From: Streptomyces coryli
GTDB lineage: Bacteria; Actinomycetota; Actinomycetes; Streptomycetales; Streptomycetaceae
Reading direction: 5' to 3'
DNA: 64,000 nt
Assembly: GCF_011044975.1 (NCBI RefSeq)
Contig: NZ_JAAKZV010000013.1
Location: 1-64,000 of the forward strand
The translations under genes were made by a program, and so were the position numbers. The notes beneath the pieces are model-generated. The model was not told where the DNA came from. It searched no databases and saw only the letters and a list, made by a program, of their open reading frames with translations. Each line of letters opens with the position of its first letter. Within the stretch, counting starts at the first letter, position 1. Shown in pieces: positions 1-64,000 of this stretch.

Positions 1-1735
1 CGCCCCCGCCGCTGCTACTGCCGCCTACGTGACTGCTGTTGTACGAGCTGGACGAGCCCCCGCCGCCCCCGCCCGACGACGGGACCGCCGTGGCCAGGGC
101 GGCGGCCGTCAGGCGCTTGATGCTGCGGTACCGGCGGACGTCCTCCGGCGGCCGGGGCGTCCCGTCCGCGCCCTGGCGGGAGGCTGCGCGCTTCAGCGCG
201 GCCGCCCACGGCTTGGCCTGTCCCAGGGCAACGGCCCACGGGGTGAACGCGTCCGGGGCGTCCTCATCGCCGGGCTCGGCGAGGTACTGGCGGAAGGCCT
301 CCGTCTCCCGCCACCGTTGCGACCCGAGCGCGGTACGGGCCGGCAGCTCCCAGGCCCGTAGCGCCGCCGCGAGGCCCGCACCCGACAGGGCCGCGGTGAC
401 GGCCGTGGGCGTCAGCCAGGCGGCGCCCGGGTCCGTCACCTGCGAAGCGGCGAAGCCCACGGCGATGGCGGCGAGGGGCGCGACGATGACACCGCCCCAC
501 AGGGCGAGTCGGCGGCGGCTCTCGCCCGCCGGCAGCCACAGGCCGTCGCCGCCGGCCCGGCGCCACTCGTCGAGGCGGTCGCGCAGCAGCTTCCAGGCAT
601 GCGCGAAGTCGCGCTGGAACTGGCCCAGATGCACCCGGTCCTTGCGGGCGAACAGCGCCGCCAGCACCTCGGCCGTCAACGGATCGGCGTCCGCGCCGCC
701 TTCGTCCGCGGGCGTCCGCTGGAGGTCGGGTTTCTTGCGTCCCTCGATGCTGAGGTGCCCGTCCCGCGCCGCGCTGAGCAGCCACGCCACGCGATGCTCG
801 TCCTTGACCCGGCCGGCATGCAGGACCCCGGCCCGCGTGGGGGTGAGGCCCGCGGGCGGTACGGGGGAGGGCTTGATCTCGGCGTCCTGGCGGCGGATGT
901 CCATGCGCCGGGTGCGGCCGTCGGGGCACTTGACGCGGTCCCGGCCGGCGAGGCGCAGCAGTTCGGAGACGGCGGCGGCCGCGGCGAGGGCGACGGCGGT
1001 CGCCCAGAGCCAGCCGAGCAGCGCACTGTCGCCCTTCTCGACGCGAGCGGCCGCGCCTTCAGGGGCGGGTGGCAGATCCACGGCTTCGCCGGCGGCGGCG
1101 CCGCGGTCCGCGTACAGCCTCATGCCGTCGCCGGCGTCCAACTTGCCGACGGATGCGGCCAGGCGTCCAGGGGCGGGCCGCTCGACGGTGCACGTCCCGT
1201 CACCGTCCCCATTGCAGACCGGGTGCTTGAGGGCGAAGGGAGCGGTCACGTGAACGTCGGCCCGCGCGATGGGAACGTCCCACGCGCCGTCGACGGCACG
1301 CCAGCCGATCTCGCGCCCGTCGACGAAGCCCGGCAGCGTGTACGTGATCCGGTACCGGTGGGTCCCCGAGACGGTGCGCGCCGGGTCGCCGATCCGGATC
1401 CTGGTCGCGTCGCCGGCGTCCGTCGCCAGATGCGGCACGGTCCGGCCGTCGGCCGTGACGCTGATGTCCCGCGCCTTCCCGGCTCCGGTGTCGAGCACGT
1501 TCCGGAAGACGCCGTGCCGCTCCTCGCCGGCGAAGTCGTAGTCGATGACCTCGGTGATCCGGGCCTCGCCGCCCGCACGTATCTCGGCACCGATCCACAT
1601 CCGGTCGATCCGCTCCCCGGGCCCGCCGACCACAGCTCCCAGCAGGGCAACGAGCCCCACGACCACGGCCCCTACGGCCAGCATCACGGCATCGCGCCGC
1701 CGTCGCCGCCCCACCACTGCCCCGACCCGCACCAC
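1..1735 (-). CDS. DUF2207 family membrane protein, 3' end cut by window edge
   Basis: This reading frame is open from about 1735 down to base 1 and does not stop inside the window. The N-terminus has an arginine cluster and a hydrophobic segment (signal peptide or anchor). The extracellular part carries the DUF2207 signature near residue 70, VIDYDFAGEERHGVFRNV. A second membrane segment follows (LLGWLWATAVALAAAAAV), then a cytoplasmic part with two more hydrophobic stretches. The visible C-terminus is a glycine/serine-rich run (GGGGGGSSSSYNSS), as is usual for DUF2207 proteins, so only a few codons are probably missing. GTG at 1735 or 1732 gives the charged signal-peptide start; ATG at 1684 would lose the arginines. 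The family's function is unknown. Confidence 0.85.
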   Translation of the reverse strand, partial: MVRVGAVVGRRRRRDAVMLAVGAVVVGLVALLGAVVGGPGERIDRMWIGAEIRAGGEARITEVIDYDFAGEERHGVFRNVLDTGAGKARDISVTADGRTVPHLATDAGDATRIRIGDPARTVSGTHRYRITYTLPGFVDGREIGWRAVDGAWDVPIARADVHVTAPFALKHPVCNGDGDGTCTVERPAPGRLAASVGKLDAGDGMRLYADRGAAAGEAVDLPPAPEGAAARVEKGDSALLGWLWATAVALAAAAAVSELLRLAGRDRVKCPDGRTRRMDIRRQDAEIKPSPVPPAGLTPTRAGVLHAGRVKDEHRVAWLLSAARDGHLSIEGRKKPDLQRTPADEGGADADPLTAEVLAALFARKDRVHLGQFQRDFAHAWKLLRDRLDEWRRAGGDGLWLPAGESRRRLALWGGVIVAPLAAIAVGFAASQVTDPGAAWLTPTAVTAALSGAGLAAALRAWELPARTALGSQRWRETEAFRQYLAEPGDEDAPDAFTPWAVALGQAKPWAAALKRAASRQGADGTPRPPEDVRRYRSIKRLTAAALATAVPSSGGGGGGSSSSYNSSHVGGSSSGGG

Positions 1736-1784
1736 AGTCCCCCGCCCCGTCGGCCACTCGCGGGGCGAAGCATAGCCGCGGCCG

Positions 1785-2810
1785 TTACGCCGCCGGATGC
1801 AGCAGTCGCGCCAGCAGATCGTCCAGGCTGATCAGCCCGGTGAGGCGGCCGGACTCGTCCCGTACGACCGCGAGCGTGGAGCGGCGGCGCCGGAGCTGCT
1901 CGACCGCGTGCGCGATGGTGTCGTCGGCGTGCAACTCCGGGACCGGGCGGGCGAGTTCGCGTGCGGTCATGGCGTGTGCGCGGGTGCGGGCGGCGAGGGC
2001 GTCGCGGGCGTGGACCGAGCCGAGGATGCGGGTGCCGTCGCGGTCGTCGCGGACCAGGAGGCGGGTGCGGTCGGCGGCGGTCGCGGCCGCGAGGATCTCC
2101 TCCAGGCCGGCGTCGGCCGGTACGGCGTCGATGTCGGCGGCGGGCACCTGCAAGGCGCCGACCGCGGTCTGCGGTTCGGTGAGGGAGCGGGTGAGCAGCG
2201 CGGAGTCGTCGGCCTCGATCAGGCCGAGGCGCTCCGACTCGGCGACGAGGTGGGTGAGCTGCTCGCGGTTGTGGACCGAGGCGATCTCCTCGCGCGGGGC
2301 GACCTGGCACAGCCGGACCAGCGCATTGCTGATCTGGTTCAGCAGCCAGATGACCGGCCGGACCACCAGTGTCACGCCGCGGAACGGCGGTGCCAGCAGC
2401 ATCGCGGAGGTCTCCGGGTGGGCGATGGCCCAGGACTTCGGCGCCATCTCGCCGACCACCATGTGCAGGAAGACGACGGCGAACATGGCGAGGGCGAAGG
2501 CGATGCCGTAGCTGAGTGCGGACGGCAGGCCGAGCTTCTGCAGCAGCGGGTCGAGCTCGTGCGAGATCGCCGGCTTCGATACGGCGCCGAGCCCGAGCGT
2601 GCACAGGGTGATGCCGAGCTGGGCGCCGGCGAGCATCAGCGACAGCTCGCGCATCCCGGCGAGCGCGGACTTCGCGCCGCGCTTGCCGTCGGCGACGGCC
2701 TGCTCCATGCGGTGCCGCTTCGCGGCGACCAGCGCGAACTCGGCGGCGACGAAGAACCCGCTGCCGATCAGCAGCAGCGCGGTGACGAGGAGGGCCATGG
2801 GGAAGCTCAT
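1785..2810 (-). CDS. CNNM/CorC-type transporter-like protein, short form
   Basis: A 341-residue protein with an N-terminal DUF21/CNNM membrane domain of about four segments, including the GAQLGITLCTLGLGAV and VVGEMAPKSWAI stretches. A pair of CBS domains follows (about residues 210-335). It lacks the C-terminal CorC_HlyC domain present in its upstream neighbour. The start ATG at 2810 has a GGAGA ribosome site and overlaps the stop of that gene in an ATGA, so the two are translationally coupled. The family is linked to magnesium/cobalt handling, often as tandem long and short paralogues that may pair; that role is inferred here. Confidence 0.9.
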   Translation of the reverse strand: MSFPMALLVTALLLIGSGFFVAAEFALVAAKRHRMEQAVADGKRGAKSALAGMRELSLMLAGAQLGITLCTLGLGAVSKPAISHELDPLLQKLGLPSALSYGIAFALAMFAVVFLHMVVGEMAPKSWAIAHPETSAMLLAPPFRGVTLVVRPVIWLLNQISNALVRLCQVAPREEIASVHNREQLTHLVAESERLGLIEADDSALLTRSLTEPQTAVGALQVPAADIDAVPADAGLEEILAAATAADRTRLLVRDDRDGTRILGSVHARDALAARTRAHAMTARELARPVPELHADDTIAHAVEQLRRRRSTLAVVRDESGRLTGLISLDDLLARLLHPAA

Positions 2811-4153
2811 GCGTGGCTCTCCTCGCTACGGGCGCCGGTGGGGGCGGGTGGCAGCTGCCGCAGCCGGATGCGTTCGGGGACGTGGTGGTCGAGGGTGACC
2901 ACCTCGATCTCCGCCTGTCCGCCCGCCGGGAGCTCGACGGTGAGCCGGTCGCCGATGGCCGGGAAGCGGCCGAGGCGGTCGAGGATGAGCCCGGCGGCGG
3001 TGTCGTAATCCTCCTCCTCCGGCAGCTCGATGCCGGTGGCCTCGGCGATCTCGTCGAGGCGCCGACCGGCGCCGACCAGCCAGCCGTCGCCGTCGGGCAC
3101 GGCGAGGATGTCGGCGCGGTCGGTCTCGTCCTCGATCTCGCCGACCAGCTCCTCGGCGATGTCCTCGAAGGTGACGATCCCGGCCATCCCGCCGTGCTCG
3201 TCGAGCACCACGGCGAACTCGTCGTCGCGCTCGCGCATCCGGTCCACCGCGTCGGGGAGTTGCAGGGTGTCGGGCAGCAGCAGGGCGGGGCGGGCGAGTT
3301 CGCCGCAGGTGGCGGCCGCGACGCGGGCGGCGGGCAGCCGCATCAGGTCCCGGACGCCGAGCACGCCGGCCACGTCGTCGTCGCGGCGGCCGACGACCGG
3401 GTACGTGGAGTGGCCGAGGCGGGTGATCAGGCCGACGGCCTCCTGCGCGGGGTCGGCGGCGCGGACGTACGCGGCGTCCACCCGCGGCACCATCACCTCG
3501 GCCAGGGTGCGCTCGGAGAACTCCAGCGCGTGGTCGAGGAGGTCCGCGGTGTGCGCGGGCAGGTGGCCGTGCTCGTGTGACTCGCCGATCAGGTGGCCGA
3601 GCTCCTCCAGCGACGCGCCGTGGTGCAGCTCCTCGACCGGCTCGATGCCGACCAGGCGCAGCAGCCTGTTCGCCGCGGTGTCGAAGACGCGGATGAGCGG
3701 GCCGACGATCTTCAGATACAGGAGGGTGGAGGACGCGAGGGACTTCGCCAGCCGCTCAGGGACGGCCAGGGCGAGGTTCTTCGGGGCGAGTTCGCCGAGC
3801 ACCATCTGGATGACGGTGGCCAGGACGAAGGCGAGCGTCAGCGAGACGCCTGAGACCGCGCCCTCGGGGACGCCGAGGCCGGTGAGCAGCGGTTTGATCA
3901 GCACCGACAGCGACGGCTCGGCGAGTACGCCGACGACGAGGCCGGTGACCGTGATGCCCAGCTGGGCGCCGGAGAGCATGAACGACAGCCGTTCGAGGAC
4001 CTTGATCGCCCGGGCGGCGCGCTTGTCGCCGGCGGCGGCGTCGCGGGCCAGGGTGATGCGGTCGGCGGCTACGTACGCGAACTCCTGGGCGACGAAATAG
4101 CCGGTGCCGGCTGTGAGCACGAGGACGGCCAGCAGGCCGAGCGCGGCGTTCAC
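2807..4153 (-). CDS. CNNM/CorC-type protein, long form
   Basis: A 448-residue protein with a DUF21/CNNM membrane domain (residues 1-190, with GAQLGITVTGLVVGVLAEP and VLGELAPKNLAL), two CBS domains (about 205-330) and a C-terminal CorC_HlyC transporter-associated domain (about 350-435, including the segment around EEDYDTAAGLILDRLGRFP). The family is implicated in Mg2+ homeostasis or efflux and acts in the plasma membrane. It is the first gene of a two-gene operon with the shorter paralogue at 1785-2810. The ATG start at 4153 is immediately upstream of the hydrophobic segment. Confidence 0.92.
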   Translation of the reverse strand: MNAALGLLAVLVLTAGTGYFVAQEFAYVAADRITLARDAAAGDKRAARAIKVLERLSFMLSGAQLGITVTGLVVGVLAEPSLSVLIKPLLTGLGVPEGAVSGVSLTLAFVLATVIQMVLGELAPKNLALAVPERLAKSLASSTLLYLKIVGPLIRVFDTAANRLLRLVGIEPVEELHHGASLEELGHLIGESHEHGHLPAHTADLLDHALEFSERTLAEVMVPRVDAAYVRAADPAQEAVGLITRLGHSTYPVVGRRDDDVAGVLGVRDLMRLPAARVAAATCGELARPALLLPDTLQLPDAVDRMRERDDEFAVVLDEHGGMAGIVTFEDIAEELVGEIEDETDRADILAVPDGDGWLVGAGRRLDEIAEATGIELPEEEDYDTAAGLILDRLGRFPAIGDRLTVELPAGGQAEIEVVTLDHHVPERIRLRQLPPAPTGARSEESHA

Positions 4154-4476
4154 CGGGGTGGCCGGGGACTGTGGCAGGCCGGGTCCGTCGATCTGGATCT
4201 GGCGGACAAGCAGTGGCTCCTGGGGGTGCGGTGCGGTCTCCGGGCAACGGTCGCGACGGGTGATCAGTTCCCGGGTCGCGCTTATGCTGCGACATCAAGG
4301 TAGCGCCGCTGGTGACGATGTGGGAGGAGCGCACGCCGCCGGCAGCGGGTACGAACGGTGTTGAAGTTGCCGACAACCTTGCCGGTGGGCCGAGCGTCTA
4401 CTGATTGGGCACTGCGGGCCGGTGTCCTTCGTTGGCTTCGGTGACCGAGAGCATTCAACAGAAGAACGGGGGACGG
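4154..4476. other. Divergent intergenic region
   Basis: 323 bp between the divergently transcribed CNNM operon and the LCP gene. It must hold both promoters. I see no convincing -35/-10 pair, no strong inverted repeat and no coding frame with actinomycete-like composition. Open frames here are extensions of the flanking genes. Confidence 0.5.
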
Positions 4477-6171
4477 ATGGGGCACGACGGTGAGGATGAG
4501 GGATCCATAGGCGGGGCCTCCGCCGATGGAGGCTCGTCCGCGGTGGACACGACGCTCCGGCTCACCGCCGCGCGCGAACAGGCGCCGCAGGGCCTGGCGA
4601 CCGTGCCCGCGCAGGCCTCCGCGCCGGCGGACGAGGTCCCGGGTCCGCCGTCCGACGGGAAGCGGCGGCACGCCGCCGACCTGCCCAGGCGGAAGTCGGT
4701 GCGCGTCCTGCGCTGGACCGCGATCGGCGTATCCGTGGCCGTGCTGGCGACGGCGGGCGGCGGCTGGCTGTACTACCGGCACCTGAACGCCAACATCACC
4801 AAGGACGCGCTCAACCTCGGCGACACCGGCGCGAAGCCGGCCGAGCCGAACGCCGCCGGACAGCAGCCGCTGAACATCCTGCTGCTCGGCTCCGACAGCC
4901 GTAACACCAAGGAAGACCTGAAGCTCGGCGGGGCGCGGGACACCGTCGGACAGAAGGAGCGCGCCGATGTGCAGATGCTGCTGCACGTGTCGGCCGACCG
5001 GAGCGACATGACCGTGGTGAGCATTCCCCGCGACACCCGGGTCACGATCCCCAAGTGCACCGACAACGACGACGGCAAGGTCTATCCGGAGACCTCGGAC
5101 ATCATCAACACCAGCCTCTCCCACGGCGGTCCCGGCTGCACGGTCGCCACCTGGGAGAAGCTCACCGGCATCCACATCGACCACTTCATGAAGGTCAGCT
5201 TCTCCGGCGTGGTGGACATGGCCGACGCCGTCGGCGGCGTTCCCGTCTGTGTCCGGGACAACGTCCGGGACGAGAAGTCCGGACTGAAGCTCACCAAGGG
5301 CTCGCACACCATCAAGGGCGAGCAGGCGCTGCAATGGCTGCGCACCCGGCACGGCTTCGAGGACGGCAGCGACATCGGCCGGACACACGCCCAGCACCTC
5401 TACATGAACTCGATGATCCGCGAGCTCAAGGCAGGCGCGAAGCTCACCGACCCCGGGAAGCTGCGCAGCCTTGCCGAGGCGGCCACCAAGGCGCTCACCG
5501 TCGATGAGGGCCTCGGCACCGTCAAGAAGCTCTACGACCTGGGCAACGACATCAAGCGCGTCCCGACGAGCCGCATCACCATGACCACGATGCCGCGGAT
5601 CCCCGACCCGCAGAACCCGACGGCGCACGTCGTGCCGGCGCCCGCGGCCGAGCAGCTCTTCTCGCTGCTGCGCGCCGACAAGCCGATCGACGGCAAGGGC
5701 AAGTCCGGCAAGAAGAAGTCGGCGGACCCCACGCCGACCAGCTCCACCCCGAAGGACCAGGTCGCCGTGAACGTCATCAACGGCACCGGCTCCGCCACCG
5801 CGGCCCCCGCCCCCGGCCGGGCCAACGTGGTAGCCCAGCGCCTGACCGCGCTGGGCTACGCCCAGGCCCGGCCGTCCACCGCCGTGCAGCCCCAGCGGAC
5901 CACGACGCTCACCTATCCGGACGCCGCCGCCAAGGCCGACGCGCTCGCCGTCGCCAAGGCGCTCGGCGTCCCCGTGAGCGCCGTGGAGCAGGCCAAGCCG
6001 TCCGCCGCGGCGACGGGTATCACCCTCGTCATCGGCGCCGACTGGAAGACCGGCACGCGCTACCCGAAGTCCGCCACCGAGAACACCGAGGACATGCTGC
6101 GCTCGGCCGACCCGCTCAAGGCCACCGACTCCAAGGCCTGCATGAAGGTCAACCCGAACAACACGTGGTGA
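4477..6171 (+). CDS. LytR-CpsA-Psr (LCP) family cell-wall ligase with LytR_C domain
   Basis: A 564-residue protein from ATG 4477, preceded by GGGGGA. In-frame TTG 4405 and GTG 4441 have no ribosome site. It has an acidic cytoplasmic tail of about 75 residues and one membrane segment (TAIGVSVAVLATAGGGWLYY). The LCP domain follows, with NILLLGSDSR, VVSIPRDTRV, GIHIDHFMKVSFSGVVDMAD and WLRTRHGFEDGSDIGRTHAQ: the conserved arginines and aspartates that bind the polyprenyl-pyrophosphate donor. A C-terminal LytR_C domain starts at VAVNVINGTG. LCP enzymes transfer glycopolymers from lipid carriers to peptidoglycan outside the membrane. The next gene overlaps its stop codon. Confidence 0.93.
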   Translation: MGHDGEDEGSIGGASADGGSSAVDTTLRLTAAREQAPQGLATVPAQASAPADEVPGPPSDGKRRHAADLPRRKSVRVLRWTAIGVSVAVLATAGGGWLYYRHLNANITKDALNLGDTGAKPAEPNAAGQQPLNILLLGSDSRNTKEDLKLGGARDTVGQKERADVQMLLHVSADRSDMTVVSIPRDTRVTIPKCTDNDDGKVYPETSDIINTSLSHGGPGCTVATWEKLTGIHIDHFMKVSFSGVVDMADAVGGVPVCVRDNVRDEKSGLKLTKGSHTIKGEQALQWLRTRHGFEDGSDIGRTHAQHLYMNSMIRELKAGAKLTDPGKLRSLAEAATKALTVDEGLGTVKKLYDLGNDIKRVPTSRITMTTMPRIPDPQNPTAHVVPAPAAEQLFSLLRADKPIDGKGKSGKKKSADPTPTSSTPKDQVAVNVINGTGSATAAPAPGRANVVAQRLTALGYAQARPSTAVQPQRTTTLTYPDAAAKADALAVAKALGVPVSAVEQAKPSAAATGITLVIGADWKTGTRYPKSATENTEDMLRSADPLKATDSKACMKVNPNNTW

Positions 6172-6563
6172 CCGCGCGCCGCTTCGAGGCGGGCTGCGGG
6201 ATCGGCTGCCTGCTGGTGCTGTGCGGGGCCCTGGCCGGGGTCGGCTCCTGGCTGCTCGCCCGGTCCGCCCGCCGGGCCTGCCATGTCTACGTCTCCGAGT
6301 GGCCCGACATGCTGTCGTGGCGGTTCTGGGAGCTGCCGCTGAGCATCGGCGCCGGAGCGGTGGCGGCGACGGCGGTGTACGCGCTGGCCGGGGCGCGGGG
6401 ACGTACCGGCGCCGCCGTGGTCGCGACGCTCGTCGTCCTGGTCGCGCTGACATGGGTGCAATTCGCCTGGCTCGGCACGCCGGCCGGGGCGGGCACCGCC
6501 GAGGCGCCGACGTGCCCGGCCTCCAATATTCCGCCCTGGTGGCCGGATTGGCTGCCGGCGTGA
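6168..6563 (+). CDS. Small membrane protein, function unknown
   Basis: A 131-residue protein starting at a GTG that overlaps the LCP stop codon (GTGA), so it is translationally coupled. GTG 6165 is an alternative start. About three hydrophobic segments are visible (IGCLLVLCGALAGVGSWLLA, LPLSIGAGAVAATAVYALAG, TGAAVVATLVVLVALTWVQF), and the C-terminus is tryptophan/proline rich. I recognise no domain. The coupling suggests an accessory membrane subunit for the LCP ligase, but that is inference from position only. Confidence 0.75.
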   Translation: MTARRFEAGCGIGCLLVLCGALAGVGSWLLARSARRACHVYVSEWPDMLSWRFWELPLSIGAGAVAATAVYALAGARGRTGAAVVATLVVLVALTWVQFAWLGTPAGAGTAEAPTCPASNIPPWWPDWLPA

Positions 6564-6626
6564 AATGCGGCGTGAATTGGGGCGCGAATTGGGGCGTGGG
6601 ATGTCTATGACGTCTATGCTGGCGTC

Positions 6627-7325
6627 ATGGCAATTTCCGCAGCGATTTCGGCTGTCGCGGCCGTCGCCGTGCTCATGCCGGGCGCGACGCCTGTTCAGCG
6701 GCAAGGCGATGTTCTGACGAGGATTCCGACGAAACGTAAGGTCGTCGCCCTCACTTTCGATGCGGGCTTCAACGCCAAAGGCATCGGGGAGATCACCAGG
6801 ACGCTGAAGAGGGAAAGGGTGCCCGCCACCTTCTTCATGACGGGGAAATTCGCCCGCTCGCACCCGGCCGCCATCCGGAAAATCGCGAAGAGCGGATTTC
6901 CGGTCGGCAATCACTCCTACAGACACCCTGATTTCCGCAAGCTGTCGAAGAAGGCCAGGAACAGTGAGGTGCGGCGCGCCGACCAGGCCATCAGGAAGGT
7001 CACCGGGCGCACGACGAAACCGCTCTTCCGGTTCCCCTTCGGCATGGCCTCGGGTGCCGATATCCGCGACGTAAGAAAGCAGGGCTACGAGCCGATCGGG
7101 TGGACGGTGGACACGCAGGGCTGGAAGGGAGCCTACCGGGGGCGCGGGCCGAAGGCCGTCGTGTCCCGCGCGGTGCGCTGGCTGCGGCCGGGGCACATCA
7201 TCCTGATGCACTGCGGCGCCGCCCGGGACCGGTCCACCCCGGACGCCGATGCCTTGCCCGCGCTGATCGACCGCCTGCGGAAGGAAGGCTATTCCTTCAC
7301 CGATCTGCGGCATCTTTCCTCGTAG
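6627..7325 (+). CDS. Secreted polysaccharide deacetylase (NodB fold), variant motif
   Basis: A 232-residue protein with a short signal-like N-terminus (AISAAISAVAAVAVL) and a NodB domain. Motif 1 reads TFDAG instead of TFDDG: the catalytic Asp is kept but the second, metal-binding Asp is Ala. Motif 2 is NHSYRHP (metal histidines kept), motif 3 RFPFG, and the last motif LMHCG. The likely role is deacetylation of a cell-wall or chitin-like sugar. It is followed tail to tail by a second, more degraded homologue, and the two 3' ends overlap by 37 bp. Codon composition is a little less GC-rich than its neighbours. The ribosome site is weak, so the start is not certain. Confidence 0.85.
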   Translation: MAISAAISAVAAVAVLMPGATPVQRQGDVLTRIPTKRKVVALTFDAGFNAKGIGEITRTLKRERVPATFFMTGKFARSHPAAIRKIAKSGFPVGNHSYRHPDFRKLSKKARNSEVRRADQAIRKVTGRTTKPLFRFPFGMASGADIRDVRKQGYEPIGWTVDTQGWKGAYRGRGPKAVVSRAVRWLRPGHIILMHCGAARDRSTPDADALPALIDRLRKEGYSFTDLRHLSS

Positions 7326-7990
7326 AGGCAGCGCAGGTCGATGACGCGATAGCCGCGGGCGGCGAAGGCGTCGAGGATGCGGGGGAGTGCTTCGGCGTCG
7401 ATGACTTTGCCGTTGCCGCTGCTCGTTCCTACGTGCATCTGAAGGATGGCGTTGGGACGCAGCGCATCCAGGGCCGTATTGACCGCCTTTCCGACGTTCA
7501 TTCCGTCCTTGGTTCCTTTCCAGCCGCCGGTGTCGGTGGTGGACTCGAGGGCCGCGAAGCCGAGGCGGTTCACTTCCCGGATGTGGGCGGGGCTGGTCTG
7601 GCTGTACGGGAACCGGAAATAGGCGTCACGGCGACGCTCGGAAGCGGACACTTCCTTGAAACGCGGGTGGCTGTGGGAGTGGTTTCCCAGCCCGTGCCCG
7701 GCCGCGGCGATCTTCCGTACCACCCGGGGATTGCGCTCGGCGAATCTGCCGGTCAGGAAGAAGGTGGCGGGCGCGTCCCGGCGGTCCAGTGCGGCGAGGA
7801 TGCGGTCGAGGCCAGTGTCGGTCCAGGCCGCGTTGAAAGTCAGCGCCACCACATGTCTGTCCGTACGGATCAGGCGGTTCTCTGACCCGTGTGCCGCGCC
7901 CGACGTCAGGAGCAAGCACGCCCCGGCTGCCGCCAGCAGCGGCAGCCGGGGCGCATGACGGTGTGTCATGCCGAGAGCTGGGATGCCCAT
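7289..7990 (-). CDS. Degenerate secreted polysaccharide deacetylase-like protein
   Basis: A 233-residue NodB-like protein with a signal peptide (LPLLAAAGACLLLTSGAAHG). ATG 7990 is preceded by AAGGTGG. Motif 1 is TFNAAW, so both Asp residues of TFDDG are lost. Motif 2 is NHSHSHP (histidines kept), and RFPYS and QMHVG remain. Between motifs 2 and 3 it lacks roughly 14 residues that the neighbour at 6627-7325 has. With the general-base Asp replaced by Asn, it is probably not a classical deacetylase; it may bind glycan or be decaying. The two paralogues probably arose by inverted duplication, but their sequences have diverged. Confidence 0.8.
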   Translation of the reverse strand: MGIPALGMTHRHAPRLPLLAAAGACLLLTSGAAHGSENRLIRTDRHVVALTFNAAWTDTGLDRILAALDRRDAPATFFLTGRFAERNPRVVRKIAAAGHGLGNHSHSHPRFKEVSASERRRDAYFRFPYSQTSPAHIREVNRLGFAALESTTDTGGWKGTKDGMNVGKAVNTALDALRPNAILQMHVGTSSGNGKVIDAEALPRILDAFAARGYRVIDLRCLYEERCRRSVKE

Positions 7991-8027
7991 GCCACCTTCA
8001 TCGGCAGGGCGTCCGCGGTCCTTGAGA

Positions 8028-8981
8028 TCAGGCCGCCGGGCTCCGGTCCGACCTGTTGCGGCGGAGGTAGAGCAGTACGCCGGCGGCCGCCACCAGGGTC
8101 GCGGTGGTCACCGGAAGGATCATCGAGGCGTCGCTCGCGGGCTCCGCTGCGCGGTTGGTGGCTGCCGCGGCATCGCTGGCGTCGGCGGCCTGCTCGGCGT
8201 GACTGCCGTGGTGTGCCTTGGCGGCTCCCGCGCTGTCAGCGGCGTCCGACGCGCCCGCGGCGATCTCCTCGGCCGACCTCTCGCCGCCCCCGAGGCCGGT
8301 CACCTCGCCCTGGCCGCCGTCGAAGACGACGTCCGAGCAGGAGAAGAAGTTCTCCTGGCTGTCCGAGCGGATCCACTGGACGAAGAGCATGTGCCGGCCC
8401 GAGCGCTCCGGCAGCTGGAGGTCCCAGTAGTAGTGGCCGCCGTCCGAGCCGGCGCCGCCGGACTGCGGAGGGTTGGTCACGGTCTGCAGATGCGCGAGGT
8501 CGCCCCAGCCCAGCGGGCTGGTGGGGGACCAGCCGTCCTTGGTGATGTAGACCTCGAAGCGGCCCGGGTGGTGGGCCCAGTTGCTGTACTTCAGCTGGAT
8601 GTTCGCGCCCGCGGTGAGATGCGTCGTCGGCCAGTCCGTGCGGGCGGCGTTGTAGGGCTTGAAGTTGTACGGGCTCTTGTCGCCCGCGCTGCACAGCGTC
8701 CCGTCCGGGACGTAACCCTCGCCCTTGCCGCCCGCGTTGGAGTCCAGGACGGCGAACCAGTTGTACAGCGCCGCGGTCCCGGCCTCCTGGACCGCGGCGG
8801 CGCAGGCCGGGTTCGACGGCATCTGGGTGTCGCTGTGCTCGAGCAGGTCCCGGTAGCACAGGTACGTGCGCGAGCCGGGGTCCATGGCGACGCCGTGCGC
8901 CGCGGCGGGGGTCGGGGTCAGGGCGATGAGCAGCGCGAGGGCCGCGGTGGCGATGAGCGCGGATAAGCGTGAGGTGCGCAT
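8028..8981 (-). CDS. AA10 lytic polysaccharide monooxygenase with C-terminal membrane anchor
   Basis: A 317-residue copper monooxygenase. The signal peptide ends ...TPAAA and is followed by His29, the obligatory N-terminal copper-brace histidine (HGVAMDPGSRTYLCY). The second brace His lies in NWAHHPGRF, around residues 137-138. The C-terminus has no binding module. Instead an Ala/Ser/Asp-rich linker (about 225-285) leads to a hydrophobic segment (LPVTTATLVAAAGVLLYL) and RRNR, which predicts cell-surface anchoring. Codon 6 is TTA (8966-8964), the bldA-dependent leucine codon. A CebR operator lies 60 bp upstream. The role is probably oxidative cleavage of cellulose or a related beta-glucan at the cell surface. 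Confidence 0.92.
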   Translation of the reverse strand: MRTSRLSALIATAALALLIALTPTPAAAHGVAMDPGSRTYLCYRDLLEHSDTQMPSNPACAAAVQEAGTAALYNWFAVLDSNAGGKGEGYVPDGTLCSAGDKSPYNFKPYNAARTDWPTTHLTAGANIQLKYSNWAHHPGRFEVYITKDGWSPTSPLGWGDLAHLQTVTNPPQSGGAGSDGGHYYWDLQLPERSGRHMLFVQWIRSDSQENFFSCSDVVFDGGQGEVTGLGGGERSAEEIAAGASDAADSAGAAKAHHGSHAEQAADASDAAAATNRAAEPASDASMILPVTTATLVAAAGVLLYLRRNRSDRSPAA

Positions 8982-9040
8982 GGTGGGGGGCTCCTCTGTC
9001 CGGGGACATAGGGGTTGGAGGTTGACCTGTCACGGTCAAG

Positions 9041-9054
9041 TGGGAGCGCTCCCA
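9041..9054. promoter_or_regulatory. CebR operator
   Basis: TGGGAGCGCTCCCA is a perfect 14-bp palindrome identical to the known Streptomyces CebR (LacI-family cellobiose/cellotriose repressor) box. It lies about 60 bp upstream of the LPMO start codon and within its promoter region. Induction by cello-oligosaccharides is therefore expected. Confidence 0.9.
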
Positions 9055-9149
9055 TACCGTAGCGCCGAAGCGCCCGCCCGTAAATGCCGGGAGGGCGCTT
9101 CGCGCGCGAACGCCGCTTCAGCCGCAGCCGGTTACGCTGTGATCCGCCG

Positions 9150-9704
9150 TCACCGCACCGGACGATAGGTCGCGATGACCACCCCGCTGCTGGTCGGCTG
9201 GGCGCTCACCAGCTCCAGCTTCTTCAGCGCCGCGTCGTCCGCGAACAGCTTCTTGCGGCCCTCGCCCGCGATCACCGGGTGGATCAGCAGCACCAGCTCG
9301 TCCAGCAGGTCCTGCTCCAGCAGCGACCGCACCAGCGTCGGGCTGCCCGCGACCGTGATGTTCTTGCCCTCGCCCGCCTTGAGCTCGTTGACCGCGGTCG
9401 CCAGATCTCCCTTGATCAGCGTGCTGTTCTGCCAGTCGTCGACGCCGTCCAGCGTCGACGAGGCGACGTACTTGGGCGAGTCGTTGATCCACTGCGCGAA
9501 ACCGGCGTCGTCGCCGCTGGTCACGGTCGGCCAGTACCCGGCCCACTCGGAGAAGGTCACCCGGCCGAGCAGGATCGTGTCGGCGCTCTCCAGCGAGCCG
9601 GCCAGCGCCGCGCCCATCTCCTCGTCGAAGTCGAACTGCCACTGGTCCGGGGACTCGACGACACCGTCGAGCGAGATGAACAGGCCGGTGACCACCTTGC
9701 GCAT
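9150..9704 (-). CDS. RibD C-terminal/dihydrofolate reductase-like protein
   Basis: A 184-residue protein with the RibD_C/DHFR-like fold: N-terminal RKVVTGLFISLDGVVESPDQW, then TILLGRVTFSEWAGYWP and NITVAGSPTLVRSLLEQDLLDELVLLIHPVIAGEGRKKLF. These stand-alone actinobacterial proteins are presumed NADPH-dependent reductases with unknown substrates. The AraC regulator gene directly upstream on the same strand (71 bp gap) may control it. A second, distant relative lies at 47087-47671. Confidence 0.88.
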   Translation of the reverse strand: MRKVVTGLFISLDGVVESPDQWQFDFDEEMGAALAGSLESADTILLGRVTFSEWAGYWPTVTSGDDAGFAQWINDSPKYVASSTLDGVDDWQNSTLIKGDLATAVNELKAGEGKNITVAGSPTLVRSLLEQDLLDELVLLIHPVIAGEGRKKLFADDAALKKLELVSAQPTSSGVVIATYRPVR

Positions 9705-9775
9705 GATTCCTCCATGGATATCCGGGCTTCTGCGAAGCGTCCGTTACGTCATGAAGGCTAGGAGAGTGCCCGGTC

Positions 9776-10477
9776 TCAGGTCTTGTACAGAAGCGACAGT
9801 GGCTCCGCCGGGTCCGCGGTGCCCAGTTGGGTGGCGGTCCTGCCGATGTAGCGGGACAGGGACCGCGCCAGGTGCGGCTGGTCGAAGTAGCCGAGCCGGT
9901 GGATGACGTCCTGGGACGGGACGCCCTCCTGGATCAGGACCGCCGCCTGGCGGGCGCGGTGAATCTGCCGGATGGCGCCGCGGGTCAGTCCGGTCGCCCC
10001 GACGAAGCGCCGCTGGAGGGTGCGCTCGGACACGTCCGCGGTGGCGCCGCCGAAGACGGCGGGCACGATCGGGTCGCGGTCCACGATGCCCTCGCGCACC
10101 ATCCGCCGTACGAACGCCTCGGCGGTGTCGTAATCGGGAAGGTGCCAGGCCGAGCCCTTCAGCCAGAACGAGCGCCGGGTGACGTCCGGGATCGCGGCGG
10201 CGCCGCCCACGAGCCGGTCGATCGGAATGTGCGGCAACGAGGTGCCGAGGGCGAAGGTGATCCCGAAGAACGTCGCGTCCTCCGGGACCGGTGCCGGACT
10301 GGCCTCGGGTTCGGGGCCCAGTACGGCCGCCTGGACCTGGCCGTGGTGCTCCCAGAAGACCAGCTCGCAATGCGTCGTCGCGATCGACGTCATCCGCCCG
10401 GCGCCTTCGCTGCGGCTGCGCCATACCCGCTCGATGTGCGGCAGCTCGGAGGGCCGGCTCTCCACATGCAGGGCCAT
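9776..10477 (-). CDS. AraC-family transcriptional regulator
   Basis: A 233-residue protein from ATG 10477, which follows GAGGGGGGCG. The same frame stays open upstream into the neighbouring gene but without a ribosome site. The N-terminal 150 residues form an effector domain that I do not recognise. The C-terminal AraC DNA-binding domain has two helix-turn-helices: SERTLQRRFVGATGLTRGA and VPSQDVIHRLGYFDQPHLAR. It lies 29 bp after the AlkD-like gene and before the RibD-like reductase, all on one strand. Confidence 0.85.
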   Translation of the reverse strand: MALHVESRPSELPHIERVWRSRSEGAGRMTSIATTHCELVFWEHHGQVQAAVLGPEPEASPAPVPEDATFFGITFALGTSLPHIPIDRLVGGAAAIPDVTRRSFWLKGSAWHLPDYDTAEAFVRRMVREGIVDRDPIVPAVFGGATADVSERTLQRRFVGATGLTRGAIRQIHRARQAAVLIQEGVPSQDVIHRLGYFDQPHLARSLSRYIGRTATQLGTADPAEPLSLLYKT

Positions 10478-10506
10478 CCGCGCCACGCCCCCCCTCGTCC
10501 AGCTGT

Positions 10507-11193
10507 CTAGGCGCTCTGCCGGCGCACGATCTCGTGGATCCAGGTCGGTGCGTACGGTGATGTGCAGCCGGGGGAGGTCGGGTAGTCCTCGAGCACCCCG
10601 AGGCGCTCGCCGATGGCGAGGGCGCGGGCCCGGTGCTCGGGGTGGCTGATCCCGATCTGCGCGAGGGTGTGGTTCATCTCCCACTGCAGGCGGTCAGGGG
10701 CGGCCTTCATCTCTGCCTCGATGACGTCGAGGAGGCCGGCGAGGTCGAGGCCCGCGGGCTGCTTCAGCACGCGGTCGGCGGTCAGCGCCCAGCCGGCGCT
10801 CGCGACGACCGGGTCCTGATCGGCGAACCAGGTCAGGCGCAGGTCTTCGGCGTGCGGGCTCTTCTTGACGGCGTAGTTCACGAGCCAGTCGTGCACCTTG
10901 GGGGTGCGCGCCTCGCGCAGCATGGCGTCCAGTTCGTCCCGCTCGAAGGCCTTCGGGCGGCAGATCAGCAGCGCCAGCAGCCGCGCCGTGGTGTCGCCGG
11001 TCGCCCAGAGCTGCCGCGCGAGATCCTGCTGCGTCTTGAGGCGCTTCGCGATCGCGCGCAGCTTGCTGAGGTTCACCCCGTGGTCGTCACCGTGCTTCTC
11101 GTTGACCGCGCGAATTTTGGGATCCTCGAGCGCGGCCAGCTCATCCATCAGCTCAGGGACCGTCGCCCCGGCCGGCGTCGTCTCGGCCACCAC
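10507..11193 (-). CDS. DNA alkylation repair enzyme (AlkD-like)
   Basis: A 228-residue all-helical protein of the DNA alkylation repair (AlkD/AlkC, HEAT-like repeat) family. Typical stretches are VNLSKLRAIAKRL, ARQLWATGDTTARLLALL and VHDWLVNYAVKKS. Members excise N3- and N7-alkylpurines without base flipping. GTG codons at 11193 and 11190 are equally plausible starts. It heads a same-strand run with the AraC regulator and the RibD-like reductase. Confidence 0.85.
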   Translation of the reverse strand: MVAETTPAGATVPELMDELAALEDPKIRAVNEKHGDDHGVNLSKLRAIAKRLKTQQDLARQLWATGDTTARLLALLICRPKAFERDELDAMLREARTPKVHDWLVNYAVKKSPHAEDLRLTWFADQDPVVASAGWALTADRVLKQPAGLDLAGLLDVIEAEMKAAPDRLQWEMNHTLAQIGISHPEHRARALAIGERLGVLEDYPTSPGCTSPYAPTWIHEIVRRQSA

Positions 11194-11243
11194 AGCCTCC
11201 GTCCGTCCTGTGCGGGCTTCAGCCTATGACGTACGCGGCTCCG

Positions 11244-11762
11244 CTACCCAGCCCGTGGTGGTGGCGGCCCGACCGGCAGTCGGTAGAGGTTGCGTACGTC
11301 GCCGTCCACCGGCGCCGACTTCCAGTAGGTGAAGCCGAGCTTGCGGCAGACGTTCCGGGAGGGGAGATTGCCGGGATCGATGATGGCCAGCAGGTCGCCC
11401 GTATACGTGCGGTGCGCCGTGGCCAGCAGGGCCCGGGCGGCTTCGGTGGCGTATCCGAGGCCGCGGCACTCCGGCACCAGCCGGTATCCCCATTCCAGCC
11501 AGGTCCGGCCCTCGAAGACGATCCGGTCCACGCCGGTGTAGCCCACCACCAGCCCGGAGGAGCGCTCGATCACCGGCTGTTTGGCGAACGGGATGGTCGC
11601 GCAGAGCGTGATCATGTGGTCGAAGCGGGCCTGCGCCCGCACCTCGGTCATCGCCCCCGGGTGGAAGACCATGAAGTCGGGATCGCGGAAGAACCCGACG
11701 AACCGCTCCCGGTCGGACTCGCGGGGCGGTCGAAGCTCGAGGCGGGGGGTCGTAACGATCAC
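11244..11762 (-). CDS. GNAT-family acetyltransferase (RimJ/RimL type)
   Basis: A 172-residue protein beginning IVTTPRLELRPPRESD, the usual start of RimJ/RimL-like GNATs. The acetyl-CoA-binding loop follows (LEWGYRLVPECRGLGYATEAAR), then IIDPGNLPSRNVCRKLGF. GTG 11762 has GGAGGAGA upstream and overlaps the stop of the XRE regulator (GTGA), so expression is coupled to it. The substrate is unknown. Confidence 0.9.
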   Translation of the reverse strand: MIVTTPRLELRPPRESDRERFVGFFRDPDFMVFHPGAMTEVRAQARFDHMITLCATIPFAKQPVIERSSGLVVGYTGVDRIVFEGRTWLEWGYRLVPECRGLGYATEAARALLATAHRTYTGDLLAIIDPGNLPSRNVCRKLGFTYWKSAPVDGDVRNLYRLPVGPPPPRAG

Positions 11763-12592
11763 GTCTCCTCCCGCGCGGTCGCCGTCAGGGAGCCGAGGAG
11801 GGTGAGGGCGTCGCTGCTCGGGGAGGCGGGGGCGGCGTGGTAGACGACGAGTTCCTGGCCGGGGGCCGCGCGGACGTCGAAGGTCTGCATGGTGAGGGTC
11901 AGGGGGCCGACGTCGCGGTGGGTGAAGCGTTTCTGTTCCAGCGCCTTGCCGCGGGCGTCGTGGCGGGACCAAAGCTCGGTGAATTCCTCGCTCTGGTCGA
12001 GCAGTTCGGTCAGCACCTGCCGGACCCGCGGGTCATCCGGTGCCGCGCCGTGGCCGAGGCGGAAGCCGGCGACCGAGTTGCGGGCGACCTCGTGCCAGTC
12101 GCGGTAGAAGGTGCGGGCGGCCGGGTCCGTGAAGATCACGTGCAGGAGATTGCGGGAATGGGTCCAGCCGTGGAAGAGGGCGTCGGCGATCGCGTTGGAG
12201 GCGAGGACGTCGTATGCGCGGTTGTAGACGATCGCCGGGTTGTGCGGCCAGGCGTCCATCAGCGCCGGCAGACTCGGCTCGACCCGCTCCGGCACGGCGG
12301 CCGCCGTCGCGCGCGGGCCGATGCCGGCGAGGCGGAAGAGGTGCAGGCGGCCGTCCGCGTCGAGCCGTAGCGCGGCGGCCAGCGCGTCGAGGACCTGGGC
12401 CGAGGGCGTACGCTCGCGGCCCTGCTCCAGCCGTACGTAGTAGTCGGCGCTGACGCCCGCCAGCAGCGCGACCTCCTCGCGCCGCAGACCCGGCACCCGG
12501 CGGTGCCCGGTCGCCGGCAGGTTCACGTCGGCCGGGGTGACCTGGGCGCGGCGGGCGGTGAGATAGCCGCCGAACTCGGAGCGTGCTGCCAT
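11759..12592 (-). CDS. XRE-family regulator with MmyB-like ligand-binding domain
   Basis: A 277-residue protein starting at ATG 12592 (MAARSEFGGYLTARR). It has an N-terminal helix-turn-helix (LRREEVALLAGVSADYYVRLEQGRE), the hallmark of the actinobacterial MmyB/MLTR_LBD family. The C-terminal ligand-binding domain of about 170 residues contains WPHNPAIVYNRAYDVLASN and FRLGHGAAPDDPRVRQ. Members often repress an adjacent divergent oxidoreductase gene, and here an SDR starts 103 bp away on the other strand. The GNAT gene is coupled downstream. Confidence 0.92.
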   Translation of the reverse strand: MAARSEFGGYLTARRAQVTPADVNLPATGHRRVPGLRREEVALLAGVSADYYVRLEQGRERTPSAQVLDALAAALRLDADGRLHLFRLAGIGPRATAAAVPERVEPSLPALMDAWPHNPAIVYNRAYDVLASNAIADALFHGWTHSRNLLHVIFTDPAARTFYRDWHEVARNSVAGFRLGHGAAPDDPRVRQVLTELLDQSEEFTELWSRHDARGKALEQKRFTHRDVGPLTLTMQTFDVRAAPGQELVVYHAAPASPSSDALTLLGSLTATAREET

Positions 12593-12694
12593 GCCGCCAT
12601 CGTAGGGCGGTGCCGCGCCGCCTTCCTGGGTGCGCTGCACCCAGGAGAATCCCGCCTCTCCCGCGGCCCCGGCGCCCGGGCCAGCCCCGAGGGC

Positions 12695-13456
12695 ATGACC
12701 ACACCACATCCCGAAAGCACCGGACCGGCGGCCGGCCGCAAGGTCGTTCTCGTCACCGGCGCCAGCAGCGGCATCGGCGCGGCCGTCGCCGAGCGGCTCG
12801 CCGCCGAGGGCCACCACGTCGTGGCCGGCGCCCGTCGTACGGACCGGCTGCGGGCGCTCGCGGAGCGGGCGGAGAAGGCACCCGGCAGCCTGCACCCTTC
12901 CCGCCTCGACGTTACGGACCGCGCCGACGTCGCGGCCTTCGTCACCGCCGCCCGCGAACGCCACGGCCGCGTCGACGCCCTCGTCGCCAACGCCGGCGTC
13001 ATGCCGCTGTCGCGCCTGGACTCCCTGCTCGTCGGTGAGTGGGACCGGATGATCGACGTCAACGTCCGCGGCCTGCTGCACGGCATCGCCGCCGTACTGC
13101 CGGTCTTCACCGAGCAGGCCTCCGGCCACTTCGTCACGATCGCCAGCACCGGCGCCTACGAGGTGGTGCCCACCGGCGCGGTCTACTGCGCCACGAAGTA
13201 CGCGGCCCGGGCGATCACCGAGGGCCTGCGCCTGGAGTCCGACCCCTCGATCCGGGTCACCACCGTCTCTCCCGGGGTGGTCGAGTCCGAACTCGCCGAC
13301 ACGATCACCGACCCCGGCGCCGCCGCGGCCATGCACACGTACCGCGCCCACCCCATCGGCCCGGACGCCATCGCGGCAGCGGTCTCGTACGCCCTCGCCC
13401 AGCCCCCGGAGGTCGACGTCAACGAGATCGTCGTCCGCCCCACGCGCCAGCGCTGA
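12695..13456 (+). CDS. Short-chain dehydrogenase/reductase
   Basis: A 253-residue classical SDR from ATG 12695. The cofactor motif is VTGASSGIGAAVAERLAAEG, the structural motif NAG (LVANAGVMP), the catalytic Ser in TIASTGAY and the catalytic YxxxK in YCATK. An Arg pair after the second strand (GARRTDRL) suggests NADP(H). It is the likely target of the divergent MmyB-like regulator. A deleted SDR remnant follows 18 bp downstream. Confidence 0.93.
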   Translation: MTTPHPESTGPAAGRKVVLVTGASSGIGAAVAERLAAEGHHVVAGARRTDRLRALAERAEKAPGSLHPSRLDVTDRADVAAFVTAARERHGRVDALVANAGVMPLSRLDSLLVGEWDRMIDVNVRGLLHGIAAVLPVFTEQASGHFVTIASTGAYEVVPTGAVYCATKYAARAITEGLRLESDPSIRVTTVSPGVVESELADTITDPGAAAAMHTYRAHPIGPDAIAAAVSYALAQPPEVDVNEIVVRPTRQR

Positions 13457-13474
13457 CACCCGTAGGAGAAGACC

Positions 13475-13624
13475 ATGAACCCCTGGGACCTCACCGGCCG
13501 CGTGGCCGTCGTCACCGGCTCCGCCCGCGGCATCGGCCACGCCACCGCCACCTGCTGCCGCGGCGCCCGCTTGATCGTCACCGGCGTGCTCCTCGCCGTC
13601 GACGGCGGCTGGACCGCGCTGTGA
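13475..13624 (+). pseudogene. SDR remnant with large internal deletion
   Basis: A 49-codon frame with a good ribosome site (TAGGAGAA) and ATG 13475. It begins like an SDR: LTGRVAVVTGSARGIGHATA holds the TGxxxGIG cofactor motif. Then, after only a few residues, it jumps to a typical SDR C-terminus, TGVLLAVDGGWTAL. About 200 residues, including the catalytic Tyr and Lys, are missing. It is almost certainly a deletion derivative of a second SDR that once followed the intact one. A tiny residual protein could still be made, but I infer no function. Confidence 0.8.
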
Positions 13625-13681
13625 CGTGCGACGTGACGGGCCGGGGGAGCGGGCGGCGGCAGGATGCGGCAGGCTGGTCGG

Positions 13682-14221
13682 ATGACGACCCAGGCCCACC
13701 TGCGCAAGTACGCCCTGGCCCTTCCGGAGGTCGAGGAGGGCACGCACTTCGGCATGGTCTCCTTCGCCGTGAAGGGCAAAGGCTTCGCGTCCGTGACGAA
13801 GGACGGTTACGTACAACTGCAGCTGCCGCCGAACGAGGCCGAAGCGGCCCTGGCCGCGCACGCCGGCGGGGAGCGCATCGTGCGGGCGGGGAAGGTGATC
13901 GGGTTCCGGGTGCCGCTGGCCGATGTCAATGGCAAGGATCTGAACGCCTTGGTGCGCGCCGCCTGGTTCTGCCGGGCCCCGAAGCGGCTGGCGGCGTCGC
14001 TGGCCGCGGCGGAGGGGGCCGCTGACGACACCGGTGGCGACCTCCCCGCGGGCATCGGCAAGCCCGCGACGCGGGCGCTACTGGGCGCGGGGGTGCGGAC
14101 GTTGGAGCAGGTCGCGCGGTATACGGAGCGGGAGTTGCTGGATCTGCACGGCGTGGGTCCGAAGGCCGTGCGGGTGCTGGCGGAGGAGCTGGCGCGGCAG
14201 GGGAAGGCGCTGCGCGGCTAG
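13682..14221 (+). CDS. MmcQ/YjbR-like protein with C-terminal helix-hairpin-helix
   Basis: A 179-residue protein. The N-terminal domain (LRKYALALPEVEEGTHFGMVSFAVKGK, then VRAAWFCRAPKR) is the MmcQ/YjbR fold, a CyaY-like DNA-binding domain. A linker leads to a C-terminal helix-hairpin-helix segment (LPAGIGKPATRALLGAGVR, LLDLHGVGPKAVRVLAEEL) like the RNA polymerase alpha C-terminal or DNA-binding HhH repeats. ATG 13682 gives the conserved start; ATG 13664 is possible. The role is probably nucleic-acid binding; it is not experimentally clear for the family. Confidence 0.85.
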   Translation: MTTQAHLRKYALALPEVEEGTHFGMVSFAVKGKGFASVTKDGYVQLQLPPNEAEAALAAHAGGERIVRAGKVIGFRVPLADVNGKDLNALVRAAWFCRAPKRLAASLAAAEGAADDTGGDLPAGIGKPATRALLGAGVRTLEQVARYTERELLDLHGVGPKAVRVLAEELARQGKALRG

Positions 14222-14228
14222 CCCCGCG

Positions 14229-14849
14229 TCAGCGCAGGCGGCCGGGCGGGAGCGTGCGGCCGAAGGTGAGCAGCAGGAGGTCCTGCGCGCTGCCGTGGAG
14301 CGGGCGTCCGGAGCCGTAGGTCCAGTCGAGGTCGTCGGCGCGCAGCTGCACGCCGGTGAGGTCGGCGCCGAAGAACTTCAGGCTGCGCGGGCGGACCTCG
14401 CCGAGCAGGATGCGCAGCCGGGCCTCGGGGACCTGGCGGTCGAGGCCGAGGGCCACCGAGATGTCGAGGCCGTGGACGACGTCGTGGCCGAGGGCGGCCG
14501 GGAGGCCGCCGACCGGCGGGGTCCAGGGGTGGTCGGCGTTGTCGCGGAGGAAGGCGGCGAGCTCGCCGGGGGAGTGGGCGGCCGCGTCCCGGCGGGCGAC
14601 GCGGTCGGTCATCCGGTGCAGGTTGCCGCGGGCCCTGGCCAGTTGGGCGAGCGTCGCCGGCAGGGAGAGGCGGAAGCCCATGGACAGGTGCGCCGCGACC
14701 TCGCGCACCCGCCAGCCGGCGCACAGGCTCGGCGCGTCCCAGTCGGCCGGGGCGAGTCCGTCGAGGAGGTCGGCCAGCTCGCGGCGCTCTGCGGCGATCT
14801 CGGCTTTGAGGTCGGTTCGGCTGTGTTCGCGGTGCGTCGTGTCGGCCAT
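14229..14849 (-). CDS. Mycothiol-dependent maleylpyruvate isomerase-like (DinB-fold) protein
   Basis: A 206-residue protein with the MDMPI N-terminal domain: ERRELADLLDGLAPADWDAPSLCAGWRVREVAAHLS, where the His of VAAHLS is the first metal ligand, and LGHDVVHGLDIS with the second pair. Family members are mycothiol-dependent enzymes in actinobacteria; the substrate is unknown. It is transcribed divergently from the LysR regulator 71 bp away, which may control it. Confidence 0.88.
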   Translation of the reverse strand: MADTTHREHSRTDLKAEIAAERRELADLLDGLAPADWDAPSLCAGWRVREVAAHLSMGFRLSLPATLAQLARARGNLHRMTDRVARRDAAAHSPGELAAFLRDNADHPWTPPVGGLPAALGHDVVHGLDISVALGLDRQVPEARLRILLGEVRPRSLKFFGADLTGVQLRADDLDWTYGSGRPLHGSAQDLLLLTFGRTLPPGRLR

Positions 14850-14906
14850 GGCTCCAGGGTGCGGGCTGCCGGTGCCATACGTCCAAGAGACATTTGCGCT
14901 GCGATC

Positions 14907-14912
14907 TAGAAT
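14907..14912 (+). promoter_or_regulatory. Candidate -10 element for the LysR gene
   Basis: TAGAAT lies 8 bp before ATG 14921, which would place the transcript start at or next to the start codon (a near-leaderless mRNA). No good -35 is visible. Confidence 0.4.
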
Positions 14913-14920
14913 CAGCAGTT

Positions 14921-15823
14921 ATGGAACTGCGGCAGCTCAGATACTTCGTCGAGGTGGTCGACGCCGGCGGATTCACCCGGGCCGCGGACCGCCTGCACCT
15001 GGCGCAGCCCGGGCTGAGCGCGCAGATCCGGCAGCTGGAACGGGAGCTGGGACAGCCGCTGTTGCACCGCTCCGGCCGGTCCGTATCGCTGACCGAGGTG
15101 GGGCAGGCCGTGCTGCCGTACGCGCGGGCGGCGCTGGCTGCCGCGGAAGGAGTGCGGCAGACCGTGGACGAGTACACCGGGCTGCTGCGCGGCCGGGTGG
15201 CGATCGGCGTCGTGTCCGGCGGCACCGGAGAACTGGTGGACGTACCCGCGGTGCTCGCCGACTTCCACGCCGCGCATCCGCAGGTGGAGATCTCCCTCAT
15301 CGAGGACAGCTCCGAGCGGATGCAGGCCGCACTGCCGGCGGGCGAGCTCGACATCGCGCTGATGGGTACCGCGGACGCCACCCCGCCGGCCGGGGTGGCC
15401 TTCCGGACGGCGGTCGACCAGCCGCTGGTCGCGGCCGTGGTGCCTGGCGACCCGCTGGCGCAGCGTGCCCGCCCGGCCATCCCGCTCACCGCGCTCCGTG
15501 ACCGGCCGCTGATCTGCCTGCCGCGCGGCAGCGGCGTGCGCACGGTGCTCGAACGCGCCTGCGCCGACGCCGGGTTCCGCCCGCAGGTCGCCTTCGAGGC
15601 GGCGGCCCCGCAGATGCTGCTCCGGCTCGCCGCCCGCGGTCTGGGCGTCGCCGTGCTCCCGGCCGCCGACGAGGAGGACCTCGGCGGCGGCCTGCGGGTG
15701 CTGCGCATCAAGCAGGCGGGGTTGCGCGCCCGGGTCGTCCTCGCCTGGCGCTCCGCCGGACCGGAGAATCCGGCGGCGAGGGCGCTGCTCGAGCGGCTGC
15801 TGGCGGCGCTGCCCGAGCAGTGA
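14921..15823 (+). CDS. LysR-family transcriptional regulator
   Basis: A 300-residue LysR regulator. The N-terminal winged helix-turn-helix is MELRQLRYFVEVVDAGGFTR followed by AADRLHLAQPGLSAQIRQLE. The effector-binding domain spans about 90-295 (RVAIGVVSGGTGELVDVPAVL onward). The ATG at 14921 fits the universal family start. It is divergent from the mycothiol-dependent gene, the usual LysR arrangement. Confidence 0.93.
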   Translation: MELRQLRYFVEVVDAGGFTRAADRLHLAQPGLSAQIRQLERELGQPLLHRSGRSVSLTEVGQAVLPYARAALAAAEGVRQTVDEYTGLLRGRVAIGVVSGGTGELVDVPAVLADFHAAHPQVEISLIEDSSERMQAALPAGELDIALMGTADATPPAGVAFRTAVDQPLVAAVVPGDPLAQRARPAIPLTALRDRPLICLPRGSGVRTVLERACADAGFRPQVAFEAAAPQMLLRLAARGLGVAVLPAADEEDLGGGLRVLRIKQAGLRARVVLAWRSAGPENPAARALLERLLAALPEQ

Positions 15824-15847
15824 GCGGGGGCGGGCCGGACCGGGTTG

Positions 15848-16435
15848 CTACGTATCCGCGCCCGGCCGCTCCTCCGCGTCGGGTGCCGTGACCCCGAGAT
15901 CGACCCGCATGGCGCGCCGCATGCGCCACAGGAGATCCCACAGCCTGTCGAAGCTTTCCCGGACGGTGTCCAGGTCCTCGCCCCGCAGGGGCGTGCCACA
16001 GTCGAGTCGCATCAGCAGGCCGTACAGATCGCCGAGTTGGCGGTTCGCCGTGCTGGCCGTCTCCGCCACGGCGTCGGGCGCCACCATCTGGGCCTCGGCG
16101 TGCCGCATGCGGTGTTCGCGGCGCGCCTGGTCCAGCTCCGACCGCAGTTCCTCGGTCACCCCGCCGCTTTCCAGGGCGTGGCGAACCTTCGTCATCGCGT
16201 TGGCCAGGTCGCGGGTGCCGGCGCTGAGGGTGGCGTAGCACGTGCGTCGCGCCTCGAGCTGTGCGTGGCGCGTGGCGTACTCGCGTTCCTCGCGCTGGAG
16301 TTGCCGGGTGTGCTCCAGCTCGCGGGTCCTGGCGCGGTCGGCGCCGCGCTGCGTGATCACGGCGGCCGCGAGGGTGCCGCCGATGCCCAGAACCGCGATC
16401 ACGATCTGGCTGATTGAGCTGTCCACACTCGCCAT
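15848..16435 (-). CDS. Membrane-anchored coiled-coil protein, function unknown
   Basis: A 195-residue protein with one N-terminal membrane segment (SQIVIAVLGIGGTLAAAVIT) followed by a long charged helix (about residues 30-65, RARTRELEHTRQLQREEREY), a predicted coiled coil, and a helical cytoplasmic tail. Proteins of this plan are common and uncharacterised in Streptomyces. It starts 3 bp after the stop of the upstream thioesterase gene, so the two are probably one operon. Confidence 0.78.
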   Translation of the reverse strand: MASVDSSISQIVIAVLGIGGTLAAAVITQRGADRARTRELEHTRQLQREEREYATRHAQLEARRTCYATLSAGTRDLANAMTKVRHALESGGVTEELRSELDQARREHRMRHAEAQMVAPDAVAETASTANRQLGDLYGLLMRLDCGTPLRGEDLDTVRESFDRLWDLLWRMRRAMRVDLGVTAPDAEERPGADT

Positions 16436-16438
16436 GTC

Positions 16439-16849
16439 CTAAGCCCCGCGCACCGTCTGCGTCTGCGTCGTCTGTCCCACGGCGCGGCCGTCCGCGTCGT
16501 ACACATCGGTCTGCACCACGATGAAGCCGCGCCCGACATGCAGCGGGCGCGCCACCGCCCGGGCGCGGCCGGAGCGGACCGGGCGGAAGAAGTTGGTCTT
16601 CGACTCGACCGTCGAAGTGCTCGCGCCCTCCGGCAGGTTGAGGAAGGCGCACACCGCGCCGACCGTATCCGCGAGTGCCATCAGTGCGCCACCGTGCAGG
16701 GTATCGCCGGCCGTGCACAGATCGGCGGACCAGGGGAGGGTGCCGGTCGTGCGCTCGGAGGTGGCCTCGGTGAGGTCCATGCCCAGGCGGGCGGCGAAGG
16801 GCATGGCGGCGAGGAGGTCGGCGGGCTTCGGGGTGGCGTCGGAGGTCAT
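16439..16849 (-). CDS. PaaI-type hotdog-fold thioesterase
   Basis: A 136-residue hotdog protein. Core motifs are DLCTAGDTLHGGALMALADT (HGG catalytic/structural loop) and a beta-strand NFFRPVRSGRARAVARPLHVGRG. The family hydrolyses aromatic or medium-chain acyl-CoA thioesters. ATG 16849 (MTSDATPKP) is preferred; ATG 16879 is in frame but has no better ribosome site. The coiled-coil membrane gene follows after 3 bp. Confidence 0.88.
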   Translation of the reverse strand: MTSDATPKPADLLAAMPFAARLGMDLTEATSERTTGTLPWSADLCTAGDTLHGGALMALADTVGAVCAFLNLPEGASTSTVESKTNFFRPVRSGRARAVARPLHVGRGFIVVQTDVYDADGRAVGQTTQTQTVRGA

Positions 16850-16916
16850 GGCCGCCAGTGTGATCGGCGGTCGCCGCATCGTCCATTACGCAGCGGGGAA
16901 TTGACGCCCGCGTCGG

Positions 16917-17504
16917 TCAGTCGCGGCAGATGCGCTCGATCAGCGTCTGCCAGCTGTCCGCGAGCGGGGTGGGGTCGGGGGCCTGGCCGGGAGGCGACAG
17001 CAGGATCAGCAGCGGCGCTTCCAGGGCGCCCGTCAGCTGGACCGTGAGGCTGTCGAGATCCGTGGCCGCCAGCCCTGCCTGGCCCAGCAGCATGCGGATG
17101 TGCGCGCGGGTGAAGCCGGTGCCCTCCCCGGCCGGGACCGGCCGGGTGCGGTCGAGGGCGGCGCGGGCGATGACGTAATGCGCGGCGAGGAACTCCGTCC
17201 GCGCCCGCCCGTAAGCGATCAGCCGCTCCACCGGACCGGCGCCCGGGCCCAGCGGCGGCGGGCCGGTGAGGACCTGCTCCTGGAAGGCGTGCTCATCGTC
17301 GTCCAGCAGGGCGTGGAAGATTCCGGCACGGGTGCCGAAGCGGCGGTAGACCGTGCCTTTGCCGAGGTGTGCGCGCTCGGCCAGGCCGTCCATCGTGACC
17401 TTGTCCGCGCCCAGCTCGGCCGTCATCGCGCGCGCCGCGGCCAGCAGCTGCTCGCGGTTACGGGCGGCGTCGGCCCGCTCGGGGCGACGCCGGCCCAGGG
17501 GCAC
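16917..17504 (-). CDS. TetR-family transcriptional regulator
   Basis: A 195-residue TetR regulator. The N-terminal helix-turn-helix is in ARAMTAELGADKVTMDGLAE followed by RAHLGKGTVYRRFGTRAGIF. The C-terminal ligand domain (about 75-195) is of the SbtR/TetR_C type. GTG 17504 is chosen because GGAGG lies about 11 bp upstream; GTG 17522 is also in frame. It is divergent from the luciferase-like monooxygenase. Confidence 0.9.
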   Translation of the reverse strand: MPLGRRRPERADAARNREQLLAAARAMTAELGADKVTMDGLAERAHLGKGTVYRRFGTRAGIFHALLDDDEHAFQEQVLTGPPPLGPGAGPVERLIAYGRARTEFLAAHYVIARAALDRTRPVPAGEGTGFTRAHIRMLLGQAGLAATDLDSLTVQLTGALEAPLLILLSPPGQAPDPTPLADSWQTLIERICRD

Positions 17505-17555
17505 TACGGGTCGGTCCTCCACGGGGTCCAATCTACTGCGGGAATACAACCGGGG

Positions 17556-17569
17556 TAAAGTCCGTTTTA
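17556..17569. promoter_or_regulatory. Weak candidate TetR operator
   Basis: TAAAGTCCGTTTTA in the 115-bp divergent gap has only 4-bp outer arms (TAAA/TTTA), but it is AT-rich against the background and sits where a shared operator would be expected. Confidence 0.3.
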
Positions 17570-17619
17570 GCTCGCGACCAGGTCGTATCCGCGTCCTGAC
17601 CACTGCAAAGGAGCCAGCC

Positions 17620-18660
17620 ATGTCCGGCACCCCCGGTATCGTCCTCGGCCTCGACACCTTCGGCGACGTGCCCACGGACGACTCCGGCGCGCTCGTCTCC
17701 GACGCCCGCGCCATCAGGCAGGTCGTCGACGAGGCGGTCCTCGCGGAGGACACCGGCGTCGACGTCATCGCCCTCGGCGAGCACCACCGGCCGGAGTACT
17801 CCGTCTCCAGCCCGGAGACGGTGCTGGCCGGCATCGCCACCCGTACCGAGCGGATCCGCCTCTCCTCCGGTGTGACCGTGCTCAGCTCGGACGACCCGGT
17901 GCGGGTCTTCCAGCGCTTCGCGACGCTCGACGCCCTGTCCAACGGCCGGGCCGAGGTCATCCTCGGGCGCGGCTCCTTCACCGAGTCGTTCCCGCTCTTC
18001 GGCTACGACCTGGAGGACTACGACGAGCTCTTCGAGGAGAAGATCGAGCTCTTCGCCGAGCTGCTGAAGGAGCAGCCGGTCACCTGGAGCGGCAAGCACC
18101 GGGCCGCGCTGGCGGGCGCGGACGTCTTCCCGAAGACCGAGTCCGGTCACCTCACCACCTGGGTCGGCGTCGGCGGCTCCCCGCAGTCGGTGATCCGCAC
18201 CGCCCGGTACGGCTTCCCGCTGATGCTCGCCATCATCGGCGGGCCGCCGGAGCGGTTCGCGCCGTACACCGATCTGTACGAGCGGGCGACGGAGAAGTTC
18301 GGCACCACGACGCACCCGATCGGCGTGCACTCGCCCGGCTTCGTCGCCGACACCGACGAGGAGGCGCGGGAGCTGCACTGGCCGAACTACCAGGTGATGC
18401 ACAACCGGATCGGCACGCAGCGCGGCTGGCCGCCGATCACCCGCGAGCAGTACGAGCGCGAGATCGAGCAGGGCTCGCTCTACATCGGCTCTCCGGAGAC
18501 GGTCGCCCGCAAGATCGCGCGCACGGTGCAGGCGCTCGACGCGGGGCGCTTCGACCTGATCTACACCGCGGGTCCGATGCCGATGAGCGGCCGGCTGCGG
18601 GCGGTTGAGCTGTACGGCAGCAAGGTCATCCCGATGGTCCGCGACATCCTCGCGGACTGA
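17620..18660 (+). CDS. LLM-class (luciferase-like) flavin/F420-dependent oxidoreductase
   Basis: A 346-residue TIM-barrel monooxygenase from ATG 17620 with an AAAGGAG ribosome site. Typical stretches are DVIALGEHHRPEYSVSSPETVLAG, TERIRLSSGVTVLSSDDPVR and NGRAEVILGRGSFTESFPLFG. The cofactor is FMN or F420; the substrate is unknown. A dinucleotide-binding reductase (18703) follows 42 bp later and could regenerate the reduced cofactor. The divergent TetR regulator probably controls both. Confidence 0.9.
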   Translation: MSGTPGIVLGLDTFGDVPTDDSGALVSDARAIRQVVDEAVLAEDTGVDVIALGEHHRPEYSVSSPETVLAGIATRTERIRLSSGVTVLSSDDPVRVFQRFATLDALSNGRAEVILGRGSFTESFPLFGYDLEDYDELFEEKIELFAELLKEQPVTWSGKHRAALAGADVFPKTESGHLTTWVGVGGSPQSVIRTARYGFPLMLAIIGGPPERFAPYTDLYERATEKFGTTTHPIGVHSPGFVADTDEEARELHWPNYQVMHNRIGTQRGWPPITREQYEREIEQGSLYIGSPETVARKIARTVQALDAGRFDLIYTAGPMPMSGRLRAVELYGSKVIPMVRDILAD

Positions 18661-18702
18661 ACGCAGCTGAACACGGCTGAACGTACCGAAGGAGAAGCTG
18701 AA

Positions 18703-19374
18703 ATGGAGACGCTGGGCATCCTCGGCGCGGGCAAGGTCGGCACGGTGCTGGCCCGGCTCGCGCTGGCGGCCGGCTACCGGGTGCTGATCGCCGGCTCCGG
18801 CGACCCTGCCCGTATCGCGCTCACCACCGAGGTGCTCACGCCCGGCGCGGTCGCCGTCACCCCGGCGGAGGCCGCGGCCGGGGCGGACGCGGTGATCCTG
18901 GCGCTGCCGCTGGGGAAGTACGACACCATCCCCGCGGCGGAGTTGCGCGGAAAGCTGGTCATCGACGCGATGAACTACTGGTGGGAGACGGACGGCATCC
19001 GCGACGACCTCACGGACCCGCTCGGCTCCTCCAGCGAGCTGGTGCAGCGGCAGCTGCCCGGGTCGCGCGTGGTCAAGGCCTTCAACCACATGGGCTATCA
19101 CGACCTCGAGGACCGCTCCCGCCCCGCGGGCGCCCCGGACCGCAGGGCCATCGCGATCGCCGGCGACGACCCGCGCGACATCGCCGCGACCGCACACCTG
19201 GTCGACGCCTTCGGCTTCGACCCGGTCGTGGCAGGGGAGTTGGCCGAGGGCGTACGCCTGGAGCCCGGCACCGAACCCTTCGGCGCCGTTGCGGACGCCG
19301 CGACGCTGCAGGCGAAGATCGACCGCTTCCCGGAGTCGGAGCGCGGGCGGATGCGGGCGGCCGCGCGGGTGTGA
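18703..19374 (+). CDS. NADP(H)-binding reductase, F420-oxidoreductase (NpdG) type
   Basis: A 223-residue protein with an N-terminal Rossmann motif [21 protein letters not shown], the [14 protein letters not shown] strand and [19 protein letters not shown], characteristic of the NADPH-dependent F420 reductase-like family. It has a good ribosome site (GAAGGAGAAG). Its position after the LLM oxidoreductase suggests that it supplies reduced cofactor; that pairing is inference. Confidence 0.85.
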
Positions 19375-19406
19375 ACTGAGCGCGCTTCGTAGGACGATGG
19401 CGCCCG

Positions 19407-20573
19407 ATGAGCACCCAAGACGGCCTCCCCGAGCACGAGCGGCTGGTCATCCGCACCGTCCGCGACTTCGTCGACAAAGACGTCAAGCCCGTCGTCCGCG
19501 AACTGGAGCACGGCGATACCTATCCCGAAGCCCAGATCGAGCGGATGAAGCGGCTCGGCATCTACGGGCTCGCCATCCCCGAGGCGTACGGCGGCACCCC
19601 GGTCTCCACCCCCTGCTACGTCCTGGTGACCGAGGAGCTGGCGCGGGGCTGGATGAGTCTCGCCGGGGCGATGGGCGGGCACACGGTGGTGGCGAAGCTG
19701 CTGCTGCTCTTCGGTACGGAGGAGCAGCAGCGCCGCTATCTGCCGCGGATGGCCACCGGCGAGATCCGCGCCACCATGGCGCTGACCGAGCCGGGCGGCG
19801 GCTCCGACCTGCAGGCGATACGTACCACGGCGCGCAAGGAAGCCGATGGCTACGTGGTCGACGGCACCAAGACGTGGATCACCAACTCCCGCCGCTCGCA
19901 GCTCATCGCGCTGCTCTGCAAGACCGATCCCGATGCCGCCCCCGCGCACCGCGGCATCTCCATCCTCCTCGCCGAACACGGCCCTGGCCTCACCGTCTCC
20001 CGCGACCTGCCGAAGCTCGGCTACAAGGGCGTGGAGAGCTGCGAGCTCTCCTTCGCCGCGTACCGGGCACCCGCGGACGCCCTCCTCGGCGGCGTCGAAG
20101 GCGACGGGTTCGCGCAGATGATGCGCGGCCTGGAGACCGGCCGGCTGCAGGTCGCCGCCCGTGCGCTCGGCGTCGGCAGGGCGGCGCTGGAGGACTCCCT
20201 GGCGTACGCGCAGCAGCGCGAGTCGTTCGGCAAGCCCATCTGGCGGCATCAGGCGGTCGGTACGTACCTCGCGGACATGGCGACCAAGCTGACGGCGGCC
20301 CGGCAGCTGACCCTGTACGCCGCCCGGCAGGCGGACGCGGGGCGGCGCGTCGACATGGAGGCGGGGATGGCGAAGCTCTTCGCCTCGGAGACGGCCATGG
20401 AGATCGCGCTGAACGCCGTTCGTATCCACGGCGGGTACGGCTACTCGACCGAGTTCGACGTGGAGCGCTACTTCCGCGACGCCCCGCTGATGATCGTCGG
20501 CGAGGGCACCAACGAGATCCAGCGCAATGTCATCGTCCGTCAGCTGGTCGAGCGGGGCGGGCTCGACGGCTGA
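19407..20573 (+). CDS. Acyl-CoA dehydrogenase
   Basis: A 388-residue protein with all three acyl-CoA dehydrogenase domains. Signature stretches are TMALTEPGGGSDLQAIRTTA (FAD/substrate loop) and, near the C-terminus, YSTEFDVERYFRDAPLMIVGEGTNEIQ. The Glu of GEGTNE is in the usual catalytic-base region of the short-chain subfamily. It catalyses alpha,beta-dehydrogenation of acyl-CoAs and passes electrons to ETF. Its 3' end overlaps the convergent YdcZ-type transporter gene by 34 bp. Confidence 0.93.
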   Translation: MSTQDGLPEHERLVIRTVRDFVDKDVKPVVRELEHGDTYPEAQIERMKRLGIYGLAIPEAYGGTPVSTPCYVLVTEELARGWMSLAGAMGGHTVVAKLLLLFGTEEQQRRYLPRMATGEIRATMALTEPGGGSDLQAIRTTARKEADGYVVDGTKTWITNSRRSQLIALLCKTDPDAAPAHRGISILLAEHGPGLTVSRDLPKLGYKGVESCELSFAAYRAPADALLGGVEGDGFAQMMRGLETGRLQVAARALGVGRAALEDSLAYAQQRESFGKPIWRHQAVGTYLADMATKLTAARQLTLYAARQADAGRRVDMEAGMAKLFASETAMEIALNAVRIHGGYGYSTEFDVERYFRDAPLMIVGEGTNEIQRNVIVRQLVERGGLDG

Positions 20574-21538
20574 CGGGACTCCTCCGCCGTACCCGAGGCG
20601 ACTATCCGGCTCGCCCCGCGGCCGGGCAGCGCCGCCAGCGCCACCGCCGCGAGCGCGAGGGCGGCGCCGGCGACGGTGGCCGTCGTGACCGCGGCGTCGC
20701 CGTGCGGGAGGAAGGTGTCGAGGGCCAGGGAGCCGAGGAGCTGGCCGGTGATGGTGCACAGGCCCAGCAGGAGGACGCCGAGCCGGGACACCGTGGCGAC
20801 CGCTATGGCGATGAAGCAGCAGCCGATCAGGCCGCCCAGGTAGAGGTGGGGCGACGTCGGCAGGTGGTCAGGGAGGCCGGAGACGGCCGTGTGGATCAGG
20901 AAGATGACCACCAGGGCGGCCGTGCCCGCGGCGAAGTTGAACCAGGTGCCCGTATAGGCCGAGCCCGACGAGACGCGGACGTGGCCGTTGACCGCCTGCT
21001 GCCAGCTGACGCAGACGCCCGCGGCGAGCGGCAGGGCCAGCAGGCCGAGCGGGAAGGCGCCGTCCAGTTTGTCCGCCATGGACAGCGCCACCGCGGCGAG
21101 CACCAGCGCCGCGCCCGTCGTCCGGCGGGCGGTCGGGCGCTGCGGGCCAGCCGGGCCGAGGCCGATCCGGTCGAAGATCAGGCCGCCGCCCACCTGGCCC
21201 GCGACGATCGCGACCGTGAACAGCGCCACCCCGAGCGCCCCCACGGCCAGCCCCTGGGTGAGGACGAAGGCCGCACCGCCGAAGCCGCCGATCAGCTGCC
21301 ACCAGCGCAGTCGCCCGGCCCGTACGTCCCGCAGCACGACCCCGACCCCGCGCCGCGGCCGGGCGAGAGCCAGCAGGCCCAGCGTCAGGAACACCAGGCC
21401 CGAGCCGAACGAGAGCAGCGCCGCCGTGAAGCCGTCGTCGCCGAGCGCGGCGGCGAGCTCGCCGGTGATCCGGGACTGGAGGGCGATCAGCGCGCCGGAG
21501 AAGACGGCGAGCAGGGCCCAGGGCGTGGCGGCTGGCAT
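20540..21538 (-). CDS. DMT-superfamily transporter, YdcZ/DUF606 type
   Basis: A 332-residue, about ten-helix membrane protein made of two homologous halves (about 8-145 and 165-310). Each carries the DUF606/YdcZ pattern: the first reads ALIALQSRITGELAAALG...FGGAAFVLTQ, the second SWQQAVNGHVRVSSGSAYTG...GCCFIAIAVATVSRLG. The transported substrate is unknown. The tail is polar (EESRQPSSPPRSTS); it lies in the 34 bp that overlap the convergent acyl-CoA dehydrogenase. Confidence 0.9.
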   Translation of the reverse strand: MPAATPWALLAVFSGALIALQSRITGELAAALGDDGFTAALLSFGSGLVFLTLGLLALARPRRGVGVVLRDVRAGRLRWWQLIGGFGGAAFVLTQGLAVGALGVALFTVAIVAGQVGGGLIFDRIGLGPAGPQRPTARRTTGAALVLAAVALSMADKLDGAFPLGLLALPLAAGVCVSWQQAVNGHVRVSSGSAYTGTWFNFAAGTAALVVIFLIHTAVSGLPDHLPTSPHLYLGGLIGCCFIAIAVATVSRLGVLLLGLCTITGQLLGSLALDTFLPHGDAAVTTATVAGAALALAAVALAALPGRGASRIVASGTAEESRQPSSPPRSTS

Positions 21539-21642
21539 GTGCGGTGCGACCTTTTCCAGTGGGTGCGGTGGTTTCTCTGTGCGAATGTAAGCGGTCCCCG
21601 GGGTGCTTTGCGATCAAGCTCAGGTGCTGAGACGGGCATAGC

Positions 21643-21673
21643 TTGAGCTCAACCTTGGTTGAGGTCCTACGGT
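21643..21673 (+). promoter_or_regulatory. MerR/SoxR-type promoter of the ABC exporter
   Basis: A -35 TTGAGC (21643-21648) and -10 TACGGT (21668-21673) are separated by 19 bp instead of 17, the hallmark of MerR-family activated promoters. Inside the spacer lies a 22-bp inverted repeat (21645-21666) with arms GAGCTCAACC and GGTTGAGGTC, 9 of 10 pairs matching. The core CTCAACCTTGGTTGAG resembles Streptomyces SoxR sites. ATG 21707 lies 33 bp after the -10. Confidence 0.75.
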
Positions 21674-21706
21674 GACGACCACTACCTCACCAGCAGGAGA
21701 GCTCCC

Positions 21707-23599
21707 ATGGATATGCAGGCCACCGCGTGGCAGTCGCTGCACAGCACCGTCACCGCACAGCGCGACAAGCGACCGCTCAGCAAAGCCGCGCTCGGCCGTA
21801 TCTGGGCGTTCGCACGACCGCACCGGCGGCTGCTGGCGTGGTTCCTGGTCCTCAGCGTCGTCACCTCCGCGCTCGCCGTGGCCACGCCGCTGCTCGCCGG
21901 GCAGGTCGTCGACGCGATCGTCGGGAATTCCGGGCAGGGCGTGGTGGTCGGGCTCGCCGTGCTCATCGCCGGCATCGCGATCGCCGAAGCGGGCATCGGG
22001 CTGGTCGCGCGGTGGCACTCCGCCCGTATCGGCGAGGGGCTGATCCTGCAGCTGCGGACCGCGGTCTACGAGCATGTGCAGAAGATGCCGGTCGCCTTCT
22101 TCACCCGCACCCGCACCGGCGCCCTGGTCAGCCGGCTCAACAACGACGTCCTGGGTGCCCAGCGCGCCTTCAGCAACACCCTCTCAGGCGTCGTCGGCAA
22201 CCTCGTCACCCTGCTGCTCACCCTCGCGGTGATGCTCCGCATCTCCTGGACGATCACGCTCCTCGCGCTCGTCCTGCTCCCCGTCTTCATCCTCCCGGCC
22301 CGCCGCATGGGCGCCCGTCTGGCCCGGCTGCAGCGCGAGGCCGCCGACCACAACGCCGCCATGGGCACCCGCATGACCGAGCGCTTCTCCGCGCCGGGCG
22401 CCACCCTCATCAAGCTGTACGGGCAGCCGGACCGGGAAGCCGCCGAGTTCGCGGCACGGGCCGGGCGGGTGCGGGACATCGGCATCCGCACCGCCATGAC
22501 GCAGACCGTCTTCGTGACCGCCCTCACCCTCGTCTCCGCGCTCGCCCTCGCGCTCGTCTACGGGCTCGGCGGCTGGCTCGCGCTCGGCGGCAAGCTGGAC
22601 ACCGGCGCCGTCGTCGCGCTGTCGATGCTGATCACCCGGCTGTACGCGCCGCTGACCTCCCTCGCCGGGGCGCGGGTCGAGGTGATGAGCGCGCTGGTGA
22701 GCTTCGAGCGGGTCTTCGAGGTGCTCGACCTCAAGCCGCTGATCGAGGAGAAGCCCGATGCGCGGCCCGTGCCCAAGGGGGCCGCCTCGGTCGAGTTCGA
22801 GAAGGTCTCCTTCGCCTACCCGGCCGCCGACAAGGTCTCCCTCGCCTCCCTGGAGGAGGTCGCCGCCCTCGACACCCGCGGCGGCGAGACCGTGCTGCAC
22901 GACATCTCCTTCCGGGCCGAGCCCGGCCAGATGGTCGCCCTCGTCGGCTCCTCCGGCGCCGGCAAGTCCACCATCGCGTCGCTGCTGCCGCGGCTGTACG
23001 ACGTGGACGCGGGCGCGGTGCGGGTCGGGGGCGAGGACGTAAGGGATCTGAGCGCCGACTCGCTGCGGGCCACGCTGGGGATGGTCACCCAGGACGGGCA
23101 CCTCTTCCACGACACCGTCCGCGCCAACCTCGTCCTCGCCCGCCCCGGCGCGACGGACGACGAGATCTGGGACGCCCTGCGCCGGGCCCGGCTCGACGGC
23201 CTCGTGGCCGCGCTGCCGGACGGCCTGGACACCATCGTCGGCGAGCGCGGCTACCGCCTCTCCGGCGGTGAGCGGCAGCGGCTGACCATCGCCCGGCTGC
23301 TGCTCGCCCAGCCCCAGGTCGTCATCCTCGACGAGGCCACGGCACACCTGGACTCCACCTCCGAGGCGGCCGTCCAGGAGGCGCTGGCCGAGGCGCTCAC
23401 CGGCCGGACCGCCGTGGTGATCGCGCACCGGCTCTCCACCATCCGGCAGGCGGACCTCATCCTTGTCGTCGAGAACGGGCGGATCGTCGAGCGCGGCACC
23501 CACACCGGGCTGCTGGCCGCCCAGGGCCGCTACGCCGAGCTGCACCGGACGCAGTTCGGGGCGCAGGGGTCACAAGAGGGCGAGTCGGTCGCGGCCTGA
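21707..23599 (+). CDS. ABC exporter, fused membrane and ATPase domains
   Basis: A 630-residue half-transporter (ABCB/MsbA type) from ATG 21707 with GGAGAG upstream. The six-helix membrane domain spans about 30-325. The ATPase has Walker A GSSGAGKST, signature LSGGERQR and Walker B VVILDEATAHLD, followed by the switch His in VVIAHRLST. It probably exports a drug or redox-active compound as a homodimer. The SoxR-like promoter fits the S. coelicolor SoxR regulon, which includes an ABC exporter; that equivalence is inference. Confidence 0.93.
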   Translation: MDMQATAWQSLHSTVTAQRDKRPLSKAALGRIWAFARPHRRLLAWFLVLSVVTSALAVATPLLAGQVVDAIVGNSGQGVVVGLAVLIAGIAIAEAGIGLVARWHSARIGEGLILQLRTAVYEHVQKMPVAFFTRTRTGALVSRLNNDVLGAQRAFSNTLSGVVGNLVTLLLTLAVMLRISWTITLLALVLLPVFILPARRMGARLARLQREAADHNAAMGTRMTERFSAPGATLIKLYGQPDREAAEFAARAGRVRDIGIRTAMTQTVFVTALTLVSALALALVYGLGGWLALGGKLDTGAVVALSMLITRLYAPLTSLAGARVEVMSALVSFERVFEVLDLKPLIEEKPDARPVPKGAASVEFEKVSFAYPAADKVSLASLEEVAALDTRGGETVLHDISFRAEPGQMVALVGSSGAGKSTIASLLPRLYDVDAGAVRVGGEDVRDLSADSLRATLGMVTQDGHLFHDTVRANLVLARPGATDDEIWDALRRARLDGLVAALPDGLDTIVGERGYRLSGGERQRLTIARLLLAQPQVVILDEATAHLDSTSEAAVQEALAEALTGRTAVVIAHRLSTIRQADLILVVENGRIVERGTHTGLLAAQGRYAELHRTQFGAQGSQEGESVAA

Positions 23600-23691
23600 G
23601 GTCCGTGGCGGCGATCACTCGGCGGAACCGGCTGTTCCCGGTACCCGTTCCTGCTGTACTGGGACACGTTCGTTCGAGAGGAGGGCCGATC

Positions 23692-25344
23692 ATGGCTGGT
23701 GCGGAACTGCGCCTGGGACCGCTGCTGCGGTACGCCGACGGGGCGCAGGCCACCGTCTGGGTCGAGACCGATCGGCCCTGCGAGGTGGAGATCGCCTGCG
23801 ATACGGGGGCCGGCGGCAGCTCGCACACCTGGCGGGTGGCCGGGCACCACTACGCGCTGGTGGTCGTGGACGGGCTGGTCCCCGGCGCGGCCACGCCGTA
23901 CCGGGTGCGCCTCGACGGCGCCCAGGCATGGCCGGAGCCGGGCGCCGCGGCGCCCACCGTCCGCACCCCGGACCCCGCCGAGAGCGTCCGCGTCGTCTTC
24001 GGCTCCTGCCGCTGGGCCGCCAAGCCCGACGGCGACCACGACCCGGTCGGGCCCGACGCGCTGGACACGCTGTCCCAGCAGCTGGACGCCGACGGCTACG
24101 CCGAGCGTCCCGACGTGCTGCTGCTCCTGGGCGACCAGGTCTACGCCGACGAGACCTCCGCGGCCACCCGCGAGTGGCTCGCCACCCGGCGCGACCTCGC
24201 CGAGCCGCCCGGCGCCGAGGTCGCGGACTATGAGGAGTACACGCAGCTGTACTACGAGTCCTGGCTCGACCCCGAGGTGCGCCGGCTGCTCGCCTCCGTA
24301 CCCAGCTGCATGATCTTCGACGACCACGATGTGATCGACGACTGGAACACCTCCGAGGCCTGGCTCACCATGATCCGCGCGAAGCCGTGGTGGCGGGAGC
24401 GGGTGCTCGGCGGCCTCATGTCGTACTGGGTCCACCAGCACCTGGGCAATCTCTCCCCGGCCGAGCTGGAGACCGACAAGCTCTACGCCGCGGTCCGCGC
24501 CGCGGGCGACGGCGCCGAGCTGCTGCGCGACTTCGCCATCCGCTCCGACGAGGAGCCGGGCGCGGCCCGCTGGAGCTACCGCCGCGACATCGGCCGCACC
24601 CGCATCCTGATGGTCGACTCCCGCGCCGCGCGGGTGCTGCAGGAGGACCGGCGGGCGCTGCTCGCCGACAGCGAGATGGCGTGGCTGCGCGAGCAGGCCC
24701 TTTCCGGGCCCGGCACGTACGACCACCTCCTCATCGGCTCGTCGCTGCCCTGGCTGCTGCCGCCCGCCGTGCACGCGGCCGAGGGCTGGAACGCCGCGCT
24801 CTGCGCGGGCGGCCGCGGCGCCCGCTGGGCGGGCTTCGCCGAGAAGGTACGGCAGGCGGCCGACCTGGAGCACTGGGCGGCCTTCCCCCGCTCCTTCGCC
24901 GAACTGGCCGAGCTCATCGCCGAGGTGGGCCGCGGCGCCGCCGCCCCGGCCTCGGTGCTGGTGCTGTCGGGCGACGTCCATCACGCGTACGTGGCGGAGC
25001 CGGAGTACCCGGCGGACGTGCGCTCCAAGGTGGCCCAGCTGACCTGCTCACCGATGCACAACAGCGTCCCCGCCCCGCTCAAGGCCGGCTTCCGCTTCGG
25101 CTGGAGCCGCGCCGGCCGCGCCATCGGCCGCGCCCTCGCCCGGCACGGCCGCCTGCCCGAGCAGCCGGTCGCCTGGAAGAAGACCGGCGGACCGTGGTTC
25201 GGCAACCAGATCATGACGCTGGAACTGGGCGGCCCGGACAGCGCCCGCCTGCGGCTTCAGCAGGCGGGCGAGAGCGGCGACGCCCGGACGGCGCGGCTGC
25301 GGGTGGCGGATGAGCGGGAGTTGGTGTCAGGCCCGGGGGCCTAG
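23692..25344 (+). CDS. PhoD-like metallophosphatase
   Basis: A 550-residue PhoD-family phosphatase from ATG 23692 (ribosome site GAGAGGAGGG). The N-terminal fibronectin-like domain (about 5-90) is followed by the metallophosphoesterase domain with VFGSCRWAAK, LLLLGDQVYADE, IFDDHDVIDDWN and LSGDVHHAYVAE, which supply the metal ligands. No signal peptide or Tat motif is visible, unlike secreted PhoD, so it is probably cytoplasmic. Its stop overlaps the convergent gene by 4 bp. Confidence 0.9.
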   Translation: MAGAELRLGPLLRYADGAQATVWVETDRPCEVEIACDTGAGGSSHTWRVAGHHYALVVVDGLVPGAATPYRVRLDGAQAWPEPGAAAPTVRTPDPAESVRVVFGSCRWAAKPDGDHDPVGPDALDTLSQQLDADGYAERPDVLLLLGDQVYADETSAATREWLATRRDLAEPPGAEVADYEEYTQLYYESWLDPEVRRLLASVPSCMIFDDHDVIDDWNTSEAWLTMIRAKPWWRERVLGGLMSYWVHQHLGNLSPAELETDKLYAAVRAAGDGAELLRDFAIRSDEEPGAARWSYRRDIGRTRILMVDSRAARVLQEDRRALLADSEMAWLREQALSGPGTYDHLLIGSSLPWLLPPAVHAAEGWNAALCAGGRGARWAGFAEKVRQAADLEHWAAFPRSFAELAELIAEVGRGAAAPASVLVLSGDVHHAYVAEPEYPADVRSKVAQLTCSPMHNSVPAPLKAGFRFGWSRAGRAIGRALARHGRLPEQPVAWKKTGGPWFGNQIMTLELGGPDSARLRLQQAGESGDARTARLRVADERELVSGPGA

Positions 25345-25847
25345 GCGTCGGCCTTGGTCCAGGTGCCGGTGCGCTGGTCCCAGACGAGGTGGAGGCGCTG
25401 CGCGTCCGGTTCGTCGAGGACGAGGGCGATGAAGTCGCGTACCAGGGCGGCGTGTGCGTCTTCCGGAAGATTGCCGGGGATCTCTACCGTCAGCTCTCCA
25501 TCGGGAGTTCGCAGGACGAGCAGGTCCCACGGCGTGTGCTGCTGTCGCTTGTCGCTCAACAGTGACTTGATCTTTTCGGTGAACGCCTTATAGGTCGTGT
25601 TCGCCGCTTGCCCGGCCAGGGTCTGGACATAGGGTGCGGCCACCCAGACGCCCACGAGCACGAGCACGTCCTGGTAGTCACCGCCCAAGTCGATGGCGAC
25701 GGCGTCCGAGCCCGCCGAGCTGTCACTGTCCACTCGCTGGTTCGCGAGAATCGACCGCAGGCTGGCGGGCGGGACCGGGCTCTCCGAGACCTCGTAATCC
25801 CGGCGGTGCATCTCCCAGGTACCCGCGTCAAGTTCCTCAACTGACAA
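25341..25847 (-). CDS. Uncharacterised protein
   Basis: A 168-residue protein that I do not recognise. It has an acidic N-terminal half, one hydrophobic stretch (DVLVLVGVWVAAPYVQTLAG) of membrane-segment length, a basic helix (TYKAFTEKIKSLLSDKRQQ) and a C-terminal beta-rich part (DLLVLRTPDGELTVEIPGNL, LHLVWDQRTGTWTKADA). The codon pattern is that of a real gene. It is convergent with the PhoD-like gene (4-bp overlap). Confidence 0.7.
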   Translation of the reverse strand: MSVEELDAGTWEMHRRDYEVSESPVPPASLRSILANQRVDSDSSAGSDAVAIDLGGDYQDVLVLVGVWVAAPYVQTLAGQAANTTYKAFTEKIKSLLSDKRQQHTPWDLLVLRTPDGELTVEIPGNLPEDAHAALVRDFIALVLDEPDAQRLHLVWDQRTGTWTKADA

Positions 25848-25884
25848 CAGCGATCACCCCTCTCACGGCCATGCTATGGGCACG

Positions 25885-26760
25885 TCAAGGCAAGGGGGAT
25901 GAAGTCAGGCCGCGGAGCTTGTCCGGGTTGACCTGGAAGCGGAGGTTGGTCAGGTGGCCGTCGGTGAGGTCGAAGGACAGGGCGCCTACTGGGGTGCCGC
26001 CCAGGGTGAACAGCAGGCCCAACTCGCCGTTGAGGAGCGCGGGTTCCAGTCGCAGGTCCGCGTATTCCGGCTTGGCCAGGACGCCCAGCGTCCAGCGGGC
26101 GACGTGGTCGGGGCCGTGCAGCGGGCGGCGGGCCGCGGTGACCTTGCCGCCGCCGTCGGACCAGGCGGTGACGTCCGGGGCCAGCAGGTCCATGACGGCG
26201 TTGAGGTCGCCGCCGGAGGCGGCCGCCAGGAAGCGTTCGACGACCTTGCGGCGCTGCGCCGGGTCGGCGTCGTCGGTGCGGGGCTTGCGGTCCTGTACGT
26301 GCTTGCGGGCCCGTAGCGCGATCTGCCGGACCGTCGGCTCGGGCCGGTCGAGGAAGCCGGCGATCTCCGCGTGCGAGTAGCCGAACGCCTCCCGCAGCAC
26401 GAACACCGCGCGCTCGACGGGCTTCAGCGTCTCCAGGACCACCAGCAGCGCGGCGGACACCGCGTCCGCCCGCTCGGCGTCCTCCGCCGCGTCCGGCGTC
26501 GTGAGCAGCGGCTCCGGCAGCCACGGGCCGACGTACTGCTCGCGGGTTGCGCGGGCGGAGGTGAGGCGGTTGAGGGAGAGGTTGGTGACCGTGCGGACCA
26601 GATACGCCTTCGGGTTGCGGACCGCGGCGCGGTCCGCCTGCTGCCACTTCAGCCAGGCGTCCTGGAGGATGTCCTCGGCGTCGGTGACGGTGCCGAGCAT
26701 CCGGTACGCGGTGCCGAAGAGCAGGCGCCGGTGCTCGAGGAACGGGTCCGTATCCGCCAT
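25885..26760 (-). CDS. ECF41-group RNA polymerase sigma factor
   Basis: A 291-residue sigma factor from ATG 26760. Sigma region 2 (about 8-70) and region 4 (about 105-165, LKPVERAVFVLREAFGYSHAEIAGFL) are followed by a SnoaL-like C-terminal extension. All three hallmarks of group ECF41 are present: WLPEP near residue 80, DGGG near residue 215 and NPDK near the C-terminus. In ECF41 factors the extension, not an anti-sigma protein, modulates activity. The co-transcribed NADH dehydrogenase-like gene upstream is the expected kind of partner. Confidence 0.93.
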   Translation of the reverse strand: MADTDPFLEHRRLLFGTAYRMLGTVTDAEDILQDAWLKWQQADRAAVRNPKAYLVRTVTNLSLNRLTSARATREQYVGPWLPEPLLTTPDAAEDAERADAVSAALLVVLETLKPVERAVFVLREAFGYSHAEIAGFLDRPEPTVRQIALRARKHVQDRKPRTDDADPAQRRKVVERFLAAASGGDLNAVMDLLAPDVTAWSDGGGKVTAARRPLHGPDHVARWTLGVLAKPEYADLRLEPALLNGELGLLFTLGGTPVGALSFDLTDGHLTNLRFQVNPDKLRGLTSSPLP

Positions 26761-26811
26761 GGCTTCCCTCACCGGGGCATCGTGCCCGCGGGCGGGTGCC
26801 ACCCGCAAGGC

Positions 26812-27984
26812 TCAGCGGGTGGCGCGACCGCCCTTGGACAGGAAGGTCGTCAGGTAGACGCCGCGCGCGGTGAAGCGGTAGGTCTTCAGCGGGCTGCTGC
26901 TGACGAAGTCCTTGTACGCGACGGCCGCCCGGCCGGAGAGGAAGAAGCGCCGCGGCGAGTCGTCCGCGCCGGTGAACTGGATGACCGCGTCCTTGCGGCC
27001 GAGGCTGACCGGCTGGTGGAAGTAGCCGAAGCGGAACGGCTTGACCTGCTTGCCGCGCAGCCGCAGCGCGATCGCGTCGGCGGTGTACTGCGCGGTGGGC
27101 AGGCCGCTCTGGCAGGTGCCGTGGATCTGCCCCCACGGGAGCCGCACGGCCGCGGCGTCGCCGACGGCGTGGATCTCCGGGTACGAGGTGGACCGCAGGG
27201 TGGCGTCCACGGAGATCAGGCCGCGGCCGTCGGTCGCGATCCCTGAATCGGCCGCGAGCGGCGGCACCTTGACGCCGGTGGTCCACAGCACCAGGTCGGA
27301 GGCGACGACCTCGCCGTCGGCCAGTTCGACGCCGGCGGGCAGCACCTTGGCGACGCTCGCGCCGGCGCGCACGGTGATGCGGAGCCGGTCCAGCGCCCGG
27401 TTCAGGTAGCCGCGGGCCTTCTCGCCCATCATCCCGCCCGGCGCGGAGCGGCTGACGAGGGTGACGTTCAGCCCCGGGTGACTCTCCGCGATCTCGGTGG
27501 CGGCCTCGATGCCGGTGAGCCCGCCGCCCGCGACCGTCACGCGGCCGCCGCTCGCCGCGAGTTCGGCGAGCCGGAGCGACAACTGGTGGTTGGTGCGCGG
27601 GTCGTTCAGCGTGTAGGCGTGCTCGGTGGCGCCCGGCACCAGGGACGTGTCGGTGGCGCTGCCCAGCGCGTACACGAGGGTGTCGTACGGCAGCGTGCGC
27701 TCGCCGTCCACGGTCACCTGCCGGGCATCGGGGTCGATGCCGGTCGCCCAGCCCTGCACGAACTCGATGCCCGTGCCCTTCAGCAGCTCCGGAATGCGGT
27801 GGTCGCCCAGTTCCTGGCCCGCGGCGACCTGGTGCATCCTGAGCCGCTCGGTGAAGCGGTCCGATGGATTGACCAGGGCGATCGCGACATCCATCCGCCG
27901 GGTGCGGCGGGCGAGCCGGATCGCGGCGAACATGCCGGTGTAGCCGGCGCCGAGTACGACGATGCGGTGCTTGGTGGTGTGCAT
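26812..27984 (-). CDS. NADH dehydrogenase-like FAD/NAD(P)-dependent oxidoreductase
   Basis: A 390-residue pyridine nucleotide-disulfide oxidoreductase family protein. FAD motif RIVVLGAGYTGMFAAIRLAR at the N-terminus, NAD motif RVTVAGGGLTGIEAATEIAE in the middle, and the second FAD motif EIHAVGDAAAV. It resembles type II NADH dehydrogenases but lacks an obvious C-terminal membrane anchor. ATG 27984 follows GAGGAG; GTG 28008 is less likely. It heads an operon with the ECF41 sigma factor (51 bp gap) and has a candidate ECF41 promoter. Confidence 0.92.
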   Translation of the reverse strand: MHTTKHRIVVLGAGYTGMFAAIRLARRTRRMDVAIALVNPSDRFTERLRMHQVAAGQELGDHRIPELLKGTGIEFVQGWATGIDPDARQVTVDGERTLPYDTLVYALGSATDTSLVPGATEHAYTLNDPRTNHQLSLRLAELAASGGRVTVAGGGLTGIEAATEIAESHPGLNVTLVSRSAPGGMMGEKARGYLNRALDRLRITVRAGASVAKVLPAGVELADGEVVASDLVLWTTGVKVPPLAADSGIATDGRGLISVDATLRSTSYPEIHAVGDAAAVRLPWGQIHGTCQSGLPTAQYTADAIALRLRGKQVKPFRFGYFHQPVSLGRKDAVIQFTGADDSPRRFFLSGRAAVAYKDFVSSSPLKTYRFTARGVYLTTFLSKGGRATR

Positions 27985-28028
27985 CTTCAACTCCTCAGTC
28001 AGGGCCACCGAGTCGGTGACGCCTATGG

Positions 28029-28055
28029 GACAGGGAGGGCGGCACAGACGTGACA
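28029..28055 (-). promoter_or_regulatory. Candidate ECF41-dependent promoter
   Basis: Reading the minus strand: TGTCACG (28055-28049), 16 bp, then TGTC (28032-28029). The published ECF41 target consensus is TGTCACA-N16-CGTC, so this matches 6 of 7 and 3 of 4 positions at the exact spacing. It lies about 45 bp upstream of the oxidoreductase start codon. Confidence 0.6.
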
Positions 28056-28075
28056 GGGAGACATTGTGACCCGCG

Positions 28076-29734
28076 TCACGTAGGAAGCATCCATTCCAGC
28101 ACGGCCGTCGACTGCAGTGCCACCAGCACGCACATCAGCAGCAACAGCAGCAGGCTCCAGCCGACCACCTTCCGCAGCAGCTCCGCCTCGCGGCCGTGCA
28201 GGCCGGTGGCGGCCGCGGCGATGGCGAGATTCTGCGGCGAGATCATCTTGCCGAGCACGCCGCCGGAGCTGTTGGCGGAGGCAAGCAGCTCCGGGTTGAG
28301 GCCCGAGCTCTTCGCGGCAGTCACCTGCAGGACGCCGAACAGGGCGTTCGCCGAGGTGTCGGACCCGGTGACCGCCACACCCAGCCAGCCGAGGACGGGG
28401 GAGAGGAAGGCGAGTCCGGTGCCCGCGCCCGCGATCCAGTGGCCGAGAGTGGCGGTCTGCCCGGAGAGGTTCATGACGTACGCCAGGGCGAGCACCGTCG
28501 CCACGGTGAGGATCGCCCAGCGGAGCTGGTGCAGCGTCCGCCCGTACGCGCGCACGGCCAGCCCGGGTCGTACGGACAGCGCCGCGGCCGTGATGACGCC
28601 GCTCAGCAGCAGCAGGGTGCCGGTGGCCGGGAGCCAGTTGAAGGTGAAGGTGGTCGCGGACGCGGGGTCGCCCGTCACCGGGTCGGCGACCTCCAGGCCC
28701 GGCCAGTCGAAGGAGGTGACGGTCTCCGCCAGCCGGTCCTTGACCGCACCGATCTGGGAGGCGGCGAAGACCGCGATGATGACCAGGTACGGCACGTACG
28801 CCTTGAACACCGCCCCGCGGTCGTCCGCCGTCACGGTCTCCGCCCGCCGCTCGGCCACCTCCGCGTCCCGGCTGCCGCCCGCGATCACCGGCGGCGGCTC
28901 CAGCCCGCCGCGCTCGGTCTTGCCACCGGGGGTGAGCCGCATCGCCGCGAGCACCGCGCCGAGCGCGACCAGGGCGGCGACCACGTCGGTGAGCTCGGTG
29001 GAGAGGTAGTTGGAGGTGGCGAACTGGGCGAGCGCGAAGAAGACGCCGCACACCAGCGCCGGCATCCAGGTCTCCCGTATCCCGCGCTTCCCGTCGACGA
29101 GGAAGACCAGCAGCAGCGGCACGACCAGCGCGAGCACCGGCGTCTGCCTGCCGACGGTCGAGGACACGTCATCCAGCGAAAGTCCGGTCAGTTCGGAGAG
29201 GGTGATCACCGGTGTGCCCATGGCGCCGAACGCCACCGGCGCGGTGTTGGCGACCAGCGCCACCGTCGCCGCCTTGAACGGGCTGAAACCGAGCGCGATC
29301 AGCATCACCGAGGTGATGGCCACCGGCGCCCCGAAGCCGGCCAGGGCCTCCAGCAGCGCGCCGAAGCAGAACGCCACGATGACGGCCTGCAGGCGCTGGT
29401 CCCCGGAGAGCCGGCTGAAGGAGCGGCGCAGCACGGCGAAGTGCCCGGTGTCGACCGTCATCTGGTAGATCCACAGCGCGTTCACGACGATCCACATGAT
29501 CGGGAAGAGCCCGAAGGCCGCCCCCTCGGCGGCGGAGTTGAGGCCCGCCCCGACGGGCATGTCGTACCCCGCGACCGCGACCACCAGCGCCGTGCCGAGC
29601 GCCGCCAGTGCGGACCAGTGGGCCTTGAGCCGTACGACCCCCAGCAGCACGAAGAAGACCAGCAGCGGCGCCGCGGCCACCGCGGCGGACCAGGCCAGGG
29701 AGTCGCCGAAGGGGTCCAACTCGGGGCGGAACAC
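28076..29734 (-). CDS. lctP: L-lactate permease (LctP family)
   Basis: A 552-residue protein of about 13-14 membrane segments. Typical LctP stretches are FGLFPIMWIVVNALWIYQMT, FGALLEALAGFGAPVAITSVML, TGSDTSANALFGVLQVTAA and GGVLGKMISPQNLAIAAAA. It takes up lactate and glycolate with protons. GTG 29734 is preceded by AGGAGGTG, a near-perfect ribosome site; an ATG 42 bp upstream in frame is unlikely. No LldR/LutR-type gene or lactate dehydrogenase is adjacent. Confidence 0.92.
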   Translation of the reverse strand: MFRPELDPFGDSLAWSAAVAAAPLLVFFVLLGVVRLKAHWSALAALGTALVVAVAGYDMPVGAGLNSAAEGAAFGLFPIMWIVVNALWIYQMTVDTGHFAVLRRSFSRLSGDQRLQAVIVAFCFGALLEALAGFGAPVAITSVMLIALGFSPFKAATVALVANTAPVAFGAMGTPVITLSELTGLSLDDVSSTVGRQTPVLALVVPLLLVFLVDGKRGIRETWMPALVCGVFFALAQFATSNYLSTELTDVVAALVALGAVLAAMRLTPGGKTERGGLEPPPVIAGGSRDAEVAERRAETVTADDRGAVFKAYVPYLVIIAVFAASQIGAVKDRLAETVTSFDWPGLEVADPVTGDPASATTFTFNWLPATGTLLLLSGVITAAALSVRPGLAVRAYGRTLHQLRWAILTVATVLALAYVMNLSGQTATLGHWIAGAGTGLAFLSPVLGWLGVAVTGSDTSANALFGVLQVTAAKSSGLNPELLASANSSGGVLGKMISPQNLAIAAAATGLHGREAELLRKVVGWSLLLLLLMCVLVALQSTAVLEWMLPT

Positions 29735-29864
29735 AGGCACCTCCTGCGGAAGATGGTGATGACAGGTGCCCGACAATGTAAAGCTCAGCCCTGGAAAGGG
29801 AACCCCCGCCGCCGGATCGTCCCCCGACTTGCTTCAGGTGTGGAGTGTTCGTGAAGCTCTGGTC

Positions 29865-30947
29865 ATGAGCCCGATACCACCGGCTGCCGCCGCGGGCGAC
29901 GAGGCGGCAGCCGCCGACGCACCCGCACCATCCCGGCACAGACCTGCCGACCGCCGCCGGGCGCTCCGCCGCACCGTCGCCGTGCTCTGCCTCGCCGCCG
30001 GCGGACTGCTGATCCCGCTGCTCGGCCCCGGCGCCGCCCTCGACGGGACCGGGGAGGCGGACGACCCCGGCGTCGAGGCGGTCACGCTGCTGCGGGGCGT
30101 GCTGTTCGCCGCGCTGGCCGTGCCCGTCGGCGAGGAGTTCGTGCGCCGGCTTGCCGCTCGCGTGCCGGGCGCCACGCTGCCGCGCGGCTGGTCCGCGTAC
30201 GCCGCCGTCGTCGGCGCGCTCGCCGCGCTCGGCCTCACCGCGATCGTGGCTGCGGGCAATCTCGTCCCGACCAGCCCGTCGGAGATGGACATCGGCGGCC
30301 TGTACGGATCCCGCGACGGCACCCTCGCGCTCATCGAGGTCAACGCCTTTGTGGTGGCGGGCCTCCTGGCCCGCTCCCCGCACGCCCTCCTCCGGCTCGC
30401 GCCGCTCGCCGCGATCGTCGCTGCCGAGGCGCTGCGCGCCCATCCGGCGACCGAGGACACGCCGCTGCTCGGCTCGGCCCTCACCCTCGTCCACCTGACA
30501 TGCGCGTCACTGTGGGCCGGCGGACTCCTCTACGCGCTGCGCACCGTATGGCTGCTGCGCGCACAAGCGCCCGACGCGGGCGCGGCCGTGCTCGGCCGGT
30601 ACGCCCGCGGCGCCCTGCTGCTGCTCGCCGCGCTCACCGCGACGGGCGTGTGCAGCGCGCTCCGGCGGATGCCGCCGGGCACCGTCCTCGACCAGCTCAC
30701 CGAGACCGCGTACGGGCGCACCCTGCTCGGCAAGGTGCTGCTCGTCGCGGTCGTCTGCGCGCTGGCGCTGACCGCGCGCCGGCGGCTACGCACCGCCGCA
30801 GAGCCTTCCCCAAGCTCTCGGCTTCGCTCGAGCAGGGGAGACCCCATGGCCGCCTACCCGCCCGCCCGCGCCGAGGTCGTCCTCCTCGGCGCGGTCGTGG
30901 CGGTCTCGGCGCTGCTTACGGCTGTGCCAGTGCCGATTCGCTGGTGA
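29865..30947 (+). CDS. CopD-family copper resistance membrane protein with embedded repeat
   Basis: A 360-residue protein of about eight membrane segments whose C-terminal part (about 205-320, [24 protein letters not shown] and onward) is the CopD domain. Between the last two helices the polar loop [16 protein letters not shown] is encoded by an intragenic copy of a Streptomyces-type short palindromic repeat (30804-30845). The repeat is read through in frame. CopD proteins act in copper uptake or resistance at the membrane. The 3' end overlaps the convergent methyltransferase gene by 32 bp. Confidence 0.88.
30804..30845. repeat. Streptomyces-type short palindromic repeat, inside a gene
   Basis: A 42-bp element beginning CCTTCCCCAAGCTCTCGG and ending GAGCAGGGGAGACCCC, with inverted arms CCCCAAGCTC and GAGCAGGGG. 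From memory, near-identical elements recur between genes in many Streptomyces genomes. Here it lies inside the CopD reading frame, keeps it open and encodes a hydrophilic loop. I saw no second copy in this window. Confidence 0.7.
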
Positions 30948-32028
30948 GCCGGACCACGTCGCGGCCCTGCCCCCACCGCTCGATCGCCTTCTCGTCGGCG
31001 AACGCCAGCGCCCGCATCATCATGCCGCCGTCGCTCGACGCCACCGTGCGGCGCAGCCGGGACCGCAGCTTCTCCGGAATCCGGGCGGTGCCCGCCTCGA
31101 TGCTGTCGCCGTAGGACGGCTCGAAGGACACACCGGCGAAGCCGGTCTGCCGCAGCAGATGGGGCAGCGTCTCCGAGGAGTAGAACATCAGGTGATTCTT
31201 GGTAAAGCCGATCCAGTTGGAGCCGTAGGCCTTCAGCTGCAGCGACTTCGCGTTCACGGTGAGGATCAGCAGCACTCCGCCCGGGGCGAGGAGCTCGCGG
31301 AAGCGCCTGAAGTCGTCCAGCGGGCGCGGCAGGTGCGCGAGCACCGACCAGAGGGTGAGCACGTCGAAGCCGCCGTCGGCGATCTCCGGTATGTCCTCGG
31401 GGTCCCCGTGGTACGCCCGCGCCGTCTCGAGCCGCTCGTTGGCCTGGTCCACCGAGTCGGGGGAGAGGTCGACACCGCAGGCGTCGAAGCCGCGCTGCTC
31501 GGCTTCCTGCAGGAAGTATCCGGCGCCGCAGCCGAAGTCGAGCAGCCGGCGGTCGCGGCCGTCCGCGAAGACCGGATCGAAGGCGTCCATGGTCAGGCGG
31601 TAGCGGCGCCGGCGTCTGGCGGCGTACTTACCGGTGAGGAAGGTGCTGTAGTTGTTGGCGTAGAGCTCGCCGAGGCGCTCGGGCTTGATGTTGGGGTTCC
31701 GGTAGAGGAACCCGCAGTCGGGGCAGCGCACCACCCGGTACGACCACTTCTTCTTGCCGTTGTCCTTGAGCGCCGTCGGTTCGAACAGCGGCTGCTGGCG
31801 GGACTCGCCGCACAGATGGCAGCTGATGAACTCCTCGATCGACTTCGCCTTGATCCCGGCCTCGTAGTCGGCCAGGGGGACAACTGGTGCCCGGCGCACC
31901 CGCGCCTGCCACTGCAGTTCGCGGGCGAGGCGCTCGCCGGGCCTGACGAAGATGCGTTGCGGCCAGGGGACGCGGTCATAGCGGGAGCCATACAGCGCAC
32001 GGCTTATGGCTCGTTTTGCTGTCGTCAT
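30916..32028 (-). CDS. SAM-dependent methyltransferase with N-terminal zinc ribbon
   Basis: A 370-residue protein from ATG 32028 (GAGGTGG upstream). A zinc ribbon is formed by CHLCGE and [13 protein letters not shown] (about residues 70-115), as in glycan-biosynthesis C-methyltransferases. The class I methyltransferase core has [19 protein letters not shown] (SAM loop), [28 protein letters not shown] and [11 protein letters not shown]. The likely substrate is a sugar nucleotide or lipid-linked glycan, by analogy only. No sugar operon is adjacent, though glycosyltransferase and acyltransferase genes lie 2-5 kb away. Confidence 0.85.
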
Positions 32029-32211
32029 TGCCACCTCACGGGACGGATGTTCGGGTCACCGTGTCACCGGGGGCCTACCGGACACAAGGGACGCGTCACG
32101 TGTTCGCGCGTTACCTTCGCATTAGCCGCGCTTTGCCGGTCCTTGGGACTCCGGTGGGCGCTTTTCGGTCACGCCGGGAAACCTTCTCGGATCCGTGATC
32201 GTTACACCTGC

Positions 32212-32652
32212 ATGCCACTCACCGGAGAGTACGAGCCCGGCACCTGGGACTGGGCCACCAAGCAGGCGGAACTGATCGAGAGTTCGGGCGGTACCCAGGG
32301 CACGATGATGAACGGGATGGCCGTCGTCCTGCTCACGTCCGTCGGCGCCAGGAGCGGGAAGCTCAGGAAGAATCCACTGATGCGGGTGGAGCATGAGGGC
32401 GAGTACGCCGTCGTGGCCTCCAAGGGCGGCGATCCGGCCCATCCCGCCTGGTACCACAACCTGGTCGCGCAGCCGCATGTCGAGCTGCGGGACGGCACAG
32501 TGGTCAAGGACTACACCGCCCGTCTCGTCAGTGGCGAGGAGCGGGCGGTGTGGTGGGAGCGCGCGGTGGCGGCCTTCCCTCCGTACGCCCAGTACCAGCA
32601 GAAGACCACGCGGGAGATTCCCGTCTTCGTGCTGACCGAGCGGGATGATTAG
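32212..32652 (+). CDS. Deazaflavin (F420)-dependent nitroreductase family protein
   Basis: A 146-residue protein of the DDN/DUF385 split-barrel family: [20 protein letters not shown], then [20 protein letters not shown] and [19 protein letters not shown]. These motifs bind F420. Homologues reduce quinones or nitroaromatics. ATG 32212 has no clear ribosome site. The next gene (Eis-like) follows 27 bp later, but its own -10 element suggests separate transcription as well. Confidence 0.93.
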
Positions 32653-32667
32653 GCGGTCTTTGACCGA

Positions 32668-32673
32668 TAGTGT
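32668..32673 (+). promoter_or_regulatory. Candidate -10 for a leaderless Eis-like mRNA
   Basis: TAGTGT ends 6 bp before ATG 32680, so transcription would begin at the start codon. The gene has no ribosome site, which agrees with leaderless translation. Confidence 0.5.
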
Positions 32674-32679
32674 CCCTGT

Positions 32680-33903
32680 ATGAACGTCCGCACAGCCATT
32701 CAATTCCGTGAGCTGCCCGAGAGCGACATCGAGCGGGCCCTCGCCCTTGCCTACCTCGCCTTCCACGAGAGCCCGGAGGACGACCAGCGCCGCCGCCACC
32801 GCGACCTGCTGCGGCAGTGCCTGCGCATCGGGGCGTACGACGGGGACGAGGTCGTCGGCCTGGCGGCGGGGATTCCGTTCCGGCTGTCGGTGCCAGGGGC
32901 CGAGCTGCCGGGCCCCGGCGTGAGCTTCGTGTGCGTCGCGCCGACGCACCGGCGCCGGGGCGTGCTCTCCGGGATGATCGGGGAGCTGTTCCGGCGGTGC
33001 GCGGACGCGGGCTGGCCGGTGGCCTCGCTGTGGGCGTCGGAGGACGCGATCTACGGCCGTTACGGCTTCGGGCCCGCCGCGTACGGCGCCACCGTCGAGA
33101 TCGACTCCCGCGAGGCGCTGAGGCTGCGCATCGCGCCCGACGAGCGGCCGCTGCGGCTGCTCGCCACCGATGAGGTGCCGAAGCTCCTCGGCGCGTACTA
33201 CGACGCGACCCGGCGCACCCGCGCCGGCCGGCCGTTCCGCACCGAGGAGTGGTGGCGGGAGGAGTGGCTGGTGGACAAGGACGAGGACGACGACGACCTC
33301 TCCCCGCCGCGGGTCGTGGCCCTCGGTGACCCCGTCGCCGGCTATGCCGTCTACCGCACCAAGCGCGCCGATGACGGCCCCGGCCTGGTCCGCGTGGACG
33401 AGCTGGAGGCCGACACCCCCGCCGCGGCCGCCGCGCTGTGGACGTATCTGTGCGCCATCGACCTGACCCGCAAGGTGCAGGCCTGGAACCGGCCGCTCGA
33501 CGACCCGCTGCTGCTCTTCGCCGCCGACCGGGACCAGGTGCGGGTGACGGCCGAATTTCCGGCGCTGCGGCTGCGGTTGACCGACGCGGCCGAGGCGCTG
33601 CGGCAGCGGGAGTGGGCGGCGCCGGCGGACCTCGTCCTCGACGTGACCGATGCCCACATCCCGGCGAACGCGGGCCGGCACCGCCTGACCGCGGCCCCGG
33701 GCGGCGCCACGTACGAGCCGACGGATGCGGCGCCCGACCTCGCCCTGGACGTACGCGACCTGGCCGCCTGCTATCTGGGCGGCACCCGGGCGCGCTCGCT
33801 GGTGCAGGCAGGTCTCGTCACCGAGCACACGCCGGGCGCCGCCGACGCGCTCGACGACGCCTTCCGGACCGCGCTCCTGCCGCACACCGGCGAGGACTTC
33901 TAG
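32680..33903 (+). CDS. Eis-like GNAT acetyltransferase with SCP2-like C-terminal domain
   Basis: A 407-residue, three-domain protein of the Eis (enhanced intracellular survival) family. The N-terminal GNAT domain has the CoA loop VSFVCVAPTHRRRGVLSGMI and YGRYGFGPAAYGA. A second GNAT-like domain follows, then an SCP2-like C-terminal domain (about 300-405). The chain ends in Phe, as in Eis, where the terminal carboxylate acts in catalysis. Family members acetylate aminoglycosides at several amines or protein lysines; the substrate here is unknown. Confidence 0.92.
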   Translation: MNVRTAIQFRELPESDIERALALAYLAFHESPEDDQRRRHRDLLRQCLRIGAYDGDEVVGLAAGIPFRLSVPGAELPGPGVSFVCVAPTHRRRGVLSGMIGELFRRCADAGWPVASLWASEDAIYGRYGFGPAAYGATVEIDSREALRLRIAPDERPLRLLATDEVPKLLGAYYDATRRTRAGRPFRTEEWWREEWLVDKDEDDDDLSPPRVVALGDPVAGYAVYRTKRADDGPGLVRVDELEADTPAAAAALWTYLCAIDLTRKVQAWNRPLDDPLLLFAADRDQVRVTAEFPALRLRLTDAAEALRQREWAAPADLVLDVTDAHIPANAGRHRLTAAPGGATYEPTDAAPDLALDVRDLAACYLGGTRARSLVQAGLVTEHTPGAADALDDAFRTALLPHTGEDF

Positions 33904-35111
33904 CCGCCGGGCCTGCCGGGCTCCGGCAGTGGTGTGTGGTACTCCCGCGGTCTCCCGCGGGAGTCGAAGGCGCCCATGATCTGCAGGGCGGTGGCCTCGA
34001 TGACGTGATAGCTCAGATACGACAGCGGGATCGTCACCGCGAGGAGGATCGCCGCGGTCAGCGGCCACGCCCACCAGGGGCCCGGCTCCGGCAGCACCCC
34101 GCGGCCGTCGATGGCCCGCAGGATCGGCTCGTGCCACAGGTAGATGCTGTAGCTGACGGTCGACAGCGACACCATCGGCGCCCAGCTCAGCCAGCGCGGC
34201 CCCGCGTCCAGGCTGAGCGCGGTGGCGCCGACGACGAGGCCGATGCCGAGGCCGAAGAGGGTGTGCAGATACGGCTCCGGGACATGCACCGTCCGGCACC
34301 AGATGCCGCCCGCGATCACCCCGGCGCCGGCCAGCCCGACCAGCGTGCGCACGGCCCGGTTCGGCCAGCGCAGTCCCGCCGCGGCGGCGACGGCGAGCAG
34401 CATCCCGGTGGCGAAGACGTCCAGCTTCGCGGGCGGCCCGAACCAGACCGACCAGGACTCCTCGGGGTAGCCGCGTACGTACACGGCCCACGTCTTGTAC
34501 GCCAGGCTCAGCACCATCAGCGACAGGACGCCGCCGAGCATCAGCGCGATCTTCGCGCGCCGCGTCCCGAGCCGCAGACAGGCCCGTTGGGCGACGACGC
34601 CGAGCACGGCCAGCAGCACGTAGAAGTGCGCCTCCACGCCGAGCGTCCAGGCCGGGCCGTCCGTATAGAAGATCTTCGCGTCGCTCCAGACATGGGTGAG
34701 GGTGAGGTGCAGGACCAGGTCCTGCCAGTCGCCCGGGATGACGGGGTTGGAGATCGACCACACCACCAGGACCACGATCCAGTACGGCGGCAGCAGCCGC
34801 ACCGCCCGCCGGATCAGGAAGATCCGCGCTCCCCGCGGCTTCCCGGTGCCGAGCGCCGCCCGGGCGAACGGGAGGCCGAGCAGGAAGCCGGAGAGGATGA
34901 AGAACATGTCGACGAGCATGTCCGTGTTCAGCAGGATCTCGTGCCCGATGGTGTCCTGCAGCGGCCAGCGCCAGGTGCCCGGCTCCCGGTTGTGCTGATA
35001 GGCGTGGAAGGTCAGCACCGTCAGCGCGGCCACCGCGCGGTAGCCGTCGAGGGTGTACCAACCGCGCGGCGCGCCCGGCGGGTTGCCCTGCGCGGCCTTG
35101 TCCACCGTCAT
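33900..35111 (-). CDS. Acyltransferase 3 (OafA/YrhL-type) membrane protein
   Basis: A 403-residue, ten-helix acyltransferase 3. N-terminal motif YTLDGYRAVAALTVLTFHAY includes the essential His; LVDMFFILSGFLLGLPF and the arginines of FLIRRAVRLLPPYW are further family hallmarks, as is AWTLGVEAHFYVLL. It probably O-acetylates an exported polysaccharide. ATG 35111 overlaps the stop of the upstream glycosyltransferase (ATGA), which argues that both act on the same glycan. The 3' end overlaps the convergent Eis-like gene by 4 bp. Confidence 0.93.
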   Translation of the reverse strand: MTVDKAAQGNPPGAPRGWYTLDGYRAVAALTVLTFHAYQHNREPGTWRWPLQDTIGHEILLNTDMLVDMFFILSGFLLGLPFARAALGTGKPRGARIFLIRRAVRLLPPYWIVVLVVWSISNPVIPGDWQDLVLHLTLTHVWSDAKIFYTDGPAWTLGVEAHFYVLLAVLGVVAQRACLRLGTRRAKIALMLGGVLSLMVLSLAYKTWAVYVRGYPEESWSVWFGPPAKLDVFATGMLLAVAAAAGLRWPNRAVRTLVGLAGAGVIAGGIWCRTVHVPEPYLHTLFGLGIGLVVGATALSLDAGPRWLSWAPMVSLSTVSYSIYLWHEPILRAIDGRGVLPEPGPWWAWPLTAAILLAVTIPLSYLSYHVIEATALQIMGAFDSRGRPREYHTPLPEPGRPGG

Positions 35112-37033
35112 GGCTGCCTCGGGGTGACGATCCACTGCCGCTCCCCGCTCAGCTCCTTGATGTGCGCGACGCGGCTGATCAGGTTCTTCAGCTCGGTGTA
35201 GACGAGCGCGGACACGAACGCGTACATCACGAACCAGCCGCCGCGGCGGCGCAGTTCGGGCGGTGCGAGCCGCCAGGCGAAGAGCACCGTCGCCGGTCCC
35301 GCGGACAGCGTGTAGAGGGACGTGAGCAGGAAGGTCGGGATCACCCAGTCGAGGCGATCCGCCCCACCCGAGCGCCAGATGAGGAAGGCCAGCACCGGCA
35401 TCATCTGCAGCGACAGCCACGGATACGCCTCCCGCCAGCCCAGCAGGAACCCGATGCCCAGCTTGTTGCGCCGGCTCAGCTCCGGCGAACGCAGCGCCCG
35501 CACCAGGTGCTTGCGGGAGACCTGGAACCAGCCCTGCGCCCACCGCATCCGCTGGTTCCACAGCGCGCCCGCCGTGGCCGGGGCCAGTTCACGGGAGAGC
35601 AGTGCGGGGTCGTAGACGAGCTTGCGGCCGTCGAGGAGGGCGCGGAAGGACGAGTCGATGTCCTCGGTGAGCATGTGCCCGTGCATCCGCACCTCGCGGA
35701 GTACGGCGGTGTTCCAGAAGCCGTTGGAGCCGCCGAAGAGGCCGAATTGGTGGAGTTTGGCGCGGCCGGTGTGGCTCACTCCGTAAATCGCCTCGAATTC
35801 CACCGCCACATTCCTCGATACAAGGGAATTGGCGCCATTGCGGATGACGCAGTGCCCCTGCACCACATCGGCGCCGTCCGCGAGCCGGCGCCAGGCTCGG
35901 CGATACGCGTCGTGCTGCGGGTGGTGGTCGGCGTCGAAGAGTCCGGTGAATTCGCCGGTGACGACCTGAAGGGCGGCGTTGATGTTCTGCGCCTTGGAGG
36001 TGGAGCCCGGGACCTTGAGCACCAGCAGCCGCTCGTCGCGGGCGGCGAGCGCGTGCAGCTCGGACTCGATGGCGGGCATCGGGTGCGGGGTGTTGTACGC
36101 GAGGACGACCTGCAGCGGGCCCGGGTAGTCCTGGGCGAGGAAGGCGTCGAGGGTGGCGAGGATGGTCCCCGCCTCGTTCGGCAGATAGGCGGCGATGACG
36201 GCGGAGGCGGGCGGATGGTGGCCGGGATCGTCGGGCAGCGGGGTCGGGTTGAGCGCGTGCAGGCCCTCCATCCAGATGAAGACGGACGTGATCACGAGCG
36301 CGATGGTGACGGCCAGATACGCCGGCGTCGCGAGGTCGAGTCCCAGCAGATAGAGCCCCGCCAGCGCCGCGAACGGCACCCCCGCGCCCAGCGCGAAGGT
36401 GAACAGCGCCTGCAGGCCCGTACGCCACGGGTCGGGGATCAGCCGCTGCGGCGGCTCCACCGCCTCCTTCGGCAGCCAGCGGCGCGGCAGCAGGTCAAGG
36501 TGGGTGCCGGCGAACTCGGCGGCCTCCGCGGCCCGTTCCAGCAGCTCCAGTGGCGGCGGGCCGCCGGGCGAGGTGGCCCCGGTGGTCCAGCCGCAGATCG
36601 GGGTCGTCTGCAGCTGCTCGCCGCCGACCTCGAGCTCGGCGCGGCTGACCCGCGCCGACATCTGGCCGAGGCGGCGCCCGGCCTGCCGCTCGGGGGTGCC
36701 GCGCAGGAACAGCACGACCCCGTCGGTGCCGTCGAGGCCGAGCAGCTCGTGGTGCGCCAGCTCGTCCTGGAGCACCCCGGCGACAGCCCCGAGCACCCGC
36801 TCCCACCCACCCGTGCCGAAGCGCGACAGGATGCGTTCGCGCTCGGCGATCCGTATGACGGCGACGACCGGCGGCCACCGGGATCTCTGTCCCAGCGTAA
36901 GCACCCTGGCGGTCTGCTGCGCCCAGATCCGGCGGCTGGGCCAGGCGGGCCGCTCGGGCCGCGGCGGCGCCGGAACCAGCGCCGACTGGGTGAGCAGCCG
37001 CCTTTCACGGGTGGTGGGGGGAATTACCGACAT
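35108..37033 (-). CDS. Degenerate GGDEF domain fused to membrane glycosyltransferase 2
   Basis: A 641-residue protein from ATG 37033. Residues about 50-150 (PVVAVIRIAERERILSRFG, then LLGLDGTDGVVLFLRGTP and ICGWTTG) look like a GGDEF fold whose signature is lost, so it should not make c-di-GMP. Two membrane helices (about 205-260) lead to a GT2 domain: FDADHH (DxD metal site), EDIDSS (catalytic Asp) and QRMRWAQGW (Q-x-x-RW), the set found in processive synthases of the cellulose/hyaluronan type. Further helices close the pore. It is coupled to the acyltransferase, giving a two-gene exopolysaccharide module. Confidence 0.88.
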   Translation of the reverse strand: MSVIPPTTRERRLLTQSALVPAPPRPERPAWPSRRIWAQQTARVLTLGQRSRWPPVVAVIRIAERERILSRFGTGGWERVLGAVAGVLQDELAHHELLGLDGTDGVVLFLRGTPERQAGRRLGQMSARVSRAELEVGGEQLQTTPICGWTTGATSPGGPPPLELLERAAEAAEFAGTHLDLLPRRWLPKEAVEPPQRLIPDPWRTGLQALFTFALGAGVPFAALAGLYLLGLDLATPAYLAVTIALVITSVFIWMEGLHALNPTPLPDDPGHHPPASAVIAAYLPNEAGTILATLDAFLAQDYPGPLQVVLAYNTPHPMPAIESELHALAARDERLLVLKVPGSTSKAQNINAALQVVTGEFTGLFDADHHPQHDAYRRAWRRLADGADVVQGHCVIRNGANSLVSRNVAVEFEAIYGVSHTGRAKLHQFGLFGGSNGFWNTAVLREVRMHGHMLTEDIDSSFRALLDGRKLVYDPALLSRELAPATAGALWNQRMRWAQGWFQVSRKHLVRALRSPELSRRNKLGIGFLLGWREAYPWLSLQMMPVLAFLIWRSGGADRLDWVIPTFLLTSLYTLSAGPATVLFAWRLAPPELRRRGGWFVMYAFVSALVYTELKNLISRVAHIKELSGERQWIVTPRQP

Positions 37034-37079
37034 ACCGAAGTCCCGCTGTTCGACGGCAAGGAATTTCAAACCAACAGGC

Positions 37080-37109
37080 TTGTTACCGCCGGGTTTTGGA
37101 ACCTGTCAA
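37080..37109 (-). promoter_or_regulatory. Housekeeping-type promoter of the glycosyltransferase operon
   Basis: On the minus strand TTGACA (37109-37104), 18 bp, then TAACAA (37085-37080). The predicted start point is about 40 bp upstream of ATG 37033. The -35 is a perfect consensus hexamer. Confidence 0.5.
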
Positions 37110-37201
37110 TCAAGCCATTCGTCAAGCCTCCGAACTTGTGCGGCGGGTGAGCCTCACTGGATGTGCGGGCCGTCCACGGCTGATAAATGCGCCGCCGGTT
37201 C

Positions 37202-38410
37202 TCAGGAAGCGGCTACCGCGGGCGCGGCGGTGCTGAAGCTGTGCGCGTGGCGCGCCGCCGAGCTCGCCACGTCCACGGTGTAGGCGTCGATGGACAGCCG
37301 CTTCGCGGACGCCTTGAGCACCATGAACCCGTGGTGCGCGAAGTCCTGCCAGCGCGCGGGATGGTCGCCGTGCGCCTCGCCGTCGCCCGACTTCCCGGCC
37401 GCCCCGCACACCACCTGCCGGGTGCCGCGGCTGCGCGCGTCCGGCTCCAGGATCTGCAGCGTGTGGTCGTGGCCGGAGACGATGAGGTCGGCCCGCCCGC
37501 ACACCACCTCCTCGTACAGCTCCTTGAGATGGATCCCGCTGGAGTAGTCGCCGACGACGAAGCCGTCGAACGAACCGGCGCTGCCGTGGTGGCCGTTGTT
37601 GATGTACGGGTGGTGCCCGATGACGACCTTCCAGGTGGCTCGGGATGCCGACAGCGCCCCGTCCAGCCAGCGGCGCTGCTCGCGCATGTACGGACCGTCC
37701 CACCGGTAGTACGGGTCGAGCTGCGCGACGGTCGAGGCGACGGGGTTGGTGTCGAGCGCGAAGAACTCCACCAGCGGCTCGCCGTCCGCCCCCGGGAGCA
37801 CGGCGGTGTAGTAGCGGGCGGGCATGTACCAGCGGCGGGAGGTGGTCGCGTACGCCACCTCGCGGTCGCCGCGCGACGGATCGCCGCCGGTGCCGGGGAT
37901 CAGCCCCGAGCAGTCGTGGTTGCCGAGCACCATCAGCCACGGCACGTCGATGCCCTCGTTGGGCTTCTCGAACTTCGTCGTGAACTCGTCGTCGTGGGCG
38001 GACTCCGGGCCGTTCTCGTAGAGATTGTCACCGAGCCCGACGGCAGCGGAGACCCCCTCGGCCCGGCACACGGCCTTGGCGGCCGCGGCCACCGCGTACT
38101 GCTCCTCGCCGCCGGTGCCGGCGTCCCCGGTCACCAGCACGGCGTGCTCGTCGCGGGGGTCGGGGAGCGGAAACTTCTGCACGGGCGTGTCGGCGGCGGC
38201 CCGGGCCGGGGCACCGGCCTGCGACAGCCCCGCGAGGACGGCGGCTCCGGCGGCGGCACCGCCCAGCACGGTACGCCGGTTGAGCAGCCTGCCGGCCGCA
38301 CCTCCGTCGGCCGGAGCGGTGCGCCCGGTGGTCGGCACGCTCGCGTCCAGGTCCAGCCACTGGCGCTCGGTGAGGTCGGGTCGTGGGGGGATGCACTCGT
38401 CATTGCACAT
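37202..38410 (-). CDS. Tat-exported metallophosphoesterase
   Basis: A 402-residue calcineurin-type phosphoesterase. The N-terminal 75 residues hold a Tat signal (LLNRRTVLGGAAAGAAVLAG, twin arginine) after an unusually long leader. Metal motifs follow: VTGDAGTGG, VGLGDNLYENG, LGNHDCSG, IGHHPYINNGHH and VSGHDHTLQ. The layout resembles purple acid phosphatase-like or cyclic-nucleotide phosphodiesterases. It probably acts outside the cell in phosphate release. It is divergent from a small secreted protein, with a 26-bp perfect palindrome between them. Confidence 0.9.
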   Translation of the reverse strand: MCNDECIPPRPDLTERQWLDLDASVPTTGRTAPADGGAAGRLLNRRTVLGGAAAGAAVLAGLSQAGAPARAAADTPVQKFPLPDPRDEHAVLVTGDAGTGGEEQYAVAAAAKAVCRAEGVSAAVGLGDNLYENGPESAHDDEFTTKFEKPNEGIDVPWLMVLGNHDCSGLIPGTGGDPSRGDREVAYATTSRRWYMPARYYTAVLPGADGEPLVEFFALDTNPVASTVAQLDPYYRWDGPYMREQRRWLDGALSASRATWKVVIGHHPYINNGHHGSAGSFDGFVVGDYSSGIHLKELYEEVVCGRADLIVSGHDHTLQILEPDARSRGTRQVVCGAAGKSGDGEAHGDHPARWQDFAHHGFMVLKASAKRLSIDAYTVDVASSAARHAHSFSTAAPAVAAS

Positions 38411-38503
38411 GCCAAGTTTCTCGCAGGTAACTTCACCGAAGTGGTGAAGCACCGACGAATCTTGGGTGAAGGACCGGCGATCATGCGAGGCCTGCCGGGC
38501 GTC

Positions 38504-38529
38504 CGACTTCCGCGGTACCGCGGAAGTCG
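38504..38529. promoter_or_regulatory. 26-bp perfect palindrome between divergent genes
   Basis: Two uninterrupted 13-bp arms, CGACTTCCGCGGT and ACCGCGGAAGTCG, with no loop. It lies 94 bp upstream of the metallophosphoesterase start and 116 bp upstream of the small secreted protein. The lack of a loop and the divergent position favour a repressor operator over a terminator. No regulator gene is adjacent. Confidence 0.6.
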
Positions 38530-38645
38530 CAGCCCCCGCCCGGGACTCAACCCGGGGTGGGACGACGCGCTTGCCGCCCCCGCGTACGTTCATCGCAGCC
38601 ATGCAGCGCGGTCCGGGGGGACCGGCATGAAGCAAGGGGGAGACC

Positions 38646-39068
38646 GTGTCACTGCAGACCAGGAAGAAGAACGTGCTCCGGAGCCTGGGCGTCCTAGCCG
38701 CCGCGTCGGCGCTGACGCTGGGACTGTCGGGGACCGCGCAAGCGGTGCCCGGCTGGTGGATCGGGTGGACGTCGGACGCGGAGTGCGGCAGCGCCCGCGG
38801 CCTGTACGGGTACTGGAAGGACGGTACGGCGCAGGGGAAGCCCTTCTACGACACGGAATGGGACTTCGACGTCCACAGCTATTGCGCGAATACCAGCGTG
38901 TCGCTCTACACCAAATACAAGAAGTGGACCGGCTCGAAGTGGGTCGACTACACCAGGAGCTACCACCGGATCTCCGCCGCCGGATCCGGGAACAACGTCG
39001 CGGATGTGCGGCTGTACGTCTGCAAGGTGGGTGTGGCCAGCTCCTGTGGCCTGATCAGGCCGGAGTAG
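38646..39068 (+). CDS. Small secreted four-cysteine protein
   Basis: A 140-residue protein from GTG 38646 (GGGGGAGA upstream). It has a classical signal peptide (VLAAASALTLGLSGTAQA) and a mature part of about 107 residues with four cysteines, enough for two disulfides, rich in Tyr and Trp (PGWWIGWTSDAECGSARG, SYCANTSVSLYTKYKKW, LYVCKVGVASSCGLI). I recognise no family; the length and pattern suggest a compact extracellular beta protein. Base composition is noticeably less GC-rich than that of its neighbours, which may mean recent acquisition. Confidence 0.8.
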   Translation: MSLQTRKKNVLRSLGVLAAASALTLGLSGTAQAVPGWWIGWTSDAECGSARGLYGYWKDGTAQGKPFYDTEWDFDVHSYCANTSVSLYTKYKKWTGSKWVDYTRSYHRISAAGSGNNVADVRLYVCKVGVASSCGLIRPE

Positions 39069-39072
39069 CCGG

Positions 39073-40290
39073 TCAGTCGCAGGCCTCGGCGGTCTGGCGG
39101 TCGGGTTCGGCCGGCGCGGCCGCCGGGGCTCGGCCCGTACCGCGCTCGCCGAGCTCGCTGACCGCGACCAGGGTCAGCGTGACGGCCACCCCGCCCAGGA
39201 TCGCCGTCGCCGGGGAGGCGATCGTCAGCAGCAGGCCCGACAGGACGGCGCTGAGGGCGTAACCGGCGCCGGCGGCCGCGTACATGACCGAGTAACCGGC
39301 GGCGTGTGCGCTCGGCGGGAGGGCCTCGCGCAGCCGCAGATTGCGGGTGATCAGGACGCCGGACTGGAAGAGGCCGGCCAGGGTCAGCGCCGCGGCGATG
39401 CCCGGCAGCGCGGGGACCAGCGCCATCACCGTCACGCATACGCAGACCGTGCAGATCAGCAGGCGCCCCTGGACGTGCGGCCGGCCGGGCCAGGTGCGCA
39501 GCCCGTAGACGAACGCCCCGATCGCGGACGCCGTGGCGAAGGCGGCGAGCAGCGGTCCCGACCAGCCGACGGCGGCGCCGCGCTGTTCGAGGAGGGCGGG
39601 CAGGACCAGTTCGGCGAGCGCGAGCAAGGTCATGGCGGCGCCGCCGGTCACGAAGGCCGGCCAGGCGGACAGGAGCGTACGGCGCATGGACTTGCCACCG
39701 CGGTCCGCGGCGTCCGCGTCCCAGCCCTTCGGCAGCACCCACAGCCCGGCGGCCGAGGCGAGCATCAGCCCGGCGGCCAGCAACTGCGGCGCGTACGCGG
39801 CGAGCTGCAGCGCGAAGGTCGCGGTGAGGGCCGGGGCGACGGCCCAGATGGCGGAGTTGAGCATGCTCTCGTAGCTGAAGCCGGTCGCCATCTGCCGCTC
39901 GGACAGCTGTGTCTGCAGCAGCATCCGCAGCCCGCCCGCGGCGGGCGCGGGCGCCGCCCCGGCGAGCGCCGCCAGCACCCCGAGCAGCACCGGATGCGCG
40001 CCCGGCAGCAGCCCGAGCCCGGCGAAGGCGGCGGCCCCGGCGGCCAGCCCGGCGGCGAGCTGCCACCGGGCCCGCTCCGGCTTGATCCGCGGCCCGAGCA
40101 GCGCGGCCCCGGCCACCTCGCCGATGACGTACACGGCGGCCAGCACCGCCCCGAGCCCGTACCCGCCGGGCCGCTCCCGCACCAGGAACACGACCGCGAG
40201 CGGCGCCATCGCCACCGGGACGCGGGCGGCGACGGCGACGAGTGACCAGGCCAGGACGGGGCGCGTGGCGAGCTCGCGGTACGAGGACAT
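39073..40290 (-). CDS. MFS transporter
   Basis: A 405-residue, twelve-helix major facilitator (MSSYRELATRPVLAWSLVAV start, as in many actinobacterial MFS genes of unknown substrate). The two halves are separated by a charged loop around residue 200 (DADAADRGGKSMRR). The C-terminal tail is hydrophilic. It lies 4 bp from the end of the convergent small secreted protein gene. Drug or metabolite efflux is likely but not shown. Confidence 0.9.
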   Translation of the reverse strand: MSSYRELATRPVLAWSLVAVAARVPVAMAPLAVVFLVRERPGGYGLGAVLAAVYVIGEVAGAALLGPRIKPERARWQLAAGLAAGAAAFAGLGLLPGAHPVLLGVLAALAGAAPAPAAGGLRMLLQTQLSERQMATGFSYESMLNSAIWAVAPALTATFALQLAAYAPQLLAAGLMLASAAGLWVLPKGWDADAADRGGKSMRRTLLSAWPAFVTGGAAMTLLALAELVLPALLEQRGAAVGWSGPLLAAFATASAIGAFVYGLRTWPGRPHVQGRLLICTVCVCVTVMALVPALPGIAAALTLAGLFQSGVLITRNLRLREALPPSAHAAGYSVMYAAAGAGYALSAVLSGLLLTIASPATAILGGVAVTLTLVAVSELGERGTGRAPAAAPAEPDRQTAEACD

Positions 40291-40338
40291 GGCGACGACC
40301 GTAAACGACGGTGGTCGGGCAGTTCACCTCGTTTGCGC

Positions 40339-41139
40339 TCAGGCGGCCGCCGCGGCCGATGCGAGGAAGGTGCGGACCGCTTCGGCGAAGCCGGCCGGTT
40401 CGTTCGCGTAGACGAAGTGGTCCGTCGCCAGCTCCGCGAGGCGGGTGCCGGGGCGGCGCCGCACCATCTCCGCGGCCTGCTCGTCCGGGAGGACGCCACC
40501 CTTGGTGCCGCGTACGAGGAGGGCCGGGCAGGTGGCGGCGGTCCAGTCGGACCAGTGGTCGCCGTGCACCTGCTCCTCGGAGTTGACGATGTCCTGCGGG
40601 TGGAAGGGCAGGCCCCAGGTGCCGTCGGGGTGCTCGTGGACCGCGGCGGCGAAGTGCGGGGCGAACGGGCCGAGGCGGTCCACGTACGCCTCCCGCGTGG
40701 GGGCGGTGCCGGCGGGCAGATTGAGCACGAACGCAAGCGGGTTGCTGCCGTCGAGGCCGAGCTCGGCGCAGCCCTCGGCGTTGACGAGCGCGGTGACGCG
40801 GGCGGGGTGGCGGGCGGCGAACTGGTAGGCGTTGATGGCGCCGAGCGAGTGCCCGAGGAGGGCTGCCGCACGGAGGCCGAGGTGGTCCATCAGAGCCTCG
40901 AGGTCGGCCGGATAGCCCTCGCGGCTGTAGTCGGCGGCTCGGTCGGAGGCGCCGTGGCCGCGCTGGTCGGGGGCTATGACGCGCCAGTCGGGTGCGAGAC
41001 GTTCCGCCAGGTCGGCCTACGACATGCCCTCGGACATGTGGCCATGGAGGGCGATGAGCGGGCGGCCCGGGCCGCCGAAGTCCACGTAGGAGAGGGTGCG
41101 GCCGTCGATGGTGAGCGCGGAGCGCTTGCTGGTGTTCAT
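40339..41139 (-). pseudogene. Alpha/beta hydrolase interrupted by an in-frame amber codon
   Basis: One continuous frame encodes an alpha/beta hydrolase: N-terminal YVDFGGPGRPLIALHGHMSE, then after a TAG at 41019-41017 the same frame goes on with ADLAERLAPDWRVIAPDQRG, the nucleophile elbow GHSLG and the catalytic-His region TDHFVYANEP. All catalytic parts are present, so only one codon is wrong (TAG, probably from TAC Tyr or similar). It could be a true nonsense mutation, a sequencing error or, less likely, readthrough. A fine inverted repeat lies just upstream of the start. Confidence 0.82.
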
Positions 41140-41160
41140 GGCATGAGCATGGAGCAGATA

Positions 41161-41187
41161 TATACGCCCGTACAAGACGTACGTATA
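41161..41187. promoter_or_regulatory. 27-bp inverted repeat, probable operator
   Basis: Arms TATACGCCCGT and ACGTACGTATA match at every position of the pattern TATACG-N2-CGT / ACG-N2-CGTATA around a 5-bp centre. It lies 22 bp upstream of the interrupted hydrolase gene, where it would overlap its promoter. The form is that of TetR-type operators; no regulator gene is adjacent. Confidence 0.55.
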
Positions 41188-41209
41188 AGACGCCCGTCCG
41201 GATGGTGTT

Positions 41210-42175
41210 TCAAGCGCGCCCGTACGCCTGGCGGCCGGCCTCCTCCAGCCGGGCGCGGGTCGCGTCGTCGCAGAGCGCGCCCGCCAGCCCGGCCGCGTAA
41301 GCCTGGGCCTCGGTGAGGCCAAGCCGGGCCGCCGCCGCGTGTTCCGCGTCGAGGTTCGTGTTGAACATCGCCGGATCGTCCGTGTTCACCGTGCAGCGGA
41401 CCCCGGCGGCGAGCAGCTGGGGGAGGGGGTGGTCGGCGAGCGACTTCGTCACGCCGAGGCGGAGATTCGAGGTCAGGGCTACGTCCAGGACGACGCCCCT
41501 CGCGGCCAGCTCTGCCACCAGGCCGGGATCCTCCGCCGCGCGCACGCCGTGCCGCAGCCGGTGTGCGCCGAGCGCGAGGGCCTGGCGGACCGAATGCGGC
41601 CCCGCCGCCTCGCCCGCGTGCGGGACGTAACCGAGGCCGGCTTCACGGGCGATGGCTACGGCACGCTCATGGGGTGCGCTCGGGCGGACGCCCTCGGCCC
41701 CCGCGAGGCCGAAGCCGACCACCTCGCGTCCGGCGAACCGGCCCGCCGTACGCGCCGCCTCCTCGCCCGCCGCCACGTCGCAGCCGAGATAGATCTCGGG
41801 CGTCAGACCCACCGCCACCCCGAACCGCTCCCGGGCCTCCTCGGCCGCATCGCAGCAGGCGGCGAGGATACCGGCCCAGTCCGCGAGCCAAGGGGCCCAG
41901 CACAGGCAGGCTTCGAGGTAGACGGCGCCCTGCGCGGCGGCCTCGGCGACGTAGTCGAGCAGCACGTCGCGGTAGTCGGCGGGGGTGCGCAGGCAGGCGG
42001 CGGTCCGCTTCCAGACGCCGATGAACTCCACCAGATCGCGGAACTCGTAGAGCCGGGCGACGCCTTCCGCGGTGTCGGCGGGGAGCGCGAAGTCGTCGCG
42101 CCGGGCCAACTCCAGTAGCCGGTGCGGGCGCACCGTGCCTTCGAGGTGAACGTGCAGCTCGATGCGAGGGGGCAT
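41210..42175 (-). CDS. Adenosine deaminase family protein
   Basis: A 321-residue metal-dependent deaminase with the family set: ELHVHLEGT (HxH zinc ligands), YVPHAGEAAGPHSV (zinc His and catalytic Glu), RLRHGVR (His), TSN, and VNTDDPAMF (zinc Asp). It deaminates adenosine or a related aminopurine (adenine, N6-modified). It lies last in a same-strand run PadR - HAD - deaminase with gaps of 11 and 27 bp, so co-transcription is likely. Confidence 0.9.
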   Translation of the reverse strand: MPPRIELHVHLEGTVRPHRLLELARRDDFALPADTAEGVARLYEFRDLVEFIGVWKRTAACLRTPADYRDVLLDYVAEAAAQGAVYLEACLCWAPWLADWAGILAACCDAAEEARERFGVAVGLTPEIYLGCDVAAGEEAARTAGRFAGREVVGFGLAGAEGVRPSAPHERAVAIAREAGLGYVPHAGEAAGPHSVRQALALGAHRLRHGVRAAEDPGLVAELAARGVVLDVALTSNLRLGVTKSLADHPLPQLLAAGVRCTVNTDDPAMFNTNLDAEHAAAARLGLTEAQAYAAGLAGALCDDATRARLEEAGRQAYGRA

Positions 42176-42202
42176 GGGCGCCAGCCTAGAGAGGCGGGCG
42201 GA

Positions 42203-42805
42203 TCACGCCCGTAGGAAGCTCAGGGGCGCGTGGAGATCGGCGGGGCTGCGGTAGTGCACGCCGGTCATGCCGAGCGCGGCGGCGGCGTCGATATTCTCCA
42301 TACGGTCGTCCACGAACAGGCACCGCTCCGGGGGTGTGCCGGCCGCGGTAGTGGCGATCTCGTAGATCCTCGGGTCCGGTTTGGCCACGCCCACCCGGGC
42401 GCTGTTGACGACGTGGTCGGCGAGGTCGGTCAGGCCCAGCTCGGCCAGCTCGGCGTCGAGTTCGACGGTCGCGTTGGTCACCAGCACGAGCGGCATCCGC
42501 GCACGGACCTGGCGGAGCAGCGCCACGACCGCCGCGTCCGCCGTGAAGGGCGCCTGCGCGAGGGCGAGTCCGAGCTCGCGCGCCTGCGCCTGCGGCACCC
42601 GCGCGGCCAGCCCGGCGGCGATGGCATCGACCCACTCCCGCTTCGTGATCTCCCCGCACAGCAGCGGCAGATCCACCTCAGGCGCGAACGCCAGCGCCGC
42701 GGTCGTGCCCTCTTCAAGCCCGGCCTGCCGCTCCAGAGCGGCCACGTGGGTGGAGTCGTAGAAGCGGATCACATTGTCGATGTCGCACAGTACGGCGTCG
42801 AACAC
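42203..42805 (-). CDS. HAD-family hydrolase
   Basis: A 200-residue HAD hydrolase from GTG 42805 (AAGGAGG upstream). Motif I DIDNVI (nucleophile and acid Asp, with Val for the usual Thr), motif II VTNAT, the Lys in GVAKPDPRIYE and motif IV LFVDDRMENID. A helical cap of the epoxide-hydrolase/haloacid type lies between. A nucleotidase role would suit the following deaminase, but the substrate cannot be read from the sequence. Confidence 0.9.
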   Translation of the reverse strand: MFDAVLCDIDNVIRFYDSTHVAALERQAGLEEGTTAALAFAPEVDLPLLCGEITKREWVDAIAAGLAARVPQAQARELGLALAQAPFTADAAVVALLRQVRARMPLVLVTNATVELDAELAELGLTDLADHVVNSARVGVAKPDPRIYEIATTAAGTPPERCLFVDDRMENIDAAAALGMTGVHYRSPADLHAPLSFLRA

Positions 42806-42816
42806 GCCCTGCCTCC

Positions 42817-43389
42817 TTATATCGACTGCTGCGAACTGCGGGCCCGCGCCCGCAGGATGGTGATCGTGCGCTGGCACCAGTCGCGGTTGCCCCGCTCGAA
42901 GGCGAGCCCGCGCAGGCACGTCAGATACGGGCCGATGGGGTCGCCGCCGCGCAGGAACTCGTCCTCCGTGCGCTCCCCGCGCATATTGCGCAGCAGCTTG
43001 TCGAAGAGGTCGAGCTTGCCCTGGGCGAAGGCGGCGCGTTCGGAGAGCTGCGCGATCAGGGCCTCGGTGTCGACGTGGTCGGCGGCCTGGACCTTGACGA
43101 GGAGGTCGTCGCGGATGAAGGCGGGCTTCGCGGCGGCGGCGGTGAAGTCCGCGAGCTCGGTGAGCCCGGCGTCGGTCACCTGGAACAGGCGCTTATTGGG
43201 CCGGGACTCCTGGACCACCTCGCGGCCGGCGATGAGCCCGTCCTTCTCGAGGCGGGTCAGCTCGGCGTAGAGCTGCTGCGGCTGGGCGTGCCAGAAGTTC
43301 GCCACCCCGAGGTCGAACGACTTGGTGAGCTGGTATCCGCTCAGCTCGCCGCCGAGCAGCGCCGCGAGCACGGCGTGCCGTAGCGCCAT
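42817..43389 (-). CDS. PadR-family transcriptional regulator
   Basis: A 190-residue PadR regulator from ATG 43389 (GAAGGAGG upstream). The N-terminal winged helix is RHAVLAALLGGELSGYQLTK followed by FWHAQPQQLYAELTRLEKDG. A C-terminal helical dimerisation domain (Vir_act_alpha_C type) spans about 95-185. It is divergent from the SnoaL-like gene, with a nested operator between, and is followed after 11 bp by the HAD gene. Confidence 0.92.
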   Translation of the reverse strand: MALRHAVLAALLGGELSGYQLTKSFDLGVANFWHAQPQQLYAELTRLEKDGLIAGREVVQESRPNKRLFQVTDAGLTELADFTAAAAKPAFIRDDLLVKVQAADHVDTEALIAQLSERAAFAQGKLDLFDKLLRNMRGERTEDEFLRGGDPIGPYLTCLRGLAFERGNRDWCQRTITILRARARSSQQSI

Positions 43390-43435
43390 CGGACTGCCTC
43401 CTTCGTGGCCATTCCAGTGGACCGGTCGCCCATGA

Positions 43436-43469
43436 TACTCATGAATCTGACTAGTCAATTTTATGAGTA
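43436..43469. promoter_or_regulatory. 34-bp nested dyad, probable PadR operator
   Basis: Outer arms TACTCAT and ATGAGTA and a central TGACTAGTCA share exactly the same symmetry centre (43452.5). The right arm runs into the region of the SnoaL-like start. The site is AT-rich and lies between padR and its divergent neighbour, so autoregulation and control of the SnoaL-like gene are likely. Confidence 0.7.
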
Positions 43470-43486
43470 AGGAGAGTGAGGGCACC

Positions 43487-43921
43487 ATGACCGCTGCCGA
43501 CCGCTTCCGTGACGCCGTCGACCGCCGGGACATCGCGGCGCTGGACGAGCTGTTCACCGACGACGTCCGCTTCTACAGCCCGGTGAAGTTCGTCCCGTTC
43601 GAGGGCAAGCCGATGGTGCTGGGGCTCTTCGGGGTGCTGCTGCGCACCTTCGAGGACTTCCGGTACGTCGGCCAGTACGACGGCACCGCGGAGACCAGTG
43701 CGGACGGGACGTCCGCGCCGTCGGAGGTGCTGCTCTTCCGCGCGACGGTGGGCGGGAAGGAGATCCACGGGATCGATCTGCTGCACTTCGCCGAGGACGG
43801 GCGGATCAAGGAATTCACGGTCATGGTGCGTCCGCAGTCGGCCGTGCACGCGCTCGGCGAGGCCGTGCTCGCCGGGCTGGTCGCGGACGGGCTGGCGCCG
43901 GCGTCGGCGGCAGGTCAGTAG
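43487..43921 (+). CDS. SnoaL-like (NTF2-fold) protein
   Basis: A 144-residue protein: RFRDAVDRRDIAALDELFTDDVRFYSPV at the start and IHGIDLLHFAEDGRIKEFTV near the end, the typical SnoaL/NTF2 cone fold. Such proteins act as isomerases, cyclases or ligand binders. ATG 43487 is preferred; ATG 43463 is in frame and lies in the PadR operator. It is the likely target of the PadR regulator. Confidence 0.88.
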   Translation: MTAADRFRDAVDRRDIAALDELFTDDVRFYSPVKFVPFEGKPMVLGLFGVLLRTFEDFRYVGQYDGTAETSADGTSAPSEVLLFRATVGGKEIHGIDLLHFAEDGRIKEFTVMVRPQSAVHALGEAVLAGLVADGLAPASAAGQ

Positions 43922-44016
43922 GGCGCGGGACCGGCCGGACTACTGACGAAAGTGGTGGTGGGCTTCGTACGTTCGCCAGTGCCTGGCGCCCCGGTGCGGT
44001 TCCTAGGCTCCCGGAC

Positions 44017-45240
44017 ATGATCAGTAACCGCATTTCGCGTACGGGCGCCGCAGCGCTGGTGGCCCTCGCCGTCCTCGGCCCGGCAGTTGCCGCCTGCGAC
44101 GACGGCTCGTCGTCCCGTAAAGCCGCAGCTTCTGCGGAGCAGGAAGCCGGGCTCTCGCTGCCGCGCCCCGCGGGGCCGCAGGCGATCGGCGAGGACACCC
44201 TCCACCTCGTCGACAAGAGCCGCCGGGATCTCTGGGCGCCCGGGGGAGGGGCTCGGGAGCTGATGGTGTCGGTCTTCTACCCGGCCGCCGGGGGCAAGGG
44301 CCGGTCGGGCGACCGGGCACCGTACATGTCGGCGAAGGAATCCGCGCTGCTGCTGAAGGCGCAGAAGCTGGACGAGAAGTTCGGCGCCGAGCGGCTGGCC
44401 TCCGTCCGTACGAACGCCGTCGCCGGCGCTCGCCCCGACAAGGGCAAGCACCCGCTTGTCGTGCTCTCCCCGGGCTTCACGCTGCACCGGGCCACGCAGA
44501 CCGGGCTGGCGGAGGAGTTGGCCTCGCGGGGTTACGTCGTGGCGCTGGTGGATCACGCCTATGAGTCGTTCGGAACCGAATTCCCCGGCAAGGGGGACTC
44601 GCCGCGCATGCGCACCTGCATCGCCTGCGAGAAGGTCGAGCAGGCGCCGAGCGGAGGCTCGGGGGAGAACAAGATGCTGGCCAAGGCGGCGCGGAACCGG
44701 GCGGCGGATCTTTCGTTCGTCGTGGACGAGTTGACCGGCCGGAAGTCCGACTACGCGCCACTCATCGATCCCCGCCGGATCGGCGCCGCCGGTCACTCGC
44801 TCGGGGGCAACGCGGCGGCGGTGGCGGCGGGCACCGACCACCGCATCCGCGCGGCGGCCAACATGGACGGCACGTTCTTCGCCCCGCTCCCGACCGCCGC
44901 CTCCGGCCGCCCGCTCCTCATGCTCGGTACGGCCAAGGGCCACAACCCCCGCGCGAAGGACGTCACCTGGCCCCGCGAATGGCAGCGCCACGACGGCTGG
45001 AAGCGCTGGCTCACGGTCGCCGACTCCGGCCACTTCACCTTCACCGACTTCCCGGTCCTCGGCGGCCAGGTCGGCATGACCGACCCCGCGGCGCCGCTCT
45101 CGGGCGAGCGCTCGGGCCAGATCACGCGGGGCTACGCGGCCGCCTTCTTCGACCATCACCTCCGCGGCCGGCCCGCCCCGCTCCTGGAGGGCCCGACGAA
45201 GGCCAACCCGGAAGTCACCTTCCACAACCCCCAGCGATGA
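44017..45240 (+). CDS. Lipoprotein alpha/beta hydrolase, PAF-acetylhydrolase type
   Basis: A 407-residue protein with a lipoprotein signal (LVALAVLGPAVAAC, lipobox VAAC). The hydrolase domain resembles platelet-activating-factor acetylhydrolase: ELMVSVFYPA, PLVVLSPGFTLHRATQTGLA, the nucleophile GHSLGGNAAA, NMDGTFF and the catalytic-His region VADSGHFTFTD. It is probably an extracellular, membrane-tethered esterase or lipase. Its stop lies 2 bp from the end of the convergent frameshifted gene. Confidence 0.9.
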   Translation: MISNRISRTGAAALVALAVLGPAVAACDDGSSSRKAAASAEQEAGLSLPRPAGPQAIGEDTLHLVDKSRRDLWAPGGGARELMVSVFYPAAGGKGRSGDRAPYMSAKESALLLKAQKLDEKFGAERLASVRTNAVAGARPDKGKHPLVVLSPGFTLHRATQTGLAEELASRGYVVALVDHAYESFGTEFPGKGDSPRMRTCIACEKVEQAPSGGSGENKMLAKAARNRAADLSFVVDELTGRKSDYAPLIDPRRIGAAGHSLGGNAAAVAAGTDHRIRAAANMDGTFFAPLPTAASGRPLLMLGTAKGHNPRAKDVTWPREWQRHDGWKRWLTVADSGHFTFTDFPVLGGQVGMTDPAAPLSGERSGQITRGYAAAFFDHHLRGRPAPLLEGPTKANPEVTFHNPQR

Positions 45241-45242
45241 CG

Positions 45243-45894
45243 TCAGGTGAGGGCGCCGCGGAGCGCGGCGACGACAAAGCCCGCCGCGGAGCCCAGCAGG
45301 AGCAGCGCCAGCACGCCCCAGCCCGCGGGGATCGACCACATCGGCCAGTCGGCTGCTACCTGCACCCACAGGGTCACGATGGCGGCGGCGCCGATCCCGA
45401 GGGCGTGCCACCGCACGGCGGCCGCGGCCACGACGTGCCGCCGGCTGCGGCACCCGAGCACCCCCCACAGGCCGCCGGCGAAGGCCATCACACCGAACGA
45501 AACGCAGCCGATCGCCCCGGCGAGCCGGTCCTCCGGCCATCCCACGGGCCCGTCGGAGGTGGGCTGCCGCCGCCCGCCGGTGTCCCGGACCTCGACGACA
45601 TCCCCGTACCAGATCAGACCGGTGACCTGTGGGCAACACCAGCTCCGCCTCCGGCGGCTTTGCCCTCTCGCCGCGGTGCAGGGCGGCCTTGCGGACGGTG
45701 AAGTCCTGGTCCCACAGGCAGCCCGAAACCTTGACCGGCACGGAAGCACAGCCCGGCGCGGCCCGGAATTCCCGCTCCCGCTCGAGCGCCCCGCGAACCT
45801 GACCGGCCATCGCCAACCCGAGCCCGGCCACGAGGAGGGAGACCAGCATCCATAGTCCCGCTCTCACGCCCGGCTTCCACGCCGCTTCAGCCAT
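45243..45894 (-). pseudogene. Membrane protein gene with a single frameshift
   Basis: ATG 45894 has a strong ribosome site (GGAGGAAGG). The first frame gives a membrane segment (AGLWMLVSLLVAGLGLAMAG) and a soluble part to AKPPEAELVLP. Near 45630, at CCCACAG, coding continues in another frame with QVTGLIWYGDVVEVRDTGG and then three membrane helices to RGALT and a stop. Dropping one base at CCCACAG restores one protein of about 216 residues. It is either a recent frameshift or a sequencing error. I do not recognise the family. Confidence 0.75.
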
Positions 45895-46014
45895 CCTTCC
45901 TCCCCCCACGTCCCGTATTCGAGGGGGCTCAGCATTCACCAGCAGAAGCAGGCAGGTAACGCGCACGGCGGGCAGCTGACCCGGCCCCACGTTGCCGACT
46001 CCGGGCAACTGCCG

Positions 46015-46989
46015 TCAGCCGCCCCGCGGGCACAGGGCGTCGCCGGTCAGGGTCCGTGCGTAGACGACCCGGCGGCCCTCGCGGCGGCGGGTGACGAGGC
46101 CGGCTTGGCGCAGGACGGACAGGTGGTCGCTGATACCGCCGGCGCTGATGTGCAGGCGGACCGCGAGGTCGAGGGTGGCGGACGGGCGGTCCAGTTCCCG
46201 CAGGATCCGGGCCCGGCGGCTGCCGATCAGCGATGCCAGGGCGCCGTCATCCGGCTGCGGCGGCTCCCAGAGGTCGCCGATGCCCGCCGGCGGATAGACC
46301 AGAGCCGGGTCCCAGGGCGCATCGGTCCGCGGCCAGACCTGCGGCCACGTGAAGGCTGACGGGATGAGCAGCAGGCCGCGGCCGGCGAGCTCGACGTCGG
46401 CCGCGGACTTGGTCGTCGGGCGGACGGTCAGGCAGCCGGTCTCCCAGCTCACCGACGGATGGAGGTCGGCGAAGGCGGCCCGGGACCCTACGCTCGCCAG
46501 GCGACGGGCCCGCGCAGCGATTTCCGACTCGAGGAAGGCCGAGATCGCGGGCCACCTCGGCGCCAGGCCCGTGTCCCACAGCGCCCGCATCTGTCCCACC
46601 AACTCGCCCAGCACCCACGCGGGTTCGTCGACGAACGGCCGCGCTGCCGCGGGCAGGTGGGACGGATAGCGCCGCACGATCTCCGCGACCACCCGCTCCG
46701 GCGGCGTTCGGGCCACGCGTCCCAGCTCGGCCTCGATGGTCGGATGCGGCTCTCGCGGCGGCGGGCTGATGAAGACGGGCCAGTACGGACCACCGAAGGG
46801 CGCCGCGGCGTCGAGCAGTGACAGGTCGAGACCGCTCACCCGCGGCGCCGCCCACTCCACCCAGCTCCGGTGCACGACGGACCGCTCCGGCCGCCGCAGC
46901 ACGTAGAAGGCGCCGAGGAGCTCCATGAGCGGCGCGATCGCGAACCGGGTCCGCAACAGGTCGTCCTGACCGAACCGGAAGCGAATCAC
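46015..46989 (-). CDS. ArsR-type regulator with DUF5937 N-terminal domain
   Basis: A 324-residue protein. The N-terminal 240 residues are the DUF5937 domain common in actinobacteria (FRFGQDDLLRTRFAIAPLME, WETGCLTVRP, GLLLIPSAFTWPQVW). The C-terminal winged helix is ArsR-like (LDLAVRLHISAGGISDHLSV, LRQAGLVTRRREGRRVVYAR). No metal-binding cysteines are visible. It is divergent from the RibD-like reductase, with an inverted repeat abutting its start codon. Confidence 0.9.
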   Translation of the reverse strand: MIRFRFGQDDLLRTRFAIAPLMELLGAFYVLRRPERSVVHRSWVEWAAPRVSGLDLSLLDAAAPFGGPYWPVFISPPPREPHPTIEAELGRVARTPPERVVAEIVRRYPSHLPAAARPFVDEPAWVLGELVGQMRALWDTGLAPRWPAISAFLESEIAARARRLASVGSRAAFADLHPSVSWETGCLTVRPTTKSAADVELAGRGLLLIPSAFTWPQVWPRTDAPWDPALVYPPAGIGDLWEPPQPDDGALASLIGSRRARILRELDRPSATLDLAVRLHISAGGISDHLSVLRQAGLVTRRREGRRVVYARTLTGDALCPRGG

Positions 46990-46990
46990 G

Positions 46991-47010
46991 GATTCAGCCT
47001 AGGCCGAATC
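46991..47010. promoter_or_regulatory. 20-bp inverted repeat, probable ArsR/DUF5937 operator
   Basis: Arms GATTCAGCCT and AGGCCGAATC pair at 9 of 10 positions with no loop. The site begins 2 bp upstream of the regulator's start codon and lies in the gap shared with the divergent reductase, so it is well placed for autoregulation and for control of that gene. Confidence 0.65.
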
Positions 47011-47086
47011 TCTGGGACCGCCGGAGCCCCCGGAGTACAAACGGTGCGTGCGGACGAGGGCCGAATCCCACCACCAAGGGGCGAAC

Positions 47087-47671
47087 ATGAGCAAAGTCAT
47101 CTCGGGAATCTCGATGTCGCTGGACGGGTTCGTCACCGGACCTGACGTCACCCGCGAGCGTCAACTCGGGCAGGGCGGCGAGGTCTTGCACCAGTGGCTG
47201 TCCGAGCCGGATCCGCGCGACGCGGAACTGCTGGCCGGGATGGCCGCGGGTGTGGGCGCGATCCTGATGGGCCGGCGGTCGTACGACCTGGCAGAAGGGG
47301 ACGGAGGGTGGGCCGACGGGGGCCCGGCCGGCGACGCGCCCTGCTTCGTTCTCACCCACAAGCCCCCGGCGCCGGAGACGGTACGGGCGCCGCATGTCTT
47401 CACCTTTGTCACCGACGGCATCCACAGCGCCGTGAAGCAGGCGAAGGCGGCGGCGGGAGGCAAGACGGTCGGCGTGCATGGCGCGAGCGCCGCTCAACAG
47501 TGCCTCGCCGCCGGCCTGATGGAGGAGATCCAGATCCATCTCGCCCCGGTCCTGCTCGGCGGCGGCACCCGGCTGTTCGAGCATCTGGGCGGCGGCCCGG
47601 TCCGGCTCCGGCGGACCCAGGTGGTCGACACCCCGAACGTCACCCACCTCCGGTTCGAGGTGATCCGCTGA
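47087..47671 (+). CDS. RibD C-terminal/dihydrofolate reductase-like protein
   Basis: A 194-residue protein from ATG 47087 (AAGGGGCG upstream). SKVISGISMSLDGFVTGPDV, AILMGRRSYDLAEGDGGW, TVGVHGASAAQQCLAAGLME and IHLAPVLLGGGTRLFEHL are the RibD_C/DHFR-like hallmarks. It is a presumed NADPH-dependent reductase with unknown substrate. The divergent DUF5937 regulator is the likely controller. It is related to, but clearly distinct from, the protein at 9150-9704. Confidence 0.9.
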   Translation: MSKVISGISMSLDGFVTGPDVTRERQLGQGGEVLHQWLSEPDPRDAELLAGMAAGVGAILMGRRSYDLAEGDGGWADGGPAGDAPCFVLTHKPPAPETVRAPHVFTFVTDGIHSAVKQAKAAAGGKTVGVHGASAAQQCLAAGLMEEIQIHLAPVLLGGGTRLFEHLGGGPVRLRRTQVVDTPNVTHLRFEVIR

Positions 47672-47734
47672 GCGCCCACGATTCACCCGGATGGGTGCTG
47701 CGGGGATAATCGAACACGTGCTTGAATGACCTGC

Positions 47735-47965
47735 ATGGCGCACAGCTTTCCCGAGGACCTGGTAGTGGCACAGCGTGACTGGTATGCGGTGTATGAGGAG
47801 CTGGCGGAGCGCGACGACGCGGCGGCGCAAACGACCGTGCTGCGGCGGCGGTTGCAGCGGCTGAGCATTCGGGTGTCCACACATCCGTACTGGACGACGA
47901 TCCCCGGGCGGGCCCCCGCGGCGCGGATGGAGCTGCGGGAGCTGGCCCGTGGGGCTACTCCTTGA
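47735..47965 (+). CDS. Small uncharacterised protein
   Basis: A 76-residue protein: AHSFPEDLVVAQRDWYAVYE, then TTVLRRRLQRLSIRVSTHPYW. The codon pattern and the Arg-rich helical middle suit a real small actinobacterial gene; I have no function for it. ATG 47735 is preferred to ATG 47726. The 3' end overlaps the convergent sugar permease gene by 11 bp. Confidence 0.65.
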   Translation: MAHSFPEDLVVAQRDWYAVYEELAERDDAAAQTTVLRRRLQRLSIRVSTHPYWTTIPGRAPAARMELRELARGATP

Positions 47966-48779
47966 CCGCGCCCGTGAGCATGCCCTCGATGAAGCGGCGC
48001 TGCAGCGCCACGTACACGATCACGACCGGGAGGGCGATCAGCACCGACGCGGCGGCGAGCAGCGAGGTTTCCGAGGCGTGCTGGCCCTGGAAGAAGGCGA
48101 GGCCGAGGGGGACGGTGCGCAGGCCCTCCTCGCTCACCATGACCAGGGCCATGAGGAATTCGTTCCAGGTCCACATGAAGGTGATCACGATCATCGTCGT
48201 GATCGCCGGGCGGCCCATCGGGACCAGGACCCGCCACAGCGTGGTCCAGGTGGACGCGCCGTCCATGCGCGCCGCCTCGATCACCGAGCGGGCGCTGCCC
48301 CGGAAATACGCGCGCATCCAGAAGACGCCGAAGGCGAGCGACTGCGCGGTCTGCGGGAGGATCAACGCCCAGTATGTGTCGGTGAGTTCGACGTAGCGCA
48401 GGTCGAAGTAGAGCGGGACGACCAGGGCCTCCTGGGGGAGGGTGAGGCCGATGACGAAGAGGTAGAAAAGCGGGGTGGCGAAGGGGAAGTCCATCACGCC
48501 GAAGGCGTAGCCCGCGAGCGTCGCCAGCAGCGCCGTGGCCAGCACCACCACCGCCGCGACCAGCACCGAATTGCCGAGATACGTGCCGAAGTGGCCGCGG
48601 GTCCAGGCGTCGGCGAAGTTGCTCCAGTGCAGCCCGCCCTCGGGCAGGGAGAAGCCCGTGCCCAGCGCGCCCTGCTTGCCGAAGGCCGTCGACAGAATGC
48701 CGAGCACCGGCGTGAGGGAGATGACGGCGAACAGCGTCAGGATCGCGTAGCCGGTGGTGCGTTCGGTGCGGGAGATCAT
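47955..48779 (-). CDS. Carbohydrate ABC permease, MalG type
   Basis: A 274-residue, six-helix permease of the MalG/CUT1 class. The EAA loop reads EAARMDGASTWTTLWRVLVP. ATG 48779 overlaps the upstream permease stop (ATGA). It works with the permease at 48776-49675 and the binding lipoprotein at 49672-51087. The ATPase is not encoded here; such systems in Streptomyces commonly share the MsiK ATPase. Confidence 0.93.
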   Translation of the reverse strand: MISRTERTTGYAILTLFAVISLTPVLGILSTAFGKQGALGTGFSLPEGGLHWSNFADAWTRGHFGTYLGNSVLVAAVVVLATALLATLAGYAFGVMDFPFATPLFYLFVIGLTLPQEALVVPLYFDLRYVELTDTYWALILPQTAQSLAFGVFWMRAYFRGSARSVIEAARMDGASTWTTLWRVLVPMGRPAITTMIVITFMWTWNEFLMALVMVSEEGLRTVPLGLAFFQGQHASETSLLAAASVLIALPVVIVYVALQRRFIEGMLTGAVKE

Positions 48780-49675
48780 GAGCGGCGCCCTTCGACGAGC
48801 CGGGAGACCGTCACGGTCAGGACGAAGATGACCACCGTCAGCGCCACGCCCACCGCCGCCGCCGAGCCGACCTGATTGGTCTCGAAGGCCCGGTGGTAGA
48901 CCTCGTAGGCCGGTACGGACGTCGCGTTGCCGGGTCCGCCGCTGGTGGTGATGTAGATCAGGTCGAAGTTGCGCAGGCCCGCCACGATCGTCAGCGTCAA
49001 GGCGACGGCGATCTCGGCCCGTAGCCCCGGCAGCGTCACGGTGAAGAACTCCCGCACCGCGCCCGCCCCGTCGATCCGCGCCGCCTCGTACAGCTCCCGC
49101 GGAATGCGCTGCGCGCCGGCGAGGAAGAGCACCATGCACAGACCGGTCTCCACCCACGTGCCGACGACGCCGACCGCGGGCAGCGCCCAGTTCTCGTCGC
49201 CCAGCCAGGCGCGGGAGAGGGAGTCCAGGCCGACCAGGTTCAGGACGTCGTTCAGCATCCCGTCCGGGGCCAGGATGGAGCGCCAGGTGACGCCCACCAC
49301 GACCATCGCCAGCACCTGCGGCAGGAAGAGCACCGTCCGGAAGAACGTCATCCCGCGCACCCGGAAGCGCGACATCACCGCGGCCAGCAGCAGCCCGATC
49401 GCGACCGGCAGCGCCGCGTAGAAGATCAGCAGCACCAGAGCGTGCACGAACGGCGCGCGCAGCGCCGGGTCGGTGAAGAGGTCGCCGTAGTTGTCCAGCC
49501 CCGCCCAGGTGGCCGCGTTCAGGCCGTCCCAGTGCAGCAGCGACAGCCAGACCGACTGGCCGAAGGGGTAGAGCAGGAAGGCTGCGTACACCGCCAGCGC
49601 CGGGAGGATGTACAGGTATCCGATCGCCCGTGGCTCACCCGGGGCGCGGCGCGACGACCGCAGGGGAGACTTCAT
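48776..49675 (-). CDS. Carbohydrate ABC permease, MalF type
   Basis: A 299-residue permease of the MalF/CUT1 class with six helices. The EAA loop is YEAARIDGAGAVREFFTVTLP. Its start overlaps the stop of the binding-protein gene (ATGA) and its stop overlaps the next permease, so all three are translationally coupled. Confidence 0.93.
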   Translation of the reverse strand: MKSPLRSSRRAPGEPRAIGYLYILPALAVYAAFLLYPFGQSVWLSLLHWDGLNAATWAGLDNYGDLFTDPALRAPFVHALVLLIFYAALPVAIGLLLAAVMSRFRVRGMTFFRTVLFLPQVLAMVVVGVTWRSILAPDGMLNDVLNLVGLDSLSRAWLGDENWALPAVGVVGTWVETGLCMVLFLAGAQRIPRELYEAARIDGAGAVREFFTVTLPGLRAEIAVALTLTIVAGLRNFDLIYITTSGGPGNATSVPAYEVYHRAFETNQVGSAAAVGVALTVVIFVLTVTVSRLVEGRRS

Positions 49676-51087
49676 CGCTTGCCTGCCCGCTGCTTCTTCA
49701 TGAAGGCCCCGTAGTCCTTCTGCAGCGCCGCCGCGAAGTCACCGGGGGAGAGGTCGCCGGAGATCAGCTTCTGCAGCGACTGCGACGTCGTGTCGTAGAA
49801 GGTCGGCGTGGCGTAATCCAGATACGGGACCAGGCCATCGGCGGCGTTCAGGCGCTTCCACCCGGCGACCATCTGGCCCTCGGTCGACTCCGGGTCGAGC
49901 CGCGCCGCCGCCTTGCCCGGCACCGCGGGCAGCACGCCGTGCTTGGTCATGACGTCCGCCGCGTGCTCGGAGGTGATGAAGTCCAGGTACGCGGCGGCGA
50001 CCTCGGGGTGCTTCGAGCGCGAGGTGACCGACCAGGACAGGCCCTGGCCGCCGGTGGTGACCGGGGCGCCGCCGGACTTGGCGGGCGGCGGCGGGATCAG
50101 GCCGAGCTTGTCGCCCATCGGCTTCTTCAGGTCGGCCTGCAGCCAGGTGCCGGAGATCAGGTACGCGCCCTGGCCGTCGGCGAACTTCTTCCACGCGTCG
50201 TCGTAGCCGAGGCCGTTGGCGCCCTTGGGGAGATAGCCGCGCTTCGCCCAGTCGGCGAGGGTGGCCGCGGCCTCCTCGGTGTGGTCGTTCGCGAAGCCTG
50301 AGCCGCGGCCGAGCACGGTGTCGCGGGTGTCCTCGGCGCCGAGCTGGTCCTGCAGCACGCCGAAGGTGTGGATGGCGGGGTACTTGTCGAGGTTGCCGAA
50401 CTGCACCGGCAGCTCGCCGCGCTTCTTCAGCGTCGCGAGCGAGTCGGTGAAGTCCTGCCAGGTCTCGGGCGGCTCGAGGCCCGCCTTGTCCAGGACATCC
50501 TTGTTGTAGTAGATGCCGACGAACTCGCCCGTCTGCGAGATCCCGTACAGCCGCCCGGTGCCGAAGAACTTGCCGTCGGCGGAGACCCGGTTGAGGTTGA
50601 GCAGCGTGTTCGGGTAGCGGGTGTTCCAGTCGTAGATGCCCGCGTAGTTGTCGAGCGGGGTGAGCAGGCCGGCCTGGACGAACGCGACCATGTCCGGATA
50701 GCCCTGGTTCGCCTGCACCACATCGGGCGGGTTGTTGCCCGATATCGCCAGCTTCAGCGTCGTCTTCAGGTCGGAGAAGCTGCGCGCCACCCGCTTGATC
50801 CGGACATTGGGGTACTTCTTCTCGAACTCCCGGTTCAGCTCCTCCAGCTCACCGTTCGTACCGCCGCGGACCTCCTGGTCCCACACCGTCAGCGTCACGT
50901 TCCCGGCGTCCGCCGGATCCGGTACGGCGGTGGCGCCGCCGCTCGCGCCCTTGCCGGCCAGGGAGCCGTCGGTGCCGGGCACACACCCGGCGGCGAGCAG
51001 CGCGAGCCCGGCCGCGAGCGCGACGGGCAGCACGCGCGTACGGCCGGACCGACGGCGGCGGTGCATGCCGGTACACGGAAGTCCCAT
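49672..51087 (-). CDS. Sugar-binding lipoprotein of the ABC importer
   Basis: A 471-residue family 1 solute-binding protein. The signal peptide is RVLPVALAAGLALLAAGC with lipobox LAAGC. Mature-protein hallmarks are VTLTVWDQEVRGG, NNPPDVVQANQGYPDMVAF and YLISGTWLQADLKKPMGDKL. ATG 51087 has AAGGAGA at good spacing; ATG 51066 is an alternative. It lies between the PfkB kinase gene (25 bp gap) and the permeases. Confidence 0.93.
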   Translation of the reverse strand: MGLPCTGMHRRRRSGRTRVLPVALAAGLALLAAGCVPGTDGSLAGKGASGGATAVPDPADAGNVTLTVWDQEVRGGTNGELEELNREFEKKYPNVRIKRVARSFSDLKTTLKLAISGNNPPDVVQANQGYPDMVAFVQAGLLTPLDNYAGIYDWNTRYPNTLLNLNRVSADGKFFGTGRLYGISQTGEFVGIYYNKDVLDKAGLEPPETWQDFTDSLATLKKRGELPVQFGNLDKYPAIHTFGVLQDQLGAEDTRDTVLGRGSGFANDHTEEAAATLADWAKRGYLPKGANGLGYDDAWKKFADGQGAYLISGTWLQADLKKPMGDKLGLIPPPPAKSGGAPVTTGGQGLSWSVTSRSKHPEVAAAYLDFITSEHAADVMTKHGVLPAVPGKAAARLDPESTEGQMVAGWKRLNAADGLVPYLDYATPTFYDTTSQSLQKLISGDLSPGDFAAALQKDYGAFMKKQRAGKR

Positions 51088-51112
51088 TGGGGGTCTCCTT
51101 CGAGGGATCAGA

Positions 51113-52201
51113 TCACCGGTCGCGGAAGCCGATCGTCGGCACCGCGCGCGGCCGCGTGCTCGGGCAGCCGCCCAGCTCGGCGGGCAGCAGGTCGTTGAGG
51201 AAGGCGTACCGCTTCGCCAGGTCGCCGCCGCGCGCCCGGGCCGCGGTCCACCACGCGGCGACCTCCGTCCAGCCCGGCGCGGCGAGCGAGCCGCCGAAGT
51301 GCTCGACGGACAGCGCCGCCGTGAGATTGGCGAACGCGAGCCGGTCGGCGAGCGGCCAGCCGGCGAGGGTGCCGGTCATGAAGCCCGCGACGAAGACATC
51401 CCCCGCGCCCGTCGGATCCAGCGGCTCCACCGCGACCCCGGGCACCGACGCGTATTCGCCGGTGGCGGCGTCCACCGCCACCGCCCCGTCCGGGCCCTTG
51501 GTGACGACGGCGAGCGGCACCAGCTCCGCGAGCTTGCGCACCGCCGCCTCGGGGGAGTCGGTGCGGGTGTAGTGCTGCGCCTCGGTCGCGTTGGGCAGGA
51601 AGGCGTGGCAGTGCTCGAGGTCGAGCAGCGCGGCGGGATCCCAGCGGCCGCTGTCGTCCCAGCCGACATCCGCGAAGATCTTGCTGCCTTGCTGGGCGGC
51701 GTTACGGATCCAGTCCTGCGCGCGCCCCGGCTCCAGAGACGCGACGCCCGCGCGCGAGCGCGGCAGCACGCAGTCCGCGGGCGCGGGCGGCGCCGGGTGC
51801 TCGTGCGTGACCATGGTGCGCTCGCCCTCGTACGCCATCGACACCGTCACCGGCGAGTGCCAGCCGGCCACCCGCTGCGTGGGGGTGAGGTCGACACCCT
51901 CGTGCTCGGCGAGGGTCTCCTGGCAGTAGTCGCCGTACAGATCGGCGCCGAAGGTGGTGGCAAGCGTCGTGCGCAGGCCGAGGCGGGCGAGGGCGGTGGC
52001 CATGTTGGCGATGCCGCCGGGGCTCAGGCCCATGCCACGGGCCCAGTTCTCGGTGCCCCGGATCGGGGCGTGGTCCATGCCGGTGAAGATGATGTCCAGG
52101 AAGACGGTGCCGGTGAGATAGACGTCGAAGTCCGGGTCCCCGGACGCGCGTATGTCCGCCAGCGGATCCAGGGTGTCGGCGACCGCCGAAGAAGTGCCCA
52201 C
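51113..52201 (-). CDS. PfkB-family carbohydrate kinase
   Basis: A 362-residue ribokinase-like kinase. It has the N-terminal glycine pair motif SPGGIANMATALARLG and the C-terminal DPTGAGDVFVAGFM, with the anion-hole GAGD and the catalytic Asp. GTG 52201 begins the operon kinase - binding protein - two permeases. The imported sugar or a product of it is the likely substrate. With a GH4 6-phosphoglycosidase-like gene across the divergent promoter, phosphorylation of an imported glycoside is an attractive possibility. Confidence 0.9.
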   Translation of the reverse strand: MGTSSAVADTLDPLADIRASGDPDFDVYLTGTVFLDIIFTGMDHAPIRGTENWARGMGLSPGGIANMATALARLGLRTTLATTFGADLYGDYCQETLAEHEGVDLTPTQRVAGWHSPVTVSMAYEGERTMVTHEHPAPPAPADCVLPRSRAGVASLEPGRAQDWIRNAAQQGSKIFADVGWDDSGRWDPAALLDLEHCHAFLPNATEAQHYTRTDSPEAAVRKLAELVPLAVVTKGPDGAVAVDAATGEYASVPGVAVEPLDPTGAGDVFVAGFMTGTLAGWPLADRLAFANLTAALSVEHFGGSLAAPGWTEVAAWWTAARARGGDLAKRYAFLNDLLPAELGGCPSTRPRAVPTIGFRDR

Positions 52202-52256
52202 CGTTGCGCCCTTCCATGTCTGGTCATGCTGTCAATGCGAATGGCTGACCGATACC

Positions 52257-52282
52257 TTGCACCCAGCCGGGCCTGAATGCAA
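52257..52282. promoter_or_regulatory. Candidate DeoR operator in the divergent sugar promoter
   Basis: TTGCA (52257-52261) and TGCAA (52278-52282) flank 16 bp. Just outside lie TGACC (52246-52250) and GGTCA (52285-52289), also inverted but not equally spaced. It sits in the 131-bp gap between the kinase operon and the DeoR gene. Confidence 0.35.
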
Positions 52283-52332
52283 GAGGTCAGTCACACTCGC
52301 GCACAGTCGCTCATGTGCAGTAGATTGCGGGC

Positions 52333-53091
52333 ATGTTGCGTGAGGCCCGCCACGAGAAGCTGCTGGACATCCTCGGCGAGGAAGGGGTGCTGCCCATACG
52401 GGAGATCGCCCGCCGGCTGAGCATCAGCGAGGCCACCGCCCGCCGCGATCTGACCGAACTGGGCGAGGCGGGCAGACTCACCCGGGTCTACGGCGGCGCG
52501 GTCGCCGCCCGTCCCGGGCACGAGCGCCCCTTCGCGGAATCCGCCGTCGACGACCTCCCGCACAAGCAGGCCATCGCCGCCCGCGCCGCCGAACTGGTCG
52601 CCGACGACGACGTCCTGCTCCTCGACATCGGCACCACCACCCTGGAGCTCGCCCGCCTCCTCCACGACCGCCCGGTCACGGTGGTGACCAGCAGCCTCGC
52701 CGTCTACGACGAGCTCCGCGACGACGATGCCGTCCGGCTGATCCTGCTGGGTGGCGAGGTACGCCGTAACTACCTCTCCCTGGTCGGCTTCCTCACCGAA
52801 TCCAACCTCCGCGAACTCCGCGTCGGCCGCGCCTTCCTCGGCGCCAGCGGGGTACTCCCCGACGGCAGCATTCTCGACAGCACCCACGTCGAGGTCCCGG
52901 TCAAGCGCGCGATGATCGCGGCCGCCCGGCAGACGGTGCTGCTGGTGGACGCGGCCAAATTCCCCGGCGATACGGGCCTGGCCCGGGTCTGCGGCCCGGA
53001 GAGCATCCACACCCTGATCACGAACCACACGTCGGACGCGACGACCCTCGCCACCCTGCGCGAGGCCGGCACGGAGGTAGTAACCGTATGA
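52333..53091 (+). CDS. DeoR-family sugar operon repressor
   Basis: A 252-residue DeoR regulator. The N-terminal helix-turn-helix is ILGEEGVLPIREIARRLSIS then EATARRDLTELGEAGRL. The sugar-phosphate-sensing domain has DVLLLDIGTTTLELARLL, VTVVTSSLAVYDEL and LLVDAAKFPGDTG. The stop overlaps the GH4 start (ATGA). It probably represses both divergent transcripts until a phosphorylated sugar appears. Confidence 0.93.
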   Translation: MLREARHEKLLDILGEEGVLPIREIARRLSISEATARRDLTELGEAGRLTRVYGGAVAARPGHERPFAESAVDDLPHKQAIAARAAELVADDDVLLLDIGTTTLELARLLHDRPVTVVTSSLAVYDELRDDDAVRLILLGGEVRRNYLSLVGFLTESNLRELRVGRAFLGASGVLPDGSILDSTHVEVPVKRAMIAAARQTVLLVDAAKFPGDTGLARVCGPESIHTLITNHTSDATTLATLREAGTEVVTV

Positions 53092-54407
53092 GGCTCACCC
53101 TGCTCGGCGGCGGCGGATTCCGCGTCCCGCTCGTCTACCGCGCGCTGCTCGACGACCGCGGCGACGACGCGGGCCGGATCACCGAGCTGGTGCTCTACGA
53201 CACGGACCGGGCCCGCCTCGACGCCATCACCGCGGTCCTCACCCAGCAGGCCGCGGGCCGCGACCGGGCACCCGCCGTACGCGCGACGACCGACCTCGAC
53301 GAGGCGCTCCGCGGCGCCGACTTCGTCTTCTCCGCCATCCGCGTCGGCGGCCTCGAGGGCCGCAGCCGCGACGAGCGCACGGCGCTGGCGGAGGGCGTCC
53401 TCGGCCAGGAGACCGTCGGCGCGGGCGGGGTGCTGTACGGGCTGCGTACGATCCCGGTCGCGCTGCACATCGCCGAACGGGTGGCGGCCGTGGCCCCCGA
53501 CGCCTGGGTCATCAACTTCACCAACCCCGCCGGCATGGTCACCGAGGCCATGCAGCGCGTCCTCGGCGACCGCGTCATCGGCATCTGCGACTCCCCGGTC
53601 GGCCTCGGCCGCCGCGCCGCCCGCGCGCTGGGCGCCGACCCGGACCGGGCCCGCTACGACTACGTCGGCCTCAACCACCTCGGCTGGCTGCGCGCGGTGA
53701 CCGTGGACGGCCGCGACCGCCTCCCCGAACTCCTCGCCGACCCCGGCCGCCTGGAGTCCTTCGAGGAGGGCAAGCTCTTCGGCGCCCGCTGGCTGCAGGC
53801 CCTCGGCGCGCTCCCCAACGAATACCTGCACTACTACTACTTCAACCGCGAGGCGGTCACGGCGCTACGCGAAGCCCCCGCCACCCGCGGCGAGTTCCTC
53901 CGCGACCAGCAGTCGGCCTTCTACGCCGAAGCCGCCGCGCACCCCGATGACGCGTACACCGCCTGGGACCGCACCCGCCTCGAGCGCGAGGCCACGTACA
54001 TGGCGGAAAGCCGCGCCAGCACCGGCGGCTGGGAGCGCGACACGTGCGATCTGGACGGCGGCGGCTACGACCGCGTCGCCCTGGCCCTGATGCGCGCCAT
54101 CGCCCGCAACGAACGCACCACCCTGATCCTCAACGTCCGCAACCGCACCACCGTCGCCGGCCTCGACACCGACGCCGTCATCGAGGTCCCCTGCCTGGTC
54201 GACGCGGGCGGCGCGGCCCCGCTCGCCGCCGACCCCCTGGCCCCGGACCAGCTGGGCCTGATGCTGTCGCTGAAGGCCGTCGAGCGGGCCGCGATCGAGG
54301 CGGCGACGACGGGCGACGCGAACGCGGCCCTGCGCGCGGTGGCCCTGCATCCGCTGGTCGATTCCGTGAACGCGGCGGAACGGATCCTGCAGCGCGCCGG
54401 GACCTGA
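53088..54407 (+). CDS. Family 4 glycosidase (6-phospho-beta-glucosidase-like)
   Basis: A 439-residue NAD- and metal-dependent GH4 enzyme. The NAD loop is LTLLGGGGFRVPLVYRALL; GQETVGAGG, NFTNPAGMVTEA, IGICDSPVGLGRR (metal-binding Cys) and YVGLNHLGW (metal His) are family hallmarks. GH4 cleaves by oxidation-elimination and mostly acts on 6-phosphoglycosides made by PTS uptake. Here the neighbours are an ABC importer and a PfkB kinase, not a PTS. It is translationally coupled to the DeoR repressor. Confidence 0.92.
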   Translation: MRLTLLGGGGFRVPLVYRALLDDRGDDAGRITELVLYDTDRARLDAITAVLTQQAAGRDRAPAVRATTDLDEALRGADFVFSAIRVGGLEGRSRDERTALAEGVLGQETVGAGGVLYGLRTIPVALHIAERVAAVAPDAWVINFTNPAGMVTEAMQRVLGDRVIGICDSPVGLGRRAARALGADPDRARYDYVGLNHLGWLRAVTVDGRDRLPELLADPGRLESFEEGKLFGARWLQALGALPNEYLHYYYFNREAVTALREAPATRGEFLRDQQSAFYAEAAAHPDDAYTAWDRTRLEREATYMAESRASTGGWERDTCDLDGGGYDRVALALMRAIARNERTTLILNVRNRTTVAGLDTDAVIEVPCLVDAGGAAPLAADPLAPDQLGLMLSLKAVERAAIEAATTGDANAALRAVALHPLVDSVNAAERILQRAGT

Positions 54408-54409
54408 GC

Positions 54410-55297
54410 TCAGCGCGCCGCGGCGGGCTGCTTGATGCTCTCGTAGATACGGGCGAAGCCTTCCGCGCCGTGTCCGGCGTCGATCTGCCGCTGGATCAGC
54501 CGCTGCACCATGGCCACCGCCTCGGTGCCGATGCCCTGCCCGGCGCTGGCCGCCAACATGTCGTCGAGGCTGGAGAATTCGAGGCTCTGCTGCCCCGGCA
54601 CGGTGTAGTCACCGCCGTCGACGACCTCGGCGAATCCGGCGAACGCGCCGGTCATGGCGGTCAGCCACGGCGCGGCCCGCCGCGCGAATTCCCCGGCCGT
54701 CACCCCGGCCGGCGCGACCATGGCGGCGCCGTGCAGGAAGCCGGCGAACATGACGTACATGCCGGCGAGCAGCGCCAGGTCGTACAGCGAAGCCAGCCCC
54801 GCGTCCTCGCCGAAATAGGTGCTCTCGCCCCACAGGTCGAGCAGCGGCCGGCTGCGCTCGAAGACGTCGGCGGACCCGCTGTAGAGGATCGAGGACCCCG
54901 GCTGCCCGATCATCTCCGGTACGGCCATGATGCCGCCGTCCAGATACGCGACGCCCTCCCGGGCGGCCCACTCGGCCAGCTCCCGCGAGTGCTCCGGCTG
55001 GGTGGTGGTGACGTTGATCAGGGTCCGCCCGGCCAACTCACCGGCGACCGGGTCGAGTACGTCATGGACCGAGTCGTGATCGAGCAGGCAGACGACGATC
55101 ACGTCGCTGGCCCGGACCGCGCCGTACGGGGTGGACGCCGCCGAGGCGCCCTCCGCAACGAGGCTCTGCGCCTTGCTTGCCGAGCGGTTCCACACGGTCG
55201 TCGGATGCCCGGCCTTCACCAGAGCGCGGGCGAGCGCGGCGCCCATGGCGCCGAGGCCCAGGACCGTAACAGCGGTGTTGTGGGAAGAAGTAGTCAT
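54410..55297 (-). CDS. NADPH-dependent imine reductase-like dehydrogenase
   Basis: A 295-residue beta-hydroxyacid dehydrogenase-fold protein. The N-terminal cofactor motif is VTVLGLGAMGAALARALVKA followed by VWNRSASKA (Arg/Ser for NADPH). The long interdomain helix and helical C-terminal domain, with YDLALLAGMYVMFAGFLHGA, match the imine reductase/reductive aminase family rather than classical hydroxyisobutyrate dehydrogenases. The Asp of YDLALL lies where many imine reductases have their proton donor. The natural substrate is unknown. A palindromic operator-like site is upstream. Confidence 0.85.
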   Translation of the reverse strand: MTTSSHNTAVTVLGLGAMGAALARALVKAGHPTTVWNRSASKAQSLVAEGASAASTPYGAVRASDVIVVCLLDHDSVHDVLDPVAGELAGRTLINVTTTQPEHSRELAEWAAREGVAYLDGGIMAVPEMIGQPGSSILYSGSADVFERSRPLLDLWGESTYFGEDAGLASLYDLALLAGMYVMFAGFLHGAAMVAPAGVTAGEFARRAAPWLTAMTGAFAGFAEVVDGGDYTVPGQQSLEFSSLDDMLAASAGQGIGTEAVAMVQRLIQRQIDAGHGAEGFARIYESIKQPAAAR

Positions 55298-55330
55298 GCG
55301 TCGATCTTCCGCACCACCGCCGAAGGCAAC

Positions 55331-55357
55331 AAGTACGGACTAATTAGTGGGGTACTT
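55331..55357. promoter_or_regulatory. Operator-like inverted repeat upstream of the imine reductase gene
   Basis: AAGTAC (55331-55336) and GTACTT (55352-55357) enclose a perfect ACTAATTAGT (55339-55348). The form is like HxlR-family sites. It is AT-rich and 34-60 bp upstream of the start codon, so it would overlap the promoter. No HxlR gene is in the window. Confidence 0.55.
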
Positions 55358-55373
55358 GCCGTCTGGTAAGCGG

Positions 55374-56285
55374 CTAGCCGGCGGCCGGCGCCTGCCTGCC
55401 GCTCTCCACCGCGCCCGGGAAGCTCAGCGTCCGGTACACCGACACGCTCCCCGCCAGCTCAGCGCACGCCTGCGCCGCCGCGGCCGCCCGCGCCGCGTGA
55501 TCCGGGTCCGCCGTGTCCAGCAGCAGCCCGAGCGTCGTCCCGCTGTGCCCCACTGCGACTCCGAGCCCGCCCACCTCGCGGCAGACGGCGCGCAGTTGCG
55601 CCAGTGAGCGCTTCGGCCGCAGCACCTGGTTCATCAGCGCGCTCTGCGTCGCCACCGCCCCGACCTCGGCCAGGTCACCCCGCAGTACGGCCACGGTGAG
55701 CCGCTCCAGCAGCCGCGCATACGTCTCCCGGTCCCGCGAACCGAACGGCTTCGGCTGCCGGTTGAAGGCGACCGTGTCCACCGTCCCGCCCTCGTCCACG
55801 CCGACCACGGTCATCGTGGGCAGCGCCCCGAGCACCGACCGCAGCCGCACGCTGCGGTGGTGATACGCCACCACGGCCGGGTAGAGCACCCCGTCGGTCG
55901 GCTCGATCCGGGCCAGATAGCGCTCGATCCGGCGCGCGGACAGCCGCAGCCCGAGCCCGCCGCCGACCGCCCGTGCCGTCGCCACCAGATCCGCCGACGA
56001 GCTCGCCAGCCCCTTCCCCTCCGGAATCACCGAATCCACGGTCAGCAGCCCACCGCCCGTGAAGCCCGCGTCGGCCGCGATCATCCGGGCCAGCCGCAGC
56101 GCCTTCGTCTTGCGCGCCGGCCGCACCACGAGCTCCGCCGTGTCCGGTTCCGCACGAAACGCGGCCATCGTCCACCGCGCCACCGGCAGGGTCACGAGGA
56201 AGTCCCCGTCCTCCTCCGGCAGCACGCCCTGCAGCAGCTCGCCGAAGGTCCCGAACGCCGTCCCCAGCCCCAGCCTCATCTCCAT
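55374..56285 (-). CDS. GHMP kinase, PduX/L-threonine kinase-like
   Basis: A 303-residue GHMP kinase. The N-terminal block GLGTAFGTFGELLQG then DFLVTLPVARW matches PduX-type amino-acid kinases (GxxGELxQG, FLVTLP). The ATP loop is PEGKGLASSSADLVATA, and IEPTDGVLYP follows as in that group. The C-terminal GVAVGHSGTTLGLLLD supplies the last GHMP motif. ATG 56285 has AAGGTG upstream. It is divergent from the SbnA-like operon across 66 bp holding a Zur/Fur-type box, so I infer that it makes an O-phospho-amino acid for that pathway; it could instead serve cobamide synthesis, but no cob genes are near. Confidence 0.82.
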   Translation of the reverse strand: MEMRLGLGTAFGTFGELLQGVLPEEDGDFLVTLPVARWTMAAFRAEPDTAELVVRPARKTKALRLARMIAADAGFTGGGLLTVDSVIPEGKGLASSSADLVATARAVGGGLGLRLSARRIERYLARIEPTDGVLYPAVVAYHHRSVRLRSVLGALPTMTVVGVDEGGTVDTVAFNRQPKPFGSRDRETYARLLERLTVAVLRGDLAEVGAVATQSALMNQVLRPKRSLAQLRAVCREVGGLGVAVGHSGTTLGLLLDTADPDHAARAAAAAQACAELAGSVSVYRTLSFPGAVESGRQAPAAG

Positions 56286-56314
56286 GCCGAGCACCTTACG
56301 CACCCGAGATGCAG

Positions 56315-56343
56315 TTGACAATCATTTCCAATAGAGACAGTAT
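56315..56343 (+). promoter_or_regulatory. Zur/Fur-type box overlapping the -35 of the metallophore operon
   Basis: TGACAAT-C-ATTTCCA (56316-56330) has the 7-1-7 form of Streptomyces Zur boxes; with the flanking T and A, 6 of 8 pairs are complementary. TTGACA (56315-56320) is a perfect -35 inside the box, and 17 bp on, CAGTAT (56338-56343) is a fair -10. ATG 56352 lies only 8 bp further and has no ribosome site, so the mRNA may be leaderless. The box is also placed to control the divergent kinase gene. Confidence 0.6.
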
Positions 56344-56351
56344 CCCGGCCC

Positions 56352-57356
56352 ATGGGGTTGCACGAACACATAGCCGAGGCCGTCAAGAGCCCGGATCTCA
56401 TAGCCGTCGGGCCGCGCACGGCCTGTCTGCGCTTCGAGTCGATGAAGATCTACTCCGCGCTCGGCGCGGTCCGGTATCTGCTGGAGACGGGGGAGGTGGC
56501 GCCGGGGGACACGGTCATCGACAGCTCCAGCGGCATCTACGCGCAGGCTCTCGCCCTCGCCTGCCACCGCTACGGCCTGAAGTGCCACATCGTCGGCTCC
56601 ACGACGGTCGACCGCACGCTGCGCCTCCAACTGGAGCTGCTCGGCGCCACCTTGGAGCAGGTCGAGCCGTCGCAGAACCTGCGCCTCGACCAGGAGCTGC
56701 GGGTCCGGCGGATACGCGAGATCCTCGCCGCCAATCCGGCGTATCACTGGATGCGGCAGTACCACGACGCGATCCACTACTACGGCTACCGCGAGGTCGC
56801 CGAGCACATCGGAAAGCACCTGCCCACCGGGCCGCTGACGCTCATCGGCGGCGTCGGCTCGGGCGCGTCCACCGGGGCGCTCGCCACCTACCTGCGGGCG
56901 GCGGGACGGGATGTCCGGCTCGCGGGGGTGCAGCCCTTCGGCAGCGTGACGTTCGGGAGCGAGCGGGTCACCGACCCGGACATGATCATCGCAGGGATCG
57001 GCAGCGCGATCCCGTTCGAGAACGTCCGGCACGGCCTCTACGACCGCGTGCACTGGATCAACTTCGACACCGCCCTGAGCGGCGCGGTCGCGCTGCTGCG
57101 CGACACCGGCATCTTCGCGGGCCTCTCCAGCGGCGCGGCCTACCTCGCCGCCGGTTACGAGCGCCGGCACGACCTCGACCACAGGACGCACCTCTTCATC
57201 GCCCCCGACACCGGCCACCGCTACGTCGAGGGCGTCTACGCCCGGCACACCGACGCCGCGGACCCCGCCTCCCTCGCCCCATACGAAATCGCCGCGCTGG
57301 ACGAGCTGCGGTCCCCCTGGTGCGCCATCGACTGGCCGCCCCGCGAACGACCCTGA
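56352..57356 (+). CDS. SbnA-like PLP-dependent cysteine-synthase-family enzyme
   Basis: A 334-residue fold-type II PLP enzyme. Lys32 in FESMKIYSALG is the probable Schiff-base lysine. VIDSSSGIYAQALALACHRYG matches the asparagine/substrate loop, GGVGSGASTGALATYL the phosphate-binding loop, and GIFAGLSSGAAYLAA plus APDTGHRYVEGVY the C-terminal hallmarks. The overall pattern is closest to SbnA, which joins O-phosphoserine to glutamate in staphyloferrin B synthesis. The lysine segment is shortened compared with SbnA and true cysteine synthases. It is the first gene of a six-gene operon. Confidence 0.85.
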   Translation: MGLHEHIAEAVKSPDLIAVGPRTACLRFESMKIYSALGAVRYLLETGEVAPGDTVIDSSSGIYAQALALACHRYGLKCHIVGSTTVDRTLRLQLELLGATLEQVEPSQNLRLDQELRVRRIREILAANPAYHWMRQYHDAIHYYGYREVAEHIGKHLPTGPLTLIGGVGSGASTGALATYLRAAGRDVRLAGVQPFGSVTFGSERVTDPDMIIAGIGSAIPFENVRHGLYDRVHWINFDTALSGAVALLRDTGIFAGLSSGAAYLAAGYERRHDLDHRTHLFIAPDTGHRYVEGVYARHTDAADPASLAPYEIAALDELRSPWCAIDWPPRERP

Positions 57357-57384
57357 TCAGCAACGGAACACGAAAGAAGCCGAG

Positions 57385-58197
57385 ATGACCCTCCCGACGC
57401 CGCGCAACGTGGCGGAACTGACCGATGCCGTGCTCGCCGGCGGCTACGGCCCCGCGCCGGGCGAGCTGACCGTCACCAGCACCTTCTGGCTGCACCACAC
57501 CACCCGGCTGGCCGGCGGCCCGGTGACGTACCACAACCACTATCTGCTGATGCGCCTCGGCGCCGCCTTCGGTGCCTGCGCCTTCGAGGCGGGGGAGGTG
57601 CCGCCGGCGGTGTGTGCCGAGGGCTCCGGAGTCGGCATCGACAAGCTGCTGCGGCACGAGTCGGCGCCGGTGCGGATCGCGGCGCTGGACGCCTATCTCG
57701 CTCACGTCCGCCCGCACCGCGGCAGCGCGGAGGCCGTCCCGCTGCCCGCCGGGACGCCGGAGATACGGGCCCGGGCCCGGGACGCGGCCATCGCCGGACT
57801 GCTCGACGTCGCACCCGGCGCGAAGGTGGTGCTGATCGGCGTCGTCAATCCGCTGGTCGCCGCGATACGGCAGCGCGGTGCCGAGTGCCTGCCGTGCGAC
57901 CTCAACCTCCGCGCCACCCAGTGGGGGGACGTCGTCACCGACGACATGACCGACGTGCTCGCGCGCGCCGACGCCGTCGTCGCCACCGGCATGACGCTCG
58001 GGAACGGCACCTTCGATCTGATCCTCGAGAGCTGCCGGCAGCGCGGCGTGCCCTTCATCGTCTACGCGCAGAGCGGCAGCGCCGTCGCACGGGCCTTTCT
58101 CGGGGCGGGAGTTACCGCGCTGAGCGCGGAGCCGTTCCCGTTCTCGCAGTTCAGCGCCGAGCCGACCGACCTCTTCCGGTACCGGGAGGGGGCGTGA
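57385..58197 (+). CDS. DUF364-type Rossmann protein (putative heavy-metal chelation family)
   Basis: A 270-residue protein. The N-terminal part (TYHNHYLLMRLGAAFGACAF, EGSGVGIDKLLRHESAPVRI) and the C-terminal Rossmann-like half (GAKVVLIGVVNPLVAAIRQR, DLNLRATQWGD, VVATGMTLGNGTFDLILESC) match the DUF4213/DUF364 plan. The family is annotated as putative heavy-metal chelation from a structure and has no defined reaction. It lies 28 bp after the PLP gene, and its stop overlaps the MFS start (GTGA). A tailoring or modifying step in metallophore assembly is my inference. Confidence 0.78.
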   Translation: MTLPTPRNVAELTDAVLAGGYGPAPGELTVTSTFWLHHTTRLAGGPVTYHNHYLLMRLGAAFGACAFEAGEVPPAVCAEGSGVGIDKLLRHESAPVRIAALDAYLAHVRPHRGSAEAVPLPAGTPEIRARARDAAIAGLLDVAPGAKVVLIGVVNPLVAAIRQRGAECLPCDLNLRATQWGDVVTDDMTDVLARADAVVATGMTLGNGTFDLILESCRQRGVPFIVYAQSGSAVARAFLGAGVTALSAEPFPFSQFSAEPTDLFRYREGA

Positions 58198-59417
58198 GCC
58201 AGACCAAGGCGCGGGCGGAGGCGCTGCCCGGGGACCTGCGCATGATGCGTGAACTGTGGCCGCTGCTCCTCGCGTCGGCGGTCGGCCTGGTGCCGTTCAC
58301 GATCTTCAGTACGTATCTGGTGCCGATCGCCCGCGCGGCGGACACCGGCGTTGCCGCCATGGGCGGGCTGCGCGGGCTCGGCGGGCTCGCCGCGCTCGCC
58401 GTCGGCACCGCGCTGGCGCCGCTGATCGACCGGGTGCCGCGGCGGTGGGCCGCGGCCGGCGGGCTGGCCGTGCTGGCCGCTGCGGCCGGGCTCGGGGCGA
58501 GCGGTGACTACGTGCTGCTCGCCGCCTTCTGCCTGCTGACCGGCGCCGGCACTGCCGTGCTCAACCCGGCGCTCACCGCGGCCGCCGCGGACCGGTACGG
58601 GGAGGGCAAGGCGGCCGGTCGGGCGGCGACGCTGGTCACCGCGACGCAGTCGATGACCGCGATGCTCGCCGCGCCGGTGATCGCGCTGCCCGCGCTGGTG
58701 TGGGGCTGGCGCGGGGACATGGTCGCCGTCGCGCTGGTCGCGCTGCTGCTGGCCGCCGTGCTCGTCGCACCGGGCCGCGGGCCCGAGGCCGGGCCGGGGG
58801 AGCGGGTCGGCTATCTGGCGTCCTTCAAGGCCCTCGCCGCCCTGCGCGGCGTGCCGGAGCTGCTGCTCATCGCCTTCCTGCGGACCGCCGTCTTCATGGG
58901 CTATCTCGCCTATCTCGCCGCCTACTACGACGACCGCTTCGGCCTCGGCCCCGGCATGTTCTCCCTGGTGTGGACGCTCAGCGGCGCCTCCTTCTTCGTC
59001 AGCAACCTGCTCACCGGGCGGCTCGCCAACGCGGACGCGCCGCGGCTGCCGACGGAACGGCTGCTGGCCGCCGGGCTGTTGGGCGCGCTGGTCACCGCCA
59101 CCGGATTCTGGTTCACACACTGGCTGCCGCTCGCGCTGCTCTTCACCTCCCTGCACGCGGCGAGTCACGCCGTGGTGGCCGCATGCGTGGTCACGCTGCT
59201 GGTGCGGCGCAGCGGGGCGCGGCGCGGGGCGGCGCTCAGCGTCAACGCCGCCGGGATGAGCCTCGGCGTCTTCGCAGGTGCCGCGGCGGGTGGCGCGGGC
59301 CTCGGCCTGGCCGGATACCCGGGCGTGGCGGTGGTGTTCGGGGGCATGGTCGCGGTGGCGCTGGGGGCGGCGGCCCTAGTGCTTCGGCGGTCTTCGGCCG
59401 AGGCGGCGGGCTCGTGA
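58194..59417 (+). CDS. MFS transporter, probable metallophore exporter
   Basis: A 407-residue, twelve-helix major facilitator from GTG 58194, overlapping the previous stop (GTGA). Helices begin at LWPLLLASAVGLVPFTIFST; a central loop around residue 200 (GRGPEAGPGERVGYL) separates the halves. Its place between biosynthetic and import genes is that of a small-molecule exporter in siderophore operons. Its stop overlaps the FecCD start. Confidence 0.85.
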   Translation: MSQTKARAEALPGDLRMMRELWPLLLASAVGLVPFTIFSTYLVPIARAADTGVAAMGGLRGLGGLAALAVGTALAPLIDRVPRRWAAAGGLAVLAAAAGLGASGDYVLLAAFCLLTGAGTAVLNPALTAAAADRYGEGKAAGRAATLVTATQSMTAMLAAPVIALPALVWGWRGDMVAVALVALLLAAVLVAPGRGPEAGPGERVGYLASFKALAALRGVPELLLIAFLRTAVFMGYLAYLAAYYDDRFGLGPGMFSLVWTLSGASFFVSNLLTGRLANADAPRLPTERLLAAGLLGALVTATGFWFTHWLPLALLFTSLHAASHAVVAACVVTLLVRRSGARRGAALSVNAAGMSLGVFAGAAAGGAGLGLAGYPGVAVVFGGMVAVALGAAALVLRRSSAEAAGS

Positions 59418-60496
59418 CGGCCGTAGTCGACGCCGCCGAGGTGGCGGAGAGCCGGGCCCCGTCCCGTACGAGCAGCGCCGTCGTCTGCGGCGTGCTCGCG
59501 GTCGCGCTGGTCGTCTCCACGGTCGTCGCCATCGGGCTCGGCAGCGCGGTCGTCGCGCCGGACGACACCGCGCGCTATCTGTGGGCCGCGCTGAGCGGTG
59601 GGCAGATCGCGGGCAGCGAGGTGACGACGTATCAGATCATCTGGGAGATACGGACGCCGCGGGTGCTGCTTGCCGCGCTGGTCGGGGCCGGGCTGAGCGC
59701 GGTCGGGGTCGCGGTGCAGGCGATGGTGCGCAATGCGCTGGCGGATCCGTTCGTGCTCGGGATCTCGTCCGGGGCCTCGGTCGGGGCGGTGGCCGTCACC
59801 GTGACCGGGGGGCTGGCGGCGTTCGGGATCTACGCGGTCTCGGCGGGCGCCTTCCTCGGTGCGCTCGCGGCGGCGGTGCTCGTGTACGCCGCGGCGTCCG
59901 GCGGGGGCGGGATGTCGCCGCTGCGGCTGGTGCTGACCGGGGTCGCCATGTCGCTCGGCTTTCAGGCGCTGATGAGCGTCATCGTGTATCTGGTGCCGGA
60001 CGGCGAGGCCACCAGCACCGTCCTGTACTGGACCATGGGCGGCTTCGGCGCGGCTACGTGGGGCGCGCTGCCCGTCGTCGCCGCCGCCGTGGTGCTCGGC
60101 ACCGCGCTGCTGCTTCGGCAGAGCCGCACCCTCGACGTGCTCGCCCTCGGCGACGAGACCGCCGCCAGCCTCGGCATCGGGGCCGACCGGCAGCGCAAGC
60201 TGCTGCTCCTGCTCGCCTCGCTGGTGACCGGCGTGATGGTCGCCGTCAGCGGCGCCATCGGCTTCGTCGGCCTGGTCATGCCGCACCTGGTGCGGATGGT
60301 GGTCGGGGCCGTGCACGCGCGGGTGCTGGCCGTCGCGCCGCTCGCCGGGGCCGTGTTCATGGTGTGGGCGGACCTTGCCGCGCGGACGGTCGTCAGCCCG
60401 CGGGAGCTCCCGCTCGGCGTGATCACCGCGCTTGTCGGCGTGCCCGTCTTCCTCTCGCTGATGCGGCGGCGGGCCTATCTCTTCGGAGGTCGCTGA
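59414..60496 (+). CDS. FecCD/BtuC-type ABC permease
   Basis: A 360-residue, about ten-helix permease of the metal-chelate (siderophore/cobalamin/haem) importer class. WEIRTPRVLLAALVGAGLSA, QAMVRNALADPFVLGISSGA and GAIGFVGLVMPHLVRMVVGA are the class hallmarks. GTG 59414 overlaps the MFS stop. Only one permease gene is present, so the pore is probably a homodimer. It works with the ATPase and lipoprotein that follow. Confidence 0.93.
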   Translation: MTAVVDAAEVAESRAPSRTSSAVVCGVLAVALVVSTVVAIGLGSAVVAPDDTARYLWAALSGGQIAGSEVTTYQIIWEIRTPRVLLAALVGAGLSAVGVAVQAMVRNALADPFVLGISSGASVGAVAVTVTGGLAAFGIYAVSAGAFLGALAAAVLVYAAASGGGGMSPLRLVLTGVAMSLGFQALMSVIVYLVPDGEATSTVLYWTMGGFGAATWGALPVVAAAVVLGTALLLRQSRTLDVLALGDETAASLGIGADRQRKLLLLLASLVTGVMVAVSGAIGFVGLVMPHLVRMVVGAVHARVLAVAPLAGAVFMVWADLAARTVVSPRELPLGVITALVGVPVFLSLMRRRAYLFGGR

Positions 60497-61293
60497 TGGA
60501 TCTGACCCTCGATCAGCTCAGCGTCGTCACCGACGGCCGGGCGCTCGTCCGGGACCTGTCCCTGCACGTCGGCAGCGGCACCGTGGTCGGCCTCGTCGGG
60601 CCCAACGGCAGTGGAAAGTCAACAGCGTTGCGCTGCATCTACCGGGCGCTGAAGCCCAGCGCCGGGACCGTACGGGCGGGAGAGGAGGACCTGGTCCGGC
60701 TGCCGCCCCGGCAGGGCGCCCAGCTCGTGGCCGCCCTTGCACAAGACGGCGCCGTGGACCTGGACTTCACCGTCGCGGAGGCCGTCGCCCTCGGCCGCGC
60801 CCCGCATCTGCGCGGCAATCAGGCGCTGTCGGCGCGCGAGCGTGAGCTGTGCGTACGGGCCATGGACCGGCTCGGCATCGGCCACCTCGCCGGGCGCGGC
60901 GTGCTGACCCTCTCCGGCGGCGAGCGGCAGCGGGTGCTGCTCGCCCGCGCGCTCGTCCAGGAGCCGCGAATCCTCGTGCTCGACGAGCCGACGAACCATC
61001 TCGACGTACGCCATCAGGTCGAGCTGCTCTCCCAGCTGCGCGGCAGCGGGCTGACCGTGCTCGTCGTCCTGCACGACCTCAACCTCGCCGCCGGCGCCTG
61101 CGACCGGATCGGCGTGCTCAGCGCCGGCCGCCTGGTGACCGCGGGGACGCCGCAGGAGGTGCTGACGGAGGACCTCGTCGAGGACGTCTTCGGGGTCCGG
61201 CCCACCGTCGTACCGCATCCGAAGTCCGGCGTCCCGCAACTGCTCTATTCGATCCATCCCGACTCAGAGGAAAGCTCTCCATCATGCGCATGA
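60496..61293 (+). CDS. ABC ATPase of the metal-chelate importer
   Basis: A 265-residue FecE/BtuD-type ATPase. Walker A VGPNGSGKST, Q-loop at AALAQDGAVDLDFTVAEAVA, signature LSGGERQRVLLARAL, Walker B ILVLDEPTNHLD and switch His VVLHDLNLAAG. ATG 60496 shares one base with the permease stop (TGATG). Its 3' end overlaps the lipoprotein start by 10 bp. Confidence 0.93.
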   Translation: MDLTLDQLSVVTDGRALVRDLSLHVGSGTVVGLVGPNGSGKSTALRCIYRALKPSAGTVRAGEEDLVRLPPRQGAQLVAALAQDGAVDLDFTVAEAVALGRAPHLRGNQALSARERELCVRAMDRLGIGHLAGRGVLTLSGGERQRVLLARALVQEPRILVLDEPTNHLDVRHQVELLSQLRGSGLTVLVVLHDLNLAAGACDRIGVLSAGRLVTAGTPQEVLTEDLVEDVFGVRPTVVPHPKSGVPQLLYSIHPDSEESSPSCA

Positions 61294-62285
61294 ACCACCT
61301 GGCCGCTCTGTCCGCCGGATCCATCCTCCTCACCGGCTGCGGCGCCGACGTCGCCGGCGACGACGACAAGGCCGCGGCCGAGCGCACCACCGTCAAGCGC
61401 TGCGGCGAGCCCGTGCCGTACACCGTCCCGAAGCGGGCCGTCGCCTACGAGGGCGGCAGCGCCGACAAGCTCTTCAGCCTCGGCCTCACCGAGCACGTGC
61501 ACGGATACGTGATGCCGCCCGCCAACCCGCCGGTCAGCGAGTCGCCTTGGGCCGCGGAGTACAAGAAGGTGAAGAAGCTCAGCGACGACCTGCTGAACAA
61601 GGAGGTGGTCGTCGAGGCCAAGTCCGACCTCGTGGTGGCCGGCTGGAACTCCGGCTTCAGCGACCAGCGCGGCATCACCCCCGCCATCCTCGACAAGCTG
61701 AAGATCCAGAGCTTCATGCACACCGAGAGCTGCTACAACTATCCCGGCCACCCCGAGCGGCACGCGCCCTTCGAGGGGCTCTACACCGACCTCGAGCGGC
61801 TCGGGAAGATCTTCCGGGTCGAAGGTCGCGCGGACAAGGTCGTCGGCGACATGAAGCAGCGGGTTGCGAAGGTGGCGGCGAAGGCGCCCAAGGGCGACCC
61901 CGTCCCGGTCTTCCTCTACGACTCCGGCACCGACAAGCCGTTCACCGCGGGCAGTCAGGTGCCGCCGAACGACATCATCAAGACCGCCGGCGGCAAGAAC
62001 ATCTTCGGCGACCTCGACCAGCGGTGGACCGAGGTCGGCTGGGAGGCCGTCACCAAGGGCCGTCCCGAGGTCATCATCATCCTCGACTACGGCGACCAGC
62101 CGGCGAAGAAGAAGATCGAGTTCCTGAAGAAGTCCCCGCACACCCGCGGGCTGCCGGCCGTCCGCAACGACCGGTTCTTCGTCCTCGACTACAACGAGGG
62201 GATCAGCGGGCCGCGCAACATCGACGGCCTGGAGAAGTTCGCCGCCTACCTGGACCGGGTCAGTCGTCCCGGCGCCACGGGCTGA
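61284..62285 (+). CDS. Metal-chelate-binding lipoprotein (FhuD/BtuF type)
   Basis: A 333-residue class III binding protein with a short lipoprotein signal (AALSAGSILLTGC, lipobox LTGC). PKRAVAYEGGSADKLFSLGL, SDLVVAGWNSGFSDQRG and DIIKTAGGKNIFGDLDQRW are typical of the siderophore/cobalamin-binding fold. Two Cys residues (KRCGEP and ESCYNYPGH) may form a disulfide. ATG 61284 has GAGGAAAG upstream. It is the last gene of the operon begun by the SbnA-like enzyme. Confidence 0.92.
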   Translation: MRMNHLAALSAGSILLTGCGADVAGDDDKAAAERTTVKRCGEPVPYTVPKRAVAYEGGSADKLFSLGLTEHVHGYVMPPANPPVSESPWAAEYKKVKKLSDDLLNKEVVVEAKSDLVVAGWNSGFSDQRGITPAILDKLKIQSFMHTESCYNYPGHPERHAPFEGLYTDLERLGKIFRVEGRADKVVGDMKQRVAKVAAKAPKGDPVPVFLYDSGTDKPFTAGSQVPPNDIIKTAGGKNIFGDLDQRWTEVGWEAVTKGRPEVIIILDYGDQPAKKKIEFLKKSPHTRGLPAVRNDRFFVLDYNEGISGPRNIDGLEKFAAYLDRVSRPGATG

Positions 62286-62657
62286 ACGACGCGGCGGGCG
62301 GCCGACGCCCTGTCGTGATCCACGGGACGTCCATGACGCGCTCGAAGTGCCGCACGTACTCCCGCATGCTCGGCTGCCCGCCCGCCGCTCGTTCCGCCGC
62401 TCCCGGTCCACTCCGCAACTGCCGTCGCTGCTGAACTGACATCCGCGATCAACCCCTCCGCAACCAAGCCGCGTTGACCCTGCACCACCACAACGAGCCA
62501 CAGAACGCCAGGTTTTACCCGACTGGGCCATACGTGTGAAACGAGGCCAATCACCCATACAAGCCCATGATGGCCCGCCGGGATGCGGGTGATCGTCAGT
62601 CGCTAGCATCGGCCGGCGCGACTCGATCTAGATCACCTGTACGAAGAAACGGATGTC
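62286..62657. other. Intergenic region with a doubtful minus-strand small frame
   Basis: 372 bp between the binding lipoprotein and the HAD gene. A 60-codon minus-strand frame (62442-62260) contains SMREYVRHFERVMDVPWITT, which reads like protein, but it lacks a clear ribosome site and overlaps the lipoprotein gene end. I cannot decide whether it is a small gene or a remnant. No strong terminator hairpin is visible; the last 50 bp should hold the promoter of the next gene. Confidence 0.4.
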
Positions 62658-63788
62658 ATGACGAAACGTGTTAACAGCCGCATATGGGTGCTCGGCGCGG
62701 TGCTCGCCCTCGCCGGGGCGCTGCTCGCCGGTGCGGGCCTCTGGCCGGAGTCCAAGGCGCGGGCGGCCGACGACGCCGACGGCGCCCGGATCGCCGCCGA
62801 GCTGGACCACTGGCCGGCCCCGGTGGCGAAGAAGCTCGGCAAGGTCATCGCCGGGCACGCCGACAGCGGCGGCTACGCGGTCTTCGACGCGGACAACACG
62901 AGCTACCGCTACGACCTCGAGGAATCCCTCATCCCGTACCTGGAGATGAAGGGTGTCCTCACCCGCGAGCGGATGGATCCGTCGCTGAAGGTGATCCCCT
63001 TCAAGGACACCGCGGACCACAAGGAAAGCCTCTACAGCTACTACAACCGGCTGTGCGAGGTCGACGACCAGGTCTGCTACCCGTGGGCCGCGCAGATCTT
63101 CTCCGGCTTCACGCTGAAGCAGCTCAAGGGCTACGTCGACGAGCTGATGGCGTACGGCAAGCCGATCCCGGCCGAGTACTACGACGGCGGCGAGCTGACC
63201 AAGACCGAGGTCAACCCGCCCAAGCCGTACCCGGGCATGCGGGAGCTCTTCGCCTCGCTCCGCAAGCACGGCATCGAGGTCTACATCAACAGCGCGGCGA
63301 GCGAGGAGCTCGTCCGCATGGTGCTCTCCGACCCGAAGTACGGCTACGACGTGAAGCCGCAGAACGTCATCGGCGTCTCCATGCTGCTGAAGGACCGCGA
63401 GAGCGGCGACGTCACGACCGCCCGCAAGGAGATCAAGGCGGGCACGTACGACCCGAAGAAGCTCATGGACCACGAGCTGACCCCGACCCTGTGGGCGCCC
63501 GCCACCTGGTACGAGGGCAAGCCCGCCGCCATCCGCACCTACATCGACCAGTGGAAGCAGGCGGTCCTGGTCGCCGGCGACACGCCCAAGAGCGACGGCC
63601 CGATGCTGCTGGAGTCCACCGACATCAAGAACGGCGGCGCGCGGATCTGGGTCAACCGCAAGGACGACTACCAGACCGAGATCACGGACCTGCGCGAGAA
63701 GGCCGCAGAGCGGCAGCGGGAGCTGGGCCAGCCGGTGACGGCGGACAAGCGGTGGTTTACGGTCGTTCCGGAGCAGATCGGCGGCTGA
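62658..63788 (+). CDS. Secreted HAD-family phosphatase
   Basis: A 376-residue HAD phosphatase with an N-terminal signal or anchor (WVLGAVLALAGALLAGAGLW). Motif I FDADNTSYRYD (nucleophile DxDNT), motif II INSAAS, a conserved Lys region and motif IV VAGDTPKSDGPML. The DxDNT form and the extracytoplasmic location resemble phosphorylcholine phosphatases and secreted phosphoserine phosphatase-like enzymes. It probably scavenges phosphate from organic phosphates outside the membrane. Confidence 0.9.
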   Translation: MTKRVNSRIWVLGAVLALAGALLAGAGLWPESKARAADDADGARIAAELDHWPAPVAKKLGKVIAGHADSGGYAVFDADNTSYRYDLEESLIPYLEMKGVLTRERMDPSLKVIPFKDTADHKESLYSYYNRLCEVDDQVCYPWAAQIFSGFTLKQLKGYVDELMAYGKPIPAEYYDGGELTKTEVNPPKPYPGMRELFASLRKHGIEVYINSAASEELVRMVLSDPKYGYDVKPQNVIGVSMLLKDRESGDVTTARKEIKAGTYDPKKLMDHELTPTLWAPATWYEGKPAAIRTYIDQWKQAVLVAGDTPKSDGPMLLESTDIKNGGARIWVNRKDDYQTEITDLREKAAERQRELGQPVTADKRWFTVVPEQIGG

Positions 63789-63801
63789 CGGAAGGCGGCG
63801 G

Positions 63802-63978
63802 ATGAGCGACGAGGGCGGCGACCCGAGCTGCTGGCTCGGCCTGGTGTGTCCCGAGTGCGGGCGGATCCGCGAGGACCGCACGGCGCAGATCTGCCCGCAC
63901 TGCGGGACACCCGTGGAGGAGGGTCCGGCTACGGAACCACCACGATCTTCCGGCCCTGGCCGGCCGCGAACTGGCTGA
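63802..63978 (+). CDS. Small zinc-ribbon protein
   Basis: A 58-residue protein from ATG 63802 (GAAGGCGGCGG upstream). Two CxxC pairs, CPECGRIREDRTAQICPHCG, form a zinc ribbon, and a proline-rich tail follows. It starts 13 bp after the HAD phosphatase stop, so the two are probably co-transcribed. Its last 50 bp overlap the end of a convergent dehydrogenase gene. Confidence 0.7.
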   Translation: MSDEGGDPSCWLGLVCPECGRIREDRTAQICPHCGTPVEEGPATEPPRSSGPGRPRTG

Positions 63979-64000
63979 GGGCGTCCGGGTATTGGGCCAG
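63929..64000 (-). CDS. C-terminus of a zinc-type alcohol dehydrogenase/quinone oxidoreductase, cut by window edge
   Basis: The last 23 codons and TAG stop of a minus-strand gene: LAQYPDALSQFAAGQGRKIV followed by VVP. The form (small helix, then GK/GR-I/V-V-V-x-P at the end) is the classic C-terminus of MDR-superfamily NADP-dependent oxidoreductases. The rest lies beyond the window. Confidence 0.7.
   Translation of the reverse strand: MAQYPDALSQFAAGQGRKIVVVP

Follow-up and report, generated by a model that had tools for sequence, protein, structure and literature searches.

The window, the whole stretch of 64,000 nucleotides of Streptomyces coryli DNA that was analysed, carries a GHMP-family kinase gene divergent from a plus-strand operon for a PLP enzyme, a DUF364 protein, an MFS protein and the components of an ABC importer (Table 1). 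All seven genes described in the initial annotation proved real by open-reading-frame check and Pfam matches, and the operon was as tight as had been stated, with overlaps of 4, 4, 1 and 10 bp from the DUF364 gene through the binding-protein gene; the gap between the PLP and DUF364 genes is 28 bp. Other gene-start choices would place the kinase start at 56303 or at a TTG at 56321. As had also been noted, no NRPS, NIS synthetase or opine dehydrogenase was present among the nine proteins scanned between 54410 and 63788. In the locus comparison, which comprised the best 80 of 218 loci (81 with the window), neither the flanking imine-reductase-like gene (54410-55297) nor the flanking gene at 62658-63788 had a match of at least 60 bits among the matches listed for the 80 loci, and both were left out of the putative system.

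Table 1. Positions and supporting evidence of the locus features (window numbering; Pfam values are bits/cut-off).
Feature	Position	Strand	Evidence
GHMP-family kinase	55374..56285	-	ATG at 56285; GHMP N 38.6/22.3, GHMP C 31.5/21
Zur-type box TGACAATCATTTCCA	56316..56330	.	between kinase and PLP-enzyme transcripts; published motif
PLP enzyme, fold type II (PALP)	56352..57356	+	PALP 118.9/35
DUF364 (PF04016) protein	57385..58197	+	DUF364 47.8/23 (gathering cut-off)
MFS exporter (proposed)	58194..59417	+	MFS_1 90/33.4
FecCD-type ABC permease	59414..60496	+	FecCD 292.3/26.5
ABC ATPase	60496..61293	+	ABC_tran 105/25
Chelate-binding lipoprotein	61284..62285	+	Peripla_BP_2 86.9/27.5; lipobox LLTGC

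The Zur/Fur-type box reported between the kinase and PLP genes is present and of the Zur type, agreeing at 14 of 15 positions with the ChIP-derived S. coelicolor Zur motif tGaNNatSatNNtCa (PMC5472717). A box of this type stands ahead of the cluster in 42 of 51 DUF364-type loci, the window counted, against 4 of 255 shuffled sequences; of the nine loci without a box by this criterion, two are incomplete, three have it ahead of another gene and four have none. The same kind of box precedes znuA-like genes in the genomes of five relatives. Because of the box, both transcripts would be expected to switch with zinc: zinc-loaded Zur would hold them off and zinc shortage would free them, and the gene set is probably switched on under zinc shortage. 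The Zur box and the gene families bear out the earlier idea of one operon for biosynthesis, export and import without NRPS or NIS enzymes, and its assignment as a Zur-controlled metallophore operon is, at the level of sequence, well supported.

Related gene sets are common in Streptomyces. The PLP-DUF364 pair was found in 82 to 83 of the 199 Streptomyces genomes sampled; in these genomes, 84 of the 85 DUF364 homologues have a member of the window enzyme's PLP superfamily close by. Exporter and importer genes are conserved alongside the pair, the MFS gene being kept in 39 of 81 loci. Against the solved member 3npg, the DUF364 protein gave a weak sequence match (E 3.9e-5) that covers the Rossmann part. 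For this family, known from Dhaf4260, a role in metal chelation has been proposed from gene context, with condensation or hydrolysis as its activity (PMC2954201); the window protein belongs to the same family and its type is, in addition, the constant partner of a PLP enzyme. In a search of mainly openly available papers, none joining DUF364 with a metallophore was found, and titles and abstract openings yielded no description of the window system.

The kinase stands apart from this conserved set. The survey of gene co-occurrence that had been suggested as a check showed that PLP enzyme, DUF364 and transporters travel together, but the kinase is present in only 20 of 52 DUF364 loci. Furthermore, 20 of the 26 genomes with kinase-less DUF364 loci hold no such kinase anywhere (E 1e-8), so that it cannot be counted as core and its priming of the PLP enzyme cannot be essential; the earlier proposal that it primes this enzyme remains plausible for the window, since relatives of the kinase adjoin PLP enzymes in other clusters. 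It had been called PduX-like, and no PduX model was among its profile matches, all models lying far below cut-off. Of the 45 loci, out of 52, whose flanking sequence is long enough, 4 have both the kinase and a PrmC-like gene, 13 the kinase only, 20 the PrmC-like gene only and 8 neither (Fisher p 0.0025, kinship of loci ignored). For kinase groups defined in the light of a first tree, single clades of the type A and A2 kinases (p-AU 2.35e-7) and of the lyase-module kinases (p-AU 1.87e-86) were ruled out; in a second tree, the kinase of locus L098 sits within type A. The kinases of the two type A groups are thus split, yet their PLP enzymes share a clade with types B and C, as if kinases had been recruited repeatedly. 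Types A, B, C, D and X of the PLP enzyme as one clade gave a p-AU of 0.035.

The description of the PLP enzyme as SbnA-like holds at superfamily level only. Its score against the SbnA model TIGR03945 (135.8 bits) lies below the curated cut-off of 349.95, its catalytic-lysine loop reads FESMK and not the SbnA-type NPxGSxK, and the two enzymes branch on opposite sides of a branch supported at 100/100. Instead, it groups, again at 100/100, with the PLP enzymes of kinase-PLP-lyase modules (L096-L101, L141 and L142 were compared), which we liken to friulimicin DabA-C and whose GHMP kinases are up to 68% identical to the window kinase. The nearest known model is therefore this kinase-PLP-argininosuccinate-lyase-type module rather than staphyloferrin B, on which the initial annotation had drawn. 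A lyase of the argininosuccinate-lyase type gave no match at E 1e-3 in any of the 81 loci.

In the route that we propose, the kinase would convert serine or threonine to its O-phospho form, and the PLP enzyme, a proposed beta-replacement enzyme, would displace the phosphate with an acidic amino acid joined through its amino group, aspartate being the likeliest, to give an N-linked diamino tri-acid; an aspartate-type adduct is suggested because the enzyme sits among those paired with the argininosuccinate-lyase-type lyase. The module lyase would cleave such an adduct to a diamino acid, and because this lyase is missing from the locus the window's adduct would be retained, itself being the aminopolycarboxylate chelator that would serve as zincophore. 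The DUF364 protein would finish or condense the PLP product, the MFS protein would export the chelator and the FecCD system would return the metal complex, transport roles that are suggested because of the protein families. We consider it fairly probable that this operon is repressed by Zur and serves to synthesize, export and take back up a small zinc-binding molecule of this kind, an uncleaved aminopolycarboxylate adduct finished by DUF364; as a metal-binding product it looks to be of a type so far undescribed.

The same genes could be read otherwise. DUF364 or a housekeeping lyase might split the PLP product, and the resulting 2,3-diamino acid might be exported as such or built into a larger chelator elsewhere; such an outcome would fit the kinship of the PLP enzyme and kinase with lyase modules and the hydrolysis proposed, beside condensation, as a DUF364 activity (PMC2954201), but it appears unlikely, as the lyase was found in none of the 81 loci and the operon, unlike the sister type with an ATP-grasp gene, holds no ligase, NRPS or NIS gene that would use a diamino acid. 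Somewhat less likely still, the operon might run a modified EDDS or EDHA pathway, making a known aminopolycarboxylate with other enzymes: EDDS and the window would share Zur control of a PLP-enzyme metallophore operon, but the ornithine-cyclodeaminase-like, decarboxylase and MATE genes of the candidate EDDS-like operon in genome G222, which we take to be A. japonica, are missing from the window operon, and the PLP lineage differs. EDHA genes are reported from Streptomyces (PMC8914351), which also speaks for this variant.

Very improbable, finally, is a service to cobalamin or cobalt, in which the kinase would act on threonine for the B12 side chain and the FecCD importer would be of the B12 type. 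The permease and ATPase do match B12 transport models, though below cut-off, and sister clusters with an ATP-grasp gene carry cobalamin riboswitches. However, the genes scanned at the locus include no ATP-grasp gene, no riboswitch (RF00174) was found in the window or upstream of the operons of seven type A or B loci, and a Zur box stands at the window operon instead. Iron control of the ATP-grasp clusters was also considered and rejected: a DmdR/IdeR consensus fits poorly, with a sole site at up to 5 mismatches, in L076 and 7.3 kb away from its PLP gene, and a best match of 8 mismatches upstream of 27 ATP-grasp-type kinases, and the conserved words there are the cobalamin riboswitch.

More tentatively, the PLP beta-replacement enzyme and DUF364 may form the heart of a large and so far undescribed class of actinobacterial metallophore clusters in which the regulator tells the metal, zinc for Zur-boxed DUF364 clusters and cobalt for riboswitch-bearing ATP-grasp clusters, which lack DUF364; the latter are candidates for cobalt-binding molecules. 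On this reading, DUF364 would be an enzyme type new to metallophore biosynthesis. The findings give this unexplained family a regular partner enzyme and a pathway that can be tested, and they point to a widespread way of making small zinc chelators that searches for NRPS or NIS genes would miss. They also suggest how a diamino-acid pathway became a chelator pathway, with one enzyme lacking and transporters gained.

Among known systems, staphyloferrin B synthesis (SbnA, SbnB, SbnI) has the same outline: a serine kinase supplies a PLP enzyme, which then attaches an amino acid (PMC7139808). The window operon lacks an SbnB-like or NIS gene and its PLP enzyme falls outside the SbnA family. The kinase-PLP-lyase modules share kinase and PLP families with the window, and in 6 of 8 their PLP enzyme lies on its side of the tree; they carry the lyase that the window operon lacks, in most cases together with ATP-grasp or NRPS genes. 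EDDS of Amycolatopsis japonicum, described as a Zur-controlled small aminopolycarboxylate zincophore made by neither NRPS nor NIS enzymes, resembles the window in all these features, the window product being predicted from its genes. Neither similarity to the window PLP enzyme nor the SbnA model revealed its operon; a looser Zur-box scan of G222 gave the candidate EDDS-like operon (L177), which shares the PLP-enzyme superfamily and an exporter with the window. This exporter is a MATE protein, whereas the window operon has an MFS protein and no MATE; L177 has ornithine-cyclodeaminase-like and PLP decarboxylase genes that the window operon lacks, the two PLP enzymes are separated in the tree by a branch with 100/100 support, and the kinase, DUF364 and an ABC importer of its own set the window apart.

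The seven genes lie as the initial annotation had placed them; overlaps of 1 to 10 bp join the last five plus-strand genes, from DUF364 through the lipoprotein, and a gap of 66 bp separates the kinase and PLP genes when ATG 56285 is taken as the kinase start. An imine-reductase-like gene next to the kinase is without a match of 60 bits or more in the 80 related loci.

Features and gene content of the window and of the loci compared with it
Feature	Locus	Position	Strand	Content
Operon with divergent kinase	window	55374-62285	kinase -, other six +	GHMP kinase; then PLP enzyme, DUF364, MFS, FecCD permease, ABC ATPase, binding lipoprotein
Zur-type box TGACAATCATTTCCA	window	56316-56330		in kinase-PLP gap; fits published motif at 14/15 positions
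Imine-reductase-like gene	window	54410-55297		RedAm C-terminal domain
EDDS-like operon	L177 (genome G222)	6597-11411		Zur-like box, then ornithine-cyclodeaminase-like gene, PLP decarboxylase, PALP enzyme, MATE exporter
Plasmid module	L096	8908-13620		kinase, PLP enzyme, ATP-grasp + lyase fusion
Plasmid module	L097	8797-13637		kinase, PLP enzyme, ATP-grasp + lyase fusion
Type A	window type			kinase, PLP, DUF364, MFS, FecCD importer
Type B				Opp-type importer, PrmC-like protein, PLP, often PhyH oxygenase, DUF364, MFS
Type C				kinase, PLP, ATP-grasp of L-amino-acid-ligase kind, MFS, methyltransferase; FecCD importer in many loci
Further type (Pfam on L186)	L186-L190			ATP-grasp, DUF364, PLP, enolase-superfamily enzyme (MR/MLE), MFS, methyltransferase, Opp importer
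RF00174 ahead of kinase (Rfam)	L047, L055, L062, L063, L072, L074, L079			type C loci

Named genomes were scanned with the PLP enzyme and the best 80 of 218 relatives were used, making 81 loci with the window, whose genes were predicted with a script based on codon usage and then sorted into similarity groups. DUF364 is present in 51 of these, 27 have an ATP-grasp ligase without DUF364 and three are unclassified; by tblastn, DUF364 is found in 52 loci, L018 included. An Opp-type importer occurs in 11 type B loci, the twelfth carrier, L079, being of type C. The kinase is present, and DUF364 absent, in every one of the 27 type C loci. In four further loci (L139, L140, L193, L194), a PLP enzyme sharing 50-55% identity with that of the window stands beside ATP-grasp and MFS genes, L194 additionally having a kinase and a tetrapyrrole-methylase-like gene; no Zur-like box was found in these four at ≤3 mismatches.

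The Zur/Fur-type box previously claimed between kinase and PLP gene is confirmed as a sequence feature. Searching with a 15-bp consensus (≤3 mismatches, no more than 450 bp ahead of any gene belonging to a cluster family), we found a box in 42 of the 51 DUF364-type loci, window included (36 at ≤2 mismatches), and in 4 of 255 composition-shuffled controls (1 at ≤2). The commonest box among relatives, TGACAATCATTTTCA, agrees at 15/15 positions with the S. coelicolor Zur motif reported from ChIP, tGaNNatSatNNtCa (PMC5472717). Among the nine box-less loci, L017, L019 and L078 have boxes ahead of a different upstream gene, the sequence of L013 and L031 breaks off upstream, and the consensus scan gave no box in L035, L042, L046 and L080. 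Two of the 27 ATP-grasp-type loci were counted with a box, both preceding an adjoining operon judged by eye to be zinc-ABC-like.

At ≤1 mismatch, the pattern TGANAATNATTNTCA has two to four sites per genome in six relatives' genomes, and its reversed control one site in one genome and none in the other five. Besides the cluster, and with genes named by eye, these sites stand ahead of znuA-like genes adjoining an ABC ATPase in five genomes (L084, L088, L089, L091, L092), between the genes of an ABC permease and an ATPase (L090), in Amycolatopsis between a CobW-like gene and genes for ribosomal proteins (L093), and near an NRPS-like gene (L083); L081 and L094 are without a neighbour of these kinds. 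The table in PMC6103462 lists znuABC, ribosomal proteins and yciC as Zur targets. A Fur-family gene flanks 13 of the 81 loci, one member (L001) being assigned by Pfam. Judged from sequence, the window box very probably belongs to Zur. The Streptomyces genome that contains locus L010 also has a Zur-like box next to a decarboxylase-like gene (L095); a match to the PLP enzyme is about 1.6 kb off on the same contig, and this is perhaps another EDDS-like operon.

In a sample of 199 Streptomyces genomes drawn by tool, the PLP enzyme was found in 66 (E ≤1e-60) and DUF364 in 83 (E ≤1e-12), the 86 DUF364 rows making 85 places once one broken gene was merged. For 33 of 34 close DUF364 homologues (68-77% identity), the PLP enzyme lies no more than 4 kb away, the sole exception being G086, where the two are on different contigs and one PLP match is at a contig end; distant homologues (39-46%) have a PLP enzyme ≤300 bp away on the same strand in 51/51. 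Five of the 33 close places share the layout of the window, where the PLP gene comes first and the kinase is divergent (74-75% identity), and six have PLP first without a kinase at E 1e-25; the other 22 are DUF364-first, eight with a kinase of 36-41% in between, two with a short gap and 12 whose gap, roughly 1 kb long, leaves room for a kinase, which in G048 (L191) is there. The expected co-occurrence held for PLP enzyme, DUF364 and transporters; the kinase is near only part of the loci. The more surprising of our findings is how widespread the PLP-DUF364 pair is. Of the 51 distant places, we inspected five (L186-L190; L187 ends early), four with a Zur-like box ahead of the ATP-grasp gene (2 or 3 mismatches); in the tree their PLP enzyme is of another lineage than the window's, and DUF364 therefore accompanies two PLP enzyme lineages. 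The window DUF364 profile matches 3npg (E 3.9e-5) in its C-terminal part only, and the first DUF364 structure paper suggested, from fold and genome context, condensation or hydrolysis in chelator making (PMC2954201).

The description of the PLP enzyme as SbnA-like is right for the superfamily but not beyond it, the SbnA model scoring only 135.8 bits against a cut-off of 349.95. In a tree of 47 proteins with several long branches, types A, B and C fall on one side of a 100/100 branch, as do the PLP enzymes of L096, L097, L098, L101, L141 and L142. On the other side are SbnA, CBS, CysM and the EDDS-like enzyme, along with L099 and L100, whose PLP enzymes are fused; a 55-row tree repeats the split between the type A/B/C and SbnA sides. 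Members of the type A/B/C side have a short pre-lysine loop (FESMK, FGLMK and similar), not NPxGSxK. Kinase, PLP enzyme and lyase occur together in L096-L101, L141 and L142, the lyases of L096, L098 and L142 being of argininosuccinate-lyase type (Pfam); such modules presumably make 2,3-diaminobutyrate or diaminopropionate via an aspartate adduct (friulimicin). None of the 81 loci was matched by any of six lyase queries at E 1e-3. The L096 and L097 modules lie on rhizobial symbiosis plasmids, that of L096 near nif genes, and represent a putative small-molecule pathway.

The kinase of the window shares 68% identity with its counterpart in L098, 52-53% with those of L100 and L099, 40-43% with rhizobial kinases, 33-35% with those of the Nocardiopsis/Amycolatopsis type A loci and 29-30% with type C. 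A single clade of the window-type and Nocardiopsis/Amycolatopsis type A kinases is rejected, this constraint costing 115.5 log units (p-AU 2.35e-7); the PLP enzymes of both fall together with those of types B and C in a single clade. The trees thus suggest that a kinase was added to this PLP lineage repeatedly, a pattern that would favour a working kinase-PLP link, and we consider it likely that the kinase supplies the PLP enzyme. It is an aid, not a requirement, because just 20 of 52 DUF364 loci have it (a few of these loci are cut short) and no kinase relative was found at E 1e-8 in 20 of the 26 genomes searched, almost all of which carry DUF364 loci without a kinase (two are Amycolatopsis type C; L011 is not among them). 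Serine is favoured over threonine, since O-phosphoserine can come from serine biosynthesis.

In type C, an Rfam cobalamin riboswitch (RF00174) lies upstream of the kinase in all seven Streptomyces loci scanned, of 27 type C loci, and a second one ahead of the binding-protein gene in five of them; four Amycolatopsis type C loci scanned have none, nor has the window. The single case among seven type A or B loci scanned is L010, where the riboswitch precedes a separate operon of FecCD type, and a core-motif scan marked 23/27 type C loci and 4/51 DUF364 loci, there at other places. The riboswitches preceding type C genes suggest a cobalt or B12 role, making these clusters candidate cobalt metallophores. 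Type C (L055, nine genes in about 10 kb) is similar in size to the S. scabiei EDHA cluster, which spans 11 kb from scab_5231 to 5311 (PMC8914351).

Taken together, the window carries with high probability a Zur-controlled metallophore operon, and the chances are roughly even that its product is an aspartate-type aminopolycarboxylate. The EDDS-like operon of G222, which we take to be A. japonica, is probably the EDDS operon. The EDDS route is described as Zur-controlled, with neither NRPS nor NIS (PMC4993170), and the window operon has the same logic with different parts. In staphyloferrin B synthesis, O-phosphoserine from SbnI is joined with glutamate by SbnA (PMC7139808); the window operon would, by analogy, be alike in outline, without being a member of that system.
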